NCBI RefSeq assembly: GCF_000703045.1
Contig: NZ_JNLJ01000005.1
Location: forward strand, 287,023-351,022
Length of the DNA: 64,000 bases
Reading direction: 5' to 3'
From: Persephonella sp. IF05-L8
GTDB lineage: Bacteria; Aquificota; Aquificia; Aquificales; Hydrogenothermaceae
Under the pieces are notes generated by a model. That model saw only the letters and a program-made list of their open reading frames with translations, ran no database searches and had not been told where the DNA came from. Shown here one piece after another: positions 1-64,000 of this stretch. The position numbers and the translations under genes were made by a program. How positions within the stretch are numbered: the first letter of the stretch is position 1; every line of letters starts with the position of its first letter.

Positions 1-178
1 GTATGAGCTGGCAACAGGATTTTCAGGTTATTTATACAAGATTAATCCATTTGACCAGCCTGCTGTTGAAGAAGGTAAGAACTTTACCTATGCCCTTATG
101 GGAAGAAAAGGCTACGAAGAAAAATTAGAAGAATTCAAAGAACTATACAAAGAAAAATATAAAATAGAAATCCAGTAG
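1..178 (+). CDS. pgi: Glucose-6-phosphate isomerase, C-terminal end (partial)
   Basis: Only the last 58 codons are in the window; the reading frame begins at base 2 and ends with TAG at 176-178. The visible stretch contains the [13 protein letters not shown] signature near the C-terminus of phosphoglucose isomerases, the enzyme that interconverts glucose-6-phosphate and fructose-6-phosphate in the cytoplasm. The tail is rich in Lys and Glu, as is usual in thermophiles. Most of the protein, including the active-site glutamate and the sugar-binding domain, lies outside the window. The next gene starts 33 bases downstream on the same strand but is functionally unrelated. Confidence 0.85.
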
Positions 179-211
179 AAATATAATGAAATCTTCATTT
201 TAGAGGAAAAT

Positions 212-1456
212 ATGAACAATTGGGCTAAAATAATAATAGGCGATAGCCGTAAAATGTTAGAGATTAAAGATAATTCCGTTCAACTGATAGTTACTTCACC
301 ACCATATTGGTCTATAAAAAACTATGGAAAAGAAAATCAAATCGGATATGGCCAGACACTTCATGAGTATTTAAAAGACTTATATAGAGTCTGGAAAGAA
401 ACCTATAGGGTGTTAGAGCCTGGAAGAAGACTAATTATTAATATAGGAGACCAGTTTGCGAGGTCTATAATCTATGGCAGATATAAGATAATTCCCTTGC
501 ATGCAGAAGTAATAGCACAATGTGAAGATATTGGATTTGACTACATGGGTTCTATCATCTGGCAGAAGAAAACTACTATGAATACAACAGGTGGTGCAAA
601 TGTAATGGGCTCTTATCCTTATCCTCCGAATGGTATGATAGAAATAGATTATGAGCATATACTTATTTTCAAGAAACCTGGAAAAAGCAAAAAAGTAGAT
701 AAAGAAATTAAAGAAAAATCAAAGCTATCTAAAGAAGAATGGAAAGAATATTTTTCCGGTCATTGGTATTTTGCAGGAGCAAGACAAATAGAACATCAAG
801 CAATGTTCCCAGAAGAATTACCAAAAAGAATAATAAAGATGTTTTCCTTTGTTGGAGAAACAGTCCTTGACCCATTTCTTGGAAGCGGAACCACTGCCAA
901 AGTTGCTTTGGAACTAAACCGAAATGCAATTGGATACGAAATAAACGAGGATTTCTTAAAAATTATAAAACAAAAATTACCTTTTAACAGATTAGATAAG
1001 ACAGATAAAAAGATAGAAATAATTAAAAGGAAAAATCTGCCAGTATTAGAGCCTGTCTATTATATTCCAAGGATAAAAGATGCAAAACCCGTTATAGAAC
1101 CAGAAAAACTTAAGTTTGGAAAAAATGAATTTTATAAAGTTGTTGAAATATTAGATGATGGAAGATTGAAATTAAATACAGGACTTATAGTGAAATTTAG
1201 AGGGATTATTATTAAAAATTTAGAAGATACAATTTCATATTTAAAGCAGTACGTTTTGAAAAAAAATATTTATCTTAAATTTGATAAAGGATATAAGATG
1301 GATGATAAAGATTTTGTTGAGGCATATGTATATTTAAAAAACAAAATTTTTGTAAATGCTTATCTCTTAAAAGAGGGATTTGCTTCTGTTGATATAAATT
1401 CTGAATTTGACTTAAAGAATAAATTTATAAAATTAGCTAATTATATTAAGGTGTAG
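212..1456 (+). CDS. DNA methyltransferase (N4-cytosine type) with C-terminal SNase-like domain
   Basis: This 414-aa protein is a SAM-dependent DNA methyltransferase. Motif IV TSPPYW is at residues 28-33 and the SAM-binding motif I DPFLGSGTT is at 220-228, so the order is IV before I (beta class). Ser-Pro-Pro-Tyr is typical of N4-cytosine enzymes. Residues 305-414 look like a staphylococcal-nuclease fold: a YKVVEILDDGRLKLNTG-type first hairpin, Arg330 and Glu338 spaced like SNase Arg35/Glu43, and an AYVYLKNKIFVN strand pair. The position of SNase Arg87 carries Phe and that of Asp40 carries Lys, so nuclease activity is unlikely; a DNA-binding role is my inference. It is followed at once by an MjaI-family endonuclease, which makes it the protective partner of a CTAG-type restriction system. 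Confidence 0.9.
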   Translation: MNNWAKIIIGDSRKMLEIKDNSVQLIVTSPPYWSIKNYGKENQIGYGQTLHEYLKDLYRVWKETYRVLEPGRRLIINIGDQFARSIIYGRYKIIPLHAEVIAQCEDIGFDYMGSIIWQKKTTMNTTGGANVMGSYPYPPNGMIEIDYEHILIFKKPGKSKKVDKEIKEKSKLSKEEWKEYFSGHWYFAGARQIEHQAMFPEELPKRIIKMFSFVGETVLDPFLGSGTTAKVALELNRNAIGYEINEDFLKIIKQKLPFNRLDKTDKKIEIIKRKNLPVLEPVYYIPRIKDAKPVIEPEKLKFGKNEFYKVVEILDDGRLKLNTGLIVKFRGIIIKNLEDTISYLKQYVLKKNIYLKFDKGYKMDDKDFVEAYVYLKNKIFVNAYLLKEGFASVDINSEFDLKNKFIKLANYIKV

Positions 1457-1461
1457 TATTG

Positions 1462-2079
1462 ATGGAATTGAAAATAAAAAATAAGGAAATTAGAGAACTT
1501 TTAAATATAGAAACTCCCGAATTCCCCAAATATGCAACCCAAATCATAAATCTTGCAAATCAAAATGCCCAAGCAACAAGGCCTAAAGTTGTAGGACAGA
1601 TGAGCGAATTAATAAAAGAATTTACAGGTAAATCCATTGAAGAATGGGAAAAATGGTATATGGAAAAACATCCGGAAGCTATAGATGAGGCGACGAAGAA
1701 AATTGTAGAAATGATTAATAATTTTAGGGAAGTTATTAGCCAAATAGATGAAAATTTAGTTCGTCAATGGGTTAGGGATTTAATAATTGTTAAAACATTT
1801 ATTGGATTGAAATTTCAAGAAGCGATTTTAAAGAAAATTGCTGATGAATTTAAATTAGATTACAAACCTTCAGCCCCTGAAGAAGAAAGCAAAGGGATTG
1901 ATGGATATATAGGAAATATACCTATTAGTCTAAAGCCAATCAGTTACAAACAAAAAGAAATGTTGCCGGAAGAAATAGCTATAGATATTGTTTATTATGA
2001 AAAGAAAAGAGATGAATTAAGAATTATAATTCCTCCACAGTTAGAAGAAAAGCTTTGGCAGTTGAGTAATAAATTATAA
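1462..2079 (+). CDS. MjaI-family type II restriction endonuclease
   Basis: This 205-aa protein matches the MjaI restriction endonuclease family by its N-terminal block (EFPKYATQIINLANQNAQ, then TRPKVVGQMSELI) and by the central WVRDLIIVKTFIGLKFQEAIL segment. The EEESKGIDGYIGNIPISLKP region near residues 143-162 resembles a PD-(D/E)xK-type core, with Asp149 and Lys160 as candidate catalytic residues; that assignment is mine. MjaI of Methanocaldococcus jannaschii cuts CTAG, so this enzyme probably does too. I chose ATG 1462 because AAGGTG lies just upstream at 1448-1453; a TTG at 1459 is also possible. It starts 5 bases after the methyltransferase stop, which supports a two-gene restriction-modification operon. 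Confidence 0.85.
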   Translation: MELKIKNKEIRELLNIETPEFPKYATQIINLANQNAQATRPKVVGQMSELIKEFTGKSIEEWEKWYMEKHPEAIDEATKKIVEMINNFREVISQIDENLVRQWVRDLIIVKTFIGLKFQEAILKKIADEFKLDYKPSAPEEESKGIDGYIGNIPISLKPISYKQKEMLPEEIAIDIVYYEKKRDELRIIIPPQLEEKLWQLSNKL

Positions 2080-2087
2080 GCTTTAGT

Positions 2088-3206
2088 TTAGGATTTTAAA
2101 TATTCTTTTAGTCTTTCAATTCCTTCTTTCATGTGGTTTATATCTCTGGTGTATGCAAATCTTATGTATTTATCTGTTTTGTAATTACCAAAATCAACGC
2201 CCGGAGTGACTGCCACATGGATTTTTTCCAGCAGTTCTCTGGCAAATTCAAAAGAGTTAGAAGAATATTTCTCTATATTAGCCCAGATGTAAAATGCCCC
2301 TTGAGGAAGAGCATCTATCTCAAATATTTCTTTTAGCTGTAAATACAGGAAATTTCTTCTTTCAAGGAAAACTTTTCGGTTTTCTTCTAAATGCTGATAA
2401 TCAAAGGCTCCTAAAGCTGCATACTGGCTTATAGTTGGTGGAGATATAAAAACATTTTGCATAACTATTTCAGCTTTTCTTATAAGCTCCTCAGGTAGTA
2501 TTATCCATCCAAGTCTAAAACCGGGCATACAGAAATATTTTGAAAACCCATTAATCACAATTGCCCTGTCTGAAAATTCAAGGGCTGTATGTTCTTTTCC
2601 TTCATAAACAAGTCCGTGATATATTTCATCTGAGATAAAATATATGTTATTTTTTTGACAATATTCAGCAAGCTCTTTCAGATTTTTTTCTGAGTATAAA
2701 TTTCCAATTGGATTAGCTGGAGATGAGATATGGACTGCTTTTATATTTTTGTATTTTGAAAGAACATCAACGGTGAGCTGATAATCTGTTTCTTTTCCGG
2801 CAGGTATTAAAACAGGGTCTATATCAAGAATATGTGCAAAGTTCTTATAGCATGGATAAGATGGGTCAGGCAAAGCTATCTTATCTCCGTCGTCAAGAAG
2901 TATTGAATAAGCAACGAGAAATGCACCTGAGGTTCCAACTGTGAGGGCAATTCTGGAAGGTGATATCTCAACACCATATTTATGCAGATAGAACTCAGAT
3001 ATTTTTTCCCTTAACTGAGGTAAGCCTAAACTTTCTGTGTAATGATTTAGCCTGTCTTTAACGGCTTTTTCTGCTATTTCCCATACAGCTGCAGGGGGCT
3101 GAAGGTCAGGTTCTCCTATCTCAAAGTGAATAGTATCCTTAAATTTCGCAGCCTCCCGAACTATGTCCATAACAATAAAAGGCTTAATTTTATCCAGTCT
3201 ACCCAT
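2088..3206 (-). CDS. Class I/II PLP-dependent aminotransferase
   Basis: This 372-aa protein is a fold-type I aminotransferase of the aspartate aminotransferase superfamily. Visible landmarks are the substrate and PLP-phosphate region (HFEIGEPDLQPP near the N-terminus), the ANP motif (SSPANPIGN), the Asp-Tyr pair that holds PLP (SDEIYHGLVYEG), and the Schiff-base lysine in INGFSKYFCMPGFRLGW. The FSKYF-MPGFRLGW form is common in the alanine/valine/aspartate transaminase subgroup, but substrate cannot be fixed from sequence. It overlaps the preceding thiO by 8 bases and is the last gene of a minus-strand operon (SDR, hydrolase, ThiO, aminotransferase). Confidence 0.85.
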   Translation of the reverse strand: MGRLDKIKPFIVMDIVREAAKFKDTIHFEIGEPDLQPPAAVWEIAEKAVKDRLNHYTESLGLPQLREKISEFYLHKYGVEISPSRIALTVGTSGAFLVAYSILLDDGDKIALPDPSYPCYKNFAHILDIDPVLIPAGKETDYQLTVDVLSKYKNIKAVHISSPANPIGNLYSEKNLKELAEYCQKNNIYFISDEIYHGLVYEGKEHTALEFSDRAIVINGFSKYFCMPGFRLGWIILPEELIRKAEIVMQNVFISPPTISQYAALGAFDYQHLEENRKVFLERRNFLYLQLKEIFEIDALPQGAFYIWANIEKYSSNSFEFARELLEKIHVAVTPGVDFGNYKTDKYIRFAYTRDINHMKEGIERLKEYLKS

Positions 3207-4296
3207 TTCCTTCTCTAAACCTCTTTATAGAAAATTTTTCCAGATAAAAACTTTCTATATTTTTGTCTATAAGGTCAAACATTATTTTTGCAGTTGCAGG
3301 GGCAAGAAGAATTCCATTTCTGTAATGCCCTGTTGCTACATAAAGATTTTTTATGTCGGTTTTCCCAATTACCGGTAAGAAGTCAGGTGTTGCCGGTCTA
3401 TATCCAAACCATGTTTCCTGAATATTTTGGTTTATTAAATGGGGAAGAGTATCCTTTAGTCCGTTAAATAATTGCATCAATCCTTTTACTGTATTACCAT
3501 CTTTAAACCCTACCATTTCTTCGGTTGCACCTATTACAAGCCTTTTGTAATCCTTTCTTGGTATAAGGTAAGCTCGTGAACTAAAGATAATTCTATTTAT
3601 ATCTTTAGGAGAAATATCTATAGCAGCCATTTCTCCTTTTATTGGGAAAACATGACTTTTATAAAGCATATCCGTCCAGGCACCGGCAGCTATAACACAA
3701 AAATCCCCTTCAATTATACTTTTGTTTGTCTTTACTCCAACAAATTTACCATTAAAATGAATTATTTTTTCTGCTTTGGTAAATTCATGAAGTTCAATCC
3801 TGTTTGAGCGAATATATTTTTCAAGGGCAATCATCAATAACCTGTTATCAACCTGTGCATCATCTGGGAATAAAGCTGCTCCCCTGATTTCTTTTCCAAG
3901 GGAGGGATAGATATCTTCCAACTCTTTTCTATCCAGCCATTTTCCTGTTAATTCAAGCTGTTTATATTTTTCAATTCTTTTTTTGAGTTCGGTTTCCTCT
4001 TCTTCTGAAAAGGCAGGGCATAATATTCCACATTTCCAGTATCCAACTTCCTGATGGGTATCCCTTTCTATATCTCTTACAAAGCTGTCATACATATCAC
4101 GGCTATCTAAACAAAAATTAAGGAAGTCCCCAGGTTCTAATCCTTCTGCCTGAGGTGCCAGCATTCCACCGGCAGTCCAGGAAGCACCTCTTCCTATTTT
4201 CAGAGTTTCAATAATTGCTATTTCATAACCATTTTTATGGAGCTCTCTGGCTATAGATAATCCGATAATTCCTCCACCGATAATAATTCCTTTCAT
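3199..4296 (-). CDS. thiO: FAD-dependent glycine oxidase ThiO (DAO family)
   Basis: This 365-aa flavoprotein has an N-terminal Rossmann dinucleotide-binding motif (GIIIGGGIIGLSIARELHKNG) and the SWTAGGMLAPQAE segment typical of ThiO. Its C-terminal block WFGYRPATPDFLPVIG...HYRNGILLAPATA is diagnostic of glycine oxidases that oxidise glycine to iminoglycine for the thiazole ring of thiamine. No other thiamine gene is in the window, so the pathway assignment rests on family resemblance; a related D-amino-acid oxidase is the alternative. The gene ends 8 bases inside the aminotransferase and starts 11 bases after the metal-dependent hydrolase stop. Confidence 0.85.
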   Translation of the reverse strand: MKGIIIGGGIIGLSIARELHKNGYEIAIIETLKIGRGASWTAGGMLAPQAEGLEPGDFLNFCLDSRDMYDSFVRDIERDTHQEVGYWKCGILCPAFSEEEETELKKRIEKYKQLELTGKWLDRKELEDIYPSLGKEIRGAALFPDDAQVDNRLLMIALEKYIRSNRIELHEFTKAEKIIHFNGKFVGVKTNKSIIEGDFCVIAAGAWTDMLYKSHVFPIKGEMAAIDISPKDINRIIFSSRAYLIPRKDYKRLVIGATEEMVGFKDGNTVKGLMQLFNGLKDTLPHLINQNIQETWFGYRPATPDFLPVIGKTDIKNLYVATGHYRNGILLAPATAKIMFDLIDKNIESFYLEKFSIKRFREGNG

Positions 4297-4307
4297 CTAT
4301 TACACCC

Positions 4308-5075
4308 CTAAATTTCTATCTTCATTCCATCGTAGGCTGCTATTACCGGGATATTTGTTTTTCTTTGCAGTTTGGCTGCAATTTTGTCAGGTTCTTCTTT
4401 GAGCATGGCAAGGCTAAAATGTGTAATTACGGCTTTTTTAGGTCTGTATCTTTCAAGCATCAGTTCAACATCATCAGCAGATAAGTGGTAATACTTTTCT
4501 GTTCTGTGGGGAAAAGTTGTGTTAAAAATCATAAGGTCAGCATTTTCAGAATATCCTTCAAGCATTCCTTCATAAAATTTTCCACATGGAACATATACGA
4601 CCTTTTTGTTGCCAGAATGAAACTCTATACCGTAGGTTTCAGCACCGGGGTGTATATGTTTTACCCTGCCTTTTATTTTTATGCCTTCATATTCAAAATC
4701 TGTTTTTTCATTAAGCTGAATATATTGGGAAACTGCATCCCTGAGATATTTTAGTAATATTGGGTCTTCTCCTTCTACAACATCAATAGGAGCAACAAGA
4801 ACATCTTTTGGTTTTTTCTTGCTTTCTGATGCAGACTCTAAAATGGAGTTAAGGTCTGCAGAATGGTCAAGATGTCGGTGAGATACAACTATAATATCTA
4901 TATCTCTTGTGTCAAATCCCTGTTCAAATATCCTTACCAAACTACCGGGACCAGGGTCAATCAGGATATTAACTCCTTCCAGATTGAGCCACAGTCCTCC
5001 TGAATGCCTTATCTGTCTAAAGACAACAACTCTACCACCACCAGTGCCTAAAAATGTTATTGTATTTTTCAACAA
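4308..5075 (-). CDS. Metallo-beta-lactamase-fold hydrolase
   Basis: This 255-aa protein belongs to the metallo-beta-lactamase superfamily. The SHRHLDHSADLN motif supplies HxHxDH zinc ligands, HIHPGAETYGIEF carries a further histidine, and the C-terminal KKAVITHFSLAML gives the last ligand. The general layout, with an early GTGGGRVVVF strand and FNTTFP segment, resembles the RNase Z/AtsA-like branch, but the long exosite arm of tRNase Z is not evident and a separate RNase Z gene starts at 63633. Substrate is unknown. It overlaps the SDR gene upstream by 7 bases, so both are translated from one message. Confidence 0.75.
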   Translation of the reverse strand: MLKNTITFLGTGGGRVVVFRQIRHSGGLWLNLEGVNILIDPGPGSLVRIFEQGFDTRDIDIIVVSHRHLDHSADLNSILESASESKKKPKDVLVAPIDVVEGEDPILLKYLRDAVSQYIQLNEKTDFEYEGIKIKGRVKHIHPGAETYGIEFHSGNKKVVYVPCGKFYEGMLEGYSENADLMIFNTTFPHRTEKYYHLSADDVELMLERYRPKKAVITHFSLAMLKEEPDKIAAKLQRKTNIPVIAAYDGMKIEI

Positions 5076-5794
5076 ATCAATCTTCCTCCTTCAACTGGTA
5101 TAAAAGAACCTGTTACAAAATCTGATTTTATTAGAAATTCAACAGCTTTTGCTATTTCCTGCTCTCCTGCCCATCTTTTTATCAATGTTTTTTTCAAAGG
5201 AGTTTCTATGTCTTCGTATTCTGGAGGTGGGACTATAGGACCTGGTAGTATTGCATTTACGAGGACATAGGGGGCAAATTCTTTTGCAAAAGCTCTTGTA
5301 AGGGTTAGCATAGCACCCTTAGATATAGTATAAGCAGTATAATCTTTGTAAGGTCTAAGGGCACTATAATCGGAGATATTTATTATTTTACCTTTTTTTC
5401 TTTTGTACATTGTTTTCCCAAGCTCTCTGGAGAGAAAAAATACAGATTTTACGTGGACATTATAAAATCGGTCTAAATCTTCTTCTGTTATTTTCTCCAG
5501 TTCTACTGGATAGTATATGGAGGCATTATTAACCAGCACATCTATATGTCCAAAGTGTTTAATGGCTTCTTGTGCAAGATTGATGGCTTCCTGAGTTTTT
5601 TCAAGGTCAGCTTGAAGGGCAATAGCTTGGACACCATAACTTTGAAGTGTGTTTACAACTTCCCGGGCTTCTTTTTGTGAGGTTTTGTAATGAATTACAA
5701 TATTTGCCCCTTCTTTCCCAAGATAAAGGGCGATTTCTTTACCTATTCTTTTTGCACTACCTGTTATCAAAATATTTTTATTTTTTATTTCCAT
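5069..5794 (-). CDS. Short-chain dehydrogenase/reductase (FabG/pteridine-reductase-like)
   Basis: This 241-aa protein is a classical SDR. It has the NAD(P)-binding GxxxRIG motif (ITGSAKRIGKEIALYLGKEG), NNAS at about residue 90, catalytic Ser in NISDYSALRP, and the YxxxK pair in YTAYTISKGAM. The RIG form of the cofactor loop followed by HYKTS is typical of the FolM/pteridine reductase-like subgroup rather than of canonical FabG, so reduction of a pterin or another small carbonyl is plausible. A putative promoter lies at 5852-5879 and an AGAGGA ribosome-binding site sits just before the ATG. It is the first gene of the operon running to 2088. Confidence 0.85.
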   Translation of the reverse strand: MEIKNKNILITGSAKRIGKEIALYLGKEGANIVIHYKTSQKEAREVVNTLQSYGVQAIALQADLEKTQEAINLAQEAIKHFGHIDVLVNNASIYYPVELEKITEEDLDRFYNVHVKSVFFLSRELGKTMYKRKKGKIINISDYSALRPYKDYTAYTISKGAMLTLTRAFAKEFAPYVLVNAILPGPIVPPPEYEDIETPLKKTLIKRWAGEQEIAKAVEFLIKSDFVTGSFIPVEGGRLIC

Positions 5795-5851
5795 CTTAAA
5801 TCCTCTTTATTCTTTAATTTTACAAAAAAATTTGTTTTATTTATATGCTAA

Positions 5852-5879
5852 ATTTTAATCAGGTATAAAAACTTTTCAA
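5852..5879 (-). promoter_or_regulatory. Putative sigma-70-type promoter of the SDR-thiO operon
   Basis: On the minus strand TTGAAA (5874-5879) is separated by 16 bases from TAAAAT (5852-5857). It lies about 60 bases upstream of the SDR start codon. The interval 5795-5941 otherwise contains no supported gene. Confidence 0.55.
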
Positions 5880-5941
5880 AGATGGATATCATAAGAGCAA
5901 CAAGATTTCTAAAATACGGTAAAGGGGAAAATTTCTGTTTA

Positions 5942-6820
5942 TTATTTCTTTAGGAGTAATTTGCCTTTGGATAGTTCTAAATTTTCTATAGAATTTTTAA
6001 TCTTACTTCCTATAGAAGCGAAAAATTTTGCCTCAATTAGTTTAGGGGTTCCCCCTCTAAAATCCATATCTGGTATAAGAAGAACTTCTCCTTCTAATTC
6101 TAATTTATTTTTGGTTTCTATGAAATAAGGAGAGGGTTCATTTGCTTTTATTTTAATTTTATCTGTATTATCTATCCACCAAAAGCTTTTATTATTATCT
6201 TTATCATTATCTTCAAGAGAACTACACTCTATGAGCTCTAACTCTCCGTATCCATATCTAACATCTGCACCTATAAAAATATTTTTTACGCCTTTTAAAA
6301 AGTTTTCTAATTTATTATCGTCAATATAAATAATCCCTACCCAATAAAGATTATCTTTAAAATATTCTAAATTTTGCTTTGGTTTAGGAAGTATATAATC
6401 AATCTCGTGTAAACTTTCATCTTTTGCATGCCTTGTTATTGGTTCTATAGCTGTCTGGACTAAAGTATCAACAAAATAAAATCTAAATTTATCTTCAGGT
6501 AGAAATTCTTTTTTATCTGGTATTAGATATCCAAATTCTCCTTTCCGATAGGTAGGTTGCAACACATCTTTTCCATCAAAACTTGGGAAAAAATTGGAGA
6601 TTTTTACAAAATATTCTCCTATTTTCTTTAAGTTGTTTTCATATTCCTTTTCATCTATTTTCTTTATCTCATCTTTTTTGGCTTGCAAATATGTATTTGT
6701 TAAAGCTCCCCACATTGTAGAGCCGGGAATAAATATATCTGTTTCATTGACCACTCCCCATTTAGCTGACCCTACATGTATAGGCTGTTTTTGTTTAAAA
6801 ATAAGCTTATACCATCCCAT
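5942..6820 (-). CDS. cmr3: CRISPR type III RAMP protein, Cmr3-like (Cas5 group)
   Basis: This 292-aa protein is a RAMP-superfamily Cas protein. It begins with a ferredoxin-like strand and a substrate-loop pattern IHVGSAKWGVVNETDIFIPGS-like, followed by MWGALTNTYL, and it ends with a glycine-rich loop GADVRYGYGELEL near residues 195-210. The segment AIEPITRHAKDESLHEIDYI resembles the region of Cmr3/Csx10 proteins that recognises the crRNA 5' handle. By elimination and position (last gene after cmr5) I assign it to the Cas5-like Cmr3 slot; Cmr6 or Csx10-like is the alternative. I chose ATG 6820 because GGAG lies 8 bases upstream; ATG 6862 has none. Only one base separates it from the cmr5 stop. 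Confidence 0.65.
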   Translation of the reverse strand: MGWYKLIFKQKQPIHVGSAKWGVVNETDIFIPGSTMWGALTNTYLQAKKDEIKKIDEKEYENNLKKIGEYFVKISNFFPSFDGKDVLQPTYRKGEFGYLIPDKKEFLPEDKFRFYFVDTLVQTAIEPITRHAKDESLHEIDYILPKPKQNLEYFKDNLYWVGIIYIDDNKLENFLKGVKNIFIGADVRYGYGELELIECSSLEDNDKDNNKSFWWIDNTDKIKIKANEPSPYFIETKNKLELEGEVLLIPDMDFRGGTPKLIEAKFFASIGSKIKNSIENLELSKGKLLLKK

Positions 6821-6821
6821 T

Positions 6822-7211
6822 TTATTCTCCGTCTTGTAGTGCTTTTGCATGGTATCTTGCATAAATTAATGTTTTTTCTAAAAGTTGTTTTAGGAAAAGG
6901 AGTTTGTGGATGTCATTAGTAATATCTTTAAAATAATTTTGTCTACTATCTGAGTTGTAAGCTTCTTTATATTTAGCAATATTGAAAATTTCCTCTAAAC
7001 TATCTAAAAATATTTTGTTAAATTCACCATTTTTTTGAGAAATTATATAGACATAATAAGCATATACCCCATCATTAGAAAGGACACCTAATGCTTTATC
7101 TATTAGATTTAATGCCTTTTTTTTATCATTTTTCTTTTCTAAATTATTTATCTCATTAATTATCTTAAAGGACAAATCAGTAATTAATGCATCTAATCTT
7201 TCCTTACTCAT
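6822..7211 (-). CDS. cmr5: CRISPR type III small subunit, Cmr5-like
   Basis: This 129-aa, all-helical protein sits between cmr4 and the Cmr3-like gene, the usual place of the small (Cas11-group) subunit. The segment ALGVLSNDGVYAYYVYIISQ resembles the conserved Cmr5 helix in which a short Asn-Gly turn joins two helices. Small subunits stack along the target RNA in the belly of the Cmr complex. Similarity is weak at residue level, so context carries much of the call. It overlaps cmr4 by 8 bases and has GAGGA before the ATG. Confidence 0.65.
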   Translation of the reverse strand: MSKERLDALITDLSFKIINEINNLEKKNDKKKALNLIDKALGVLSNDGVYAYYVYIISQKNGEFNKIFLDSLEEIFNIAKYKEAYNSDSRQNYFKDITNDIHKLLFLKQLLEKTLIYARYHAKALQDGE

Positions 7212-8388
7212 TTTTATCCTCCTCTTTCCAATTAGGAGATGTTATTTTTAACCTTCCAAAGCCTCTTGTAGTCATTCCGCCAATACCAAGAGTTTCATAG
7301 TAATGCCTGCTATTTTCTAATGCTTCACAAAGTTGTTTTTTTTCAGGTAAGGGTTTTAGCTTTTCTTCTATGCCTTCAAAAACTTTTTTGTCAAAAATTC
7401 TTATATTCCCATAAAAAATTGTTCCCCTTGGGATTGCCTCTGAAGTGAATAATGCTCCTTCTTTTGCTGCTCCAGTGATTGGGTCAATTGATACAGAAGT
7501 TCTGACTTCAAGGTTTGAGTTTACTATATGAGAAAATAGGCTGTCTGGGACAATGATTATATCTTTTAAAGAAAAACTAACTTGAAATTTCAAGTTTTCT
7601 AATATTTTTTGAATGTTATTCTTCAAACTTTCATTGTTCTCAATCTTATAAGGTAAATATAGCCACCCTAAATTTATATGCCCAACACTTTCATCTTCTG
7701 CGAGCTTTTCAAAAACGAAACATAGATTTTCATCATCTTGTTCTTTTCCTGCCTTACTATCTATATCTCTTAATTTAATTTCTTTCAATCTTGAAACAGT
7801 TGTTATCCATTTTGTTCCCTTTATTGTAAAAACAGGAAAGAAGATAATATTCAAATCACTAAAAAATATTTGCCCTTGCCAACTTATATCTTTTTTAGAA
7901 AATCCAAATCCTTTACAGACAATACAATGTCCACAATGTCCAGTTTTTCCATCTCTATCTGTTGCAAATGGTGCATTAGATAATTCTTCTTGAGGAATAT
8001 TATCTTGACCTGCACAAGTTATTTTCATTATTTTGTTTCCTGGAAAAGCTTTCCAGCCTTCAGATGGATTTTCTTTCCAATCAACTTTTTCCAATTTCTC
8101 GCCAATAGTACTTCCTTCACTGGCTTTTATCTCATCCCAATCAGGCTGTTTGTCTTTTATATCTTTTAAAGTTTCTAAAACAGTATAATACCGCCAAGTC
8201 CCTGCTAAGCTACTTCCAGGGATTTTAGGAACATTTGTTATTGGGTCTCTGACGATTGTATTATCAACTCTACCTATTGTATAACCTCCAGTTCCTATGT
8301 AAATTGGGTCTGTGGCTAATGCGAAAATTTCAATATTCTCTGGATTTTGTTCTTGGTTATTATTCTTTGCCTGTGTATTTTCACTCAT
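7204..8388 (-). CDS. cmr4: CRISPR type III backbone RAMP, Cmr4
   Basis: This 394-aa protein is the repeated backbone subunit that cuts target RNA. The N-terminal region shows an ALATDPIYIGTGG strand and GRVDNTIVRDP, whose Asp aligns with the catalytic Asp of the Cmr4 VD-P-RE loop, followed by KIPGSSLAGTWRY. Thus the target-RNA nuclease residue appears intact. A Cys-rich insert HCGHCIVCKGFGFS is followed by FFSDLNIIFFPVFT, the conserved Cmr4 core, and a late GIGGMTTRGFGRLKI supplies the glycine-rich loop. ATG 8388 is preferred over ATG 8424 because AAGGAGG lies just upstream. One base separates it from the Cas10 stop. Confidence 0.85.
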   Translation of the reverse strand: MSENTQAKNNNQEQNPENIEIFALATDPIYIGTGGYTIGRVDNTIVRDPITNVPKIPGSSLAGTWRYYTVLETLKDIKDKQPDWDEIKASEGSTIGEKLEKVDWKENPSEGWKAFPGNKIMKITCAGQDNIPQEELSNAPFATDRDGKTGHCGHCIVCKGFGFSKKDISWQGQIFFSDLNIIFFPVFTIKGTKWITTVSRLKEIKLRDIDSKAGKEQDDENLCFVFEKLAEDESVGHINLGWLYLPYKIENNESLKNNIQKILENLKFQVSFSLKDIIIVPDSLFSHIVNSNLEVRTSVSIDPITGAAKEGALFTSEAIPRGTIFYGNIRIFDKKVFEGIEEKLKPLPEKKQLCEALENSRHYYETLGIGGMTTRGFGRLKITSPNWKEEDKNE

Positions 8389-8389
8389 C

Positions 8390-11300
8390 TTAAACCTCCT
8401 TAAGTGCAGTATGCCAGAATTCAAACATATCTATAAAAAGTTTTAGTTTTTCTTCATTTAGTTTATTAATAAGTTCTTGTTGGAAGTTTGAAGTATTTTC
8501 ATCTAAATCAAAAATTTGACTGATATATTTTTTTGCGTCTTTATTTTTCTTCAGTTCTAAGATATTAATAATTGCTGAAGCTAAGAGAGGATTATATTTA
8601 CTATCATAATCTTGCAGTTTTTCATAGAACAGACTTACTAATTTATGCATTTTAGCTTTATTGGTTTTATCCTTGAATAACTTATGAAAGACTTTAAACT
8701 TGCTCCAATAAACTTCTAACTCATAAGGACGGTTAGATTTTAATCTTAAGGCTCTTTTATAGTTTTTGTTTTCGTCGTAGTAAATATCGTTTCTTCTTGT
8801 ATTTGCGTCCATAAATTCAAAATCAAATGTATTTGGAATGATTTTTATTTTTGAATTTAAAGGGAATTTATCAAGAGTGCTAACCCAATATTTCCAATTA
8901 TTCTTTGGTTTGATATAGAAATTATAATCTTTTTCATCTAAATTATTGAAATACAGTGCATAGTAATCTTCTGTATTGTTGATTTTTTCTTCAGTGGTAG
9001 CATAGCTTAGTTTTTCTTTCTGTAGTTGACAAAACTTTCCTGCATCTTCATTTATCCATAATTTTTCTGTATTTTTTACATCTCTCCTGATTTTTCTTAA
9101 TGCTTTTAGATTTACATATAAAGGCTTCTTGTAGTTAGCTACAATAATCCCAATATGAATAGGTAATTTTCCGTAAACATATTTAAATTCTTTGTTATAT
9201 TTTTCTAAAACTTTGTCTATAAATTTAGGCAAGTATTCCGCTGGTATGATTACTTGATAGTTGATAGGTGAAATATCAGTTATGAGGGAGTAAGGTTTGT
9301 AAGGGTGGATTTCTAAGAGATTATCCTTAGTTAAAGTTACCAATATTTCTGTTTCATCTTCGTTTTTATTTTCAGAACGACTTTTTAAGGATATTTTGAA
9401 GTTTTTAAAGCTATCTTTACTTATATCTATGTTATTTTCCTCTTGGGATATTTTTTTCAATAAATCTTCATTCCCAAATTTTTCTATAAAATCCTCAATT
9501 GAGGAAATTAAATAAATCTTAGCTTTTTTAGACTGCCTTAATTTTTCTTCTTTTTCAGCTTTGGATAAATTGCTTAAATCCTCATCTGTTATTTTTTCCA
9601 TCCAAAACAGTAAATTATTATCTTCTAATTCTTGAGATTTTTCGCCTTTCAATTTACTACATTCAACTTCCCAAACTAATCTTTTCTTTCTCCATTCTGG
9701 GATTTTTAAATCTTCATCTAAGTTTTTATGTATTTTTTCAAAAAATTCTTGTGTTGTTTCCCAAATTCTTCTAAGTCTTGCAGGCGATGGGTTTTTTCTT
9801 AGGAGGAATTGAAGTAATAGGGCTGATAAAATATCTAAAGCTGGGTCATTTTCATCTGTAAATTCTTCCCATTTTATTTTTTCTTCTTGCCAATTTATTT
9901 TGTTATTTAGAGGTGTTTGCTTAATCCAATCTTCCCATTTGGTTCCGATTATTTGGTGAAAAAATATTTGTCTTATATAACTGTTAAATGATGAGTGGGC
10001 TTTTGAATATCCTCTAATGCTATCTGTAGAATAAATAATTAAAAAGTCCTCTATAAACGAAAAAAATCCTTTCAAGTTTTCTATTAGGTTATCTAAGTAT
10101 TTACTCAATACGTTTAAATTATTATCAATTTTTACTTTACTGTCATTTAGGTTTTTTAAATCTATTATTAAATTTTTTAAATCGTTAAATTTTGCACTTG
10201 GATTAATCTCATTAAATTTATTGACTTTAATAAAAATATCTATACTATCCGTTAAAAATTTATCAATCAAATTAGGTATATTATTTCTTCTTAATTTGCT
10301 TTCTATATGTTTTAAAAATCCAAATTTACTTTTATTTTGGTTAAACTTTATATTTGCTTCAGAAAAAATTTTTTGTTCCATCATTCTGTATTTAGATAAA
10401 ATATTTAGAAATTTATTAGAATTTTTAACAACTTCTTGGAAATTTACTCTATTTACAATATTGCCATTCAACAAATCTCCACTCAGCCAATCTTCAAGTT
10501 CAAATTTTAAGGAGATGTAAGTAATACGATTATTTTTATCTTTTATTTCATCAATCCAGATTGTTTCTCCACTTATATTATCTATCCAAGAAGCAACTTG
10601 GCTGTGATGTACTCTACTGTTGCATACTTCACAGATTGTAGGCTTATTATTTTTTTCTTTATCTTTTTCATAGATTAATCTAACTTTACAAATAGGGCAT
10701 ATACCTATTGCTTTTCCCTTTTCATTTTCTAAACTTAAACTATAACTTGGCTCTTCCCATTTCTTCTTTAAAAAGTTTTCTTTAGCGTTCTCTAAAAGAG
10801 TAGATAAATTCATTAATCCTCTTGAAGCTTTTGTTAAAAAGATGGATGGATAAAATTCATCATCTGTTTTTTCTCTAAAAATTTCTAAAATTTTATCCTC
10901 AAGTTCTTTTAAATCATCTTTTAGTTTAGCTAAATTGCTCCCATTGTTTAAATCGTCTCCCAAACCTTCCCCAACTATAAAATAAATTCCTGTTTCATCT
11001 CTATAAATTTCATTCCCTATTGGATATTCAACTTCTAAGAGTTTTTTAATTTCTTCATCTATTTCTTTTGAGATATCTCTATACCATTTAATAGACGCAA
11101 GCTTAAATCCCTTTTCTGCTAATCCCATTTTATCGTATTGAATTCCTAAGATACGCCATTTGACTTTTTGTCTATCGGGAATATCGTTAAAATCAGAATG
11201 AGCTAAAATGTAATCTGCTAATAAAGCCTTAAACATAGAAGTTGGCATAAAGGTTTGTTCCCATAAGGAAACATCATTTATTGGAAATCTATCATCAGAG

Positions 11301-11806
11301 AGTAAACCAGAAAATAGATTTTTTATTTTCTCCCTTACTTTTTCCAAATCGTTAAAAGAAATATATCTCCTGTCTAAAAGATATAAAACTTTATTCTTAA
11401 TTTCATTGATAATGTTATTGATTTCACTTTCATTTTTCTCTAAATAAATAATTTTTCCTTTAAAACTTCCAAAGGCATTTGATAACCATCTTTCAGTTTC
11501 AGGTTTAACTTTTACATCTTCTTTAGGGCTTCCTTTATCAATTCCAGAATTTAAACTTTCAGAAATACCATATAAAATTTGAAGGATGTCATCTGGGCTG
11601 TTTTTATTTCTCCATTTTCTCCAATTATCATTATCTAAATCTAAGAAATTTTTTACAATTTTAAAGCTTTTTAATTCTCTATCATCTAAATTTTTGAAAA
11701 TTATTTTTTTGTTTCTTAGCTCATCTTCCCAATTTATATCATCTATGTTTTTATCAGTTTTATTAATGCCTGTTGAGGGTAATATTTTTTTCCATAAAAA
11801 AAGCAT
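8390..11806 (-). CDS. cas10: Divergent Cas10/Csx11-like large subunit, catalytic motifs lost, 5' frameshift
   Basis: This 1138-aa open frame is the large subunit of the type III complex. A zinc finger is formed by Cys370, Cys373, Cys392 and Cys395. The second palm domain is recognisable at residues 840-905 (GIIVANYKKPLYVNLKAL pattern), but where active Cas10 has GGDD there is SPINY at 846-850, so cyclic oligoadenylate synthesis is not expected. Around 180-200, LWEQTFMPTSMFKALLADYIL matches the helix after the HD site with DH replaced by EQ. Gene order and sequence fit subtype III-C (MTH326/Csx11-like); a diverged III-B is the alternative. The first in-frame ATG (11806) has no ribosome-binding site; the true start is probably ATG 11874, in another frame (see 11824-11874). 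Confidence 0.8.
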   Translation of the reverse strand: MLFLWKKILPSTGINKTDKNIDDINWEDELRNKKIIFKNLDDRELKSFKIVKNFLDLDNDNWRKWRNKNSPDDILQILYGISESLNSGIDKGSPKEDVKVKPETERWLSNAFGSFKGKIIYLEKNESEINNIINEIKNKVLYLLDRRYISFNDLEKVREKIKNLFSGLLSDDRFPINDVSLWEQTFMPTSMFKALLADYILAHSDFNDIPDRQKVKWRILGIQYDKMGLAEKGFKLASIKWYRDISKEIDEEIKKLLEVEYPIGNEIYRDETGIYFIVGEGLGDDLNNGSNLAKLKDDLKELEDKILEIFREKTDDEFYPSIFLTKASRGLMNLSTLLENAKENFLKKKWEEPSYSLSLENEKGKAIGICPICKVRLIYEKDKEKNNKPTICEVCNSRVHHSQVASWIDNISGETIWIDEIKDKNNRITYISLKFELEDWLSGDLLNGNIVNRVNFQEVVKNSNKFLNILSKYRMMEQKIFSEANIKFNQNKSKFGFLKHIESKLRRNNIPNLIDKFLTDSIDIFIKVNKFNEINPSAKFNDLKNLIIDLKNLNDSKVKIDNNLNVLSKYLDNLIENLKGFFSFIEDFLIIYSTDSIRGYSKAHSSFNSYIRQIFFHQIIGTKWEDWIKQTPLNNKINWQEEKIKWEEFTDENDPALDILSALLLQFLLRKNPSPARLRRIWETTQEFFEKIHKNLDEDLKIPEWRKKRLVWEVECSKLKGEKSQELEDNNLLFWMEKITDEDLSNLSKAEKEEKLRQSKKAKIYLISSIEDFIEKFGNEDLLKKISQEENNIDISKDSFKNFKISLKSRSENKNEDETEILVTLTKDNLLEIHPYKPYSLITDISPINYQVIIPAEYLPKFIDKVLEKYNKEFKYVYGKLPIHIGIIVANYKKPLYVNLKALRKIRRDVKNTEKLWINEDAGKFCQLQKEKLSYATTEEKINNTEDYYALYFNNLDEKDYNFYIKPKNNWKYWVSTLDKFPLNSKIKIIPNTFDFEFMDANTRRNDIYYDENKNYKRALRLKSNRPYELEVYWSKFKVFHKLFKDKTNKAKMHKLVSLFYEKLQDYDSKYNPLLASAIINILELKKNKDAKKYISQIFDLDENTSNFQQELINKLNEEKLKLFIDMFEFWHTALKEV

Positions 11807-11823
11807 AGAAACTATTTCTGCTT

Positions 11824-11874
11824 TTAATATAGCTTCTTTATTTTTTTCAACCTATTCAAATCTAATCCTGACAT
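11824..11874 (-). other. Displaced 5' end of the Cas10-like gene (frameshift at A7)
   Basis: ATG 11874 is preceded at 8 bases by GAGG and opens a 16-codon frame (MSGLDLNRLKKIKKLY). The downstream Cas10 frame is open upstream of ATG 11806 and reads NKEAILKAEIVSM, which resembles the AEIxxLL helix that begins Cas10 and Csx11 proteins. One extra A in the seven-A run (11841-11847 on the complement) would join the two into a single protein. This may be a mutation, polymerase or ribosomal slippage, or a sequencing error. Confidence 0.6.
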
Positions 11875-11894
11875 CTTTCTAACCTCTTTTAAAC

Positions 11895-13157
11895 CTAAGA
11901 AAAATTTCTAAAACAGGATAAATATCTAATTTCAAATCTTCCCCAGCCTAATTTAGTTTTAGCTCCAATGCCTTTATTAGAAAGCACTCTTAAAGCCTTA
12001 ATTATATTTGCTAAATCTTCTTTAGCTTCCTCTCTTACTTCTTTATCACTTTTTAAAACTGCATCAAATGGGATATAAATTAGTTGAAAAATTCCTTCTA
12101 CTCCTTCTGGGACTACCTCATAGTGAATAGGATTTGTTCCTGCTCTTTTTCTTCTATCATGTGGATTAATTATTTCAAGGGATAATTTGTCAAAATATGT
12201 TGGGTAAAATATTGCTCTTCCTTTATGGGTTTGGAATTCTATAGGTAAATCTTTTTGACTATCATTTAGTTTTTTAGATAGTTTATCTTTAATGAAATTC
12301 CTTAAATCATTCTTGTTTTTTATATCTTTTGCTCTTTGTAAATCTTGTCCAGTTATTTCTAATCCTAATTCAAAAAACAGAAATGATAGAATGCCTTCTT
12401 GTGCTTTTTCAAAATTTCCTGTTTCTTTTATCAAAGCTTGTTCTATAGCCTTTATACTTTCTGAACCAGCTCCAAAAACTCTTAAAAAACTTTCAATTTT
12501 TTCTTTTTTATTAGAAAAATCTTTTCTGAATAATTCTCTAAAAGCACTTGCCAAAGCACCCTTCCACGCAGAACCTCTAATCATTGGAACTTTAAAATTA
12601 GCTTCCTTTAAAATGGGATTTTGGATTATATAGAATTCATCATCATCTTTTGAAAAATACGGAGCTTTTAATCTAAATTTAAACCATATAGCAAAGGAGG
12701 ATTTAGGGAGGTTTTCGATGTATCTTTGAAGCCTTTTAAAGTTTGTATAAATTCCCGATATTTGTTTTATATTTTGAATATCTATATCATTATTAAAACC
12801 TATATACTTATTTCTTTCTCCAATTATTTCATTTTTTAACCAGCTTAAAGGGAAATCCTTTAATGTTTCATTAGATTTATAAATTTTTAATTTTTTTGCT
12901 AATTGGTTCTCACACCAATTTTCTCCTTTTCCATTCTCTACACAATTATTTATCTTTTTCTTTAAGAATTTAAATTCATCTAAAAACTTATATTTATTAT
13001 TTCTATTCAAATACCAACTTTGCCTACTCTTGAAAAGATAATTTTCTATTTTTCCTTCACTTTTTGGTTTAAAGTAATATTTACAATAAGCTATATATTC
13101 AGCTAAATTTTCAATTTTTTCTGGATTTATTTCTATTAAGGTTTCAAACTTATTCAT
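11895..13157 (-). CDS. cmr6: CRISPR type III RAMP protein, Cmr6-like
   Basis: This 420-aa RAMP protein has an unusually long N-terminal extension of about 150 residues before the RAMP core. The core begins at WFKFRLKAPYFSKDDD and KVPMIRGSAWKGALASAFR, the loop that contacts RNA in these proteins. A block near residue 325, KGRAIFYPTYFDKL then NPHDRR, matches the F-DA-P...NPHY element of Cmr6, and NKGIGAKTKLGWGRFEI is the glycine-rich loop. Cmr6 caps the filament near the target 5' side in known Cmr complexes. I prefer ATG 13157, with GGAAGG upstream, over GTG 13166. It overlaps the cmr1 stop by 8 bases. Confidence 0.7.
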   Translation of the reverse strand: MNKFETLIEINPEKIENLAEYIAYCKYYFKPKSEGKIENYLFKSRQSWYLNRNNKYKFLDEFKFLKKKINNCVENGKGENWCENQLAKKLKIYKSNETLKDFPLSWLKNEIIGERNKYIGFNNDIDIQNIKQISGIYTNFKRLQRYIENLPKSSFAIWFKFRLKAPYFSKDDDEFYIIQNPILKEANFKVPMIRGSAWKGALASAFRELFRKDFSNKKEKIESFLRVFGAGSESIKAIEQALIKETGNFEKAQEGILSFLFFELGLEITGQDLQRAKDIKNKNDLRNFIKDKLSKKLNDSQKDLPIEFQTHKGRAIFYPTYFDKLSLEIINPHDRRKRAGTNPIHYEVVPEGVEGIFQLIYIPFDAVLKSDKEVREEAKEDLANIIKALRVLSNKGIGAKTKLGWGRFEIRYLSCFRNFS

Positions 13158-14169
13158 CACTTTCACCTTCCAAATTTAATAAACCAGCAATAGATAAAAA
13201 GCCACCTTTAAGTTGTCTTTGTTCTTCGTAGATGTATGGAAGTATTTTAGAACCTTGAGGAACATAAGGTAAATTTCTGGGATTGCCTGTTTTCCCAAAT
13301 ATTTTGTGCCTTAATTCCTTATTATTCTTAAAATTACTTCGTTCCTGTGCTTTTAATTTTATTAGTTTTTTAATTAGCTCATTTAAATCGTTATTAGAAA
13401 TCTGGTTTTTTAGAATTTTTATTTTTTTATTTTTATTATTAAATTGAGTTAAATCATTAAAATTAGTTACGTTCTTTAAAACAGAAAAACTATTGTTCTT
13501 CTCACTTTCGTTAAAATATATCACTTTATTAATATTGAATGTTTGTAAATCAAGTTTTTCTACTTTCCATTCTTCCTTTTTTTTACCATTTACACTCTCA
13601 ACTTTCAGCCTTCCATATCCTATATTCCACTTTCCACCCCAAAAGCCATATTTATCCATAAATGTAAGGAGAGGATAGAAAAGCGAATTTAAAATTTCTT
13701 CTTCAACTTTAAATCTAACTTCAAATTCTCCTTGATAAGATGGAGTTCCAAAATACCAATTTTTATTAGGAATTATTTTTCCTTTTGGCTCACCTTGGAA
13801 TTTATTTTCATCAAATTCTATATCTTTAATTTCTATCAAACTCATCCAATTAGTAGTTCCAAAAATTACAGAAGATATGGGAATTTGTTGTTCATCTATG
13901 AAATGTTTGATAATTTCATTTATGTTATTACCATATTTCTTTATAAATTCTCTTAACCTTTTTCTATCAACTTCTTTTTCAAACCTTCCACTTTGAGAAT
14001 TAAAATCTTCTTTTTTTAAAATGTCTGCAAAATACATAATAGTTTCAAACCAAAATCTCAAACTACCAATCAAAGAAGATGGGCGAATTTCTCTATTATT
14101 TTGCCAGGCATCCCCTGTCCATAGAGGTGTAATTGTTTTAAAAGTTACTGTTACTTCCTTTTTAGCCAT
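13150..14169 (-). CDS. cmr1: CRISPR type III RAMP protein Cmr1
   Basis: This 339-aa protein is Cmr1. It has the family N-terminus TFKTITPLWTGDA, the conserved IRPSSLIGSLRFWFE helix, VIFGTTNW, and the glycine-rich GFWGGKWNIGYGRLKVE element. Cmr1 sits at the tail of the complex beside Cmr6 and helps bind target RNA. A C-terminal poorly conserved Lys/Asn-rich stretch follows residue 200, and the protein ends with an ILPYIYEEQRQLKGGFLSIAG segment. Its ATG overlaps the stop of the preceding small gene by one base (TAATG). Base composition across this operon is visibly more AT-rich than the flanking housekeeping genes, which suggests transfer. Confidence 0.85.
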   Translation of the reverse strand: MAKKEVTVTFKTITPLWTGDAWQNNREIRPSSLIGSLRFWFETIMYFADILKKEDFNSQSGRFEKEVDRKRLREFIKKYGNNINEIIKHFIDEQQIPISSVIFGTTNWMSLIEIKDIEFDENKFQGEPKGKIIPNKNWYFGTPSYQGEFEVRFKVEEEILNSLFYPLLTFMDKYGFWGGKWNIGYGRLKVESVNGKKKEEWKVEKLDLQTFNINKVIYFNESEKNNSFSVLKNVTNFNDLTQFNNKNKKIKILKNQISNNDLNELIKKLIKLKAQERSNFKNNKELRHKIFGKTGNPRNLPYVPQGSKILPYIYEEQRQLKGGFLSIAGLLNLEGESDE

Positions 14170-14384
14170 TATATTACCTCTATTATTTCCACAGACTTTG
14201 ATAAATTTTTTCCTCTTAATCCAGCGTGGTAAACCACTGTTTTTGTAGAAAAATTTTTACTTTCTTCTTTTATGCAGATATGAGATTTTTCTTCTGGATT
14301 TTTGCATGATATTACCTGAGATGTACAGTTTAAAGGTAAAGTTATATATTCTGCATCAGAAGTAAAATAAAGTCTTAATTCCAA
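14169..14384 (-). CDS. Small unrecognised Cys-containing protein, first gene of the CRISPR operon
   Basis: I do not recognise this 71-aa protein. It begins MELRLYFTSDAEYITLPLN, has cysteines at residues 21, 29 and 38, and ends with a beta-rich, basic segment VVYHAGLRGKNLSKSVEIIEVI. I chose TTG 14384 because GGGGAGG lies 6 bases upstream; an in-frame GTG at 14405 would put this site inside the gene. It follows a good promoter (14412-14440) and its stop overlaps the cmr1 start, so translational coupling with the Cmr subunits is likely. It could be an accessory subunit, a nucleic-acid-binding factor or an anti-toxin-like factor; nothing in the sequence decides. Confidence 0.6.
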   Translation of the reverse strand: MELRLYFTSDAEYITLPLNCTSQVISCKNPEEKSHICIKEESKNFSTKTVVYHAGLRGKNLSKSVEIIEVI

Positions 14385-14411
14385 TGTATCCTCCCCACTG
14401 ACCACTATTAA

Positions 14412-14440
14412 ATTTTAAAAATTTTTAATGTTTTTTTCAA
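14412..14440 (-). promoter_or_regulatory. Putative promoter of the type III CRISPR operon
   Basis: On the minus strand TTGAAA (14435-14440) and TAAAAT (14412-14417) are 17 bases apart, about 28 bases upstream of the TTG start of the first gene. The rest of 14441-14616 carries the divergent kamA promoter and no CRISPR repeats. Confidence 0.6.
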
Positions 14441-14533
14441 ACAAAGACTTGCAAATGAGAAAAGTAAGAAAAGAACCTATAACCTATAAAAGCATTGTAT
14501 TATGGGCTTTTGCGAGAATATAATTTATCTCAT

Positions 14534-14562
14534 TTGAAACAGGAATACCATTTATATATAAT
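14534..14562 (+). promoter_or_regulatory. Putative promoter of kamA-guaA
   Basis: TTGAAA (14534-14539) and a perfect TATAAT (14557-14562) are separated by 17 bases, 54 bases upstream of the kamA-like start codon. Confidence 0.65.
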
Positions 14563-14616
14563 AACCATCCCAGATTATTAAAATACTATATTTTATAATA
14601 CTTTGGAGGTTATAAA

Positions 14617-15933
14617 ATGAAATATAGAAGTTATACTGTGCACAACTTTAGAGAAATACCCCAAGTTAGAGAAAAACTTACACCTGAACAGCAGTTTGAT
14701 ATAGAGGTTGTAGCACAGGTTTTTCCATTTAAAACAAATAACTACGTAGTAGAAAAGCTTATTAACTGGGACAATCCCCTTGAAGACCCTATTTTTAGAC
14801 TGACCTTCCCTCAAAGAGGAATGCTACTTGATGAAGATTATGAAATTATTGCAAATCTGTTAAAACAAAATGCACCTAAAGAAGTAATCAGAGAAAAGGC
14901 AAACGAAATTCGTATGAAACTAAATCCTCATCCTGCTGGACAGAAATATAATGTTCCTGAGATAGATGGCAAAAAACTTCATGGAGCTCAGCACAAATAC
15001 AATGAAACAATTTTATTCTTTCCAAAACAGGGACAGACATGTCATGCATATTGCTCATTCTGTTTTAGATGGCCACAATTTGTAGGAATAGATGAGCTTA
15101 AATTTGCAATGAAAGAAGTTGAGTTGCTTATTGAATATATAAAGGCTCATCCTGAAATAACAGACCTCCTTTTTACAGGTGGAGACCCACTTATAATGAA
15201 AACAAGGCTTTTGAGACAATATATAGAGCCTATTCTGGAAGCAAAAATCCCCCATCTTAAAACAATAAGAATTGGCTCCAAAGCACTTGCTTTTTGGCCT
15301 TATAGATTTACAACAGAGGATGATGCAGAAGACCTCATAAAACTTTTTACAGAGATTACGGAAGCAGGTTATCATCTTGCATACATGGCACATTTTAATC
15401 ACTATCAGGAGCTTGAAACAGAAGAAGTCAAAGAAGCAGTTGATAGAATACTATCTACTGGAGCTGTTATTAGAACCCAATCACCTATTCTAAGACATAT
15501 AAATGATAGTGCTGAAGTTTGGGCTACAATGTGGAAAAAACAGGTTCAGATGAATATGGTTCCTTATTATATGTTTATGGCAAGAGATACAGGAGCCCAG
15601 CATTATTTTGGGGTTCCACTGGTTAGAGCATGGGAGATATTTAGAAAAGCCTATAATTCTGTAAGTGGAATAGCCAGAACTGTTAAGGGACCTTCAATGT
15701 CTGCAACTCCTGGAAAGGTTAGAATGTTAGGAGTAGCAGAACTGAATGGTGAAAAAGTTATGGTGTTAGATTTTCTTCAGGGAAGAAACCCCGATTGGGT
15801 CGGAAAACCATTTTTTGCAAAATATAATCCTGAAGCAATGTGGCTTGATGAACTTGAACCTTATGGCTCAGACCAATTCTTCTATGAAGATGAGCTTAAT
15901 AAAATGTTAAAATTAGAAGAAGTCCATACATAA
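14617..15933 (+). CDS. KamA-family radical SAM protein (lysine 2,3-aminomutase-like)
   Basis: This 438-aa protein is a radical SAM enzyme of the KamA family. The [4Fe-4S] cluster motif CHAYCSFC (CxxxCxxC) is near residue 140, followed by FRWPQF and the SAM-binding FTGGDPL motif near 185. Lysine 2,3-aminomutases move an amino group using PLP and a 5'-deoxyadenosyl radical. The GGGGK PLP-lysine motif of the clostridial enzyme is not present; [13 protein letters not shown] occupies the corresponding area, so the reaction may differ. A strong GGAGG site precedes the ATG. The gene lies 10 bases upstream of guaA and is probably cotranscribed with it. Confidence 0.8.
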
Positions 15934-15943
15934 GGAGGCAAAC

Positions 15944-17482
15944 TTGGAACATCAGGGGATAGTAATACTTGATTTTGGTTCTCAATATACCCAGTTAATA
16001 GCACGAAGAATTAGGGAAATACATGTTTATAGTGAGATTTTGCCATATAATGCATCTGTGGAAGAGATAAAAAAACACAATCCAAAAGGAATTATATTTT
16101 CAGGAGGTCCTGCATCTGTTTATGAGCCTGGAGCTCCAAAACCTGACGAAAGGGTTTATGACCTTGGGCTTCCAATACTTGGAATATGCTATGGACTTCA
16201 GGTCATAACACAACATTTTGGTGGCGAAGTTGTAAAAGCAGAAAGACACGAGTATGGAAGGGCAGAACTTGAAATACTAAACCATGAAGACTTATTTAAA
16301 AACATTCCAAACGAAATCCATGTCTGGATGTCCCACGGGGACAGAGTAACAAAACTTCCTGAAGGATTTGAACCAATAGCAAGAACATATAATGCACCAT
16401 TTGCAGCAATTAGGAACAAAGAGAAAAAAATCTGGGGTGTTCAATTTCATCCAGAAGTTTCCCACACATATATGGGTAAGGATATCCTCAAAAACTTTGC
16501 TGTTGAGATTTGCGGCCGTAAGCAGGACTGGACAATGGGCAGCTTCCTTATGGAAAAGGAAGTGGAAATCAGAAAAATGGTTGGTGATAAAAAGGCTATA
16601 TGTGCCCTGTCTGGTGGAGTTGATTCATCTGTTGCAGCTGTTTTGGTTCATAATGCTATTGGAGATAATCTTACCTGTATATTTGTTGATAATGGTCTTT
16701 TAAGAAAAGGAGAAAGGGAGCAGGTTGAAAAAACATTTAGAGACCATTTTCATATCCCACTGATTGTGGTTGATGCAAGGGAAAGATTTTTAAAAGCATT
16801 AAAAGGTGTTACTGACCCGGAACAAAAGAGAAAAATAATAGGAAATCTTTTTATAGAAATATTTGAGGAAGAAGCAAAAAAAATCCCTGATGTTGAGTTC
16901 CTTGTTCAGGGGACACTTTATCCTGATGTTATAGAAAGTGTTTCTGTAAAGGGTCCTTCAGCAGTAATAAAAACCCACCATAATGTTGGTGGACTACCTG
17001 AGAGAATGAACCTAAAACTAATAGAACCTTTACGAGAGTTGTTTAAAGACGAAGTAAGAGAGCTTGGAAAGGAACTTGGTCTTCCAGATGAAATTATATA
17101 CAGACAGCCATTCCCGGGACCAGGCCTTGCAATAAGAATAATTGGTGAAGTGAATGAACAAGACCTGAATATACTCAGAGAAGCTGATGCCATAGTTGTG
17201 GAAGAAGTAAAAAAAGCAGGCTTATACAGAGATTTATGGCAGTCTTTCGCCGTTTTACTTCCTATCCATACCGTCGGTGTGATGGGAGATTACAGGACTT
17301 ATGAGAAAGTAATAGCTATTAGAGCTGTTGAATCAACAGACGGAATGACAGCTGACTGGGCAAGACTTCCTTATGAGCTATTAGACAAAATAATGAGAAG
17401 AATAATTAATGAAGTTCAGGGAGTTAACAGAGTGGTTTATGATATAACCTCAAAACCACCTGGTACAATAGAATGGGAATAG
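15944..17482 (+). CDS. guaA: GMP synthase (glutamine-hydrolysing)
   Basis: This 512-aa enzyme converts XMP, glutamine and ATP to GMP. The class I glutamine amidotransferase domain occupies residues 1-190, with the nucleophile cysteine in GICYGLQ and His-Glu in [10 protein letters not shown]. The PP-loop ATP pyrophosphatase motif SGGVDSS follows at about 225, and the C-terminal dimerisation domain ends in the usual [11 protein letters not shown]. The start is a TTG (15944) with AAGGAGG 6 bases upstream. Length and domain order are normal. A bidirectional terminator at 17521-17546 separates it from the convergent clpB. Confidence 0.97.
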
Positions 17483-17520
17483 TTTAGTATATTCCTATTT
17501 TCTACACAGGTTGATTATAT

Positions 17521-17546
17521 AAAAAAAGCCCCCTTTGGGGGCTTTT
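17521..17546. terminator. Bidirectional intrinsic terminator between guaA and clpB
   Basis: A GCCCCC/GGGGGC stem with a three-base loop is flanked by seven A on the left and four T on the right, so it can stop transcription of both convergent genes. Confidence 0.8.
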
Positions 17547-17557
17547 GAGTTAGAAAA

Positions 17558-20500
17558 TTATTTATTTTCTTCTTGTTTTTCTTCCTGTTTTTCCTCTTTA
17601 ACCCTGAAGACCAGTTCGCCATTTTCTTCATCAATAATGACGGTGTCTCCAGGTTTGACCTCTCCTTTAAGTATTTTTTCAGAAAGAGGAGTTTCAACAT
17701 ATTTCTGTATAGCTCTTCTGAGAGGTCTTGCTCCATAAACAGGGTCATATCCAAGTTTTGCAATAAGCTCTTTAGCTTTATCTGTAGCCTCAATCTGTAT
17801 GTTTCTTTCAATAAGTCTTTTGTTGAGATTTCTAAGCATAAGGTCAACAATTTGTAGCAGTTCTTTCTTGAATAGTGGTTTAAATACCAGTATTTCATCT
17901 AATCTGTTCAGGAATTCCGGTCTAAAGTAGTTCTTAACCTCCTCTAAAACTTTTTCTTTTGCTATCTCAAACTCTTTTTCTATAGTTTGCTCATCTGCAT
18001 CAAATGGTATCAGTGTAAGATACTGGCTACCTATGTTAGATGTCATTATGATAATTGTATTTCTAAAGTTAACTGTTCTACCCTGTGAGTCTGTAAGTCT
18101 TCCGTCATCCAGCACTTGCAGGAACAGGTCAAATACTCTTGGGTGAGCTTTTTCTATCTCATCAAGGAGAACAACTGAGTATGGTCTTCTTCTTACTGCT
18201 TCTGTAAGTTTACCACCCTCTTCATATCCTACATATCCTGGAGGTGCACCGATAAGCTTAGCAACCGAGTGTTCTTCTTTAAATTCAGACATATCCAGTC
18301 TTATGAGTGCATCCTCATCACCAAACAGAAGTTCTGCTAATGCTTTGGCTGTTTCTGTTTTACCTACACCTGTTGGACCAAGGAACATAAATGATGCAAG
18401 TGGTTTTCTTGGGTCAGAAAGACCTGCTCTTGCTCTTCTGATAGCTTCAGCAATTGTTTTGATAACGTGTTCCTGGTCAACAACCCTTTTGTGCATCTCT
18501 TCTTCAAGATGGAGCAGTCTTTCCATCTCCTCTTCTTTAAGTTTGGATAATGGTATTCCTGTCCAGTCAGAAACCACTTCTGCAACATCGTCTTCTGTAA
18601 CCACTGTTCTTTCTGCAATCTTATGTTCAAGTTCTTTTATCTCTTTTTCAAGTTTGGCTTTTTCTATCTTAAGCTCAGTTTCTTTTTCGTAATCTCCTGC
18701 TTCTGCAGCTTTTACAATCTGCTCTTCAAGTTCTTCAAGCTGTTTTCTGAGCTGTTCAAGTCTAAGATGCTCGTTGTCGGATTTAGCCATCAATTCCTTA
18801 AGTTCTTTTTCAAGTTTGGCTTTTTCTATTTTGAGTTGTGCTTCTTTTTCGTAATCTCCGTCTAATGAAGCCTGAACAATTTGCTCATCAAGAAGCTTTA
18901 TTTTTCTTTCCAGTTCTATTACTTCAGGTGGAGCATATACAAGTTTAAGTTTCTTCCTTGCGCATGCCTGGTCTAATGCGTCTATAGCTTTGTCAGGCAA
19001 TTTCCTGTCCTGTATGTATCTATGGGTAAGTTTTGCAGCTGCTTCAAGGGCACTATCTGCAATTTTTACACCATGGTGTTGTTCAAGTTTTGGTCTAAGG
19101 GCTTTGAGAATTTCTATTGTTGTTTCAACATCTGGCTCTTCAACCAATACAGGTTGAAATCTTCTTTCTAATGCCGGGTCTTTTTCTATGTATTTTCTAT
19201 ACTCATCAAGGGTGGTTGCACCTATAACTCTCAGCTCTCCTCTGGCTAGTGCTGGTTTTAGTAGGTTTCCTGCGTCTGTAGAACCTTCTGTGGCTCCTGC
19301 ACCTACGATAGTGTGGAGCTCATCAATAAATAGGATTATATTTCCTTCTGATTTTTTGACTTCATCAATGATGCCTTTTAGTCTTTCTTCAAATTCTCCT
19401 CTGTATTTTGTTCCAGCAAGGAGAGCTCCCATATCAAGTGCTAAAATTCTTTTATCAAAAAGTTCCTCTGGAACTTCTTTGTTTACTATTTTTTGAGCAA
19501 GACCTTCAACAATTGCTGTTTTACCAACACCTGCTTCACCAACAAGAACAGGGTTGTTTTTGGTTCTTCTGAGAAGAATTTCAATTACCTGTTGAATTTC
19601 TTTTTCCCTGCCAATTACAGGGTCAAGTTTTCCTTCCCTTGCAAGTTGTGTAAGGTCTACGGTAAATCTTTCTAATGGAGATTTTTCTTCTTCAGCCATT
19701 TCTTGCTGTATGTTTTCTCCATTCATCTTTTCCTTTCCTCCTGTTAGTATTTGTTCTAATATTTTTCCTGCTATTGTGTCTTTTGCATCAATTAAAGCTG
19801 TTGCTATATATAAAGGTTTAACCTGTGCTTCACCGCTTTCAAGGGCTTTCTTTTCTGCTTCTTCTAAAACTTTTATCAGATTAGAAGCATATATTTTTCC
19901 ACTTTTAGTTCCCAATGTCTCTTCGGCTATTTTGACTATAACCCTATCTGGAGATATTCCTAAATCTTTTAATTGTTTAACAAAATCGGAATTTTCTATT
20001 ATCTTATATAAAATTGCAGATAAACCTGTTTCTCCAGATAAAAATTTGTCTGCTGTTTCCTCATCCATTACTTGAAGAAGTGAGTTTTTAATCTGGGATA
20101 GCTGGGACTTAAGCTCTTTTTCGTATCTGTTTAGTCTTTCATATTCCAGCTTTGCAGAGCTACCAAAACCACCCCAGAAAGAACTTTCTTCGTATCTCAG
20201 TTCGTTTTCTAATCTTTTTTTTGCAGATGATACTTTTTTTAGTTCGTCTAAAATTTTTAGAACATCATTTCTAATTCTGGTAAGCTGACCTTGAAGGTCT
20301 TTTATGTAGTTAATATACTCCCTTGTTGATTTATCAATCTGGGAGTATAGGTCATTGAGGTATTCCTCTATTTTCTGCCTTAAATCTTTTACATCAATTC
20401 CTCTTTTTTCCAGAACTTTTCTAAGTGGAGAACCTTCTTTTGAAATTAAAGCCATTAACAGATGGTCTGTATCTGTTAATCTATCACCTCTTCTATTAGC

Positions 20501-20563
20501 AATAGATTTTGCTGTTTCAAGGTATTCTTTTGACCGTTTATCCAATAAATTTTCGCTGAACAT
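17558..20563 (-). CDS. clpB: ClpB-type AAA+ disaggregase with enlarged N-terminal and UVR-like middle region
   Basis: This 1001-aa protein is a two-ring Clp/Hsp100 ATPase. A Clp N-domain is interrupted by a long coiled coil (about residues 60-165). NBD1 has Walker A GEAGVGKT and pore loop [12 protein letters not shown]2 has GPTGVGKTE, pore loop GYVGYEEGG and the sensor TSNIGSQ. Between them lies a coiled-coil segment with two near-identical copies of an [22 protein letters not shown] unit, 54 residues apart, resembling UVR repeats. Length near 1000 aa matches what I recall of Aquifex ClpB and exceeds the usual ~860. I saw no clear ClpP-binding IGF/L tripeptide. GGAGGG supports ATG 20563 rather than 20575. 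A promoter lies at 20621-20649. Confidence 0.85.
18641..18900 (-). repeat. Intragenic tandem duplication in the clpB middle region
   Basis: Two segments, starting near 18641 and 18803, share long identical stretches such as TCAAGTTTGGCTTTTTCTAT. The offset is 162 bases, exactly 54 codons, so the duplication keeps the frame and doubles a UVR-like coiled-coil unit. Confidence 0.8.
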
Positions 20564-20620
20564 CTTACCCTCCATTAATTTTAGTGTTTTATTATAAAAT
20601 TTTTTTAGTATGTGTATATA

Positions 20621-20649
20621 AATATAAAACCTGTTTAGAAAAGATGCAA
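20621..20649 (-). promoter_or_regulatory. Putative clpB promoter
   Basis: On the minus strand TTGCAT (20644-20649) and TATATT (20621-20626) are 17 bases apart, 58 bases upstream of the chosen start. I see no CIRCE or other heat-shock operator in 20564-20763. Confidence 0.55.
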
Positions 20650-20763
20650 CCCTTTTTTAATTTGAGGTTGTTTTTCTTTGTAAGGAAGACTTATCTGACA
20701 AAAAAATACTGATTAAGAATAAAAAGAAAACTTTAGTTAAAAGCCTTACGCTGTAAACTCTGA

Positions 20764-21624
20764 TTATCCGTTGCTATTTGGATTTTTAATACTTCCTAAG
20801 AAATCTGTTATTTCTATTGGGAAGGGGAATACGATTGTTTTTGCATTTTTCTGACCAATTGTGTTGAGTGTTTCAAGGTATCTAAGCTGCATTGCGATAG
20901 GTTGTTGGGATAGAAGTTGAGCTGCTTCTACAAGTTTTTGAGCCGCCTGATATTCTGCTTCTGCTGCGATGATTTTTGCTCTTCTTTCTCTTTCTGCTTC
21001 AGCCTGTCTTGCCATTGCTTTTACAAGTTCTTCAGGGAGGTCTATCCTTTTTAGTTCTACAGCAACGACTTTAACTCCCCAGGCGTCTGTTTCTTTGTCT
21101 ATGATTTCCTGAAGTTTTACATTTATTTTTTCCCTCTGGGAAAGTAATTCGTCTAATTCTGCCTGTCCACATATACTTCTAAGGGTTGTCTGGGATATCT
21201 GGGAAGTCGCATAAACAAAATCTTCAACATTTACTATAGCTTTTACAGGGTCAACAACTCTGAAATAAACTACAGCGTCAACTTTTACAGAAACGTTATC
21301 CCTTGTGATAACATCCTGAGTTGGAACATCCATTGTTATTACTCTGAGGGAAACCCTTACCATTTTATCTATAAATGGAATAAGAATTATAAGTCCAGGT
21401 CCTTTAGCCCCTATAACTCTACCAAGACGGAAAATAACAGCTCTTTCATATTCAGGTAAAATCTTGATGGCAGATGCCAGAAAAATTATTACCAATATTG
21501 CAAAAATAATAATAGGTGCCATATCAAATCCTCCAAAAAGAGCAATAATATCTCTCCCTCCCACTATATTCAGGAGAATAAATCCAAAAATAAGGAGGAA
21601 TACAATATCTATTATTTTTTTCAT
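20764..21624 (-). CDS. Slipin/stomatin-like SPFH-domain membrane protein
   Basis: This 286-aa protein has two hydrophobic segments near the N-terminus (residues 4-22 and 35-55), then an SPFH/band 7 domain starting at [16 protein letters not shown] and including [17 protein letters not shown] charged coiled coil ([25 protein letters not shown] region) follows. This is the prokaryotic stomatin pattern; such proteins form membrane ring assemblies and are often paired with an NfeD protease. No NfeD gene is adjacent here. It is the last gene of a minus-strand operon after cutA, from which it is separated by two bases. Confidence 0.88.
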
Positions 21625-21626
21625 GA

Positions 21627-21944
21627 TTATCTATTTACCGTTTCTGTTATCCAGTTTAAATAATCAGATGAACCTTTGACAATAGGCATTGCTATGATTT
21701 CAGGAACGGTATATGGATGGTTTTCTTTTACAAATTTTTCTAATTTTTCAAATAGCTCTTCGGTGGTTTTTACTATAAGCAGTTGCTCTGGGTCGTTTTC
21801 TATATTTCCCTGCCAGAAATATATTGAGTTTAGGCCATCAACGATATTTACACATGCAGCTAATTTGTTTTCTACAAGCCCTTTGGCTAACTTTGAGCTT
21901 ACCTCTTTATCAGGAGTTGTTATAAAAACCACAATATATCCCAT
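21627..21944 (-). CDS. cutA: CutA1 divalent-ion tolerance protein
   Basis: This 105-aa protein has the complete CutA1 pattern: [34 protein letters not shown], the [19 protein letters not shown] helix and [20 protein letters not shown]. CutA1 is a very stable small trimer associated with copper/divalent-metal tolerance, with an uncertain molecular role. The AACVN cysteine implicated in metal binding is kept. It lies 10 bases after the PAS-receptor stop and just before the stomatin, so it is translated from the same message. Confidence 0.93.
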
Positions 21945-21954
21945 TTCTTTACTC

Positions 21955-23352
21955 CTATACAGTTTCTACTAAAAGGTCAAGTTCTTTATACATTTTTTCT
22001 ATTATACGATTAACCTCTTTGAATTCTTTAGCCATTTCTTTGTTTCTGTCTATAACTTCAAATAATGGAGAATGTAAACTTGCAAGGACTTCTCGTGTTG
22101 ACTCAACTAACTTATTGACTTCTGTAAAGATAATTGAAAAACTGGTTTCTGTATGATGTGCAGATTCAACCATACCGTTTAGATAAAGAAATTCAAGGCG
22201 TTTAATAAGGATTTTTAATCTTTTCATATCTTCGTCTATTAATTTAAGTAATTCTTGCATATCCACAGAGTATCTCATTATGTCTTTAGCATCTGTGATT
22301 AAGATATGTAATAAATCTCTAATGTTTTGCTCTATTTCTTTATTTTCTTCTTCTGATAATTCGCCTTCTTGAAGTTTTTCCAGAACTTCTCTCAGGAATT
22401 TAGTTATCATAATTACCTGAAGTTTAGATATGTTTATTAGAATTACTATATCATCCATATCTTCCATTATCTTGATAGTTTGCTTTTTCATATCATCAAT
22501 TATTTTATTTCCCATCTCTGAGTTTTTACGCATTTCAGCAGATAAAACAGAGAAAGAAGCTCCTTTACTACCAAGTTTAAAGGACTCAACAGATGAGTTT
22601 AGGGAGATAAGTCTTATATAATCTGTCAGGCTGAATATTCTGTCTGATTTTTCCTGTAGAACCTTTGTAAAGTTTTCAAATATGTTTATTTTGTCATAGA
22701 TACTGTCATAAATTTTATTAAGTTTTCTTGCTGCTTCAAAAACATTGTGGACAACTTTAGAGAAATGGGTATCAAGGCGTAAATCATGAAACTCTTCTAC
22801 CTTTAAAGTATCTTTTTTGTATTCCAGCTCTTTTGCAAGTATAACCTTCATAAACTGGTCATAGGAAGAAAATCCGTAGCTGTTTAGTATTTCCATTAAC
22901 TTTTTATAGGAGGCTTCCATACCTCCCTTTTTTTCTTCTTCTAAAAGCTCTTTGTATATTCTATTTATCAGGTCTAAATATTCTGTGGTAGGCTTAATTC
23001 TGATTGATATGTATTTTTTTGGTTTTCCTCTTTCGTCTTTTAAAGGCATTACTGTAGCCAAAACCCAGTAATAACTGCCATCTTTAGCCATGTTTTTTAC
23101 GTAAGCTACAATTGGTTTACCAGATTGTATGTAATCCCATAGAAGTTTGAAAATAATTCTGGGCATGTCTGGGTGTCTGATTATGTTATGGGGTGCTCCA
23201 ACAAGTTCATTCTTAGAATATTTACTTGTTCTGTAAAAAACATCATTTCCAGTAAGAATAATACCTTTAAGGTCTGTAACAGAGAAAAACATTTCATCAG
23301 GTTTAAAAGGTGATTCTATATTCTTTGGATGTATCTTTGTGCGGTAGTGCAT
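21955..23352 (-). CDS. Aer-like PAS-domain receptor with degenerate MCP signalling region
   Basis: This 465-aa protein begins with a PAS domain of the aerotaxis-receptor type (SPFKPDEMFFSVTDLKGIILTGNDVFYR, NIIRHPDMPRIIF, and GSYYWVLATVMPL), which in Aer binds FAD. A long helical part follows. The segment IRLISLNSSVESFKLGSKGASFSVLSAEMR near residue 270 mirrors the methyl-accepting receptor motif RLIALNAxIEAARAGExGxGFxVVAxEIR, but the hairpin tip that contacts CheA/CheW is not clearly present. No transmembrane segment is seen, so it is cytosolic. A redox or oxygen sensor with an atypical output is my inference. It lies 1 base after the SNF2 helicase. Confidence 0.7.
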   Translation of the reverse strand: MHYRTKIHPKNIESPFKPDEMFFSVTDLKGIILTGNDVFYRTSKYSKNELVGAPHNIIRHPDMPRIIFKLLWDYIQSGKPIVAYVKNMAKDGSYYWVLATVMPLKDERGKPKKYISIRIKPTTEYLDLINRIYKELLEEEKKGGMEASYKKLMEILNSYGFSSYDQFMKVILAKELEYKKDTLKVEEFHDLRLDTHFSKVVHNVFEAARKLNKIYDSIYDKINIFENFTKVLQEKSDRIFSLTDYIRLISLNSSVESFKLGSKGASFSVLSAEMRKNSEMGNKIIDDMKKQTIKIMEDMDDIVILINISKLQVIMITKFLREVLEKLQEGELSEEENKEIEQNIRDLLHILITDAKDIMRYSVDMQELLKLIDEDMKRLKILIKRLEFLYLNGMVESAHHTETSFSIIFTEVNKLVESTREVLASLHSPLFEVIDRNKEMAKEFKEVNRIIEKMYKELDLLVETV

Positions 23353-23353
23353 T

Positions 23354-25039
23354 TTAGCCCTCCTTAACGGCTTTAAGACCTACTATATCTAATAGGTCAT
23401 CTATGGTTATTATATCCTCTTCTTTTCTCTCTATCCCATCTATAACATTTTCTATCATCCTTTTTTTCTCTTCTAATTTCTGGAGAATTTTTTCTTCTAT
23501 GGTGTTTTTCATTACAAAATTATATATATTAACTTTATTCTTCTGTCCTATTCTGTGAATTCTATCTTCAGCCTGCCAAATTTTTGCAGGGTTCCAGTGA
23601 AGGTCAAAAAATACAGCGTAGCTTGCCTCTACAAGAGTAAGACCTTCTCCTGCTGCTCCGATTGTTCCAATAAAAACATATTTGTGGGGGTCTTTTCTGA
23701 ATTTTTCAACAGCTTCTTTCTTTTCCTGAGGGGATAATCCTCCGTGATAAACAACTATATAATCAGGGTTTATATAAAATGATAAATTTTTCTTTATTTT
23801 TTCTATTCCTGCCTGAACAAAGTTCGTGAATACGATAATTTTTTCTTTTTCTTCTATAAGCTCAAGGATTATCTCTCTGAGCCTTTCCATTTTTGGACTT
23901 TCTATGGCTTTTGTTGGGAAATTACATACCTGACGAAGTTTCTGGATTGACTGGATAAGATTTTGCCTCATAACAAATTTAAAATTCTTTTCCCCTTTAA
24001 ATTTGTTATATATGTTTTCAAGCCTTTCCTGTTCTTTTCCAAGTATATACTCGTATTCTGCCTTTTGTAATTGAGACAGCTCAAACTTTTCTATTTCAGG
24101 TGGGAGTTTCTCAGGTAGGTCTTTTAGGACATCCTTTTTAAGTCTCCTTAGCATAACAGGTTTTATTAGCTCTCTGGCCTCTTCTTCTGTGATATTTTTC
24201 TTTTTTACAAATTGAGGATTAAGAAACTCATACAGGGATAGTAATTCTTTGAGATTGTTCTGTAGAGGAGTTCCGCTTAATGCCCATCGGATTTTGGCTT
24301 TTCTGGCTACAAATTTTACGGCTTTTGATTTTAAAGTGTCTGGATTTTTTATATTATGTGCCTCATCAAGCAGAATAAGGTCTATCTTCTTTGCAAATTT
24401 TTCAAGAAGATTTCTTGATTTTTTGTAATCATTTTTCAGGGTATCATAGCTTATTAAATAAATATGGCTTTTTTGCTGCCACATAATTTCTCTGCTTTTT
24501 CTATTTTCGTTTAAAGTTATAAACAGCAGTTCTGGTGCCCATTTTGTTAGATGTTCTTCCCATACAGATATTAGGTTGGAAGGAACAACTACAAGGGCTT
24601 TTTTAATTTTTCCCTGTAGGAAGAGTATTCTCATTGCTGTGGTTGACATTACAGTTTTTCCTGTCCCCATCTGGTCTGCAAGGAGAGCAAACTCTTTTGA
24701 GATTAGAAATTTTATTCCTTCTATCTGATAATTAAACAGTTTTGCAGGAAAGTATATATCTTTCGGCAGTTCAAAATCTATTGATGGCATTAGTAGAGGC
24801 TTAAGCAGGTCAAAAAGGCTGTAATTATTGGCCTTCTTAGTTTCTTTCTTTTTATTTAAGACCTGATTTATATCCACTTTTTTGGTAAAGTTTTCCCCAT
24901 AATTAGATATCTCAGGCAGTTCCTTTACCAAATTTCCTGAAATAAAACAGGACGCTTCCCCTGAAAACAAAAGCTGTGTTTTTACATTTATTTCCTGAAC
25001 TAAATTATCTGATATAAACTCCTGCTCTTTCAGTCTCAA
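23354..25039 (-). CDS. SNF2-family helicase-like ATPase
   Basis: This 561-aa protein has all SNF2 motifs: ADQMGTGKTVMS (I), LLLDEAHNIKNP (II, DEAH), WALSGTPLQNN (III), a C-terminal RecA lobe with VYHGGLSPQEK, and QAEDRIHRIGQKNKVNIYNF (VI). It belongs to the short bacterial HepA/RapA-like group that remodels nucleoprotein complexes, but lacks RapA's extra domains. The N-terminal 100 residues are not recognised. The start is TTG 25039, overlapping the preceding gene by 35 bases; there is no ATG near the N-terminus. GGAG lies upstream. The pairing with an unknown 179-aa protein suggests a joint role. Confidence 0.85.
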   Translation of the reverse strand: MRLKEQEFISDNLVQEINVKTQLLFSGEASCFISGNLVKELPEISNYGENFTKKVDINQVLNKKKETKKANNYSLFDLLKPLLMPSIDFELPKDIYFPAKLFNYQIEGIKFLISKEFALLADQMGTGKTVMSTTAMRILFLQGKIKKALVVVPSNLISVWEEHLTKWAPELLFITLNENRKSREIMWQQKSHIYLISYDTLKNDYKKSRNLLEKFAKKIDLILLDEAHNIKNPDTLKSKAVKFVARKAKIRWALSGTPLQNNLKELLSLYEFLNPQFVKKKNITEEEARELIKPVMLRRLKKDVLKDLPEKLPPEIEKFELSQLQKAEYEYILGKEQERLENIYNKFKGEKNFKFVMRQNLIQSIQKLRQVCNFPTKAIESPKMERLREIILELIEEKEKIIVFTNFVQAGIEKIKKNLSFYINPDYIVVYHGGLSPQEKKEAVEKFRKDPHKYVFIGTIGAAGEGLTLVEASYAVFFDLHWNPAKIWQAEDRIHRIGQKNKVNIYNFVMKNTIEEKILQKLEEKKRMIENVIDGIERKEEDIITIDDLLDIVGLKAVKEG

Positions 25040-25544
25040 CCTGGTTCTCCATTATGTATTTTATTGCGTTTTCTATTCTTTTAAACGGTTCCATAATGTT
25101 GAAATTTCTGTATATCTCCTGAAGTTTATGGGCTATTCCTATCAGTTTATTTTCATCTTCTTTTGATATGGTTATATAAAGAGGTTCATACCTTTCTGTT
25201 ATGTTTATAACCTTGTGGCTTCTGCGGTTGTTAGGCATAAAATGGTCATATTTCTGAATATGAACAATAGGCTTCCCAATATCTTTTCTAATATTTAAAA
25301 GGGATTTTTCTTTTGTAAGAACAAAATCATAATCTTCCTGCATAGAAAGAAGCAGCTGAATAGAAAATTTTTCTCTAAATAAAATCTCATGAAGCGTATC
25401 TCCATACAGAATTTCTTGAAGCTTGTCTATGTTCAGGTCTGAGGTTATTCTGAACTCAACAGGTTTTGTGCTTTCGTCTGTGATAAGAACCCCAGCTCTG
25501 AAAAGATTTTCAACTGAATAAAAATTTATATATGCAATTCTCAT
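25005..25544 (-). CDS. Conserved-looking hypothetical protein upstream of the SNF2 ATPase
   Basis: I do not recognise this 179-aa protein. It starts MRIAYINFYSVENLFRAGVLITDE and alternates beta-rich and helical segments without signal peptide or membrane helix. The Tyr/Phe-rich start and mixed alpha/beta pattern are compatible with a nuclease-like or sensor fold, but no motif supports this. Its 3' end overlaps the SNF2 gene by 35 bases in another frame, which implies coupled translation. It is the first gene of the operon running to the stomatin at 20764. The dnaK promoter region lies divergently upstream. Confidence 0.6.
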   Translation of the reverse strand: MRIAYINFYSVENLFRAGVLITDESTKPVEFRITSDLNIDKLQEILYGDTLHEILFREKFSIQLLLSMQEDYDFVLTKEKSLLNIRKDIGKPIVHIQKYDHFMPNNRRSHKVINITERYEPLYITISKEDENKLIGIAHKLQEIYRNFNIMEPFKRIENAIKYIMENQVETERAGVYIR

Positions 25545-25638
25545 TATAGATACCTCAACAAGAGTTTTAAATATTTATCGTCTCAAGTTTGATTTTATTT
25601 AACCCTGCTAAAATTTATAACTATTTATATAAAAAGAC

Positions 25639-25667
25639 TTGACAATAATAGACTAAAGTTGTAAATT
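25639..25667 (+). promoter_or_regulatory. Putative dnaK promoter
   Basis: TTGACA (25639-25644) and TAAATT (25662-25667) are separated by 17 bases, 39 bases upstream of the dnaK start. No CIRCE inverted repeat is visible here. Confidence 0.6.
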
Positions 25668-25705
25668 ATAAAATGTGAAAATACTAAATACTGGAGGGAA
25701 AATCC

Positions 25706-27589
25706 ATGGGCAAAGTTATTGGAATAGACCTTGGAACTACAAACTCTGTTGTATCAGTAATGTCAGGTGGTGAACCAATTGTTATTGCAAACCAGGAAGG
25801 TTTTAGAACAACACCTTCTGTAGTTTCCTGGACAAAAGAAGGTGAAATACTTGTTGGAGACCCAGCAAAAAGAAGAGCTGTATTAGACCCAGAAAATACA
25901 ATATATGAGTCCAAAAGATTTATAGGAAGAAAGTTTGAGGAAGTTCAGGAAGAGATAAAACATGTTCCTTACAAAGTTGTTGCCGATGAGAAAGGGGATG
26001 CTGTATTTGATGTTCCCAATGCTGGAAAACTGGTAAGACCAGAAGAGGTGGGAGCTCAGATACTCAAAAAGCTGAAAGAAGCTGCAGAAAGCTACCTTGG
26101 TGAAAAAGTTACAGAAGCAGTAATTACAGTTCCAGCCTACTTTAATGAAAGACAAAGACAGGCTACAAAAGACGCAGGTAAAATTGCTGGACTTGAAGTA
26201 AAAAGAATAATCAACGAACCTACAGCAGCTGCTCTTGCTTACGGACTGGATAAAAAATCTGATGTGAAAATCCTTGTATATGACTTTGGTGGTGGAACAT
26301 TTGATGTATCTATACTTGAAGGGGGAGATGGAGTTATTGAGGTTAAAGTTTCTGATGGTGATACACACCTTGGTGGTGCTGATATAGATGCTAGAATTAT
26401 AGACTGGCTTGTAAATGAGTTCAAAAAAGAGCATGGTATAGATTTAAGACAGGACAAGACAGCATTCCAGAGATTAAAAGAAGCTGCTGAACAGGCTAAA
26501 AAAGAGCTCTCATTCAAAATGGAAACAGAGATTAATCTGCCATTTATCACAATAGACCCTAATACAAACCAACCACTGCACCTTGAGAAAAAACTGACAA
26601 GGGCAAGACTTGAAGAAATGATTAAAGACCTTATTGACAGGACTATGGATATAGTAAAAAGAGCCCTTGAAGAAGCTAAGCTCACACCTCAGGATATTGA
26701 TGATGTTGTTCTGGTTGGTGGTTCAACAAGAATTCCTCTTGTTCAACAAAAAATCAAAGAGTTCTTTGGTAAAGAGCCTCACAAAGGTGTGAACCCAGAC
26801 GAAGTTGTTGCTGTTGGTGCAGCAATTCAGGGTGGTGTCCTTGCAGGAGAAGTAAAAGATGTTCTTCTGATAGATGTTACACCACTCTCACTGGGTATAG
26901 AAACCCTTGGTGGAGTAATGACAGTTCTTATACCAAGAAATACACCTATACCAACTAAAAAATGTGAAATCTTCACAACTGCAGCTGATAATCAGACACA
27001 GGTTGAGATACACGTCCTTCAAGGTGAAAGAAAAATGGCTAAGGAAAATAAATCCCTTGGTAGATTTTTCCTTACAGATATACCACCTGCTCCAAGGGGA
27101 GTTCCACAGATTGAGGTATGCTTTGATATAGATGCAGACGGAATACTTCACGTAACAGCTACAGACAAAGCAACAGGGAAATCTCAATCAATAACAGTTC
27201 AACAGTCCTCAGGACTTACAGAGGAAGAAATTAACAAGATTATAGAAGAAGCTAAAAAACATGAAGAAGAAGACAGAAAATTCCAGGAAACAGTGGAACT
27301 TAGAAACCAGCTGGATGCTCTCGTATACAGCTTAGAAAAAACACTTAAAGAAAATGAAGCCAAACTTTCAGATGAAGATAAAAAAGAGGCTGAAGAAGTT
27401 CTAAAAGAAGCAAAAGACGCCCTTGCTTCAAATGAAAAAGACAAAATACAGGCCGCTATAGACAAAGTAACCACAGTAGCTAACAAAATAGCACAAAAAC
27501 TATATCAGTCAGGTGGAAGCGGTACACAACAGGGTGGTGGAGAAAAGAAAGGCTCTGATGATGATGTGATAGAGCCGGAGGTTAACTAA
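25706..27589 (+). CDS. dnaK: Chaperone protein DnaK (Hsp70)
   Basis: This 627-aa chaperone has the canonical N-terminus [11 protein letters not shown], the second phosphate motif [21 protein letters not shown] and [13 protein letters not shown] in the nucleotide-binding domain, then the substrate-binding domain with [14 protein letters not shown] and a C-terminal helical lid ending in a Gly-rich tail and [10 protein letters not shown]. It refolds proteins with DnaJ and GrpE; neither gene is adjacent. GGAGGG lies upstream of the ATG. Expression likely starts at 25639-25667, and a strong terminator follows at 27594-27618, so it is probably monocistronic. Confidence 0.98.
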
Positions 27590-27593
27590 TCTC

Positions 27594-27618
27594 AAGCCCC
27601 CATCAAGGGGGCTTTTTT
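27594..27618 (+). terminator. Intrinsic terminator of dnaK
   Basis: An AAGCCCCC/GGGGGCTT stem with a five-base loop is followed by six T, right after the dnaK stop codon. Confidence 0.85.
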
Positions 27619-27692
27619 ATTTTCTATTCACAAAAATTTCACAGCCTATCAATAATATGTCTTAAACCAAACACCAGGAGGTTAGCGGTATC

Positions 27693-28559
27693 ATGCAAAC
27701 AATAAAAACAGTTCTGTTACTTGGTGTATTAACAGGACTGTTCCTTGTAGTAGGTAAGATATTGGGTGGCCAGGCAGGGATGATTATTGCCTTTTTCTTT
27801 GCAATGATTATGAACTTTATGGCCTACTGGTTCTCAGATAAGATGGCTCTGGCCATGTATGGTGCAAGAGAAATTCCGTACGAAGAGGCTCCATGGCTAC
27901 ATGATATGGTTGAGGAACTGGCAAGGAATGCTGGAATTCCAAAGCCTAAGGTATATCTTGCCCCTATAGATATACCAAATGCATTTGCTACAGGAAGAAA
28001 CCCAGAACACGCTGTTGTTGCTGTAACTTCTGGAATTCTGAATATACTTTCCCCTGAAGAACTGAGAGGAGTACTTGCCCACGAAATAGCCCATATTAAA
28101 AATAGAGATATTCTTATTTCCTCTATTGCTGCAACAATTGGTGGTGCTATTTCAATGCTTGCAGAAATGGCATTCTGGAGTAATCTCTTTGGAGGTAGAG
28201 ATGAAGACAATGGAGTTGGAAACATTATTGGTTCTCTCTTAATGCTAATACTTGCCCCTCTTGCAGCAATGATTATACAAATGGCTATATCCCGTTCCAG
28301 AGAATATGCAGCTGATGCCACAGGTGCAAAAATATGCGGTTGCCCATTATCCCTTGCAAAAGCACTGGAAAAACTTGAAATGGCAGCACAAAAACTTGCA
28401 CCTGTTGCAGAAAGAGAGGTTAATCCTGGAACAGCTCATATGATGATAGTAAACCCTCTTAGAGGTTCAGCAATAGCATCTTTGTTCTCAACACACCCAC
28501 CAACAGAAGAAAGAATTAGAAGACTTTACCAAATGGCCAGAGAAATGGGACAGGTGTAA
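27693..28559 (+). CDS. htpX: HtpX-family M48 membrane metalloprotease
   Basis: This 288-aa protein is an M48 zinc protease. Two N-terminal membrane segments (residues 5-20 and 28-46) precede the zinc motif [10 protein letters not shown] (HExxH) near residue 130, and another hydrophobic hairpin follows it. [15 protein letters not shown] gives the third zinc ligand, and [19 protein letters not shown] is the family C-terminus. HtpX degrades misfolded membrane proteins, with the active site facing the cytoplasm. AGGAGG precedes the ATG. The location next to dnaK fits a protein-quality-control theme, although they have separate transcription signals. Confidence 0.95.
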
Positions 28560-28571
28560 GCCTGTCCTTTG
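28548..28571 (+). terminator. Possible terminator hairpin overlapping the htpX stop
   Basis: GGACAGG (28548-28554) pairs with CCTGTCC (28561-28567) around a loop that contains the htpX stop codon; only three T follow, so termination may be partial. Confidence 0.5.
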
Positions 28572-28639
28572 GCTTTCTCCTTGCCATACACTTCCCACAG
28601 TAGTAGTTTTATTTACAAAATCATTTTATTAATTTTAAA

Positions 28640-28945
28640 ATGGAAAAAAGAGTTAGATTATCTCAAAATGAAATCAAAATAATTAAGAATTTGGCAAAGG
28701 AAATATTTGGGGAAAATTCCAAGGTCTATATTTTTGGTTCAAGGGCAGACTTAAGCAAGAAAGGTGGAGATATTGATATATTTATAGAAACAGATAAAAA
28801 AACTTCTTTACAGGAAGAACTTAAATTTTTAGCACAGATAGAAATAAAAGGTATAGAAAGAAAAGTGGATTTAATAGTTAAAAATCCATATAAAAAAGAG
28901 AAGAGCATCTTTAAAGAGGCAAAAGAAAAAGGAGTATTAATTTGA
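28640..28945 (+). CDS. MntA-like minimal nucleotidyltransferase (antitoxin)
   Basis: This 101-aa protein is a minimal nucleotidyltransferase. The catalytic pattern GSRADLSKKGGDIDIFIE shows GSx10DxD with the two metal-binding aspartates, and a third acidic position lies in ERKVDLIVK near residue 80. In known MntA/HepT pairs the nucleotidyltransferase acts as antitoxin by AMPylating the HEPN toxin. The four-base overlap (TTGA) with the following HEPN gene indicates tight coupling. The start is the ATG at 28640 with a weak upstream site. Confidence 0.85.
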   Translation: MEKRVRLSQNEIKIIKNLAKEIFGENSKVYIFGSRADLSKKGGDIDIFIETDKKTSLQEELKFLAQIEIKGIERKVDLIVKNPYKKEKSIFKEAKEKGVLI

Positions 28946-29397
28946 GCATAATTAAGGAAAATCTTCAAATAGCCAACATTCACCTGAATAGACTTAAACA
29001 AGCCTCTAAGGAAATAGAAAGTAAAAATATACTAAAAGATTTTGATATAGATGATTTTGAAGTTGTGAAAGTGATAGATACATTTGTTTTTAGATTTATA
29101 AAACTTCAGGATTATTTAGGGCAAAAGCTTTTTAGGCATTTTTTAGAAGAAATAGGGGAACTTTATGAAAATATGAGTTTTATAGATATACTGGATAAAT
29201 TAGAAAAATTGGGAATAATTAACTCTTCTGTGGAATGGATAGAAATAAGAAAATTAAGAAATAAACTTAAACATGAATGTCCTGACGAGCTTGAAGCTAT
29301 AAAAGAAGAGATTAATGTGGCCATGAATAAAATTTCTCTTTTAGAAAAAGCTCTACAAAATATAGAAGACTACTTAAAAAATAAGAAAATACTTTGA
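28942..29397 (+). CDS. HepT-like HEPN-domain RNase toxin
   Basis: This 151-aa, fully helical protein has the HEPN motif Rx4H in LRNKLKHECPDE near residue 107, the metal-independent RNase site of HepT toxins. Family members usually read RNxxxHxY, where the tyrosine is the AMPylation site used by MntA; here that position is Cys (HEC). The toxin may therefore be neutralised differently or modified elsewhere. The start is TTG 28942, overlapping the stop of the nucleotidyltransferase gene. The region 29398-29559 after it holds only a probable promoter for the next gene. Confidence 0.82.
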   Translation: MSIIKENLQIANIHLNRLKQASKEIESKNILKDFDIDDFEVVKVIDTFVFRFIKLQDYLGQKLFRHFLEEIGELYENMSFIDILDKLEKLGIINSSVEWIEIRKLRNKLKHECPDELEAIKEEINVAMNKISLLEKALQNIEDYLKNKKIL

Positions 29398-29559
29398 ATT
29401 TATGTCGTAGTTACTTCAAAATTTTTATTTTCAAAGCCATCTTTGTGAATACTAATTGAAAACAAGAATTTAGATAACTGTTTCTGAGCATACTACTATT
29501 GATTAACCTTCTGATAAAAGTATATTATAGATATAGTTAAAAATTAAATTGGAGAAAAA

Positions 29560-30264
29560 ATGGATACTGATATACAACTTTTACTTGAACTTCAGGAGAT
29601 AGACCAGCAAATCTCAAAACTAAAAAAACTCAAAGAGCAGATACCACAGGAAATAGAAGCCTTAAAAAAACAAAAGGAAGAACTAATTTTCAGATTTGAA
29701 AAAATCCACACAGACCTGAAAAAAGCCGAAGCCCTGAAAAGAGAAAAAGAGCTGGACATCCAGAGTTATGAAGACAGAATTCAAAAAATACAGGAAGCAC
29801 TGGAAAGAGTTAGAACCAACGAAGAATACAAAGCCCTTCTCAGGGAAAAAGCCCAGATAGAAGAGATGATAATGGAAGTTGAGGATGAAATCTTATCCAT
29901 AATGGAAGAGATTGAGAAACTCAAAGAAGAAGAACAAAAACTGCAACAGGTTATAGATAAAGAAAAAGAAGAGATTGATAAAAAAATAGCAGAAAAAGAA
30001 AAAGAGCTTGAAGAGGTAGAGCAGCAACTAAAAGAATTAGAAGAAAAAAGAAAAGACGTGGCATCCCGTATAAAACCGCAGCTTTTATCAAGGTATGAGC
30101 TGGTAAAAAATAAAAGAGGAACAGCAATTGCTATTATAGACAGTGATACCTGCACAGGTTGTTTCCTGATAATACCACCTAAGATATACAGTAGTGTTGT
30201 TAAAGGGGAAGGTCTATTAACCTGTCCCCATTGTGGAAGATTTCTCTATTACCAGCCTAAGTAA
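29560..30264 (+). CDS. Coiled-coil protein with C4 zinc ribbon (CT398/COG1579-like)
   Basis: This 234-aa protein is almost entirely a long antiparallel coiled coil (residues 5-180) rich in Glu and Lys, ending in a zinc ribbon with CTGC near residue 200 and CPHC near 224. This architecture matches the COG1579 family (DUF164/CT398), whose chlamydial member binds sigma-54 and flagellar/secretion components. The role in this organism is unknown. Its last bases overlap the convergent dapF-like gene by 8. A TTGATT and TATTAT pair near 29500-29530 may serve as promoter. Confidence 0.85.
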   Translation: MDTDIQLLLELQEIDQQISKLKKLKEQIPQEIEALKKQKEELIFRFEKIHTDLKKAEALKREKELDIQSYEDRIQKIQEALERVRTNEEYKALLREKAQIEEMIMEVEDEILSIMEEIEKLKEEEQKLQQVIDKEKEEIDKKIAEKEKELEEVEQQLKELEEKRKDVASRIKPQLLSRYELVKNKRGTAIAIIDSDTCTGCFLIIPPKIYSSVVKGEGLLTCPHCGRFLYYQPK

Positions 30265-31120
30265 ATTGGGAAGTCAGTTCAGGGCTTAAGACCCCTGAGC
30301 ATATTTCCTGAACTTCCCCTGTCATTCTTATATTCCAGTTTTCATCTATAGATATTTTCAGTTCTCCACCGGGCATTTTTATTGTGAGGTTTCTATCTGT
30401 AAGTCCTCTTTTTACCATAACAGAAGCAACAGCACAGGAAGAACTGCCTGAAGCAAGGGTATATCCTGCTCCCCTTTCCCATATCCTTATTTCAACAAGG
30501 TCAGGAGATATTACTTTTGCAAACTGGACATTTGTCCTGTTTGGGAATATTTCATAATTTTCAATAAATTTTCCGTATTCTTTAACTATTTTTTCATCAA
30601 GTTCATCTGTGATTATTACACAATGGGGATTTCCTACAGATACACAGTTAATCTCAAATTCTTTGTCCTTTATTTTGATTTTTTTACCGATACACTCTTC
30701 TGTATCACACACAACAGGTATCTGGTCTGACTTAAAAACAGCCTTTCCCATATCTACGGTAATTATACGGGCTCTACCGTTTTCAAGCTCATCAATATTT
30801 GCTTTTACAATGCCACCTTTTGTTTCAATGGTAAACTCTCTTTTATCTGTATATCCATAATCGTATAGGAACTTTATAAATATTCTAAGACCGTTTCCGC
30901 TTTTTTCTGCCTCTGAGCCGTCTGGATTAAAAATTCTCAGACCGAAATCTGCCCTTTCCGAGACAGTTTTCAGTAGTATCCCGTCAGAACCTATTCCGTA
31001 ATGGATATCGCAAATAGTTTTTATAGCCTGTTTAGATAAAGGAAAATCAATATTTTCTTCATCTAAACATATATAATCATTTCCAAGTCCATGGGATTTT
31101 ACAAAGAAGTTTTTTTCCAT
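30257..31120 (-). CDS. DapF-family epimerase homologue with both catalytic Cys replaced by Ser
   Basis: This 287-aa protein has the two-lobed DapF fold: GLGNDYICLD at the N-terminus, FNPDGSEAEKSGNGLRIF in lobe one and ERGAGYTLASGSSSCA in lobe two. In the established enzyme the two active-site cysteines (Cys73 and Cys217 of Haemophilus DapF) lie in CGNG and ACGTG motifs. Here these are Ser74 and Ser224, so it may not epimerise diaminopimelate by the usual two-thiol mechanism. It could be a related isomerase or a Ser-based variant. Its start shares the stop position of lipB, so the two form an operon. Confidence 0.85.
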   Translation of the reverse strand: MEKNFFVKSHGLGNDYICLDEENIDFPLSKQAIKTICDIHYGIGSDGILLKTVSERADFGLRIFNPDGSEAEKSGNGLRIFIKFLYDYGYTDKREFTIETKGGIVKANIDELENGRARIITVDMGKAVFKSDQIPVVCDTEECIGKKIKIKDKEFEINCVSVGNPHCVIITDELDEKIVKEYGKFIENYEIFPNRTNVQFAKVISPDLVEIRIWERGAGYTLASGSSSCAVASVMVKRGLTDRNLTIKMPGGELKISIDENWNIRMTGEVQEICSGVLSPELTSQFT

Positions 31121-31734
31121 TATTTTTCCCCTAAAATCATTTTTATTTTTTCTTTAAGAACAGGCTTTACCTGTTCAATATCAATTGAAGGAACAAAGTC
31201 TGCCATGTTGCAAACAGGAATATCGGTTATTCCACAGGGGATTATTTTATCAAAAAACGTTTTATCAACATTTATATTTAAGGAAAATCCATGATAGGAG
31301 ATGAAACGGGATATTTTTACTCCGATAAAGCCTATTTTACCTTTTGGTGTGAATACTCCCCGCAGCTTTGCCAGTCTGTAAGCCTCTATATCAAACTCTT
31401 TTAAGGTCTGTATCATTACCTCTTCCAGAGACCATACAAAATTTTTAACAGATAGCTTTTTCCCAGTAAGGCTTATTATTGGATAAACAACTATCTGGCC
31501 TTCTCCGTGGAATGTAACACTTCCCCCCCGTTCAATCTCAACCACAGGAATTTCTAAAGGGATATTTATCAGATGTTCTTTTTTTGTGGTTTTTCCAAGG
31601 GTATATACCGGATAATGTTCTGTTATAAGAACTACATCTTCCTGCTGGGGATTTTTTAATTTTTTTTCAAAAAATTCCTTCTGTAGTTTTAAAGCCTGAT
31701 TATACTCTGTTTTGCCTAAATCAATAATCTTCAT
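31120..31734 (-). CDS. lipB: Octanoyl-[ACP]:protein octanoyltransferase LipB
   Basis: This 204-aa enzyme transfers octanoyl groups from acyl carrier protein to lipoate-dependent proteins. It has the conserved ITEHYPVYTLGK, EIERGGSVTFHGEGQIVVYPII, catalytic Lys in IGFIGVKI and catalytic Cys in IIPCGITD. I prefer ATG 31734 to the in-frame TTG 31749. No ribosome-binding site precedes it, but TATAAT lies 6 bases upstream (31741-31746, minus strand), so the transcript may be leaderless. A divergent JAMM peptidase gene starts 30 bases away. Confidence 0.92.
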   Translation of the reverse strand: MKIIDLGKTEYNQALKLQKEFFEKKLKNPQQEDVVLITEHYPVYTLGKTTKKEHLINIPLEIPVVEIERGGSVTFHGEGQIVVYPIISLTGKKLSVKNFVWSLEEVMIQTLKEFDIEAYRLAKLRGVFTPKGKIGFIGVKISRFISYHGFSLNINVDKTFFDKIIPCGITDIPVCNMADFVPSIDIEQVKPVLKEKIKMILGEK

Positions 31735-31763
31735 GATAAAATTATACAAAAAGGGGTCTGATA

Positions 31764-32183
31764 ATGCTTAAAATAAAAAAAGAAGTAATAGAGGAAATCA
31801 AAAGGCAGGGCGAAAAAGGATACCCTTATGAAATATGTGGATTTTTAATTGGCGAGATAGATTTTGAAAAAAATATAAGAACGGCTGTTGAGGCCTTTCA
31901 GGTTGAAAATCAGAATAAAGAAAGGGCTAACGATAGATTTGAGATAGCACCTCAGGATTATCTAAAGGTTGAAAATTATGCAGACCAAAAAGGGCTTATG
32001 ATTGTTGGAATATATCATACCCACCCTGACCATCCTGATAGGCCTTCAGAAACAGACCTTAGATTTGCCCAGCCTGATATGTCTTATATAATTCTGTCTG
32101 TGAAAAATGGTAAGGCTGATAATTGGAGAAGCTGGGAGCTTATTAACGGCAAATTTCAGGAAGAGCAGGTGGAAATTATTTAA
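31764..32183 (+). CDS. JAMM/Mov34 metallopeptidase (M67 family)
   Basis: This 139-aa protein is a prokaryotic JAB1/MPN zinc peptidase. An early Glu in YEICGFLIG and the metal site HTHPDHPDRPSETDLRFA (HxHx10D type) are both visible. Bacterial members of this size remove C-terminal extensions from ubiquitin-like sulphur carriers such as MoaD/ThiS homologues, so a role in sulphur-carrier processing is plausible. No carrier gene is adjacent. AAGGGG is the ribosome-binding site. The 3' end overlaps the convergent gene by 8 bases. Confidence 0.88.
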   Translation: MLKIKKEVIEEIKRQGEKGYPYEICGFLIGEIDFEKNIRTAVEAFQVENQNKERANDRFEIAPQDYLKVENYADQKGLMIVGIYHTHPDHPDRPSETDLRFAQPDMSYIILSVKNGKADNWRSWELINGKFQEEQVEII

Positions 32184-32691
32184 TTCTTTTTAGAGTTATA
32201 TCTATTTTTCCTTCTATCTCTATTTTTTCAGGCAGTCTATTGTTTTTTGATAGCTTGAGGATAATTTTTTTGACCTTTTTACTTTTTAATGGATAAATTG
32301 TTACCTTATCCCCTTTTTCAACTATTTTATACGGGAAATTCCTGTCTTTTTCTGGGTCAGGCTTTTTACCTTCAAGAATATATTTTACAATTAGTGGAAG
32401 CCATGGTTTTTTCTTAAGAATTTGCTCGTTTTTGTATACTTTTTCTTTTTTGTTTTCTTTTTCATAGAGAAAATAACCTTTTTCTGAGGCTTCAAATCTG
32501 AATGTATAGTTATAAATCCATCTGAAACTGGGATAGGTTTCTCCCTTTACAAATGCTTTGTTGTTTTGAATATCAAATGTCACTTCTCCGACTGGAAAAA
32601 AATATACATAAACTTTATATACACCTTTTTCTGCAAATGCAGATATATATAGCAATAAAAAACTAAGAATAGTTAGGAAAGATTTCCTCAT
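32176..32691 (-). CDS. Exported DUF3108-like protein
   Basis: This 171-aa protein begins with a clear signal peptide (MRKSFLTILSFLLLYISAFA, cleavage after about residue 20) and continues with beta-rich, highly charged segments such as GVYKVYVYFFPVGEVTFDI, PSFRWIYNYTFRFEASEKG and IVEKGDKVTIYPLKSKKV. This pattern resembles periplasmic DUF3108 proteins, which have no settled function. Location is probably periplasm or outer membrane. A terminator for the upstream cold-shock gene (32731-32756) lies between the two, so it may have its own promoter. Confidence 0.65.
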   Translation of the reverse strand: MRKSFLTILSFLLLYISAFAEKGVYKVYVYFFPVGEVTFDIQNNKAFVKGETYPSFRWIYNYTFRFEASEKGYFLYEKENKKEKVYKNEQILKKKPWLPLIVKYILEGKKPDPEKDRNFPYKIVEKGDKVTIYPLKSKKVKKIILKLSKNNRLPEKIEIEGKIDITLKRIK

Positions 32692-32730
32692 TAAATTTCC
32701 TGAAAATTTTTATTTTAAGGATAATATAAA

Positions 32731-32756
32731 AAAGGGGTGGAATTCCACCCCTTTAT
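32731..32756 (-). terminator. Intrinsic terminator of the cold-shock gene
   Basis: A perfect AAAGGGGTGGAA/TTCCACCCCTTT palindrome (32731-32754) is followed on the minus strand by six T. Confidence 0.85.
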
Positions 32757-32769
32757 GAGAATAAATTGA

Positions 32770-32979
32770 TTATCCGCTGACTACAACATTTTGTGCTTTT
32801 TCACCTTTTTCTTCTTGAACAATGTCAAACTCTACTTTCTGGCCTTCTTCCAGAGTTTTAAATCCTTCGCCTTGAATAGCTGAGAAGTGAACGAAAACAT
32901 CACCCTGGCCATCATCTCTTGTGATGAAGCCGTATCCTTTCTTTGAGTTGAACCATTTAACTGTACCTGTGTGACGCAT
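32770..32979 (-). CDS. Cold-shock protein (CspA family)
   Basis: This 69-aa single OB-fold protein has RNP1 [10 protein letters not shown] and RNP2 VFVHFSAI, with the usual [14 protein letters not shown] start. Such proteins bind single-stranded RNA and act as RNA chaperones. GGAGG upstream fixes ATG 32979; an apparent extension of the frame upstream is 5' leader, not protein. The leader of about 105 bases contains strong secondary structure (33021-33077) and follows a TTGACA promoter at 33091-33119, which suggests post-transcriptional control as in cspA of other bacteria. Confidence 0.95.
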
Positions 32980-33020
32980 TACTAAAAATCCTCCAAAATA
33001 AAATTTAACTTTTTTGAAGA

Positions 33021-33077
33021 GTTTAAAGGCTCTGGGAGCGCGCTCTGAGAGGGGAATTCCCCTGAGAGACTTTAAAC
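33021..33077 (-). promoter_or_regulatory. Structured 5' leader of the cold-shock gene
   Basis: On the minus strand GTTTAAAG (33070-33077) pairs with CTTTAAAC (33021-33028) and encloses two GC-rich hairpins, AGGGGAATTCCCCT and GAGCGCGCTC. Together they would form a three-way junction just after the predicted transcription start, upstream of the GGAGG site. Confidence 0.6.
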
Positions 33078-33090
33078 ATCTTCTGCAATA

Positions 33091-33119
33091 AGTATGTGCC
33101 TTTTTTGGTATATTGTCAA
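33091..33119 (-). promoter_or_regulatory. Putative cold-shock gene promoter
   Basis: TTGACA (33114-33119) and CATACT (33091-33096) are 17 bases apart on the minus strand. Confidence 0.6.
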
Positions 33120-33196
33120 TACTAATTTGCACAAACTTTGGTCAGATTTATGTTGTTATATACTAAATTTCCTAAAAATTTTTGGAAGGATTTATG

Positions 33197-33934
33197 ATGG
33201 AGGTAAGACTTAACAAATTTATTGCATCAACTGGATACTGTTCCAGAAGAAAAGCAGACCAGCTTATACAGGAAGGAAAAGTCAAAGTAAATGGTAAAGT
33301 AGTAAAAGAACTGGGGTTAAAGATAAATCCAGAAAAAGATGAAGTTGAAGTTGAAGGAAAAGTATTAAAGCCAGTTCAGAAGAAAGTTTATATAAAACTA
33401 TACAAACCCCGTGGATACTTAACTCAGCTGGGTAAGGACAAATTTGGTAGAAAAACACTTTCAGATTTATTTGAGGAAATAGGCCTCAAAGAAAAAGTAT
33501 TTCCGGCAGGGAGACTGGATTATGACAGTGAAGGTCTGCTTATACTTACAAATGATGGAGAGTTTGCAAATAAACTTATGCACCCTAAAAATAAAATTCC
33601 TAAGACCTATATAGTAGAAGTTAAAAGAAGGGTTAATCTGGATACCTTTAATAGTATGAGAAAAGGAAAACAGCTTGAAGATGTATTCCTTAAACCTGAT
33701 GATATAAAAATCCTAAAGAAAAAAAGGAATTCCACACTTCTGGAAATTACAATTCATTCAGGACAGAAAAGGGTAGTAAGGAGATTTATGGCAGCTTTTG
33801 GTCATCCTGTTATAAGGCTAATAAGAACATCAGTTGGCAGAATAGAACTGAATAATCTGAAACCTAAAGAGTGGGAACATATTCCTGAGAAAGAGATTGA
33901 AAGAACCATAAAAATGACGGAAAAAAGAAAATAG
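33197..33934 (+). CDS. RluB-like 23S rRNA pseudouridine synthase (RsuA/RluB/E/F family)
   Basis: This 245-aa enzyme has an N-terminal S4 RNA-binding domain (RLNKFIASTGYCSRRKADQLIQEG) followed by the pseudouridine synthase domain. The catalytic aspartate is in GRLDYDSEGLLILTNDG, and HSGQKRVVRRFMAAFGHPVIRLIR is the RsuA-family C-terminal motif. RluB modifies 23S rRNA helix 80 uridine in E. coli; the exact target here is inferred from best family resemblance. I chose ATG 33197 with AAGGA 6 bases upstream; ATG 33194 and TTG 33182 are in the same frame. Confidence 0.88.
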   Translation: MEVRLNKFIASTGYCSRRKADQLIQEGKVKVNGKVVKELGLKINPEKDEVEVEGKVLKPVQKKVYIKLYKPRGYLTQLGKDKFGRKTLSDLFEEIGLKEKVFPAGRLDYDSEGLLILTNDGEFANKLMHPKNKIPKTYIVEVKRRVNLDTFNSMRKGKQLEDVFLKPDDIKILKKKRNSTLLEITIHSGQKRVVRRFMAAFGHPVIRLIRTSVGRIELNNLKPKEWEHIPEKEIERTIKMTEKRK

Positions 33935-33961
33935 TTGTATTTCTTAATCTGATATAAGGTA

Positions 33962-33989
33962 TTGATTTTTTTCATTTTTTGCATATAAT
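33962..33989 (+). promoter_or_regulatory. Strong putative promoter of an orphan small RNA
   Basis: TTGATT (33962-33967) and a perfect TATAAT (33984-33989) are 16 bases apart. It lies 28 bases after the RluB-like stop and no plus-strand protein gene follows before mutS (minus), so it should drive a non-coding transcript. Confidence 0.7.
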
Positions 33990-33995
33990 ACAAAT

Positions 33996-34096
33996 CCCCT
34001 CAGGTTAGTGGGACACGCAGCACCTGAAGCTGTGTTTCCTCTCATGGCCCTCCTAACCTCCTATTTCTGGCGGTATCAAAAGATACCGCCCTTTTT
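33996..34096 (+). ncRNA. Candidate new small RNA of about 100 nt
   Basis: Between a promoter (33962-33989) and a terminator (34069-34096) lies a compact structured sequence. GGTTAG (34003-34008) pairs with CTAACC (34053-34058). Inside it GGACACGCAGC (34011-34021 region) pairs with GCTGTGTTTCC (34029-34039) with one mismatch. The apical loop sequence ACCTGA (34022-34027) is complementary to TCAGGT (34000-34005), so a pseudoknot that competes with the outer stem is possible. I find no conserved GGAAG/AGCAG core of SRP RNA and no feature of 6S, tmRNA or RNase P RNA. Function is unknown. Confidence 0.65.
34069..34096 (+). terminator. Terminator of the small RNA
   Basis: A perfect GGCGGTATC/GATACCGCC stem with an AAAA loop is followed by CTTTTT. 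The T run is on the plus side only, so it serves plus-strand transcription. Confidence 0.88.
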
Positions 34097-36695
34097 AATT
34101 TTTAAACTGTTTTATCTTTGTTTTTAGCTGGTTTAAAAATACTATTGCATCTATAGGTGTCATGGTTGCTATATCAATACTTTCAATCTCTTTTATTAGT
34201 TGCTGGATGTGGTCTGGAGTTTGCTCCTTTTCTTCCAACTCCCTGAATAACGGCAGATACTCCTCTTTTTTCTGGGATAGATTTATTATAGTCTCATCTA
34301 TTTTTTTCTCCTGCTCTTCCTCAAGATGATACAGGATTTCATAAGCCCTTTTAATTATTTCTTCCTTTATTCCTGCAAGTTTTGCCACATGAACACCATA
34401 ACTTTTGTTTGTGAAGCCTTCTTTTACTTTGAATAAAAACTTTATATCTCCTTTTTGCTCTAAGATTTCCATGTGGTAGTTTTTGACCCCTTTTATCTCC
34501 TCTTCTAATTTGGTTAGTTCATGGTAATGGGTAGCAAATAATGTTTTTGCTTTTATTTTCTGGCTTATATATTCTGAGATAGCCCATGCAATTGAAAGAC
34601 CGTCATAGGTGCTGGTTCCCCTTCCAACTTCATCAAGAACAACAAAGCTTTTTGAGGTTATATTATTCAGGATATTTGCCATCTCAAGCATCTCAACCAT
34701 AAATGTTGAAAGTCCCTTTGACAGTACATCTCCAGAGCCTATTCTGGTAAATATTCCATCAACAATAGAGATTTTTGCCTTTTTGGCAGGGACAAATGAG
34801 CCTGCCTGTGCCAGAATTAGTATTATTGCTGATTGTCTTATAAATGTGCTTTTACCGGCCATATTGGGACCTGTGATTATATGGAAAAAGGAGTTTTTGT
34901 CCATCTTTAAATCATTTGGAACAAAATCATTCACAAACTCTTTTATTACAGGATGATATCCCTCCTGAATAAATATCCCGTAATCTTCTGTTATTTCTGG
35001 CTTTGTCCAGCCTTTTTCCACAGATATTGTGGCAAGGGATTGTATAGCATCTATAAAACCAACATTCTGGGCTGTTTTTGCAATCTTTTCTGCGTTTTGG
35101 GAAACCTCTTCCCTGATTTGCATAAATATTTCATACTCAAGGGCTTTTATCTTTTCATCTGCAGACAGGATTTTTTCCTCAAATCTCTGGAGTTTTTCTG
35201 TTGTGAACCTTTCTGCATTTGAAAGGGTCTGTCTTCTCCTAAAGTATGAGGGGACAAATTTGAGATTTGGCTTTGTTACTTCTATATAATAGCCCATTAC
35301 CTTGTTATAGCCTATTTTAAGGCTCTGGATACCTGTTTCTTCTCTAAGCTCTTCCTGATACTCTTTTACCCATTGATTTCCTTTTTCCTTGATTTCCTTA
35401 AGCTCATCAAGGTCTGAATTAACTCCCTTTTTGATTAATCCCCCTTCTTTCAGATGTATTGGTGGATTATCCTCAAGATATTTTTCCAGCTTATCTATTA
35501 AATAAGAGAAATCCTGTATATTTTCAAATAACTGTTTCCCATATTCAGACTTTATTTGATTTTGTAAGGATTTAAGCTCCTTTATATGCTTTAAAGATGT
35601 TCTGAGGGCAACCATATCCCGGGGGGTCATTGTGTTTGAGGATATTTTTGAGATAAGCCTTTCCACATCAAAAATTTCATTAAGTATTTTCCTTATTTTT
35701 TCCCTGAGGTTTGAATTTCCAAAGAGCTCAGAGACAAATTCCAGTCTTTGTTGTATCAGATTTTTGTTTTTTAATGGATGTAGCAGGAAAAACTTTAATT
35801 TTCTTCTTCCCATTCCTGTAAGGGTTCTATCTATAACCCGCAATAGTGGAACATTTCCTTCATTTGCTGTTGTAAGTTCAAGATGTTTCTGGGCTGAGTA
35901 ATCAAGTCTTATATAAATATCTCCCTGATACTGTTTTAAAGGATTTATAAAAGGTAAGAATTGCTTCTGGGTAATCTTGACATACTCAAGAACTGCGGCA
36001 GCTGATAAAAGGGCAGTTATATCCTTGTCTGAAAATCCAAATGATGAATAATGGCTCGTTTTAAAAAAGTCTAAAAGGTTTTTTAGCTTTTCTTGGGAGA
36101 AAAAGTCTTGGGGAACATGGGATATGAATATATTTCTGAAATTTTCCTTTATCTCCGGTATTTCTGTGTTTTCAGGAAGTAGTATCTCTTTTGGCTGGAA
36201 TTTTCCCAGAAATGCTATTAAGCCATCAAGGTCTGTTGTTGTAGCAAAAAACTCACCTGTGGAAAGGTTTATGTATGAAACCCCGTATTTATTTCCTTCT
36301 AAGAGTATTGAGACAAGAGCAGATTTCAGCTTTTCGTTTTCAAAGTATGTCCCCGGGGTTATTACTCTAATTACGTCCCTTTTGACTATTCCTTTGGCTT
36401 TTGAGGCATCTTCAAGCTGTTCACATATTGCGACTTTATGACCCTTCGCAACAAGTCGGCTAATATAACTGTCTGCAGCATGATAGGGAATTCCACACAT
36501 TGGGATATCTGCAGATTTTCCAACCTTTTTTCTGGTAAGTGCTATATTTAAATCTCTGGCTCCAATATATGCATCTTCATAAAACATCTCATAAAAGTCG
36601 CCTAATCTATATAAAACAAGGGCATCAGGATACTCATTTTTAATTCTGTGATACTGGGCAAGCATAGGGGTGATATTTTCTTTCTTTTCTGACAT
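34095..36695 (-). CDS. mutS: DNA mismatch repair protein MutS
   Basis: This 866-aa protein is MutS1. The mismatch-binding Phe-x-Glu lies in YRLGDFYEMFYEDA near residue 30. The connector, core/lever and clamp domains follow, with the DNA-contacting KIGYNKVMGYYIEVTK segment near 470. The ATPase has Walker A GPNMAGKSTFIRQ, FVVLDEVGRGTSTYDGLSIAWA, and ATHYHELTKLEE. Length is normal. The protein forms a dimer that scans DNA for mismatches and recruits MutL. Its 3' end meets the small-RNA terminator. Confidence 0.98.
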   Translation of the reverse strand: MSEKKENITPMLAQYHRIKNEYPDALVLYRLGDFYEMFYEDAYIGARDLNIALTRKKVGKSADIPMCGIPYHAADSYISRLVAKGHKVAICEQLEDASKAKGIVKRDVIRVITPGTYFENEKLKSALVSILLEGNKYGVSYINLSTGEFFATTTDLDGLIAFLGKFQPKEILLPENTEIPEIKENFRNIFISHVPQDFFSQEKLKNLLDFFKTSHYSSFGFSDKDITALLSAAAVLEYVKITQKQFLPFINPLKQYQGDIYIRLDYSAQKHLELTTANEGNVPLLRVIDRTLTGMGRRKLKFFLLHPLKNKNLIQQRLEFVSELFGNSNLREKIRKILNEIFDVERLISKISSNTMTPRDMVALRTSLKHIKELKSLQNQIKSEYGKQLFENIQDFSYLIDKLEKYLEDNPPIHLKEGGLIKKGVNSDLDELKEIKEKGNQWVKEYQEELREETGIQSLKIGYNKVMGYYIEVTKPNLKFVPSYFRRRQTLSNAERFTTEKLQRFEEKILSADEKIKALEYEIFMQIREEVSQNAEKIAKTAQNVGFIDAIQSLATISVEKGWTKPEITEDYGIFIQEGYHPVIKEFVNDFVPNDLKMDKNSFFHIITGPNMAGKSTFIRQSAIILILAQAGSFVPAKKAKISIVDGIFTRIGSGDVLSKGLSTFMVEMLEMANILNNITSKSFVVLDEVGRGTSTYDGLSIAWAISEYISQKIKAKTLFATHYHELTKLEEEIKGVKNYHMEILEQKGDIKFLFKVKEGFTNKSYGVHVAKLAGIKEEIIKRAYEILYHLEEEQEKKIDETIINLSQKKEEYLPLFRELEEKEQTPDHIQQLIKEIESIDIATMTPIDAIVFLNQLKTKIKQFKN

Positions 36696-36728
36696 TCCTT
36701 TCCCCTGAAAATTTTTTTTAACAATATA

Positions 36729-37544
36729 TTACAGTTTCAGCTTTAAGGCTAATATTGGGTCAACTTTTATATCATTTATATAAACACCAAAGTGCAGATG
36801 GGGTCCTGTTGACCTCCCTGTTGAACCTACTTTTCCAATAATCTGACCACCTTTTACAATCTGTCCTTCTTTGACAGAGATTTTTGACAAGTGGGCATAA
36901 ATGGTATAAAGGCCAAGACCATGGTCAATAATTACTGTATTCCCTGTATAGTAAAGCTCCCTTGCCAATACTACTTTTCCTGTAAGAGATGCAAAAACAG
37001 GTTCACCTCTGGGGGCTTTAAAGTCAGTGCCCCAGTGGATAGATTTTTTTGTATCGTTGATTATCCTTTTTGCTCCAAATGGTGTAGATATCTTCAGGTA
37101 TCTAAGGGGTTTTGTAAAGTGCTTCTCTGTAAATTTTTTAGGAGTATAGGTCTTAAATATTTTTCTTAAAAGTTTGTATTCTTTACGTATTCTTTCCAAA
37201 ACTTTTTTTGTCAGTTTTCTTTTTTTAACATATATTCTTGAAACTCTAAAATATTTATCTTTTATCACTAAATACCGCCGGTAAACCACCTGACCATTTT
37301 TTATAACATCTAAAATAGCTACTCCCTTTGCTTTATAAGGAATTGCAAAAAATGCATTTCTGTCCTTTATTGGAAACTTGAAAGTGCCATTATTTGTTTT
37401 CAGTTCAATATATGAACCTGTTGTATTTTTTAAAATATGAATACTTCCAGGATAAAATGTTGGAGGATATATATCCTCTGCCTTTAATTTCAGGAGAAAA
37501 CCTAAATTTATAAAGACAAACAAAACCATAACAACTGTTCTCAT
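36729..37544 (-). CDS. M23-family (LytM) peptidase, exported
   Basis: This 271-aa protein has an N-terminal signal segment (MRTVVMVLFVFINLGFLLKLKA), a beta-rich region, a basic helical part (residues 90-150) and a C-terminal LytM domain. The zinc ligands are visible in SIHWGTDFKAP (HxxxD), IYAHLSK and GPHLHFGVYI (HxH). It should cut peptidoglycan peptide bridges in the periplasm. The longer open frame to 37754 runs into the divergent nth gene and is not used; ATG 37544 is just before the signal peptide. No ribosome-binding site is present, but TATACT lies 6 bases upstream, which suggests a leaderless message. Confidence 0.87.
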   Translation of the reverse strand: MRTVVMVLFVFINLGFLLKLKAEDIYPPTFYPGSIHILKNTTGSYIELKTNNGTFKFPIKDRNAFFAIPYKAKGVAILDVIKNGQVVYRRYLVIKDKYFRVSRIYVKKRKLTKKVLERIRKEYKLLRKIFKTYTPKKFTEKHFTKPLRYLKISTPFGAKRIINDTKKSIHWGTDFKAPRGEPVFASLTGKVVLARELYYTGNTVIIDHGLGLYTIYAHLSKISVKEGQIVKGGQIIGKVGSTGRSTGPHLHFGVYINDIKVDPILALKLKL

Positions 37545-37566
37545 ACATTTAGTATAATCTTTTTTT

Positions 37567-38226
37567 ATGGACAGCAAAACCTTTATAAAAGTGCTTGATA
37601 TACTGGAAAAGGAATTCCCAAAATGGAATGCTCCTGTCGTATCTCTAATGGCTAAAAGGGAGCACAGAACACCCTTCCAGATTTTAATCTCAACAATAAT
37701 AAGTCTTAGAACAAAAGATGAAGTAACAGCTGAAGCTTCAGAAAGATTGTTCAAACTGGCAGATAACCCTTATGATATGCTCAAGCTATCAGAGGAAGAA
37801 ATCGCTAAAGCAATATATCCGGCAGGGTTTTATAGGAATAAGGCAAAAACAATTAAAAAAATATCCCGTATCCTTGTTGAAAAATATAACGGTCAGGTGC
37901 CTGACAGCCTTGAAGAACTCCTTAAGCTTCCCGGGGTTGGTAGAAAAACGGCAAATCTGGTGCTTGCTCTATCATTTAATAAACCTGCAATATGTGTTGA
38001 TGTCCATGTTCACCGGATTACAAACAGATTGGGCTTTGTAAAAACAAAGACCCCTGAGGAAACAGAGCAGGAGCTTATGAAAAAAGTTCCCAGAGAGTAC
38101 TGGAATAAAATAAATGACCTGCTTGTTGCCTTTGGTCAGACTATATGCAAACCAGTATCCCCTTTTTGCTCTAAATGCCCTGTTTCCCAGTATTGCGAAA
38201 AAGTAGGTGTAGATAGACACAGATAA
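37567..38226 (+). CDS. nth: Endonuclease III
   Basis: This 219-aa DNA glycosylase/AP lyase has the helix-hairpin-helix [13 protein letters not shown] with catalytic Lys, catalytic Asp in [14 protein letters not shown], and the [4Fe-4S] site C-x6-C-x2-C-x5-C in [17 protein letters not shown]. It removes oxidised pyrimidines in base-excision repair. The start ATG 37567 has no ribosome-binding site but a perfect TATAAT (37553-37558) lies 8 bases upstream. That would give a nearly leaderless transcript, overlapping the divergent signal of the M23 gene. Confidence 0.95.
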
Positions 38227-38418
38227 TTATATTTTTTGCTTCATCTCATTAAATCTTTTTAGCACTTCTACCATTTTTCCAGAAGGTGCAAAGGGTTTCA
38301 GTTCTTCTGGTTGTTCAATATCAATCTGCTTTGTATCCTGTTTTTTCTTGCTAAAAAGTCTGTAAAAAAACGCAAATGATGCCGCTGCCGCCAAAATAAA
38401 TGCTGCTAAATCCCTCAT
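38227..38418 (-). CDS. Small single-pass membrane protein, unrecognised
   Basis: I do not recognise this 63-aa protein. A hydrophobic Ala/Phe-rich N-terminal segment (residues 3-20) forms one membrane helix, followed by a Lys-rich stop and a polar cytoplasmic tail ending in a short amphipathic helix (GKMVEVLKRFNEMKQKI). It begins one base after the nadE stop on the same strand, so it is translated from the nadE message. Function cannot be inferred. Confidence 0.6.
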   Translation of the reverse strand: MRDLAAFILAAAASFAFFYRLFSKKKQDTKQIDIEQPEELKPFAPSGKMVEVLKRFNEMKQKI

Positions 38419-38419
38419 C

Positions 38420-40144
38420 TTATATCTCCCTGTATTTATTTGTTATTGGCATTCTTCTGTCTTTACCAAAACCTCTTTTTGTTATTCTTATTCCTATTGG
38501 TGCCTGTCTTCTTTTATACTCATTTCTGTCTATCATTTTTATGACTTTTTCCACACTTTCTTTATCAAATCCAAGTTTTGTTATGTCTTCGGCAGGTAAA
38601 TCCTCTTCTACATAGTAGTAGATTATCTGGTCTAAGATTACATAAGGTAGCAGCTCATCTTCATCCTTCTGGTCTGGTCTAAGCTCTGCTGAAGGTGGTT
38701 TTTCCAGCACTCTTTCTGGGATAACAGGAGATATTGAGTTCCTGTATTGAGCAAGTTCATATACCTTTGTTTTATAAACATCTTTCAGGACAGCAAAGCC
38801 ACCAACCATATCTCCGTAAAGAGTTGCATATCCTACGCTCATCTCTGATTTGTTTCCTGTTGCAATAACAATCCAGCCAAATTTGTTAGATAAAGCCATA
38901 AGTAAATTTCCTCTTATCCTTGCCTGAAGATTTTCTTCTGTAGTATCTGGTTTTTTTCCCTCAAATACAGGGGATAATTCTTCCAGATATTTCTGGAATA
39001 TCTCTGTTATTGGTAATGTGAAAATTTCTATGCCAAGATTTTTAGCCAGTTGCTCTGCATCCTCAATACTCTCTTTAGATGTATACTGGGAAGGCATCAG
39101 CACACCTTTTACATTTTCTTTTCCAAGGGCATCAACGGCAATAGTTGCAGTTAAGGAGCTATCTATTCCTCCACTGAGCCCTATAACTACTTTTTCAAAA
39201 TTATTTTTCTTTATGTAATCCCTTAATCCTGTAACCAGAGCAGAGTAGATTTCCTCTGCCTCTGTCTGTTCCATCTCTATTCTCTGGGGGATAACCTCAA
39301 ACTTGTCCTTGATTTTATAGTCCGTAAAGACTTCTATTACTCTTTCTTCTCTTTTGTATTGTGCCCGTAGGTTTCTTAGCCTGTTGTCTTTAAGCTGTTT
39401 TCTGAAAATTGAATCAAGGTCAATATCGCAATAAACCATATCTTCCTGAAAAGCAAGACCTTTCGCCAGAATTTCTCCTCCTGCACCGACTACAAAGCTA
39501 TTTCCATCAAAAACAAGCTCATCCTGTCCACCTACAAGGTTTACATAAGCAATGGATATCAGATTGTCCCGTGCTCTAACTTTGAGCATATCTTCCCTTT
39601 CTCTGACTTTTCCGATATGATACGGGGAAGCATTTATATTTATAACAAGCTCTGCTCCTTCTATAGCCTGAATATTAATCGGATTTTCCGGATACCAGAT
39701 ATCCTCACAAATAGAAAGACCAATCTTATAGCCTTCAATATTTAACAGAGTTATCTCATTCCCTCTCTGAAAATATCTAACCTCATCAAAAACTCCGTAG
39801 TTTGGTAAAAAGTTTTTGTGATATTTTGTGAGAATTTGACCATTTAGTAATACAGCTGCTGCATTAAATATATCTTCCTGTTTGTCAACAAAACCAACCA
39901 CTGAGATTATATCTTTACTTTCTTTTGCTATTTTTTTTAAAAGCTCAAGATTTTTGTTTATAAAAGCAGGTTTTAGTAATAGGTCTTCAGGGGGATATCC
40001 TGTTATAGCCAGCTCTGGAAAAGCTATTATATCTACTTCATGTTTTTGTGCTTCATGGATTGCATCTATTATTTTTTGGGTATTTCCTTTCAGGTCTCCA
40101 ACAGTAGAATTTATCTGGGCAAGGCATAATCTCAGCTTTTTCAT
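38420..40144 (-). CDS. nadE: Glutamine-dependent NAD+ synthetase
   Basis: This 574-aa enzyme has an N-terminal nitrilase-type glutaminase domain: catalytic Glu in AFPELAITGYPPEDL, Lys in YHKNFLPNYGVF and Cys in LSICEDIWYPEN. The C-terminal synthetase has the PP-loop GLSGGIDSSLTATIAVDALG near residue 310, ATGNKSEMSVGY and the PPSAELRPDQKDEDELLPY motif. It amidates nicotinate adenine dinucleotide to NAD+ with glutamine as nitrogen donor. The length matches the fused bacterial class. GAGG precedes the ATG. Confidence 0.96.
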   Translation of the reverse strand: MKKLRLCLAQINSTVGDLKGNTQKIIDAIHEAQKHEVDIIAFPELAITGYPPEDLLLKPAFINKNLELLKKIAKESKDIISVVGFVDKQEDIFNAAAVLLNGQILTKYHKNFLPNYGVFDEVRYFQRGNEITLLNIEGYKIGLSICEDIWYPENPINIQAIEGAELVININASPYHIGKVREREDMLKVRARDNLISIAYVNLVGGQDELVFDGNSFVVGAGGEILAKGLAFQEDMVYCDIDLDSIFRKQLKDNRLRNLRAQYKREERVIEVFTDYKIKDKFEVIPQRIEMEQTEAEEIYSALVTGLRDYIKKNNFEKVVIGLSGGIDSSLTATIAVDALGKENVKGVLMPSQYTSKESIEDAEQLAKNLGIEIFTLPITEIFQKYLEELSPVFEGKKPDTTEENLQARIRGNLLMALSNKFGWIVIATGNKSEMSVGYATLYGDMVGGFAVLKDVYKTKVYELAQYRNSISPVIPERVLEKPPSAELRPDQKDEDELLPYVILDQIIYYYVEEDLPAEDITKLGFDKESVEKVIKMIDRNEYKRRQAPIGIRITKRGFGKDRRMPITNKYREI

Positions 40145-40245
40145 TGGAAAACCTCATCTTTTTTTTCAATTATATACTATAATTGGATTAACGATAGCTA
40201 TTAAAATTTACGATACTTTAATATAAGACTATTCAAGGATTTCAG

Positions 40246-41466
40246 ATGAAAGAGATATATCTGGGAAGGCAACCTATATTAGATAAGAACTTAAATATCT
40301 TTGGCTATGAACTATTCTTCCGTGACAAAGAAACCAACTATGCAGTCATAAAGGACAGTATTGAAGCCACGGCCCGTGTAATTATGAACATTATGTCTTA
40401 TATGGATTTTAAAGATATCATTAGCAATAAAAGAGGTTTTATCAATGTAACCCCCGAGTTTATAGAAGGAGATTTAATAGAACTTCTTCCAGAAAATAAA
40501 ATAGTTCTTGAGATAGGAAAAATAAAGAGGATAAATAAATTCATTATAGATAGTATCAAAAATGTAAAAAAGAAAGGTTATGAGGTGGCTCTGGATGATA
40601 TAAAAATGTCAGATTTTCTAACACCTCTTTTTGAAATAGTAGATTATGTAAAGCTAAATATCAAAGAGTACTCAGATATAGAACTTAAAGAGGCTGTGGA
40701 ATTTCTGAAAAAATATCCTATAAAACTAATAGCTGTAAAAGTTGAGACAGAAAAGGATTTCCTACTTGCAAAAGAGCTGGGATTTGAGTATTTTCAGGGA
40801 TTTTTCTTTGAAAGACCATCTCTGATTAAAAACAAACAGATATCTTCTTATAAAATAGCTTTAATGAAACTTCTTAAAATGGCTATTTTAGAACAGGATA
40901 TATCTGAGATTGAGGAATTTATAAAAGGATATCCAGACCTTGCCTATAAACTTCTCAGGTTTATCAACTCGCCTTTCTTTTATTTGAGACACAAAATACA
41001 CTCAATAAAACAGGCTTTATCTATACTTGGATATTCCAATATTCAAAAATGGGTTATCTTACAGCTATATGCATCAGAAGGGGGAGATATAAAGTTCAAT
41101 CCCCTACTTGAAAGAGCTGTAATCCGTGGCAAAATGATGGAAATCCTTGTGTCCAGAATAAGCTCAGATATTGCATTTATAGATAAAGCATATATAACAG
41201 GGATGCTATCTTTAATTCATGTTGTTTTAAATAAACCTATGGAAGAAATAGTAGAGGAACTTTATATAGAAAATGATATAAAACATGCTTTAACTAAGCA
41301 CGAAGGAATTCTTGGATACTTGCTAAAAGCTATAGAAAATATAGAGAAGGACAACTTAAATGAAGCAATAGAGTATTTCCATAGAACAGGTCTTGCGATG
41401 GAAGACCTTCTTTCTGCAGAGCTTGAGGCCATAACATATTACGAAAACTTTATGGAAAATCAATAA
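40246..41466 (+). CDS. EAL-HDOD (YuxH-like) signalling protein
   Basis: This 406-aa protein has an N-terminal EAL-type barrel (residues 1-200) and a C-terminal HDOD domain (about 205-395). The EAL motif itself is replaced by GYELFFR, and several metal ligands of active c-di-GMP phosphodiesterases are absent, as in the YuxH family, so it probably does not hydrolyse c-di-GMP. The HDOD part has KLLRFINSPFFYLRHKIHSIKQALSILGY, typical of the family. It is likely a regulatory scaffold. A ribosome-binding site (AAGGA) precedes the ATG. proA begins 42 bases downstream. Confidence 0.85.
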   Translation: MKEIYLGRQPILDKNLNIFGYELFFRDKETNYAVIKDSIEATARVIMNIMSYMDFKDIISNKRGFINVTPEFIEGDLIELLPENKIVLEIGKIKRINKFIIDSIKNVKKKGYEVALDDIKMSDFLTPLFEIVDYVKLNIKEYSDIELKEAVEFLKKYPIKLIAVKVETEKDFLLAKELGFEYFQGFFFERPSLIKNKQISSYKIALMKLLKMAILEQDISEIEEFIKGYPDLAYKLLRFINSPFFYLRHKIHSIKQALSILGYSNIQKWVILQLYASEGGDIKFNPLLERAVIRGKMMEILVSRISSDIAFIDKAYITGMLSLIHVVLNKPMEEIVEELYIENDIKHALTKHEGILGYLLKAIENIEKDNLNEAIEYFHRTGLAMEDLLSAELEAITYYENFMENQ

Positions 41467-41508
41467 TTTCTTATAATTTTAAATAAAATTTTATTTTTGG
41501 AGGGAATA

Positions 41509-42852
41509 ATGAGCCTTGAGATATATGCGGAAAATATTGCTCAGAAAGCAAAAAAATCCCAGAAATTTCTGATGCAGATAAATACAGATATAAAAAATAA
41601 AGCTCTTTTAAGAGCTGCAGAACTCCTTCTTGAAAAAAAAGACATACTCCAGAAAGAAAACCAGAAAGACCTTGAAAAAGCTGAAAAGAAAGGTTATTCC
41701 AAGGCACTACTTGATAGGCTAACTCTCAATGAAAAAAGAATTAATGGAATGATAGATGTTTTAAAAGAAGTAGCTTCCTTACCTGACCCTGTGGGTCAAA
41801 TTATATCCATGTGGACAAGACCTAATGGCCTTAAAGTTGGTAGAATGAGGGTTCCCCTTGGAACAATAATGATAATATACGAAGCAAGGCCAAACGTTAC
41901 TATTGAAGCAGCAGCACTATGTATGAAATCTTCCAATGCAGTTATACTAAAAGGTGGTAGCGAAACTATAAATTCCAACAGGGTTCTGGTTGATATCCTG
42001 AAACAGGCAGCAAGGGAAACAGGTTTTCCAGAAGAAGCTATCCAGTTTGTTGATACAACAGATAGGGAAGTTGTAAATCATCTTCTTGAACTTGACCAGT
42101 ATATAGATGTTGTTATTCCAAGGGGTGGAGAAAGTCTTATAAGAGCAGTGGCAGAAAAGGCAAAAATGCCTGTTATCAAGCATTACAAAGGTGTATGTAA
42201 TCTGTATATAGATAATGAAGCGGATATGGATAAAGCCCTTAATATAGCCTATAATGCAAAAGTTCAAAGACCATCAGTATGTAATGCAATAGAAAATTTA
42301 ATTGTCCACAAGGAGATAGCAGAAAAATTCCTTCCAGAGATTGCCTATTACTATGGAAAAGCCGGTGTGGAAATGAGATGTGATGAGGCTTCTCTATCTA
42401 TCTTAAAAGACCATCCAAAAGCAAAAGATACAGAAATAGTGCCAGCCACAGAAGAAGATTACTATGAAGAATTTTTAGACCTTATAATTGCTGTAAAAGT
42501 GGTTAACAACCTTGATGAAGCTATTGATTTCATACACAAATACGGGTCAAATCATTCAGAAGCCATAGTTACAGAAAATTACACTAAAGGTATGAGATTT
42601 ATAAACGAGGTAGACAGTTCGGCAGTTTATATAAATGCCTCAACCAGATTTACAGACGGTTATGAGTTTGGTCTGGGAGCAGAAATGGGAATTTCCACAG
42701 ACAAAATTCATGCAAGGGGTCCAATGGGTCTTGAAGAGCTTACTATTCCTAAATTTGTGATATTTGGAAATGGGCAGATACGGGATAACTTTGGTATTCC
42801 AAAAGAAGAGGAAAAAATAGAAATAAACAGGGAAGCCTGTGATTTAAGGTGA
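41509..42852 (+). CDS. proA: Gamma-glutamyl phosphate reductase
   Basis: This 447-aa NADPH-dependent enzyme makes glutamate-5-semialdehyde in proline synthesis. Family landmarks are LGTIMIIYEARPNVTIEAAALCMKSSNAVILKGG, IPRGGESLIRAV, and the catalytic Cys in AKVQRPSVCNAIENLIVH. The C-terminus carries GLGAEMGISTDKIHARGPMGLEELT. ATG 41509 has GGAGGG upstream; the frame extends 12 bases earlier without a site. It heads a likely operon with panB and tsaC (spacings of 4 and -8 bases), although these pathways are not linked. Confidence 0.96.
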   Translation: MSLEIYAENIAQKAKKSQKFLMQINTDIKNKALLRAAELLLEKKDILQKENQKDLEKAEKKGYSKALLDRLTLNEKRINGMIDVLKEVASLPDPVGQIISMWTRPNGLKVGRMRVPLGTIMIIYEARPNVTIEAAALCMKSSNAVILKGGSETINSNRVLVDILKQAARETGFPEEAIQFVDTTDREVVNHLLELDQYIDVVIPRGGESLIRAVAEKAKMPVIKHYKGVCNLYIDNEADMDKALNIAYNAKVQRPSVCNAIENLIVHKEIAEKFLPEIAYYYGKAGVEMRCDEASLSILKDHPKAKDTEIVPATEEDYYEEFLDLIIAVKVVNNLDEAIDFIHKYGSNHSEAIVTENYTKGMRFINEVDSSAVYINASTRFTDGYEFGLGAEMGISTDKIHARGPMGLEELTIPKFVIFGNGQIRDNFGIPKEEEKIEINREACDLR

Positions 42853-42856
42853 AAAA

Positions 42857-43648
42857 ATGAAAAGCATAAATGAGTTTATAGAGGCAAAGAAAAACGGCAA
42901 AAAAATAACAATGATTTCAACTTATGAATACTGGTCTGCAAAAATATGTGAAGAAGCAGGAGTGGATTGTATTCTGGTAGGTGATTCTCTTGGCATGGTC
43001 ATTCAGGGGCTTGATACTACTTTACCAGTAACCCTTGAAGATATGATATACCATGCAAAAGCAGTAAGAAGAGGAGCACCTGATACTTTTATTGTGGTTG
43101 ATATGCCATTTTTAACATATCAGGTCAGTCAAGAGGAAGCTGTGAAAAATGCAGGTAGAATAATGAAAGAAACAGGGGCAAATGCTGTCAAGGTTGAAGG
43201 TGGGGAGGAAATAGCACCTCTGGTGGAAAAACTTGTTTCAATTGGTATTCCTGTTATGGGACATCTTGGGCTTACTCCCCAATCTGTTCATGCCCTTGGA
43301 GGTTATAAAGTTCAGGGAAGGACAGAAGAACAAGCAAAAAAAATAATTGCAGATGCCAAAGTTTTAGAACAGGCTGGAGTGTTTTCTATAGTTCTTGAGG
43401 CGGTTCCAGAAAAACTGGCAAAGGAAATCACAGAATTTGTAGAAGTTCCAACAATCGGAATAGGAGCAGGAAAATATACAGACGGACAGGTTCTTGTTTT
43501 CCATGACATGATGGGATTTTTTGATAGAACACCCAAATTTGTTAAAAAATATCTAAATGGAAAAGAGCTGTTTATAAATAGTCTTAAACAGTTTATTTCA
43601 GAAGTAGAAAATCAGCAGTTCCCATCCAAAGAACATACCTATGAGTAA
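42857..43648 (+). CDS. panB: 3-methyl-2-oxobutanoate hydroxymethyltransferase
   Basis: This 263-aa enzyme adds a hydroxymethyl group from methylene-tetrahydrofolate to alpha-ketoisovalerate, the first step of pantothenate synthesis. Motifs seen are TYEYWSAKICEEAGVDCILVGDSLGMV, catalytic/metal residues in VVDMPFLTYQ, VKVEGGEE, MGHLGLTPQSVHALGGYKVQGR and IGIGAGKYTDGQVLVFHDMMG. Length is standard. It starts 4 bases after proA and its end overlaps tsaC by 8 bases. Confidence 0.97.
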   Translation: MKSINEFIEAKKNGKKITMISTYEYWSAKICEEAGVDCILVGDSLGMVIQGLDTTLPVTLEDMIYHAKAVRRGAPDTFIVVDMPFLTYQVSQEEAVKNAGRIMKETGANAVKVEGGEEIAPLVEKLVSIGIPVMGHLGLTPQSVHALGGYKVQGRTEEQAKKIIADAKVLEQAGVFSIVLEAVPEKLAKEITEFVEVPTIGIGAGKYTDGQVLVFHDMMGFFDRTPKFVKKYLNGKELFINSLKQFISEVENQQFPSKEHTYE

Positions 43649-44246
43649 AATATCAAAAAACTTTTCTGAAGCTGTAAAAATAATTAAATCAGGGGGAGTT
43701 GTTGTTGCTCCCACTGACACCCTTTATGGTATTTTGGCAAATGCACTGGACGAAAAAGCTGTTAACAAAGTGTATAAGATTAAGGGTAGAAATCTAAAAA
43801 AACCATTTATTATTCTTATACCTTCAGTTGATTATCTTGCTCTATTTGGAATAAAACCTTCCCTTAAAGAAAAAAAATTACTGGAGAGTAAAGGAATAAC
43901 AGTAGTTATAGATTTACCTGAAGATATACTGGATAAATTTGAGTATCTTCACAGGGGACAAAAAAGTCTGGCATTTAGAATTCCTGATAATGAAGAACTA
44001 CTTAACTTCCTTAAAAAATTGAAATTACCTGTTATAGCCCCAAGTGCAAATCCAGAGGGAGAAAAACCTGCGTCAGATATTCAGGAGGCCATTAGGTATT
44101 TTGGGAATAAAGTTGATATATATATGGATAAAGGCAAACAGGAAGGAAAACCATCAACAATTATAAAAGTGAAAAATGGATTAGAGATATTAAGGGAAGG
44201 CTCAAAAAATATTGAAGAAATAAAAGAAATTTTAAAGGGGCACTAA
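43641..44246 (+). CDS. tsaC: Threonylcarbamoyl-AMP synthase (TsaC/YrdC-Sua5)
   Basis: This 201-aa protein is the YrdC-domain enzyme that makes threonylcarbamoyl-AMP for the t6A modification of tRNAs reading ANN codons. It has the N-terminal KSGGVVVAPTDTLYGILANAL, KIKGRNLKKPFIILI, RIPDNEELL and PVIAPSANPEGEKPASD motifs. It lacks the Sua5 C-terminal domain, so it is the short TsaC type. The stop codon lies in the loop of the terminator at 44237-44260. Confidence 0.94.
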   Translation: MSKISKNFSEAVKIIKSGGVVVAPTDTLYGILANALDEKAVNKVYKIKGRNLKKPFIILIPSVDYLALFGIKPSLKEKKLLESKGITVVIDLPEDILDKFEYLHRGQKSLAFRIPDNEELLNFLKKLKLPVIAPSANPEGEKPASDIQEAIRYFGNKVDIYMDKGKQEGKPSTIIKVKNGLEILREGSKNIEEIKEILKGH

Positions 44247-44260
44247 AGCCCCTATTTTTT
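44237..44260. terminator. Terminator between tsaC and speD
   Basis: GGGGC (44237-44241) pairs with GCCCC (44248-44252) around the tsaC stop codon and is followed by a T-rich tract on the plus strand. The flanking T/A runs may let it work in both directions. Confidence 0.75.
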
Positions 44261-44685
44261 TATATAAGTCTGTTTCTTTGTGCTCCTGTTATTGAAGCAG
44301 CAATTCCAATATCCCTTGGAAACTCTGTTCCTCTATTGGTTGTTCTGATTTCCAGTTTGTCTGTTCCGAAGTATTCTTTTATTATTTCAACAGCTTTATC
44401 CATATCAAATTCTTTGCAGGAGAAAATATCAATAGAAAAGTATTGTTTTTCAGGGAAAGTATGAATACTGATATGACTTTCTGCAATGATTACAAAACCA
44501 GAAACGCCCCAATCCTCAGGTTTATCTCCACCGTCATATTTGAATACGTAAGGTGGCATTATTTTCGTCATCCCTATCTCTTTAGGAAGGTTATCCAGAA
44601 ACTCTGTAATTGCTTCTACACTTGCAAGTGTCTCATAGTTGGCCTCATAGCCATCAACCATTAAATGAGGTCCAAATCCTATCAA
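44260..44685 (-). CDS. speD: S-adenosylmethionine decarboxylase proenzyme
   Basis: This roughly 141-aa protein is a prokaryotic AdoMet decarboxylase. The self-cleavage site is visible in IIAESHISIHTFPE, where the Ser becomes the pyruvoyl group, and IFSCKEFDMDKAV carries the catalytic Cys. It supplies decarboxylated AdoMet for spermidine-type polyamines, important in thermophiles. I chose TTG 44685 because AGGAGG lies 9 bases upstream; the track of codons continues upstream only through the site itself. An agmatine deiminase gene at 60409-61434 belongs to related metabolism. Confidence 0.93.
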   Translation of the reverse strand: MIGFGPHLMVDGYEANYETLASVEAITEFLDNLPKEIGMTKIMPPYVFKYDGGDKPEDWGVSGFVIIAESHISIHTFPEKQYFSIDIFSCKEFDMDKAVEIIKEYFGTDKLEIRTTNRGTEFPRDIGIAASITGAQRNRLI

Positions 44686-44869
44686 TCCATCAATCCTCCT
44701 GAAATTTTTTCTTACCAAAGTATAAAAAATATACCAAATTATCCTCTTTGTAAATAGATTTTTAACACCTGAAAAGGTTTTTCTTTATGACAAAAATCAT
44801 CAACGAATTAGAATATCGGCATAATTTTTCTTATGGTTAATAAAAACTAACTAAAGGAGGTGATAATTG

Positions 44870-45064
44870 ATGACAGTAGCCAAAACTGAAAGGGATATTG
44901 ATATTAGATTTGTAGAAGTTCCATACAAATGCAAATGTGGCTATGAAGGGAAAGAAACAATTCTTGTTTCTAACAATGTTGGTATTTTGGATACCAGATG
45001 CGAAAAGTGTAACAGAAGAATTGTAGAAGCAAGAATTATTGATACCGAAGAAGTTCATAGCTAA
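44870..45064 (+). CDS. Small zinc-ribbon-like protein, unrecognised
   Basis: This 64-aa protein has two Cys pairs, CKCGYEGK (CxC) near residue 21 and CEKC near 46, spaced as in a zinc ribbon, separated by a beta-hairpin. The rest is charged and soluble. The ribosome-binding site AAGGAGGTGA is unusually strong, which suggests high expression. A hairpin at 45071-45094 follows. Nothing in its neighbours (speD divergent, a permease downstream) reveals function; it may bind nucleic acid. Confidence 0.72.
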   Translation: MTVAKTERDIDIRFVEVPYKCKCGYEGKETILVSNNVGILDTRCEKCNRRIVEARIIDTEEVHS

Positions 45065-45070
45065 TCCCTA

Positions 45071-45094
45071 TAAGAAGAGTTTTTCCTCTTCTTA
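45071..45094 (+). terminator. Hairpin after the small zinc-ribbon gene
   Basis: TAAGAAGAG (45071-45079) pairs with CTCTTCTTA (45086-45094); the following sequence is T-rich but interrupted, so it is a moderate terminator. Confidence 0.6.
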
Positions 45095-45144
45095 TCTTCA
45101 TTAATTTTCCTTATAATAATTCATAAATCCCCTTAAGGTGAACT

Positions 45145-46467
45145 ATGAATAAAGGCAGTCAGAAACTTGGTCTATGGGAAGCCGTTTCTATGGCAGTAGG
45201 CACCATGATAGGTGCTGGTATATTTTCTATTTTAGGGGTTGGTGCTCAGATATGTCATAATAATCTTTATATTGCTTTTGCTATTGCAGCTGCCGTGTCC
45301 TTTTCGGTTGCTTATTCTTATGCAAAATTAGGCTCTGTTTATGTATCCAATGCGGGTCCAATAGAGTTTATTCTTCGTGGTATAGGAGATAATTCCATTA
45401 CGGGAACTTTAAGTATTCTTATGTGGTTCAGTTATGTTATTTCTATATCCCTTTTTGCTAAAGCATTTGCAGGCTATTTCCTTGCCCTTGTACATCTTCC
45501 ATTAACTCCTCTACTAATTGGTATTGTTGAGGTTCTAATTGTTTCTTTCTTTACTGTGCTAAATTTCTTTGGTTCAAAAGCTGTTGGGAAAGCTGAATTC
45601 TGGATTGTTTTAATAAAACTTTCAATTCTGCTTTCATTTGTTGTTCTTGGAATATGGAGTATAAAACCAGAATTTTTGAAACCGTTACTTAGTTCTAAGG
45701 ACATTATTAATACCTTTTCTGCTGCGGCTGTTTTGTTCCTGACATATATGGGGTTTGGGCTTATAACAAATGCATCTGAAAATATTGAAAACCCTAAGGA
45801 AACAGTTCCAAAAGCTATATATCTGAGTATAATCATTGTTGCTTTTGTTTATATTTCTGTTGCGATTACTGCTCTGGGCAACTTAGGTGTAGAAGGTTTA
45901 ATCAAAGCTAAAGAGTATGCACTTGCAGAAGCAGCAAAACCGTTCTTGGGAGAGATAGGATTTACACTTGTGGCGATAGGAGCTCTTTTCTCAACTTCTT
46001 CTGCAATTAACGCCACGTTGTATGGTGGAGCAAATGTTGCCTATGTTCTTGCCAAAAAAGGACATCTTCCTGAGATATTTGAGAGAAAAGTTTGGTTTCA
46101 AGAACCAGAAGGACTATATATAACTGCAGTTTTAAGTGTTTTATTTGCTCTATTTTTTGACCTTAATGGAATTTCCTCATTAATCAGCTTTGTTTTCTTG
46201 ATTATATATCTGTTTGTAATATTTTCCCATTACAGACTTTTAGGGGAAGTAGAAGGGAAAAAAATCTGGGTTATTTTTAATTTTATTGTAATATTCTCTG
46301 TATTTCTGGTCTTAGTTATGTATCAGTGGAAAACCCAAAAAGAAAGTTTTTATACCAGCTTTGGCGTACTGATTTTTTCTTTCTTATTTGAGTATTTCTA
46401 TAGGCAGATAACAAGAAGAAAATTTATAAAAAGAACAGGATTTAAAGTGATTACTTCAAACCACTAA
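45145..46467 (+). CDS. APC-superfamily amino-acid permease
   Basis: This 440-aa protein has about twelve hydrophobic membrane helices. TM1 carries the unwound APC signature VGTMIGAGIFSILGVGAQ, and TM6 has the matching FLTYMGFGLITNASENIENPKETVPKAIY. It belongs to the COG0531 branch of cation-coupled amino-acid or polyamine transporters in the inner membrane. Substrate cannot be determined. AAGGTGA precedes the ATG. The last bases overlap the convergent exonuclease gene by 4. Confidence 0.88.
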   Translation: MNKGSQKLGLWEAVSMAVGTMIGAGIFSILGVGAQICHNNLYIAFAIAAAVSFSVAYSYAKLGSVYVSNAGPIEFILRGIGDNSITGTLSILMWFSYVISISLFAKAFAGYFLALVHLPLTPLLIGIVEVLIVSFFTVLNFFGSKAVGKAEFWIVLIKLSILLSFVVLGIWSIKPEFLKPLLSSKDIINTFSAAAVLFLTYMGFGLITNASENIENPKETVPKAIYLSIIIVAFVYISVAITALGNLGVEGLIKAKEYALAEAAKPFLGEIGFTLVAIGALFSTSSAINATLYGGANVAYVLAKKGHLPEIFERKVWFQEPEGLYITAVLSVLFALFFDLNGISSLISFVFLIIYLFVIFSHYRLLGEVEGKKIWVIFNFIVIFSVFLVLVMYQWKTQKESFYTSFGVLIFSFLFEYFYRQITRRKFIKRTGFKVITSNH

Positions 46468-47123
46468 GTTACTTTTTTTACTATCTTTTCCACGGTAGGT
46501 TTGTCTTTTTTTACCATTGCTATAAATATAAGTGCTGTAATAAGGCTGTCATAAAAAGCATCATGTCTTTTTTCAACAGGAATTTTATATTCTTGAGCCA
46601 GTTCTTCTAACGTTTTTTCCTTTCTTTTTTCTACAGGAATATATTCCTTTTGCAGTTTAGAAAGATAAATATCCCTAATATCAATGTATGGATTTAAAAC
46701 AGGAAGGCCAAATAGTTGTTGAGAGTATCTGGAAAGTATTGATATATCAAAGTTTATGAAATACCCGATGAGTATACTCCCTTTTATATATTCCAGAAAT
46801 TGGGGGATAACTTTTTCTGGAGGAGGAGCTTTCTCAATATCAGACATGGTTATTCCATGAATAAGAATACTCTCTTTTTTTATAATTTTAGAAGGTTTTA
46901 CCACTTTGTAGAATTTTGAACCTATATCTATTTTTAGATTTTTTATTTTGATTGCACCAATGGATATAATTTCGTCTTTTTTCATGTCCAGACCGGTTGT
47001 TTCTAAATCAAAAGAACAAAAAGTCAATTCTTCTAACGGTTTATTCTGTATAGGGGTATAAAATCTGTGGAAATAAGGGTTATTTTTATATTTAAGGAAA
47101 AGAATTTTTTTTAAAAAATTCAT
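46464..47123 (-). CDS. DnaQ-like 3'-5' exonuclease (DEDDh)
   Basis: This 219-aa protein has the exonuclease I motif FCSFDLETTGLDMKKDEIISIGAIKI, motif II in LIGYFINFDISILSRY, and motif III in KRHDAFYDSLITALIF (H..D), so the DEDDh site is complete. A basic N-terminal segment of 35 residues precedes the domain. Such genes commonly follow a cNMP/CBS/nucleotidyltransferase gene next to acetate or solute symporters; here the two overlap by 4 bases. A role in nucleotide signalling rather than in replication is possible but unproven. Confidence 0.87.
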   Translation of the reverse strand: MNFLKKILFLKYKNNPYFHRFYTPIQNKPLEELTFCSFDLETTGLDMKKDEIISIGAIKIKNLKIDIGSKFYKVVKPSKIIKKESILIHGITMSDIEKAPPPEKVIPQFLEYIKGSILIGYFINFDISILSRYSQQLFGLPVLNPYIDIRDIYLSKLQKEYIPVEKRKEKTLEELAQEYKIPVEKRHDAFYDSLITALIFIAMVKKDKPTVEKIVKKVT

Positions 47124-48943
47124 ACTCTTATCCTGTAGTGAACTCCTATCATTTCCTGAAATTTTTTTACCACTTTAAAAGCATCTTTTAACAGGTCTTT
47201 TTCAAATTTTGAAAGTTTTTCAGGATTTATGTAGTTATCCGGTTTTCTTCCTTCTGAGAGCTTTTCAAGCTGGAATTTTAATCTTAAAGTTTGTAAGAAT
47301 TTAAAGCTTTCAATAAGTTCATCAGCAAGATTAACACCTATTTTGTTTCGTAACTGCCTTATTCTATCAATTGTTCCTGTATCTTCAATTTTATTTTCTA
47401 AAGCCAGAACCCTTGTTCCCTGAACAATTGGGAATATACCTCCTTTCTTTATATCTAACTCGTTTTTATGTTCACCGGTTTTCTCTACAATAAAATTCCT
47501 GAAAAATCCTATAGGTGGCTCAAATTCAAGTGTCTTTAATGCCATTACAACAAGAAAGTTTTTATTATTTTCTACCATGTTAAATATGTGCTTTTTTAGT
47601 ATTTTTGATAAGTTTTCTTTGCCGTATATTGTTCTTAAATCCATGAAAATACTTAGATACATAATACTGGAGGAAGTAGGTCTAAAAATCCAATTATCTA
47701 TGGTATTTTTCCAATTATTTACTGATTTTACCCACAGAGGATTTGAAGCCATTACTTTTCCTGGACATTCAGGAAATCCTATTTTAAGTAGTTTATCAAT
47801 AATAGATTTTCCTATTTTTAATATGATTTCATGTTTGAATTCATCTGTATAGATAATTCCATTGTCAATATCTGTGTTTAATGTTTGTTCTTTTCTTCCC
47901 TCGCTTCCTAAAACAATAAATGAAAATTCTGTTTCTGTTTTGAATTCTTCCAGAGTAAGTTGTATGGCTTTTTGCATAAATCTGTCATTTAATTCTGCAG
48001 TATATTTCTGGAGTATTTCTATATCTTTTCCTGTTTTAAATAGATTTTTTATTGTTTCCTGAACATTTACATAGATTTCCCGTAAAACTTTAATATCTTT
48101 TTCAACCTCTATCTGTTTTATGAAATGGAGTATATTCTTGGATTGAAATATAAAAATATCCCTGTCCTGAATAACTCCAATTACCTTACCGTCTTCTAAA
48201 ACAGGCAGTCTTTTTATATTTTTGTTAATCATTTTTAAAATTGCTTCAAATAGAAATTTATCACTTTCTATTGTTTCAACAGGAAAGGTTTTTATATCTT
48301 CTGCAGTAATGGTTTTAGGTTCTTTTCCTTTTGCAATAACCCTGTCTTTTAAATCTTTATCTGTTATTATTCCCTGAAGATCGGCTGGATTTCCAACAAG
48401 ACAGAAAGATAAATTTTTGTTGCTCATTTTTCTTGCAACTTCAACAATATCTTCATCTTTTTTACAGAAAAAAGCTTCTTTTAAAGGAAAATCTTTTATC
48501 GGAAGCAAGGATGAATCATCAATAGAACCCTGTATCTTTTTATAGCCTTCTGCCAGTTTGTTAATGGTAGTTTTAGTAAAAAATTCCTTAAATTCTGGAT
48601 GTTTATTAATAATATCTTTAAATATATCAGCCGGTATCAATAATAGAATACTGTCCTCAACAGCCTGAACAGTAAACTGATTTTCCTGATTAAATATTAA
48701 GGATGTATCTCCTATAAAATCTCCTTTTTCTAAAAACTCAACTATATTTCCATCTTTTTTTAAAGCAAAACCCCCCTTTAATATTATGTAAAGATAAGAA
48801 GGAATTTGTCCTGATTTTATTAGAATTTCATCTTTGGGCACATAATCCAGGGATGAATTCTGAACTATATATTCAATCTGGAATTCTGGCAGTAATGAAA
48901 ATGGTTCATGATTTTTTAGAAATTCTTTGATATCCAGACTCAT
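47120..48943 (-). CDS. cNMP-binding / CBS / DUF294 nucleotidyltransferase-like protein
   Basis: This 607-aa protein has a cyclic-nucleotide-binding fold at residues 10-130 (FLEKGDFIGDTSLIF), a CBS pair at about 165-285, then a DUF294 nucleotidyltransferase-like domain with GSEGRKEQTLNTDIDNGIIY near 345, and a helical DUF294 C-terminal domain. It is a predicted cytosolic sensor that couples nucleotide binding to a GlnD-like transferase site. The gene follows actP after 37 bases with an intervening hairpin and overlaps the exonuclease gene, so it probably tunes acetate uptake or use. That functional link is inference from context. Confidence 0.88.
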   Translation of the reverse strand: MSLDIKEFLKNHEPFSLLPEFQIEYIVQNSSLDYVPKDEILIKSGQIPSYLYIILKGGFALKKDGNIVEFLEKGDFIGDTSLIFNQENQFTVQAVEDSILLLIPADIFKDIINKHPEFKEFFTKTTINKLAEGYKKIQGSIDDSSLLPIKDFPLKEAFFCKKDEDIVEVARKMSNKNLSFCLVGNPADLQGIITDKDLKDRVIAKGKEPKTITAEDIKTFPVETIESDKFLFEAILKMINKNIKRLPVLEDGKVIGVIQDRDIFIFQSKNILHFIKQIEVEKDIKVLREIYVNVQETIKNLFKTGKDIEILQKYTAELNDRFMQKAIQLTLEEFKTETEFSFIVLGSEGRKEQTLNTDIDNGIIYTDEFKHEIILKIGKSIIDKLLKIGFPECPGKVMASNPLWVKSVNNWKNTIDNWIFRPTSSSIMYLSIFMDLRTIYGKENLSKILKKHIFNMVENNKNFLVVMALKTLEFEPPIGFFRNFIVEKTGEHKNELDIKKGGIFPIVQGTRVLALENKIEDTGTIDRIRQLRNKIGVNLADELIESFKFLQTLRLKFQLEKLSEGRKPDNYINPEKLSKFEKDLLKDAFKVVKKFQEMIGVHYRIRV

Positions 48944-48957
48944 TTTTTTATCCTTCA

Positions 48958-48979
48958 GGGGGCTAAGAGCCCCCTTTTT
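48958..48979 (+). terminator. Hairpin between actP and the DUF294 gene, T run on the antisense side
   Basis: GGGGGCT (48958-48964) pairs with AGCCCCC (48968-48974). The T run (48975-48979) follows it only on the plus strand, whereas the genes on both sides are on the minus strand. In the sense direction it is therefore a hairpin without U tract. Confidence 0.6.
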
Positions 48980-48980
48980 G

Positions 48981-50579
48981 TTATTCTGCTCCTATGCCAA
49001 GATATTTTCTGACCTTCATTTCTTCAAATTTTTCTTCAGCTTCAGGTTCAGCGGTTATTAGAGAAACTATAATTCCCACTATAAATGCGGCTGTCATAGA
49101 AATAATAGCAGGGTTTTTGTATGGGAATATAGGTTCTGGATTTCCAAGAATAGCTACCCATACTGTTTTGCTTAGTATTATAAGGATAACCGATAGTATA
49201 AGTCCAGTTGCCATACTTGCTACAGCACCTGCTGTTGTGAATTTTTTCCATACAATGGACATAAGCAATGCTGGGAAGTTTGTTGATGCAGCTATAGCGA
49301 ATGCCAATCCAACCATAAATGCGATATTTTGGTCTTTAAAAGCAATTCCCAGAACGATAGCGATAATTCCGAGAACCAGAACAGCAATTCTTGTTATTTT
49401 AACCTCCTGTTCCTCAGATGATTTTCCTTTTCTGAAAACCCCGACATATAAGTCATGGGATAGTGCACTTGCTCCAGCCAGTGTTAATCCTGCAACAACA
49501 GCAAGAATTGTTGCAAATGCCACTGCCGCTATAAATCCTAAAAAGGCATCCCCACCTAAAGCTTGAGCAAGTAGGGGAGCAGCCATATTACCACCTTTTC
49601 CGATTGCAAGGATTTTATCCAGACCTACTAAAACAACAGCACCAAAACCAATTACAAAAGTCAGTATATAAAAATAGCCTATAAATCCTGTTGCAAAGAA
49701 TACTGATTTCCTCGCTTCTTTAGCATCTGGAACTGTATAAAATCTCATAAGAATGTGGGGAAGACCTGCTGTTCCAAACATTAATGCAAGACCCAGAGAT
49801 ATCGCATCAATGGGGTCTGATACAAGTCCGCCAGGTTTAAGCCATTTTTCCCCTGCAACTTCTTTAACATTTTGGAAAAGATTTTCAGGAGAAAATCCAA
49901 ATTTAGCAAGGGTCCATACAGTCATGATTGTTGCACCACCTAACAGGAGAACAGCTTTTATAATCTGAACCCAGGTGGTTGCCAGCATACCACCAAACAA
50001 AACATAGGTAATCATCAAACCACCTATTATGAATACGGCTATTTCGTATGGAATACCAAAGACAAGCTGAATTAGTTTTCCAGAACCAACCATCTGTGCA
50101 ATAAGATACAGTATAACTACAGCTATTGAACCTAAAGCAGCAAGTATTTTTATAGGTCTGAGTTTGAGCCTATAGGCAACAACATCAGCAAATGTATATT
50201 TACCTAAGTTTCTTAAAGGCTCCGCTATCAAAAACATAATGACAGGCCAGCCAACCAGGAAACCTATAGAGTATATCAAACCATCATATCCTTTTGTGGC
50301 AACCATACCTGCTATACCAAGGAATGAAGCAGCACTCATATAGTCTCCAGCAAGAGCAAGACCATTCTGAAATCCAGATATACTTCTGCCTGCAGCATAG
50401 AATTCTGTGGCTGTTCTGGATTTTTTTGCAGCCCAGTAAGTTATTCCTAACGTTGCAGCAATAAAGAATAAGAAAAATGCTATAGCAACAGGGTTCATAC
50501 CTACAATTGCTTCATTGCCTGCAAATGAAGGAATATAAGATATCAGTAGGCCTGCGAGAGTATATTTTAATTTTTTCAT
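48981..50579 (-). CDS. actP: Cation/acetate symporter ActP (SSS family)
   Basis: This 532-aa inner-membrane protein has a signal-like first helix and about thirteen further membrane segments. The sodium-symporter pattern is seen in [34 protein letters not shown], and [25 protein letters not shown], which is typical of ActP. It takes up acetate or short acids with a cation. It lies 4 bases after the DUF485 gene and in the same message as acetyl-CoA synthetase, which supports acetate as substrate. Confidence 0.92.
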
Positions 50580-50583
50580 TTTT

Positions 50584-50895
50584 TTACCCCCTATACTTTT
50601 CTCTCAGTTTTTTAACCATTGGGTCGTAATTCTTGTTAGCCCAGTATACATAAAGGCCTGTAAGTATCCATGCAGCAAATATCACTCCAATCCCAATTGG
50701 AATTCCAAGTGTTGTAGCACTTCCTGTAAATAGGGGTTTTGATAACAAATCTTTTCCATAAGCAAGTAGCAGTATAAATGTGTAATAAACGAACATTATC
50801 GCAGCTGTGAATAGAAGGGATACTGTTGTGACTTTTTTGACCAGATGTTGGAATTCAGAATCGTGTAAAATTTTCTTTAGATCTTCCTTCTTCAT
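50584..50895 (-). CDS. DUF485 membrane protein (YjcH-like)
   Basis: This 103-aa protein has two membrane helices (about residues 27-48 and 66-88) and the DUF485 signature around [30 protein letters not shown]. YjcH-like proteins occur directly upstream of actP in many bacteria and are thought to assist the symporter. AGGAGG lies before the ATG. A GC-rich hairpin (50933-50957) separates it from the acs gene upstream in the operon. Confidence 0.88.
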
Positions 50896-50932
50896 AGTCA
50901 GCCTCCTTGGTTGGCTTAGTTGGTATGTTTAT

Positions 50933-50957
50933 GGGGGGAGAAATCCCCCCTTTTTTT
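50933..50957 (+). terminator. Hairpin between acs and the DUF485 gene, T run on the antisense side
   Basis: GGGGGGA (50933-50939) pairs with TCCCCCC (50944-50950), followed by seven T on the plus strand. Flanking genes are on the minus strand, where the stem is preceded by A and lacks a U tract. Confidence 0.6.
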
Positions 50958-50961
50958 ATTT

Positions 50962-52863
50962 TTAGTCTTCTAATGTAGATATGTCTCCTAAAGGCATTCC
51001 AAGTTCTCTTGCTTTTAAAACCCTTCTCATGATTTTTCCAGACCTTGTTTTTGGAAGTTTTTCAACAAACTCTATTTCATCAGGAACGGCGAGGGCTCCA
51101 AGTTCGTGTCGGACATGCATTTTTAAATCTTTTAGTAGATTTTCTGAAGGCTGTTCTCCTTGTTTTAGGATAACAAATGCTTTTATGCTTTCTCCTTTAA
51201 CTTCATGTGGCTTTCCTATTACTGCTGCCTCTGCTACCGCTGGGTGAGAAACAAGAGCACTTTCTACCTCTGCTGTTCCTATTCTGTGTCCAGAAACATT
51301 TATAACATCATCAGCCCTTCCCAAAATCATTATGTATCCATCTTCATCTTTTGTGGCTGTATCTCCTGAGAAATAATAATGATCAATTTCCGTCCAGTAT
51401 TTTTCAAATCTTTCAGGCTCACCCCAGCATGTTCTTAATGCAGATGGCCACGGCTGTTTAATTATGAGATATCCAACCTTGTTTGGTTCTTCTGGATAAC
51501 CTTCTCTATCAACAACATCTGCATCAACACCCCAGAAAGGCTTTCCTGCTTTTCCTGGTTTTTGTGGATATGCTGGAACTGTTGTAATCATATGTCCTCC
51601 GGTCTCTGTCTGCCACCATGTATCAACAATAGAGCATTGACCTCTTCCAATATTCTCGTAATACCATATCCATGCCTCAGGATTTATAGGCTCTCCAACA
51701 GAGCCAAGAATTCTTAGAGAAGACAGGTCGTATTTTGCAGGCCATTCTTCTCCGTATTTCATAAACAGTCTTACTGCTGTTGGAGCAGTATAGAAGATAT
51801 TTACTCTGTATTTTTCAACTATAGACCACCATCTTCCTGGGTCTGGGTAGTCTGGAGCCCCTTCTGCTATAACTGATGTTGCCCCTACAGAAAGAGGACC
51901 GTAGACCATATAGCTGTGTCCTGTAATCCAACCTGGGTCAGCTGTACACCAGAAAATATCGTCTTCATGTATATCAAAAACATATTTGGTTGTTACATGG
52001 GTATACAGGTTGTATCCTCCTGTTGTGTGTAAAACTCCCTTGGGTTTTCCGGTAGAACCTGATGTATAAAGAATAAATAGAGGGTCTTCTGCATCCATTA
52101 TTTCAGGTTCACATTCTGCAGATTTGTCTTTTATAAGTTCGTAAAAATCAATCTCTTTTTCTTCAAGCTCAAACTGGTCTCCTTCCCTCTGTAGAACGAT
52201 TATATTTTCAACAAATTCCAGTCCATCTACAGCTTCATCAACTACAGATTTAAGGTCTATTTTTTTACCTCTTCTTTTTGTCCATGTTGAAGTGATAACA
52301 ACTTTTGCCTGTGCGTCCTCAATTCTCATTTTCAGGGCATTTGCACTGAAACCTGCATAAACAACAGAATGTATAGCTCCTATTCTGGCACAGGCAAGCA
52401 TTGCTGCAAGCTGTTCAATAACAAGGGGCATATAAATAACAACCCTATCTCCCTTTTTAACCCCAAGGGATTTAAGCCCGTTTGCTATTTTGTTAACCAG
52501 TTCAAGAAGTTCACCATAAGTAACTTTTTTCTCGTTTCCATCTTCATCAACCCAGATATAAGCAAGTTTATTCCTTCTGCCGTTTATTACATGTCTGTCC
52601 AAACAGTTATAAGTGATGTTGAGCTTTCCACCTATAAACCATTTGTATTCAGGGAAATTCCATTCAAAAACCTTGTCCCATTTTTTGAACCAGTGTAGCT
52701 CTTTCTCCGCCAGTTCAGCCCAGAAACCTTCAGGGTCTTCAATAGAGCGTTTGTACATTTCATCAAACTGCTCTCTGCTTATGTAGGCTTTTTCAAGAAC
52801 CCTTTGTGGGGGCTGGTATGTCTTATTAATTTTTAGAAGAACTTCATCTTTATGTTCTCCCAT
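50962..52863 (-). CDS. acs: Acetyl-CoA synthetase (AMP-forming)
   Basis: This 633-aa enzyme activates acetate to acetyl-CoA through acetyl-AMP. Motifs are the P-loop-like YTSGSTGKPKGVLHTTGGY, DTWWQTETGGHM, YFSGDTATKDEDGYIMILGRADDVINVSGHRIGT, and the regulatory lysine in LPKTRSGKIMRRVLK, the usual acetylation site. Length and order are canonical for Acs. It lies between a porin and the DUF485/ActP genes, which makes a complete acetate scavenging operon. AGGAGG precedes the ATG. Confidence 0.97.
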   Translation of the reverse strand: MGEHKDEVLLKINKTYQPPQRVLEKAYISREQFDEMYKRSIEDPEGFWAELAEKELHWFKKWDKVFEWNFPEYKWFIGGKLNITYNCLDRHVINGRRNKLAYIWVDEDGNEKKVTYGELLELVNKIANGLKSLGVKKGDRVVIYMPLVIEQLAAMLACARIGAIHSVVYAGFSANALKMRIEDAQAKVVITSTWTKRRGKKIDLKSVVDEAVDGLEFVENIIVLQREGDQFELEEKEIDFYELIKDKSAECEPEIMDAEDPLFILYTSGSTGKPKGVLHTTGGYNLYTHVTTKYVFDIHEDDIFWCTADPGWITGHSYMVYGPLSVGATSVIAEGAPDYPDPGRWWSIVEKYRVNIFYTAPTAVRLFMKYGEEWPAKYDLSSLRILGSVGEPINPEAWIWYYENIGRGQCSIVDTWWQTETGGHMITTVPAYPQKPGKAGKPFWGVDADVVDREGYPEEPNKVGYLIIKQPWPSALRTCWGEPERFEKYWTEIDHYYFSGDTATKDEDGYIMILGRADDVINVSGHRIGTAEVESALVSHPAVAEAAVIGKPHEVKGESIKAFVILKQGEQPSENLLKDLKMHVRHELGALAVPDEIEFVEKLPKTRSGKIMRRVLKARELGMPLGDISTLED

Positions 52864-52877
52864 GATTTACACCTCCT

Positions 52878-54068
52878 TTAGAATAGTATTTGTGCCTGTA
52901 ATGTAAATACATCCTGGTCTTTTCCATCTCCTCCATCAAACTCATATTCAGCTTTTATATTTGCCCTAATACCATCTATCCAGTAAGCAACTCCCACATA
53001 TAAACCTGTATCATCTATACCTGTTGAAGAACTTGAGTTAAACGATTGATACCGTAAAAGAGGTTCTATTTTTCCAATACCAACTTTCTTATTAAACAAA
53101 TATCCTGTTTCCATATATATCGCATCCCCATCATTAGGATTACCTGTATTACCGTAATCATAATTAATATAGCCTATCTGGAATGTGGCAACATCCCCCT
53201 GTGATAAAGGATAGTCTATAAACATATCCACAGTCCATGCTTTATAATCATCTACTTTCGTGGGTGCTTCATAATCATCCGCTGCAGCATCTTTCTGATA
53301 GTCAAAGCCTGCTCCGAAAGATACAATCTTTTTCTTACCTAAATAAGTCCCTTTATAATAAAAACCTTCCGCATCAAACAGGTTATATTGAACTCTCCCT
53401 GTAAATCTATAATTATCATCCTTATTTATCCATACACCATTATCAGGATTTTTTAAAGTTTCTACCCCATCAAAAACACCCATCCTATAATCTAAACTCC
53501 CTTTAGGTAGAGGTATCAGCCCCATAATCTCAACACCATAATCCCTCCAGACAAAATTACTGGTAGGTGGAAATTTTACAACTGTAAGATTGTAATCTAC
53601 GCCTAAAAGAGCTATAGCACCTGTTGCATTATTATGTGAAAAAGGAAGTAATATCTGACCCATTACAATATTAAACTCTTTAGCAAACTTTAGTCTTATC
53701 CAGGCATCCTGTATGAAAGTTTTTGTGTCGTTGTTTGATTTATATCCAATAATATTTCCATCATTATCTTTTATAGGAACATCCTTTCCCATATTGGGAT
53801 TATCTGTTTCAACAAAGAAGTCAACATATCTGTTTATTGTTCCACCAAATAAAATCCTGGCTCTCCTGATATAAAAATCACTTCTCCATCCTGAGCCATC
53901 AGCCTGTCCGTTCTCTATCCATTCGCCCCTTAATTGCAAAAGAAGGCTTATCCATACATTGCTTTCTTCATTAATCTTAAACTTTGCAATAGCATTTGCC
54001 GGTGAAGTTGTAAGAGTTGAAGCAAGAAGAACTGCTGGGACTAAAGCTTTTAGTGATAGTTTTTTCAT
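52878..54068 (-). CDS. Outer-membrane porin (phosphate-selective O/P-like)
   Basis: This 396-aa protein starts with a signal peptide (MKKLSLKALVPAVLLASTLT..., cleavage after ANA near residue 26) and continues with alternating beta strands, ending in DVFTLQAQILF, the C-terminal Phe typical of beta-barrel outer-membrane proteins. SDFYIRRARILFGGTINRYVDFFVETD is the hallmark of the porin O/P group. It probably admits acetate or other anions. I chose ATG 54068 because GGAGGG lies upstream; the longer frame to 54119 includes the promoter region. It heads the acetate operon. Confidence 0.85.
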   Translation of the reverse strand: MKKLSLKALVPAVLLASTLTTSPANAIAKFKINEESNVWISLLLQLRGEWIENGQADGSGWRSDFYIRRARILFGGTINRYVDFFVETDNPNMGKDVPIKDNDGNIIGYKSNNDTKTFIQDAWIRLKFAKEFNIVMGQILLPFSHNNATGAIALLGVDYNLTVVKFPPTSNFVWRDYGVEIMGLIPLPKGSLDYRMGVFDGVETLKNPDNGVWINKDDNYRFTGRVQYNLFDAEGFYYKGTYLGKKKIVSFGAGFDYQKDAAADDYEAPTKVDDYKAWTVDMFIDYPLSQGDVATFQIGYINYDYGNTGNPNDGDAIYMETGYLFNKKVGIGKIEPLLRYQSFNSSSSTGIDDTGLYVGVAYWIDGIRANIKAEYEFDGGDGKDQDVFTLQAQILF

Positions 54069-54110
54069 GGCGACCCTCCTTCTGTTGTTATAAAACATTG
54101 TTTGAAAAAA

Positions 54111-54139
54111 AACATACAAATTTAGAGATACCTTGTCAA
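54111..54139 (-). promoter_or_regulatory. Putative promoter of the porin-acs-actP operon
   Basis: On the minus strand TTGACA (54134-54139) and TATGTT (54111-54116) are 17 bases apart, about 43 bases upstream of the porin start. Confidence 0.6.
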
Positions 54140-54260
54140 AAAATTTTTAATAAATCACTCTTCTAAAACATCAATATTTTTCAATCACTTATATGTATAA
54201 CGTCGTTTGATTTTGTCCTAAGAAGCAAATTTTCAAAAAAATAATTTTTTATGCTTTTCT

Positions 54261-54285
54261 AAAAATCAAACAGTGTTTGATTTTT
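54261..54285. promoter_or_regulatory. Perfect 25-bp palindrome, probable IclR operator
   Basis: AAAAATCAAACA (54261-54272), a central G, and TGTTTGATTTTT (54274-54285) form a perfect inverted repeat between the iclR gene and the porin operon. Related half-sites appear at 54204-54215 (CGTTTGATTTTG) and about 54099-54106 (TTGTTTGA), the latter next to the -10 element. Confidence 0.65.
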
Positions 54286-54338
54286 GAGAGAAAAAGTAAA
54301 AATGGACTATACATGAGAGTTTAAAGAAACTGAGCCTA

Positions 54339-54998
54339 TCAGTCTAAAGAAAATGCAGGAGCTAAAAGTTCAGTAATTTCTTCAGCAGATGATATTAATT
54401 TTTCCTCTATTATTTTTTCTTTTCCTTGGTTTACTCTATGTATGGGTGCTATTACCGAAATGGCTGCAATGGGATTATAAAATTCATCTCTTACTATACT
54501 TGCTATCTCTATTATCTCTTCCTCAGGAAGTATTGTTTTTTCCATTGGAAATCCTATTTCCTTCTTAGCCTTTCTGAGAACCTTTCCTGCTGCGGTTTTG
54601 TGTGCTTTAAATCTTTGAGCAAGTCGTGAATTTACAACCACCCCTTTTCTCGCTGGCTCCTCATAAATATAAATAACATCTTTTTTATGCTGGATTGCCA
54701 TATATATGGTTTCATTTATTTCTTTCCTAAGGCTTCTTAGTACTGGCCTTGCTACTTTTATGAAATCTTGACTTTTTATATAGGCATCTTCTAATTTAAT
54801 CAGGTTCATTCCAAGTTTATATTTACCTGTTTCGGGATTAAGTTCAACAATACCTTTAAGCTCAAGAGTTGTTAAAATTCTAAAGACTTTGTTTTTGTTG
54901 AGTTTTAATTCCTTACTTAGTTCTGATACACCCAGAGAATATTTTTTTCTAAGCAACTCAATAATATTTAGAGCATCTTCTAAAGTCCGTGTCGCCAT
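54339..54998 (-). CDS. IclR-family transcriptional regulator
   Basis: This 219-aa protein has an N-terminal winged helix (TLEDALNIIELLRKKYSLGVSELSKELKLNKNKVFRILTTLELKG) and a C-terminal effector domain with YKLGMNLIKL and RFKAHKTAAGKVL, the IclR pattern. It is on the same strand as, and 270 bases upstream of, the porin-acs-actP operon, with a perfect palindrome in the gap. It is likely to control acetate uptake; since the palindrome lies well upstream of the -35 element, activation is as plausible as repression. Confidence 0.88.
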   Translation of the reverse strand: MATRTLEDALNIIELLRKKYSLGVSELSKELKLNKNKVFRILTTLELKGIVELNPETGKYKLGMNLIKLEDAYIKSQDFIKVARPVLRSLRKEINETIYMAIQHKKDVIYIYEEPARKGVVVNSRLAQRFKAHKTAAGKVLRKAKKEIGFPMEKTILPEEEIIEIASIVRDEFYNPIAAISVIAPIHRVNQGKEKIIEEKLISSAEEITELLAPAFSLD

Positions 54999-55182
54999 GA
55001 TTTTTCCCGATGCTTAGTGCATCAAATTTTAATTTATTAATTTCAAATCATACCATATTTCTTAAGTTGAAGAATTCATTATGTTGCCTCCTAAAAAATA
55101 AGCTTTATCATAATTATTAAATTCATACTACTTTGTCTTTAATTATAAATTAATAAAAGTCAATAATTTTGAGGGAAAGGAT

Positions 55183-55470
55183 ATGGAAAGCGAAACTCTT
55201 AAGGTTTGTCTGGAAGATTTAATTGTTAAAACTTTTCTCCAATGTAAAGAAAGGTGTATTAGAGAAGATGGAAATTCCATTGTTATCTCTTTATCTGATG
55301 AGGATTTTATGGATAATATGATAAGAATTCTAAAGGAAAATATCATTTATGCTGTAGATGATGGACTGTTTATTGATAAGATAGCAGAAATACTATCAAT
55401 GGAAAAGAATAGAGAATTAAAAGGGAGAATTATCCGTGATTTAGATGGTGTTGTCTTATATTTTGAATAA
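55183..55470 (+). CDS. Small acidic hypothetical protein
   Basis: I do not recognise this 95-aa protein. It is acidic with alternating helices and strands (LKVCLEDLIVKTFLQCKERCI, DGNSIVISLSDEDF) and no membrane segment or signal peptide. A good GAGGGAAAGG site lies before the ATG, and it stands alone between the divergent iclR gene and the convergent outer-membrane protein gene. The region 54999-55182 upstream shows no further feature that I can support. Confidence 0.55.
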   Translation: MESETLKVCLEDLIVKTFLQCKERCIREDGNSIVISLSDEDFMDNMIRILKENIIYAVDDGLFIDKIAEILSMEKNRELKGRIIRDLDGVVLYFE

Positions 55471-55521
55471 AAAGTAAAAGAAAATTTATCTTTTTTGGGG
55501 TCCTGTTATACCGATGAAATT

Positions 55522-56328
55522 TTAAAAAACCAGATTGTATCCTGCAGAAATATTCTTTATTTTTACATTAGGATTGTTAAAGGGCAGTTCTTTTGCTTTT
55601 GAATACATAAAGGATACAAATATATCTCCGTGTTTTACTTTCTTACCAGCTTTTATAGATAAAGAATATGAAAATTCCATAGGATGATGCTGAAGGGTTT
55701 TTCCATCCTTCATAATACTAAAAATCCTTTTTCCTGTAAAAGCTCCTATCATTCCATACAGGTTTTTATATCTTTTGTTAACTATTAATCCCAATGTCAG
55801 ATAATTACTTTTTGCTTTTTTGGCAATACTCTTTTTTTCTGGGATGTGAATATATTTACCTATTATCTGGGTTTTAAAATTAAGCAGGAAGAAAGTATAT
55901 TTTAGGTCTGTCTGGTATACATTAAATCTTTTAAACTTTTCGAAGTATTGTTTTGCAATTAGGTTTTTATAACCTAAGCCTGCTCCAATAACTTTGATAT
56001 CGCTGGCTTCTTTTAATACATTATCTTTTACATACAAGAAACTAAGAATAAATTTCTTTTTGTTTTTGTTAAAAATATAGCCACTAAAATATTTTTTAAT
56101 ATGCAAATTTTCTTTTACCCTATTTGTGGTTTTTATATCTGCTTGTTGATAATGAAATAAAAGGGTATGACTATTATCAAGAGATGTGTTATATCCTATT
56201 TGAGTTAGGTATCCAAATCTTTTAACTGCAGATTTTTCAAAATCCAGATAGCCAAATCCAATGGTTAATTTATTTTCAGAAGCAAAAACTATATTAGGAA
56301 TTAATATCAACAGTATTTTCTTTTTCAT
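55522..56328 (-). CDS. Predicted outer-membrane beta-barrel protein
   Basis: This 268-aa protein starts with a short signal peptide (MKKKILLILIPNIVFA) followed by amphipathic beta strands rich in Tyr, Phe and Lys, and ends in ISAGYNLVF with the C-terminal Phe of outer-membrane barrels. I do not recognise a family. It lies downstream of metE on the same strand, but an intrinsic terminator (56345-56366) separates them. Partial read-through could still place it under the control of the Fur-type operators upstream of metE. Confidence 0.65.
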   Translation of the reverse strand: MKKKILLILIPNIVFASENKLTIGFGYLDFEKSAVKRFGYLTQIGYNTSLDNSHTLLFHYQQADIKTTNRVKENLHIKKYFSGYIFNKNKKKFILSFLYVKDNVLKEASDIKVIGAGLGYKNLIAKQYFEKFKRFNVYQTDLKYTFFLLNFKTQIIGKYIHIPEKKSIAKKAKSNYLTLGLIVNKRYKNLYGMIGAFTGKRIFSIMKDGKTLQHHPMEFSYSLSIKAGKKVKHGDIFVSFMYSKAKELPFNNPNVKIKNISAGYNLVF

Positions 56329-56344
56329 ACTTTCACCTCAAATA

Positions 56345-56366
56345 AAAAAGGGGGCTTTTTAGCCCC
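56345..56366 (-). terminator. Intrinsic terminator of metE
   Basis: On the minus strand a GGGGGCT/AGCCCCC stem with a short A-rich loop is followed by six T, 11 bases after the metE stop. Confidence 0.85.
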
Positions 56367-56376
56367 CCTCTTTTTA

Positions 56377-58683
56377 CTATTCGTATTTATCCCCATATTT
56401 TGCTCTTAATATTTTCGCAGTTTCAACCATATTTTTCAATGCTGGGATAACTTCTTCCCATTGCCTTGTTTTAAGTCCACAGTCAGGGTTAATCCAGATT
56501 AGGTTTTTGTCTATAACCTGAACAGTTCTCTCTGCAATTTCCAGCATTTCTTCAACTGAAGGAATTCTTGGAGAGTGGATGTCGTAAACTCCAACTCCAA
56601 TACCGTGGTCGTAGTTAAATCTTTCAAAGGCTTCTATTATTTCCCCTTTAGACCTTGATGCTTCAATTGAGATAACATCTGCGTCCATTGCATAAATCCA
56701 TTCTATTATCTCGTTAAACTCTGAATAACACATATGGGTGTGTATTTGAGTTGTTTCTTGAACAGTGTTGTTAGTCAGTCTGAATGCTTTAACTGCCCAT
56801 TTTAAATACTCTTCTTGCTTTCTTTTCTTTAAAGGTAATCCCTCTCTAAATGCAGGTTCGTCTATCTGAATTACCTTTATTCCTGCTTTTTCAAGGTCTA
56901 AAACCTCTTCCCTTAAAGCAAGTGCTATCTGATAAGCAATCTCTTTTTTAGGTATGTCTTTTCTGTAGAAAGACCAGTTTAAAATAGTTACAGCTCCTGT
57001 AAGCATTCCTTTAACTGGTTTGTCGGTAAGACTTTGGGCATAAACTATTTCTTTAACAGTCATAGGTGAAGGTCTTGAAACATCTCCATAAATAATTGGT
57101 GGTCTTACACATCTTGAACCATAAGATTGAACCCAGCCGTTTTTTGTAAATGCAAAACCGTCCATTTTTTCACCGAAGAACTCAACCATATCTGTTCTTT
57201 CAAATTCTCCATGAACAAAAACATCAAGTCCAAGCTCTTCCTGAATTTCTACGGCCTTTTTGATTTGCTCTTTTATAAAGTTTTCATATTCTTCAACTGA
57301 AATTTCTCCCCTTCTGAATTTAGCTCTCATCTGACGAACTTCTTTTGTTTGAGGGAAGCTTCCTATTGTGGTAGTTGGAAATCTTGGAAGACCAAGCATT
57401 TCAATCTGTTTTTTATATCTTTCTTTAAAGTCGTGAGGTCTTTTTATTTCTTGCTGGTCAATTCCTTCTATAGCTTTTCTAACTTCTTCGTTTTTAAACT
57501 CATTTCTAAGAGCCTGTAAAGACTGTGAAGGAACTTCTTTTCCTTCATTGATTATTTCTTTTAATGTTTTAATCTCATCTAATCTTTCATTTGAAAAAGA
57601 TAAAAGACCAATTAATCTATCATTTAAATGTCCCTTCTCTGGCTCTAAAGATACTGGAAGATGGAAAAGTGGTGCTGCATTTGATAAAACAATTCTATCT
57701 TCATCTACATAATTTTTAATTTCGTCTATTAAAGATAAAACTTCTTTATAATCCGTTTTCCAGGGGTCTCTACCTGAAATTACTCCAGCCTGTAATTTTT
57801 TATCTTTTGGAAATCCATATTTTTTGAGATTTTCAAGATTTTCATTATTTACAACAAAATCAAGTCCTATTCCTGCAACAGGAAGCTCATTCGTAATTCT
57901 TTCAAAGTGGTCTAAGCTTTCGTAGTATGTATGAACAAAAATTTCAATATCATTTATTCCATCAGTAATTACCTTGTAAGCCTCAATTAATGCATCTATT
58001 TTTTCATCATCTAAATCTAAAACAAGTGCTGGTTCGTCAAACTGAACTGCTTTTACACCTTCTTGCTGCAATTCTTTTAAGATTTGGTTGTAAACAGATG
58101 CAATTTCAAGTAGCAGTGGTTTGAATTTTTCACTTTCATCTGCTTTTACCATTTTCATTAAAAGAGAGCCTTCCTGTCTTTCGTAAACTTTAGAAAGCAT
58201 TAAGTATGTAAACGCACCAACTAAAACAGGTTTTGTTTCTACTCCAAATTTTTCTTTTGCCCATTTGTAAGAAGTTAAAGGTCTGTTTTTTACTAATTTA
58301 AATCCACCTGTAAGCTCTGGAACAATATAGTGATAGTTTGTGTCAAACCATTTTGTCATTTCACAGGCAATAGCATCTTTTGTTCCCCTTGCCATTGCAA
58401 AGTATCTATCAAGGCTGTCTTCTATATTTTGAAATCTTTGTGGAATTGCGTTAATCATTGTTGAGATATCTAAAACAAAGTCATAAAGAGAAAAATCGTT
58501 AGACGGAATGTAATCCAAATTTGCATCTATTACCTTTTTCATTCTTTCAATATCAACTTCTTCTGCCCTTTTAAGCATTTCTTCTTTTGAGATTTCACCT
58601 TTCCAGTAGCTTTCAACTGCCTTTTTTAATTCTCTGTTAGCCCCAATTTTTGGATAACCAAAGATAGTGGTTTTTACTGCCAT
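56377..58683 (-). CDS. metE: Cobalamin-independent methionine synthase
   Basis: This 768-aa zinc enzyme transfers the methyl group of 5-methyltetrahydrofolate-triglutamate to homocysteine. The N-terminal half begins TTIFGYPKIGANRELKKAVESYW. The catalytic half begins FPTTTIGSFPQT and has zinc ligands in QIHTHMCYSEF (His, Cys), EASRS (Glu) and the late Cys in WINPDCGLKTRQW. It is preceded by AAGGAGG and by two 7-1-7 inverted repeats (58705-58719 and 58747-58761) that should bind the divergently encoded Fur-family protein. That suggests control by zinc or another metal. Confidence 0.97.
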   Translation of the reverse strand: MAVKTTIFGYPKIGANRELKKAVESYWKGEISKEEMLKRAEEVDIERMKKVIDANLDYIPSNDFSLYDFVLDISTMINAIPQRFQNIEDSLDRYFAMARGTKDAIACEMTKWFDTNYHYIVPELTGGFKLVKNRPLTSYKWAKEKFGVETKPVLVGAFTYLMLSKVYERQEGSLLMKMVKADESEKFKPLLLEIASVYNQILKELQQEGVKAVQFDEPALVLDLDDEKIDALIEAYKVITDGINDIEIFVHTYYESLDHFERITNELPVAGIGLDFVVNNENLENLKKYGFPKDKKLQAGVISGRDPWKTDYKEVLSLIDEIKNYVDEDRIVLSNAAPLFHLPVSLEPEKGHLNDRLIGLLSFSNERLDEIKTLKEIINEGKEVPSQSLQALRNEFKNEEVRKAIEGIDQQEIKRPHDFKERYKKQIEMLGLPRFPTTTIGSFPQTKEVRQMRAKFRRGEISVEEYENFIKEQIKKAVEIQEELGLDVFVHGEFERTDMVEFFGEKMDGFAFTKNGWVQSYGSRCVRPPIIYGDVSRPSPMTVKEIVYAQSLTDKPVKGMLTGAVTILNWSFYRKDIPKKEIAYQIALALREEVLDLEKAGIKVIQIDEPAFREGLPLKKRKQEEYLKWAVKAFRLTNNTVQETTQIHTHMCYSEFNEIIEWIYAMDADVISIEASRSKGEIIEAFERFNYDHGIGVGVYDIHSPRIPSVEEMLEIAERTVQVIDKNLIWINPDCGLKTRQWEEVIPALKNMVETAKILRAKYGDKYE

Positions 58684-58704
58684 TTTTTTACCTCCTTATG
58701 CAAA

Positions 58705-58719
58705 TGCGAATAATTTGCA
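58705..58719. promoter_or_regulatory. Fur-type 7-1-7 operator near the metE start
   Basis: TGCGAAT-A-ATTTGCA (one mismatch) lies 22 bases upstream of the metE start codon, close to the expected transcription start. An overlapping TGCAAAT copy begins at 58699. Confidence 0.6.
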
Positions 58720-58746
58720 TTTATTAAAACATAATAAAATTTCAAA

Positions 58747-58761
58747 TGCAAATCATTTGCA
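58747..58761. promoter_or_regulatory. Fur-type 7-1-7 operator between metE and fur-like gene
   Basis: TGCAAAT-C-ATTTGCA is a perfect 15-base inverted repeat. On the minus strand it overlaps a TTGCAT -35 candidate for metE (17 bases from TTTAAT), so binding would block metE; it may also autoregulate the divergent gene. Confidence 0.7.
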
Positions 58762-58830
58762 AAAAATGTGTTGATTATATTTTTATAATTGGTGATGGTA
58801 AAATATTTAAATTAAATTTTGAGGGTATGT

Positions 58831-59238
58831 ATGGCTAAATTAAATATTCCCAAAGGCTACAGAAAGACGAAACAAAGGGAAGCAATACTTAATGTTTTAG
58901 AAAAGGCTGAGTATCCTATCACAGCTGAGCATATATTTATGGAATTGAAAAATCAGGGAATAGATGTAAGCCTTTCTACTGTTTATAGAAATCTGGAAAT
59001 GCTAACCAAGGAAGGCCTTGTTGTTAAATCGTACATGATGAATGAGGATAAAGCCCGTTTTGCACTACCGGATAAAAAGAATTATCTTGTCTGTGAAAAA
59101 TGTGGAAAAATCGTAATTATTGATAACTGTCCCTTTGATAAGTTCAAAGAAGAACTCATAGAAGTCCATGGATTTGATATTACAGGACACTCCATTGAAG
59201 TTTATGGTATCTGTCCAGAATGTCAGAAAAAGAAATAA
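58831..59238 (+). CDS. Fur-family metalloregulator
   Basis: This 135-aa protein has the Fur winged helix (RKTKQREAILNVLEKAEYPITAEHIFMELK, VSLSTVYRNLEMLTKEGLV) and a metal-binding dimerisation domain with structural zinc pairs CEKC and CPEC and HGFDITGHSIEVYGIC. The subclass (Fur, Zur, PerR, Nur) is not certain. Its operators TGCAAATnATTTGCA differ from the usual Fur box and flank metE, a zinc enzyme, which favours a zinc regulator by inference. ATG 58831 with GAGGGT upstream is preferred to TTG 58819. It overlaps tadA by 19 bases. Confidence 0.9.
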   Translation: MAKLNIPKGYRKTKQREAILNVLEKAEYPITAEHIFMELKNQGIDVSLSTVYRNLEMLTKEGLVVKSYMMNEDKARFALPDKKNYLVCEKCGKIVIIDNCPFDKFKEELIEVHGFDITGHSIEVYGICPECQKKK

Positions 59239-59729
59239 AAAAATTCATTGATGAGGCTTACAAAGAGGCTCTCAAAGCATACTCTAAAGACGAAGTCCCT
59301 GTCGGTGCAGTAATTGTTAAAGATGGAAAAATCATAGGCAGAGGACATAATCTTAGAGTTTCGGAGAACAATGCTTTGCTACATGCAGAAATAGTTGCCA
59401 TTCAGGATGCCTGTAAAAATATAAATAACTGGCGTTTAGATGGTGCAACCTTGATTGTAACCAACGAACCCTGTGTTATGTGCACAGGGGCAATAATGCA
59501 GGCACGTATCAGTGAAGTCATTTTTTGCTCCCTTAATCAAAAAATGGGTGCTATCTTGAGTAATCTGAATATCTTAGATTATAATAATATAACCTTTAAA
59601 GTTAAATATAAGTATGAACCAGACGAAAAATGTTCAAAAATACTAACAGATTATTTCAAGCATAAACGGGGGAGGAATATTGAAGAAAATACTTTTAATT
59701 CTATTTATAATAACGGTAGCCCTTCTTGA
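59220..59729 (+). CDS. tadA: tRNA-specific adenosine deaminase TadA
   Basis: This 169-aa enzyme deaminates the wobble adenosine of tRNA-Arg(ACG) to inosine. The zinc site is complete: LLHAEIVAIQDAC (HAE) and TNEPCVMCTGAIMQARISEVIF (PCxxC). EVPVGAVIVKDGKIIGRGHNLR is the family N-terminal segment. It begins inside the last codons of the Fur-family gene and its own end overlaps the following gene by 50 bases, so the three are translated from one message. Confidence 0.93.
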   Translation: MSEKEIKKFIDEAYKEALKAYSKDEVPVGAVIVKDGKIIGRGHNLRVSENNALLHAEIVAIQDACKNINNWRLDGATLIVTNEPCVMCTGAIMQARISEVIFCSLNQKMGAILSNLNILDYNNITFKVKYKYEPDEKCSKILTDYFKHKRGRNIEENTFNSIYNNGSPS

Positions 59730-60156
59730 TGCATATCTTGCCAAAGAGCTTTTACTTGACCCTATTTCCAGACAGTTTGCCAACTACCAAAATCAATCAA
59801 AGAGTGTATCAGAGCACAATACACAACATGATATAATCAAAGAAATTATAAAAAAAGCAGAAGAAGAGATTACATTTGCTGACCAAAACACCCAGGAAAC
59901 CATACAGCCTGCTCAAAAAACAGTAGTATCTCCAGCTAAAACTACTGATACATTACTAATGGCTCAAGAATTTACAAGAATGAGGGAAAAGCCCGATATC
60001 AAGTCAAAAGTTATAGCTATTGTCAGGAAAGGTGCTGTTGTTAGAGTTATAGACCAGAAAGGTAGATATTGGAAAAAAATTATTTACAAATCTGGTGGAG
60101 ATGTGTATGAAGGATGGGTGGATGGTAGATTTTTTAAACCAAAAAAGTCTCAATAA
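59680..60156 (+). CDS. Exported or anchored SH3-domain protein
   Basis: This 158-aa protein has an N-terminal signal anchor (MKKILLILFIITVALLDAYLA), a low-complexity Gln/Thr-rich linker, and a bacterial SH3 domain at residues 90-155 (TRMREKPDIKSKVIAIVRKGAVVRVI and YEGWVDGRFF). Bacterial SH3 domains often bind peptidoglycan or metal-handling partners. It starts at TTG 59680 with GGGGAGGA upstream, 50 bases inside tadA. Its 3' end overlaps a convergent gene by 23 bases. Confidence 0.75.
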   Translation: MKKILLILFIITVALLDAYLAKELLLDPISRQFANYQNQSKSVSEHNTQHDIIKEIIKKAEEEITFADQNTQETIQPAQKTVVSPAKTTDTLLMAQEFTRMREKPDIKSKVIAIVRKGAVVRVIDQKGRYWKKIIYKSGGDVYEGWVDGRFFKPKKSQ

Positions 60157-60412
60157 TATCTCTTAATACCTGTTCTATTTTTTTATCTTTTACAGGAATT
60201 GTAATTGTTATACCGTTTTTATCCATCACAATACCTATTCTGAAATACTGCTCTCCTTTTATTACTTCCATTGCTAAAACTTTTGGAAAACTGCCTTTCT
60301 TCTCCATCATATCTATAGTTTTTATAACACTAAAACCATTTTCCTCAAGGGAGCCTTTCAATTTCTGTAAAAATTCCTCAAGGTTATAAGTTTTAAAATT
60401 TTTTGTAATCAT
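60134..60412 (-). CDS. Small hypothetical protein downstream of agmatine deiminase
   Basis: I do not firmly recognise this 92-aa protein. It alternates helix and strand (EEFLQKLKGSLEENGFSVIKTIDMMEKKG, AMEVIKGEQYFRIGIVMDKNGITITIPV) and has the general look of a DUF302-like or ferredoxin-like alpha/beta fold. ATG 60412 overlaps the deiminase stop as ATGA, which indicates translational coupling and favours this start over ATG 60436. No signal peptide or membrane helix is visible. Confidence 0.6.
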   Translation of the reverse strand: MITKNFKTYNLEEFLQKLKGSLEENGFSVIKTIDMMEKKGSFPKVLAMEVIKGEQYFRIGIVMDKNGITITIPVKDKKIEQVLRDIIETFLV

Positions 60413-61434
60413 GCCGGCACCTGCATTGTTAAACAATGGAATGCTCCAAGTCCAACCACTATATCATAGGCATAAAGTCCAACAACCCTTCTATCAGGAA
60501 AAATCTTTTGAATAATATCAAGAGCAACCTCATCCTGTTTACAGTTATACACTGGCACTATCACATATTTATTTGTTATATAGAAATTTGCGTAAGAAGC
60601 TGGAAGTCTTTCCTTTTCATCTTTGTCTGGATATCTGTAATAAACAGGGTCAGGCATAGGAAGAGTAATTATTTTGAATGGTTTTCCTGAGGTATCTGTA
60701 AAACTTTTTAGACGGTTAAAATTTTCCATCAGAGGTTCATAATTTGGGTCAGATTTATCTCTTTCTATTACTGTTAAGATTGTATCTTCCTTTACAAATC
60801 TGGTTATATCATCCACATGTCCATCTGTATCATCTCCAACAATTCCTTCACCAAGCCACAGTATTTTTTCAACACCAAGATATTTTTTTAGCGCTTTTTC
60901 TATCTCTTCCTTACTCATATCAGGATTTCTGTTTGGATTTAGCAAACAACTTTCTGTGGTTATTAAACAACCTTTACCGTTTATATCGACTGAGCCGCCT
61001 TCCAGAACCATATCAATATCTATTCTATCTATTCTTAGGAACTCTGTTATTTTTCTGCCTGCTTCATCATCAAGCTGGTATGGATACTTATTCCCCCATG
61101 CATTAAATCTGAATTTTAGAGCCTTAATCTGACTGTTTTTAACAAAAATAGGGCAGTAATCTCTGCACCATGCATCGTTAGTGGGATTTATAAATATCTG
61201 GATATTTTTCTGGTTTGCATCTGCCTTTTTTAGTTTATTTTCAAGTTCTTCCTTTGTATTTTCGTCATTAACATTTATAAAAACTTTTTCTCCTTCTGCT
61301 ATTAGCTTAACCATCTGAACAAAGGTATTTTTTGCATTTTCCAGTCTATCAAAAAAAGTTTCATAAGCCTGCGGATATGTAGTGATTGTTCCATAGTGTC
61401 TTTCCCATTCTGCAGGAACTCTATATTTTTCCAT
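60409..61434 (-). CDS. aguA: Agmatine deiminase (peptidyl-arginine-deiminase family)
   Basis: This 341-aa enzyme converts agmatine to N-carbamoylputrescine and ammonia. It has the guanidino-modifying fold with NDAWCRDYCPIFV, LEGGSVDINGKGCLITTESCLLNPNRNP, the catalytic His/Asp block GDDTDGHVDDITRFV, and the nucleophile Cys in GLGAFHCLTMQVPA at the extreme C-terminus. With SpeD at 44260-44685 it points to polyamine synthesis from arginine. A small coupled gene follows. Neither an arginine decarboxylase nor the carbamoylputrescine amidase is in the window. Confidence 0.92.
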   Translation of the reverse strand: MEKYRVPAEWERHYGTITTYPQAYETFFDRLENAKNTFVQMVKLIAEGEKVFINVNDENTKEELENKLKKADANQKNIQIFINPTNDAWCRDYCPIFVKNSQIKALKFRFNAWGNKYPYQLDDEAGRKITEFLRIDRIDIDMVLEGGSVDINGKGCLITTESCLLNPNRNPDMSKEEIEKALKKYLGVEKILWLGEGIVGDDTDGHVDDITRFVKEDTILTVIERDKSDPNYEPLMENFNRLKSFTDTSGKPFKIITLPMPDPVYYRYPDKDEKERLPASYANFYITNKYVIVPVYNCKQDEVALDIIQKIFPDRRVVGLYAYDIVVGLGAFHCLTMQVPA

Positions 61435-61480
61435 AAAACCCCCTTTGAAATTGTTAGAGGATATATTTTACAATAACCTG

Positions 61481-61786
61481 ATGAAAAGGATTTCCTTTAC
61501 AGTCTTTGCAATATGGATTGCTGGCTATCTAATAGGATTTTATGTTTTTAAGTATTTCCCCATTGAAAATCCAGTATTTTTCTCTTCAAACGGAATAATA
61601 ATTGACCTGAAAGTGTTGTTTTCCTTTATTTTGCAGCTTTTTGCCTTAACTATTTATTTTACCTATTTTCAAAAAGAACAGTTTAAGGATGCATTTCTAA
61701 GGGCTTTTGTGTTTAATGCTTTGATATACTTTGTTTATTTCTTAATGGTTTACAGGGTACAGGAAGTGTCAACTACCTCTGTCTAA
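61481..61786 (+). CDS. Small membrane protein, 3' end altered by IS insertion
   Basis: This 101-aa protein has three predicted membrane helices (about residues 5-25, 38-58 and 72-92). Its last five codons and stop lie in the right end of the adjacent tnpB element (61767 onward), so the natural C-terminus has been replaced. I do not recognise the family. ATG 61481 lacks a ribosome-binding site but TACAAT lies 6 bases upstream with TTGAAA 18 bases before it, which suggests a leaderless message; TTG 61445 is the alternative start. Confidence 0.6.
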   Translation: MKRISFTVFAIWIAGYLIGFYVFKYFPIENPVFFSSNGIIIDLKVLFSFILQLFALTIYFTYFQKEQFKDAFLRAFVFNALIYFVYFLMVYRVQEVSTTSV

Positions 61787-61950
61787 AGACAGAGGCTTGT
61801 AAGTGAGGTTAGCTATGGGAAAAGTTAGCCAACCCCCTTACATTAGGCTGGTTGACAACAGCCCACACAGGGAGACTTGCTACCCTGTGCCCCAGTCTCT
61901 CTTGTTGAGAGACCAGATAGTTAATAGCTATATTCCTGCTGGCATTAAGG
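61767..61950 (-). ncRNA. Predicted omega RNA (TnpB guide RNA scaffold)
   Basis: Family knowledge says TnpB uses an RNA from the 3' end of tnpB through the right end of the element, with the guide taken from the flanking DNA. Here the scaffold would run from inside tnpB through the hairpin at 61776-61795 to GGTAGTTGAC, and the guide would be the complement of about 61747-61767. The 5' limit is a guess. Confidence 0.5.
61776..61795. repeat. Right-end hairpin of the tnpB element
   Basis: CCTCTGTCT (61776-61784) and AGACAGAGG (61787-61795) form a perfect nine-base stem with a two-base centre, next to the tnpB 3' end. Confidence 0.8.
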
Positions 61951-63005
61951 TCAGCATTAATAGTATATCCACAGGAGGAACATTTAAAGTGAGATTGGTC
62001 TTTCCTATTAGACTTGCTTATATGTCCACACTTATTACACCTTTGAGAAGTGTATTTTGGATTGATATACACAACCTTTATTCCTTTGCTTTGAGCTTTA
62101 TACTCTATAAACTGCTGAAGTTGTGCAAAGTTCCAGCTATGTATCCATCTCCTTTCCTTTTTGGATACCTTAATCCTTTCTCTAATTCCTTTAAGCTCCT
62201 CCAATACAATAGTTCCACCAGCAGGAACAAGACTAACAATCTCTTTAGCTATTTTATGGTTAATAGCAGTCCGAAACCGTTTCTCCTTCTGCGACAACTT
62301 CTTAAGGTGTCTTTTTGCAGAAGGAGTGCCTTTAGACTGCAACTTCTTTCTTATAGCAAAGTATCTTTCAGATACGGCTCTTATATGTCTTCCATCAAAA
62401 AATTTGTTAATTTTTCCATCAGCAGTAGATATAACGGCAAGTTTGGAAAGTCCCAAATCAACTCCTATAACTGTGTCATTTTCGGGGATTTCTTCAATTT
62501 CCTTTTCAACAACTATGTTAAAGAAAAACTTTTTGAGCCTTTTATCGTATTTCAAAGAGGCAGAGCGAATTTTCCAGTTAAGATATTGCTTGAAATATTC
62601 AGGAATTTTTATTTTGAGTTTAAGCCTTCCTTCGACTGTAGCAATAGATATTTCTTCTCTGTCAAACCATACAGAGTAAGACCTTTTATCATATCTGATA
62701 GCTGGATTGTTAGAATATGGACAGGAAACTTTAAGACCCTTCTTTCTTCTATTAAAAGCAGATTTAAGGCTTTCAGAGGCTACCATTCTGGCAGATATAA
62801 CCAATTGAGATGGCAAGGAAGTTTTTTCTCTAACAGTGGTATAAGTAAGATTGTGAAGTTTTATAGAATTAGAAACTTTAGACTTCCAGCCTATTTCAGC
62901 AACGAAATTATAGGCAAATTTGTACTCTTCAAGGGTTTTAAAAAGGATTTGTTTTTCTTCTTCAGAAGGTTTAACAACAAGTTTTATAGTTCTTTTGAGT
63001 TTCAT
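61809..63005 (-). CDS. tnpB: TnpB RNA-guided nuclease (IS200/IS605 family)
   Basis: This 398-aa protein is a complete TnpB. The RuvC residues are Asp183 (VIGVDLGLSKLAV), Glu269 (IVLEELKGI) and Asp352 (NADLNASRNIA), and the zinc finger has Cys323, Cys326, Cys342 and Cys345. The N-terminal segment KLVVKPSEEEKQILFKTLEEYKFAYNF is the usual helix-turn-helix-like start. With an omega RNA it cuts DNA beside a short motif, which helps keep the element in place. All catalytic residues are present, so the copy may be active. Confidence 0.93.
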   Translation of the reverse strand: MKLKRTIKLVVKPSEEEKQILFKTLEEYKFAYNFVAEIGWKSKVSNSIKLHNLTYTTVREKTSLPSQLVISARMVASESLKSAFNRRKKGLKVSCPYSNNPAIRYDKRSYSVWFDREEISIATVEGRLKLKIKIPEYFKQYLNWKIRSASLKYDKRLKKFFFNIVVEKEIEEIPENDTVIGVDLGLSKLAVISTADGKINKFFDGRHIRAVSERYFAIRKKLQSKGTPSAKRHLKKLSQKEKRFRTAINHKIAKEIVSLVPAGGTIVLEELKGIRERIKVSKKERRWIHSWNFAQLQQFIEYKAQSKGIKVVYINPKYTSQRCNKCGHISKSNRKDQSHFKCSSCGYTINADLNASRNIAINYLVSQQERLGHRVASLPVWAVVNQPNVRGLANFSHS

Positions 63006-63015
63006 AACAAAAATA

Positions 63016-63117
63016 TTTTAACCAAAAATATTATCGGTCTCCTCCCAGTTTTAACAATTCTTTGAATTGGGTGAACCGAAGGTGAACAAAAACTGGGTTT
63101 CTGACCGATGGGAGGTA
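63016..63117. repeat. Structured left end of the tnpB element / THEP1 leader
   Basis: ATCGGTC (about 63031-63037) pairs with GACCGAT (63103-63109) and CCCAGTTTT (63044-63052) with AAAACTGGG (63087-63095), with an inner CAATTC-TTT-GAATTG hairpin and a GGTGAAC direct repeat. CTCCTCCC near 63038 can also pair with the GGGAGG of the downstream gene. Confidence 0.6.
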
Positions 63118-63121
63118 AATT

Positions 63122-63643
63122 ATGAAAATATTAATTACAGGAAAACCGGGAATAGGAAAAACAACAGTGATAAAAAAACTAACAAGTTATTTAAAGGATA
63201 AAGCTGTTGGTTTTTATACAGAGGAAATAAGAGATAAAACCGGCCATAGAAAAGGTTTCGTTATTAAAACTCTGGATGGGAAAGAAGGTATTCTTGCACT
63301 AAAAGGTTTAGTTTCCAGATACAAAGTTGGCAAATACGGGGTCAACATAGAAGAATTTGAAAATATTGCCATACCGGTCTTAGAAAAAGCCCTTAAAGAA
63401 AACAAAATTATACTTATTGACGAGATTGGAAAGATGGAGCTATTTTCTTCAAAATTTGCCCAGCTAATAAAACAACTTTTTGAAGATAAGAATAAAACCA
63501 TAATAGCCACAATTCCCATAAAAAATGTTCATCCTATTATTAAATGGCTTAAATCCCTGCCATATGCCCAGATAATAAAAATTGATTACACAAACAGAAA
63601 TTACATACCTGAAAAAATTCTGGAGAGTATAAATGAAAGGTAA
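63122..63643 (+). CDS. THEP1-type nucleoside-triphosphatase
   Basis: This 173-aa P-loop NTPase has Walker A GKPGIGKTTVIKKL at the N-terminus, the family block AVGFYTEEIRDKTGHRKGFVI, and Walker B IILIDEIGKMELFS. THEP1 proteins are broad NTPases/nucleotide kinases first described from Aquifex and conserved in thermophiles. Its ribosome-binding site GGGAGG (63110-63115) lies at the boundary of the tnpB element and may be partly supplied by it. It overlaps the RNase Z gene by 11 bases. Confidence 0.92.
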   Translation: MKILITGKPGIGKTTVIKKLTSYLKDKAVGFYTEEIRDKTGHRKGFVIKTLDGKEGILALKGLVSRYKVGKYGVNIEEFENIAIPVLEKALKENKIILIDEIGKMELFSSKFAQLIKQLFEDKNKTIIATIPIKNVHPIIKWLKSLPYAQIIKIDYTNRNYIPEKILESINER

Positions 63644-64000
63644 GATTGTCTTACTTGGAACTTCCTCTGCGATGCCAACGGTGGATAGAAATAACAGCGG
63701 TATTTACATGAAATATAAAGGGGAAGGTTTTCTGTTTGATTGTGGAGAGGGAACCCAGCGTCAAATAATGAAGGCTGGTCTGAGTATCTACCAGGTGGAT
63801 AAAATTTTTATTTCCCATCTGCACACCGACCATACCCTTGGTCTTCCCGGTTTACTGGAAACACTTGATATGCATGATAAACCAAAAGTAGATATTTACT
63901 CCATCCATGGACTTCAGAAGGTTCTGGGTTGCGTATTAAATGGTGTTATATATGCACCTGATATAGATATTAATATCCATGAGTTTGAGCCTCAGGATGA
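63633..64000 (+). CDS. rnz: Ribonuclease Z (partial, N-terminal part)
   Basis: The first 122 codons of a metallo-beta-lactamase-fold tRNA 3' endonuclease are present. Landmarks are LLGTSSAMPTVDRNNSG, FDCGEGTQRQI and the zinc site ISHLHTDHTLGLPGLLETL. RNase Z trims tRNA precursors just after the discriminator base. The gene starts at ATG 63633 inside the last codons of the THEP1 gene, with GGAGAG upstream, and runs off the window. Confidence 0.93.
   Translation, partial: MKGKIVLLGTSSAMPTVDRNNSGIYMKYKGEGFLFDCGEGTQRQIMKAGLSIYQVDKIFISHLHTDHTLGLPGLLETLDMHDKPKVDIYSIHGLQKVLGCVLNGVIYAPDIDINIHEFEPQD

Follow-up and report, generated by a model that had tools for sequence, protein, structure and literature searches.

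The window analysed here, a stretch of 64,000 nucleotides from Persephonella sp. IF05-L8, contains a stand-alone gene for a small RNA (sRNA) of about 100 nt, which is served by its own promoter and intrinsic terminator (table 1). We are highly confident that this gene is real and previously undescribed. What relatives share is a linear 42-nt block rather than a fold, and the antisense of this block reads as a translation start site: two Shine–Dalgarno (SD) sequences, an AUG, and five codons. Based on this arrangement, the sRNA is most likely a trans-acting antisense RNA, an identity to which we give good confidence.

The sRNA Gene and Its Distribution

The gene is flanked by an RsuA/RluB-family pseudouridine synthase gene on the plus strand and by mutS on the minus strand, as the sequence-only reading had described, and the promoter (TTGATT-N16-TATAAT) and terminator of that reading are both present. 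Counts of such elements were not above chance: 10 promoter-like sites were found versus 6.5 ± 2.6 in shuffled sequences, and 1 terminator versus 1.5 ± 1.3. Both elements are nevertheless raised above chance because they are conserved across three genera. In the aligned relatives, the terminator is followed by a U-tail of U5–7. The mutS stop codon and the T-run of the sRNA share 2 nt; in the window's genus, transcripts reading through mutS would be perfectly antisense to the sRNA and might act as its sponge (window 34091–34097).

Table 1. Features of the sRNA locus in the window (unless another genome is named) and Hfq genes
Feature	Position	Strand	Remarks
sRNA gene, ~100 nt	33996..34096	+	start inferred from –10 box, end from T-run
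Sigma-70-type promoter of the sRNA gene, TTGATT-N16-TATAAT	33962..33989	+	conserved at 16 loci, three genera
sRNA promoter of relatives			TTGAAATTTTT-N-TTGCATATAAT; TTGATTTTTTT as alternative to TTGAAATTTTT
Variable 5' half	34000..34028	+	stem strands GGTTAG and GGACACGCAGC specific to window's genus (g1); TCAGGT/ACCTGA complement
Outer stem GGTTAG/CTAACC	34003..34008/34053..34058	+	six pairs
Inner stem GGACACGCAGC/GCTGTGTTTCC	34011..34021/34029..34039	+	one C.U mismatch
Loop complement TCAGGT/ACCTGA	34000..34005/34022..34027	+	
Near-invariant, predicted target-binding block GCTGTGTTTCCTCTCATGGCCCTCCTAACCTCCTATTTCTGG	34029..34070	+	2 substitutions in 16 sequences
Start-codon block	34029..34045	+	complement of AUG and about five codons of predicted targets
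Two tandem anti-SD motifs, CCCTCCT and CCTCCT	34048..34062	+	
Intrinsic terminator of the sRNA	34069..34096	+	only helix with compensatory changes; stem of 9 pairs at 34069–34090, then TTTTT at 34092–34096
mutS	34095..36695	–	
39-aa frame, GTG start	34008..34127	+	mechanical
33-aa frame, ATG start	33944..34045	–	mechanical
Hfq genes	G000:C1:251285, 310364; G014:C2:488325, 1345544; G009		L286–L291

The sRNA was detected in 16 of the 41 genomes of its family, namely nearly all of the window's genus and two further genera, all hot-vent bacteria of the Persephonella kind. Phylum-wide, 16 of 136 Aquificota genomes carry it, all three genera lie in this one family, and no sequence match was found in the Aquificota genomes beyond it (136 genomes searched). 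A covariance model built on the block and the terminator recovered the same genomes and gave only weak matches elsewhere in the family; homologs in the other genera were discarded, since these matches had E-values above 0.05 and those inspected were coding or SD sequence.

In the window's genus, the sRNA adjoins mutS in the loci read. In G014, which we take to be probably P. marina EX-H1, it again follows the pseudouridine synthase gene, separated from it by a small gene, and the convergent gene is a different one. In the third genus it has been relocated beside an NAD-dependent epimerase-like gene. These changed genomic places indicate that the sRNA is a unit of its own, not the untranslated region of a neighbor, and the conservation in relatives that had been proposed as a check was borne out, promoter, block, and terminator being kept in all three genera. 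In G009 and G014, a 101-aa gene separates the sRNA from the pseudouridine synthase gene (L007 1183–1488 and L015 1065–1370), whereas the window's genome is without it.

Known RNA classes and coding functions were weighed together. The Rfam search gave no match at gathering thresholds and only chance-level matches at E-values up to 10, in line with the previous failure to recognize a known class; we found no published description of this RNA. A housekeeping RNA (6S or SRP) or cis riboswitch too diverged for Rfam would suit the size and the abundance-type promoter, but the best Rfam match (E-value 0.07) falls on a low-complexity part of the other strand, the sRNA matches neither RF00013 nor RF00169, and the 6S and SRP RNAs lie above cut-off elsewhere in the same genome, so that both identities were rejected. 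The cis riboswitch or leader had already been dismissed from the sequence on the ground that no plus-strand gene follows; this holds, and the downstream gene is also convergent in the loci examined in other genera. This alternative is thus barely credible and already largely refuted. Phage origin was likewise discarded, as the core has no match in viral contigs. The locus had also been said to hold no open frame. Two frames do exist mechanically (39 and 33 aa), and neither is conserved as a protein, there being no conserved frame on either strand in the alignment of relatives. A small protein or leader peptide would find some support on the minus strand, where the block offers a good ribosome-binding site and an ATG and resembles SD-SD-AUG-MRGNTA (SD-SD-ATG AGA GGA AAC ACA GC). 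Past MRGNTA, however, the frames cross indels and have a different length and sequence in each lineage, and the conserved promoter and terminator belong to the plus strand. On that strand, no SD precedes the frame and both block substitutions would be non-synonymous. We regard a coding function as very improbable and the RNA as non-coding.

Conserved Block and Variable 5' Half

It was the minus-strand reading of the block that gave the clue to an RNA antisense to a translation start: its reverse complement reads AGGAGG..AGGAGGGCC-AUG-AGAGGAAACACAGC. The part facing the start codon is as invariant as the anti-SD part.

The six-base outer stem and the eleven-base inner stem with one mismatch, on which the sequence-only reading had centered, are both present, and so are the complementary TCAGGT and ACCTGA said to make two folds compete. 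However, their proposed role as the key feature of the RNA is contradicted by the comparison with relatives. Between promoter and block, the 5' half has been swapped for unrelated sequence across genera: it is short in G012 and G015, whereas G028 and G014 carry long unrelated hairpins. The outer stem is invariant within the window's genus, and G012 and G015 lack it. The inner stem shows changes on one side only, or lost pairs, within that genus, and the TCAGGT/ACCTGA pairing shows no covariation in the alignment of the genus. Both-sided changes were found in the terminator stem only, which is where the suggested covariation check succeeded. The fold has a z-score of –4.89 with the terminator and –2.45 without it, so that the remainder is only moderately stable.

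Structure or switching was therefore rejected as the conserved feature. Since the 5' half is replaced and the non-terminator helices lack covariation, the C/U-rich block is conserved as sequence, which speaks for base-pairing with mRNA and not for a structured or ligand-sensing RNA. The fold predicted for the window's RNA allows the 5' half to pair with CTAACC in the block, so that part of the block is occupied, which counts against the pairing reading.

Predicted Targets

Pattern searches spanned whole genomes, and the target ranking used samples of 800 kb plus the window in G000 (about 47%) and 800 kb in G014 (about 41%). A mismatch search with CATGAGAGGAAACACAGC led to one and the same start codon in the three genera (TTTTAGGAGGTAATCTC ATGGGAGAAAACACGGCC). 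The product of this gene begins MGENTAVKW and is a membrane-anchored diheme cytochrome c; the gene is followed by one for a cbb3-type subunit-I-like protein. A test in start-codon register placed the cytochrome c gene first among the 676 ATG starts sampled in G000 and among the 616 sampled in G014, with 13 of 14 positions pairable (sample mean 6.8, sd 1.8). Predicted duplex energies at this start were –33.7 to –38.7 kcal/mol in each sRNA-bearing genome read, and the sampled G000 start regions had a mean of –19.5 kcal/mol (sd 5.3). By energy, it ranked second of 842 start regions in G000 and seventh of 766 in G014, and was first of 346 ortholog pairs by summed energy; when accessibility was charged, it was first in the G000 sample.

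The seed is complementary to mRNA starts elsewhere in the genome, with the limit that the energy-only shuffle control was weak: when only the anti-SD part was left intact, 8 of 84 shuffles of the remainder gave an equal or better ortholog pair, and 2 of 82 whole-block shuffles did so. Genera in which the sRNA was not detected have an equally complementary cytochrome c start, implying that its sequence is kept for other reasons, and no target-side coevolution was seen at this gene. On this complementarity, the cytochrome c–oxidase mRNA is the leading candidate target, with the chances for and against it about evenly balanced.

One further site, in G012, emerged from an unbiased BLAST search with the block (E-value 6.4e-4); it is located exactly on the start codon of a TonB-dependent receptor gene (AAAAGGAGGAAGGAGGGCTAACATGAGAGGAAAAACAGCC) whose product has the plug domain. 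The predicted duplex amounts to –53.8 kcal/mol in G012, far beyond the above G000 distribution, and to –40.3 kcal/mol at the ortholog in G007. The site is limited to these two genomes. Two explanations would suggest themselves for this match: the receptor mRNA may be a second target, or the block of the sRNA may have originated from this sequence by inversion. The starts of NiFe hydrogenase, ferritin, peroxiredoxin, and Nramp genes ranked high in one genome.

Proposed Mechanism and Related sRNAs

Considering that the block mirrors the translation start of the cytochrome gene, the sRNA probably represses translation of that gene. Transcribed from its own promoter and ended by its terminator, it would pair in trans with the SD, start codon, and first codons of the diheme cytochrome c and cbb3-like oxidase mRNA, and, in lineages that have the TonB-dependent receptor, with the start of that mRNA as well. 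Ribosomes would be kept off the SD and AUG, and translation of the cytochrome c and oxidase operon would be repressed. Hfq probably assists the pairing: two Hfq genes were found in each of the three genomes examined (G000, G009, and G014), and the terminator has the U-tail mentioned above. We are less sure that the 5' half tunes accessibility of the block, with part of which it can pair in the window's genus. Judged from the predicted duplexes, a base-pairing sRNA that blocks initiation on the cytochrome c/oxidase and, where present, the TonB-receptor mRNA is a reasonably probable account.

Other readings of the same block deserve consideration. The sRNA might be a general anti-SD regulator whose real targets are other mRNAs reached through its two CCUCCU motifs, the cytochrome c match being fortuitous. 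Such sRNAs, for example IsrR and FsrA, usually have C-rich anti-SD motifs as seeds (PMC9410917), SD-rich starts generally pair well with the block (mean –19.5 kcal/mol), and the shuffle control was not significant. A pure anti-SD sRNA, however, needs no start-codon block, and here that block varies no more than the anti-SD part does; in addition, genome-wide SD-SD sites showed no excess over a reversed-pattern control, and the hydrogenase and ferritin candidates are not conserved. We consider this reading unlikely. More improbable still is that the block is a protein binding site with incidental mRNA complementarity. Extreme sequence conservation without conserved structure would be expected of such a site, but the occurrence of SD, AUG, and codons of real gene starts in register would be left unexplained.

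RyhB-class sRNAs and sRNAs that repress outer membrane proteins in enterobacteria block initiation of respiratory or TonB-receptor mRNAs with the help of Hfq. The sRNA described here would work alike; there is no homology, and the interaction predicted for it is longer and also takes in the coding start. IsrR of Staphylococcus and FsrA of Bacillus use C-rich stretches to pair with SD regions of mRNAs for respiratory and iron enzymes (PMC9410917). They share with our sRNA the intergenic location, the intrinsic terminator, and the C-rich SD-targeting stretches, whereas they have no sequence or positional relation to it and the predicted contact here is one long linear block spanning SD and start codon. 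NrrF of Neisseria meningitidis represses petABC through pairing of a fully conserved segment in the 5' region of that mRNA (PMC5586341). Repression of a cytochrome complex mRNA by NrrF resembles what is predicted here for cytochrome c, but NrrF is Fur-controlled and targets cytochrome bc1 rather than a predicted diheme cytochrome c with a cbb3-like oxidase subunit. No sequence relation of our sRNA to IsrR, FsrA, or NrrF was found.

Within the phylum, dRNA-seq showed many small RNAs, and the A. aeolicus candidates n1–n99, which were reported without targets, are the only published Aquificota sRNAs that we found (PMC4227106). As the 136 genomes gave no match outside the family, our sRNA is not among n1–n99. 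Hfq of A. aeolicus has been crystallized with RNA (PMC5379935). We tentatively propose, with slightly less than even confidence, that the sRNA represents a new family confined to Persephonella-type Aquificota, its block being predicted to cover the SD and start of the cytochrome c/cbb3-like mRNA. If true, one of the deepest-branching phyla of bacteria would have an sRNA that regulates aerobic respiration and for which a target is predicted. The sRNA and the cytochrome c mRNA are a concrete predicted pair, with the duplex predicted exactly, in thermophiles with two Hfq genes; this makes it testable whether RyhB/NrrF-type sRNA control of respiration also operates in this deep branch.

With respect to iron, no Fur box was seen by eye in the aligned sRNA promoters, and iron control is thus not indicated. 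A regulon of the iron-sparing type is not claimed, because the complementarity of the hydrogenase and ferritin starts is not maintained in the other genomes in which these genes were traced; the cytochrome c start is conserved as a predicted target. In G014, the start of a ferritin-like gene (L201:6429–6854; AAAGGAGAGGCCATGAG) gave –37 to –39.5 kcal/mol against the block, a complementarity that other genomes do not retain. In a second family of TonB receptors, an imperfect palindrome, GCAAAATATTTGCATTAGCA, is conserved directly ahead of the ribosome-binding site, about 20–45 nt upstream of the start codon (L275–L285), and looks like the operator of a metal regulator.
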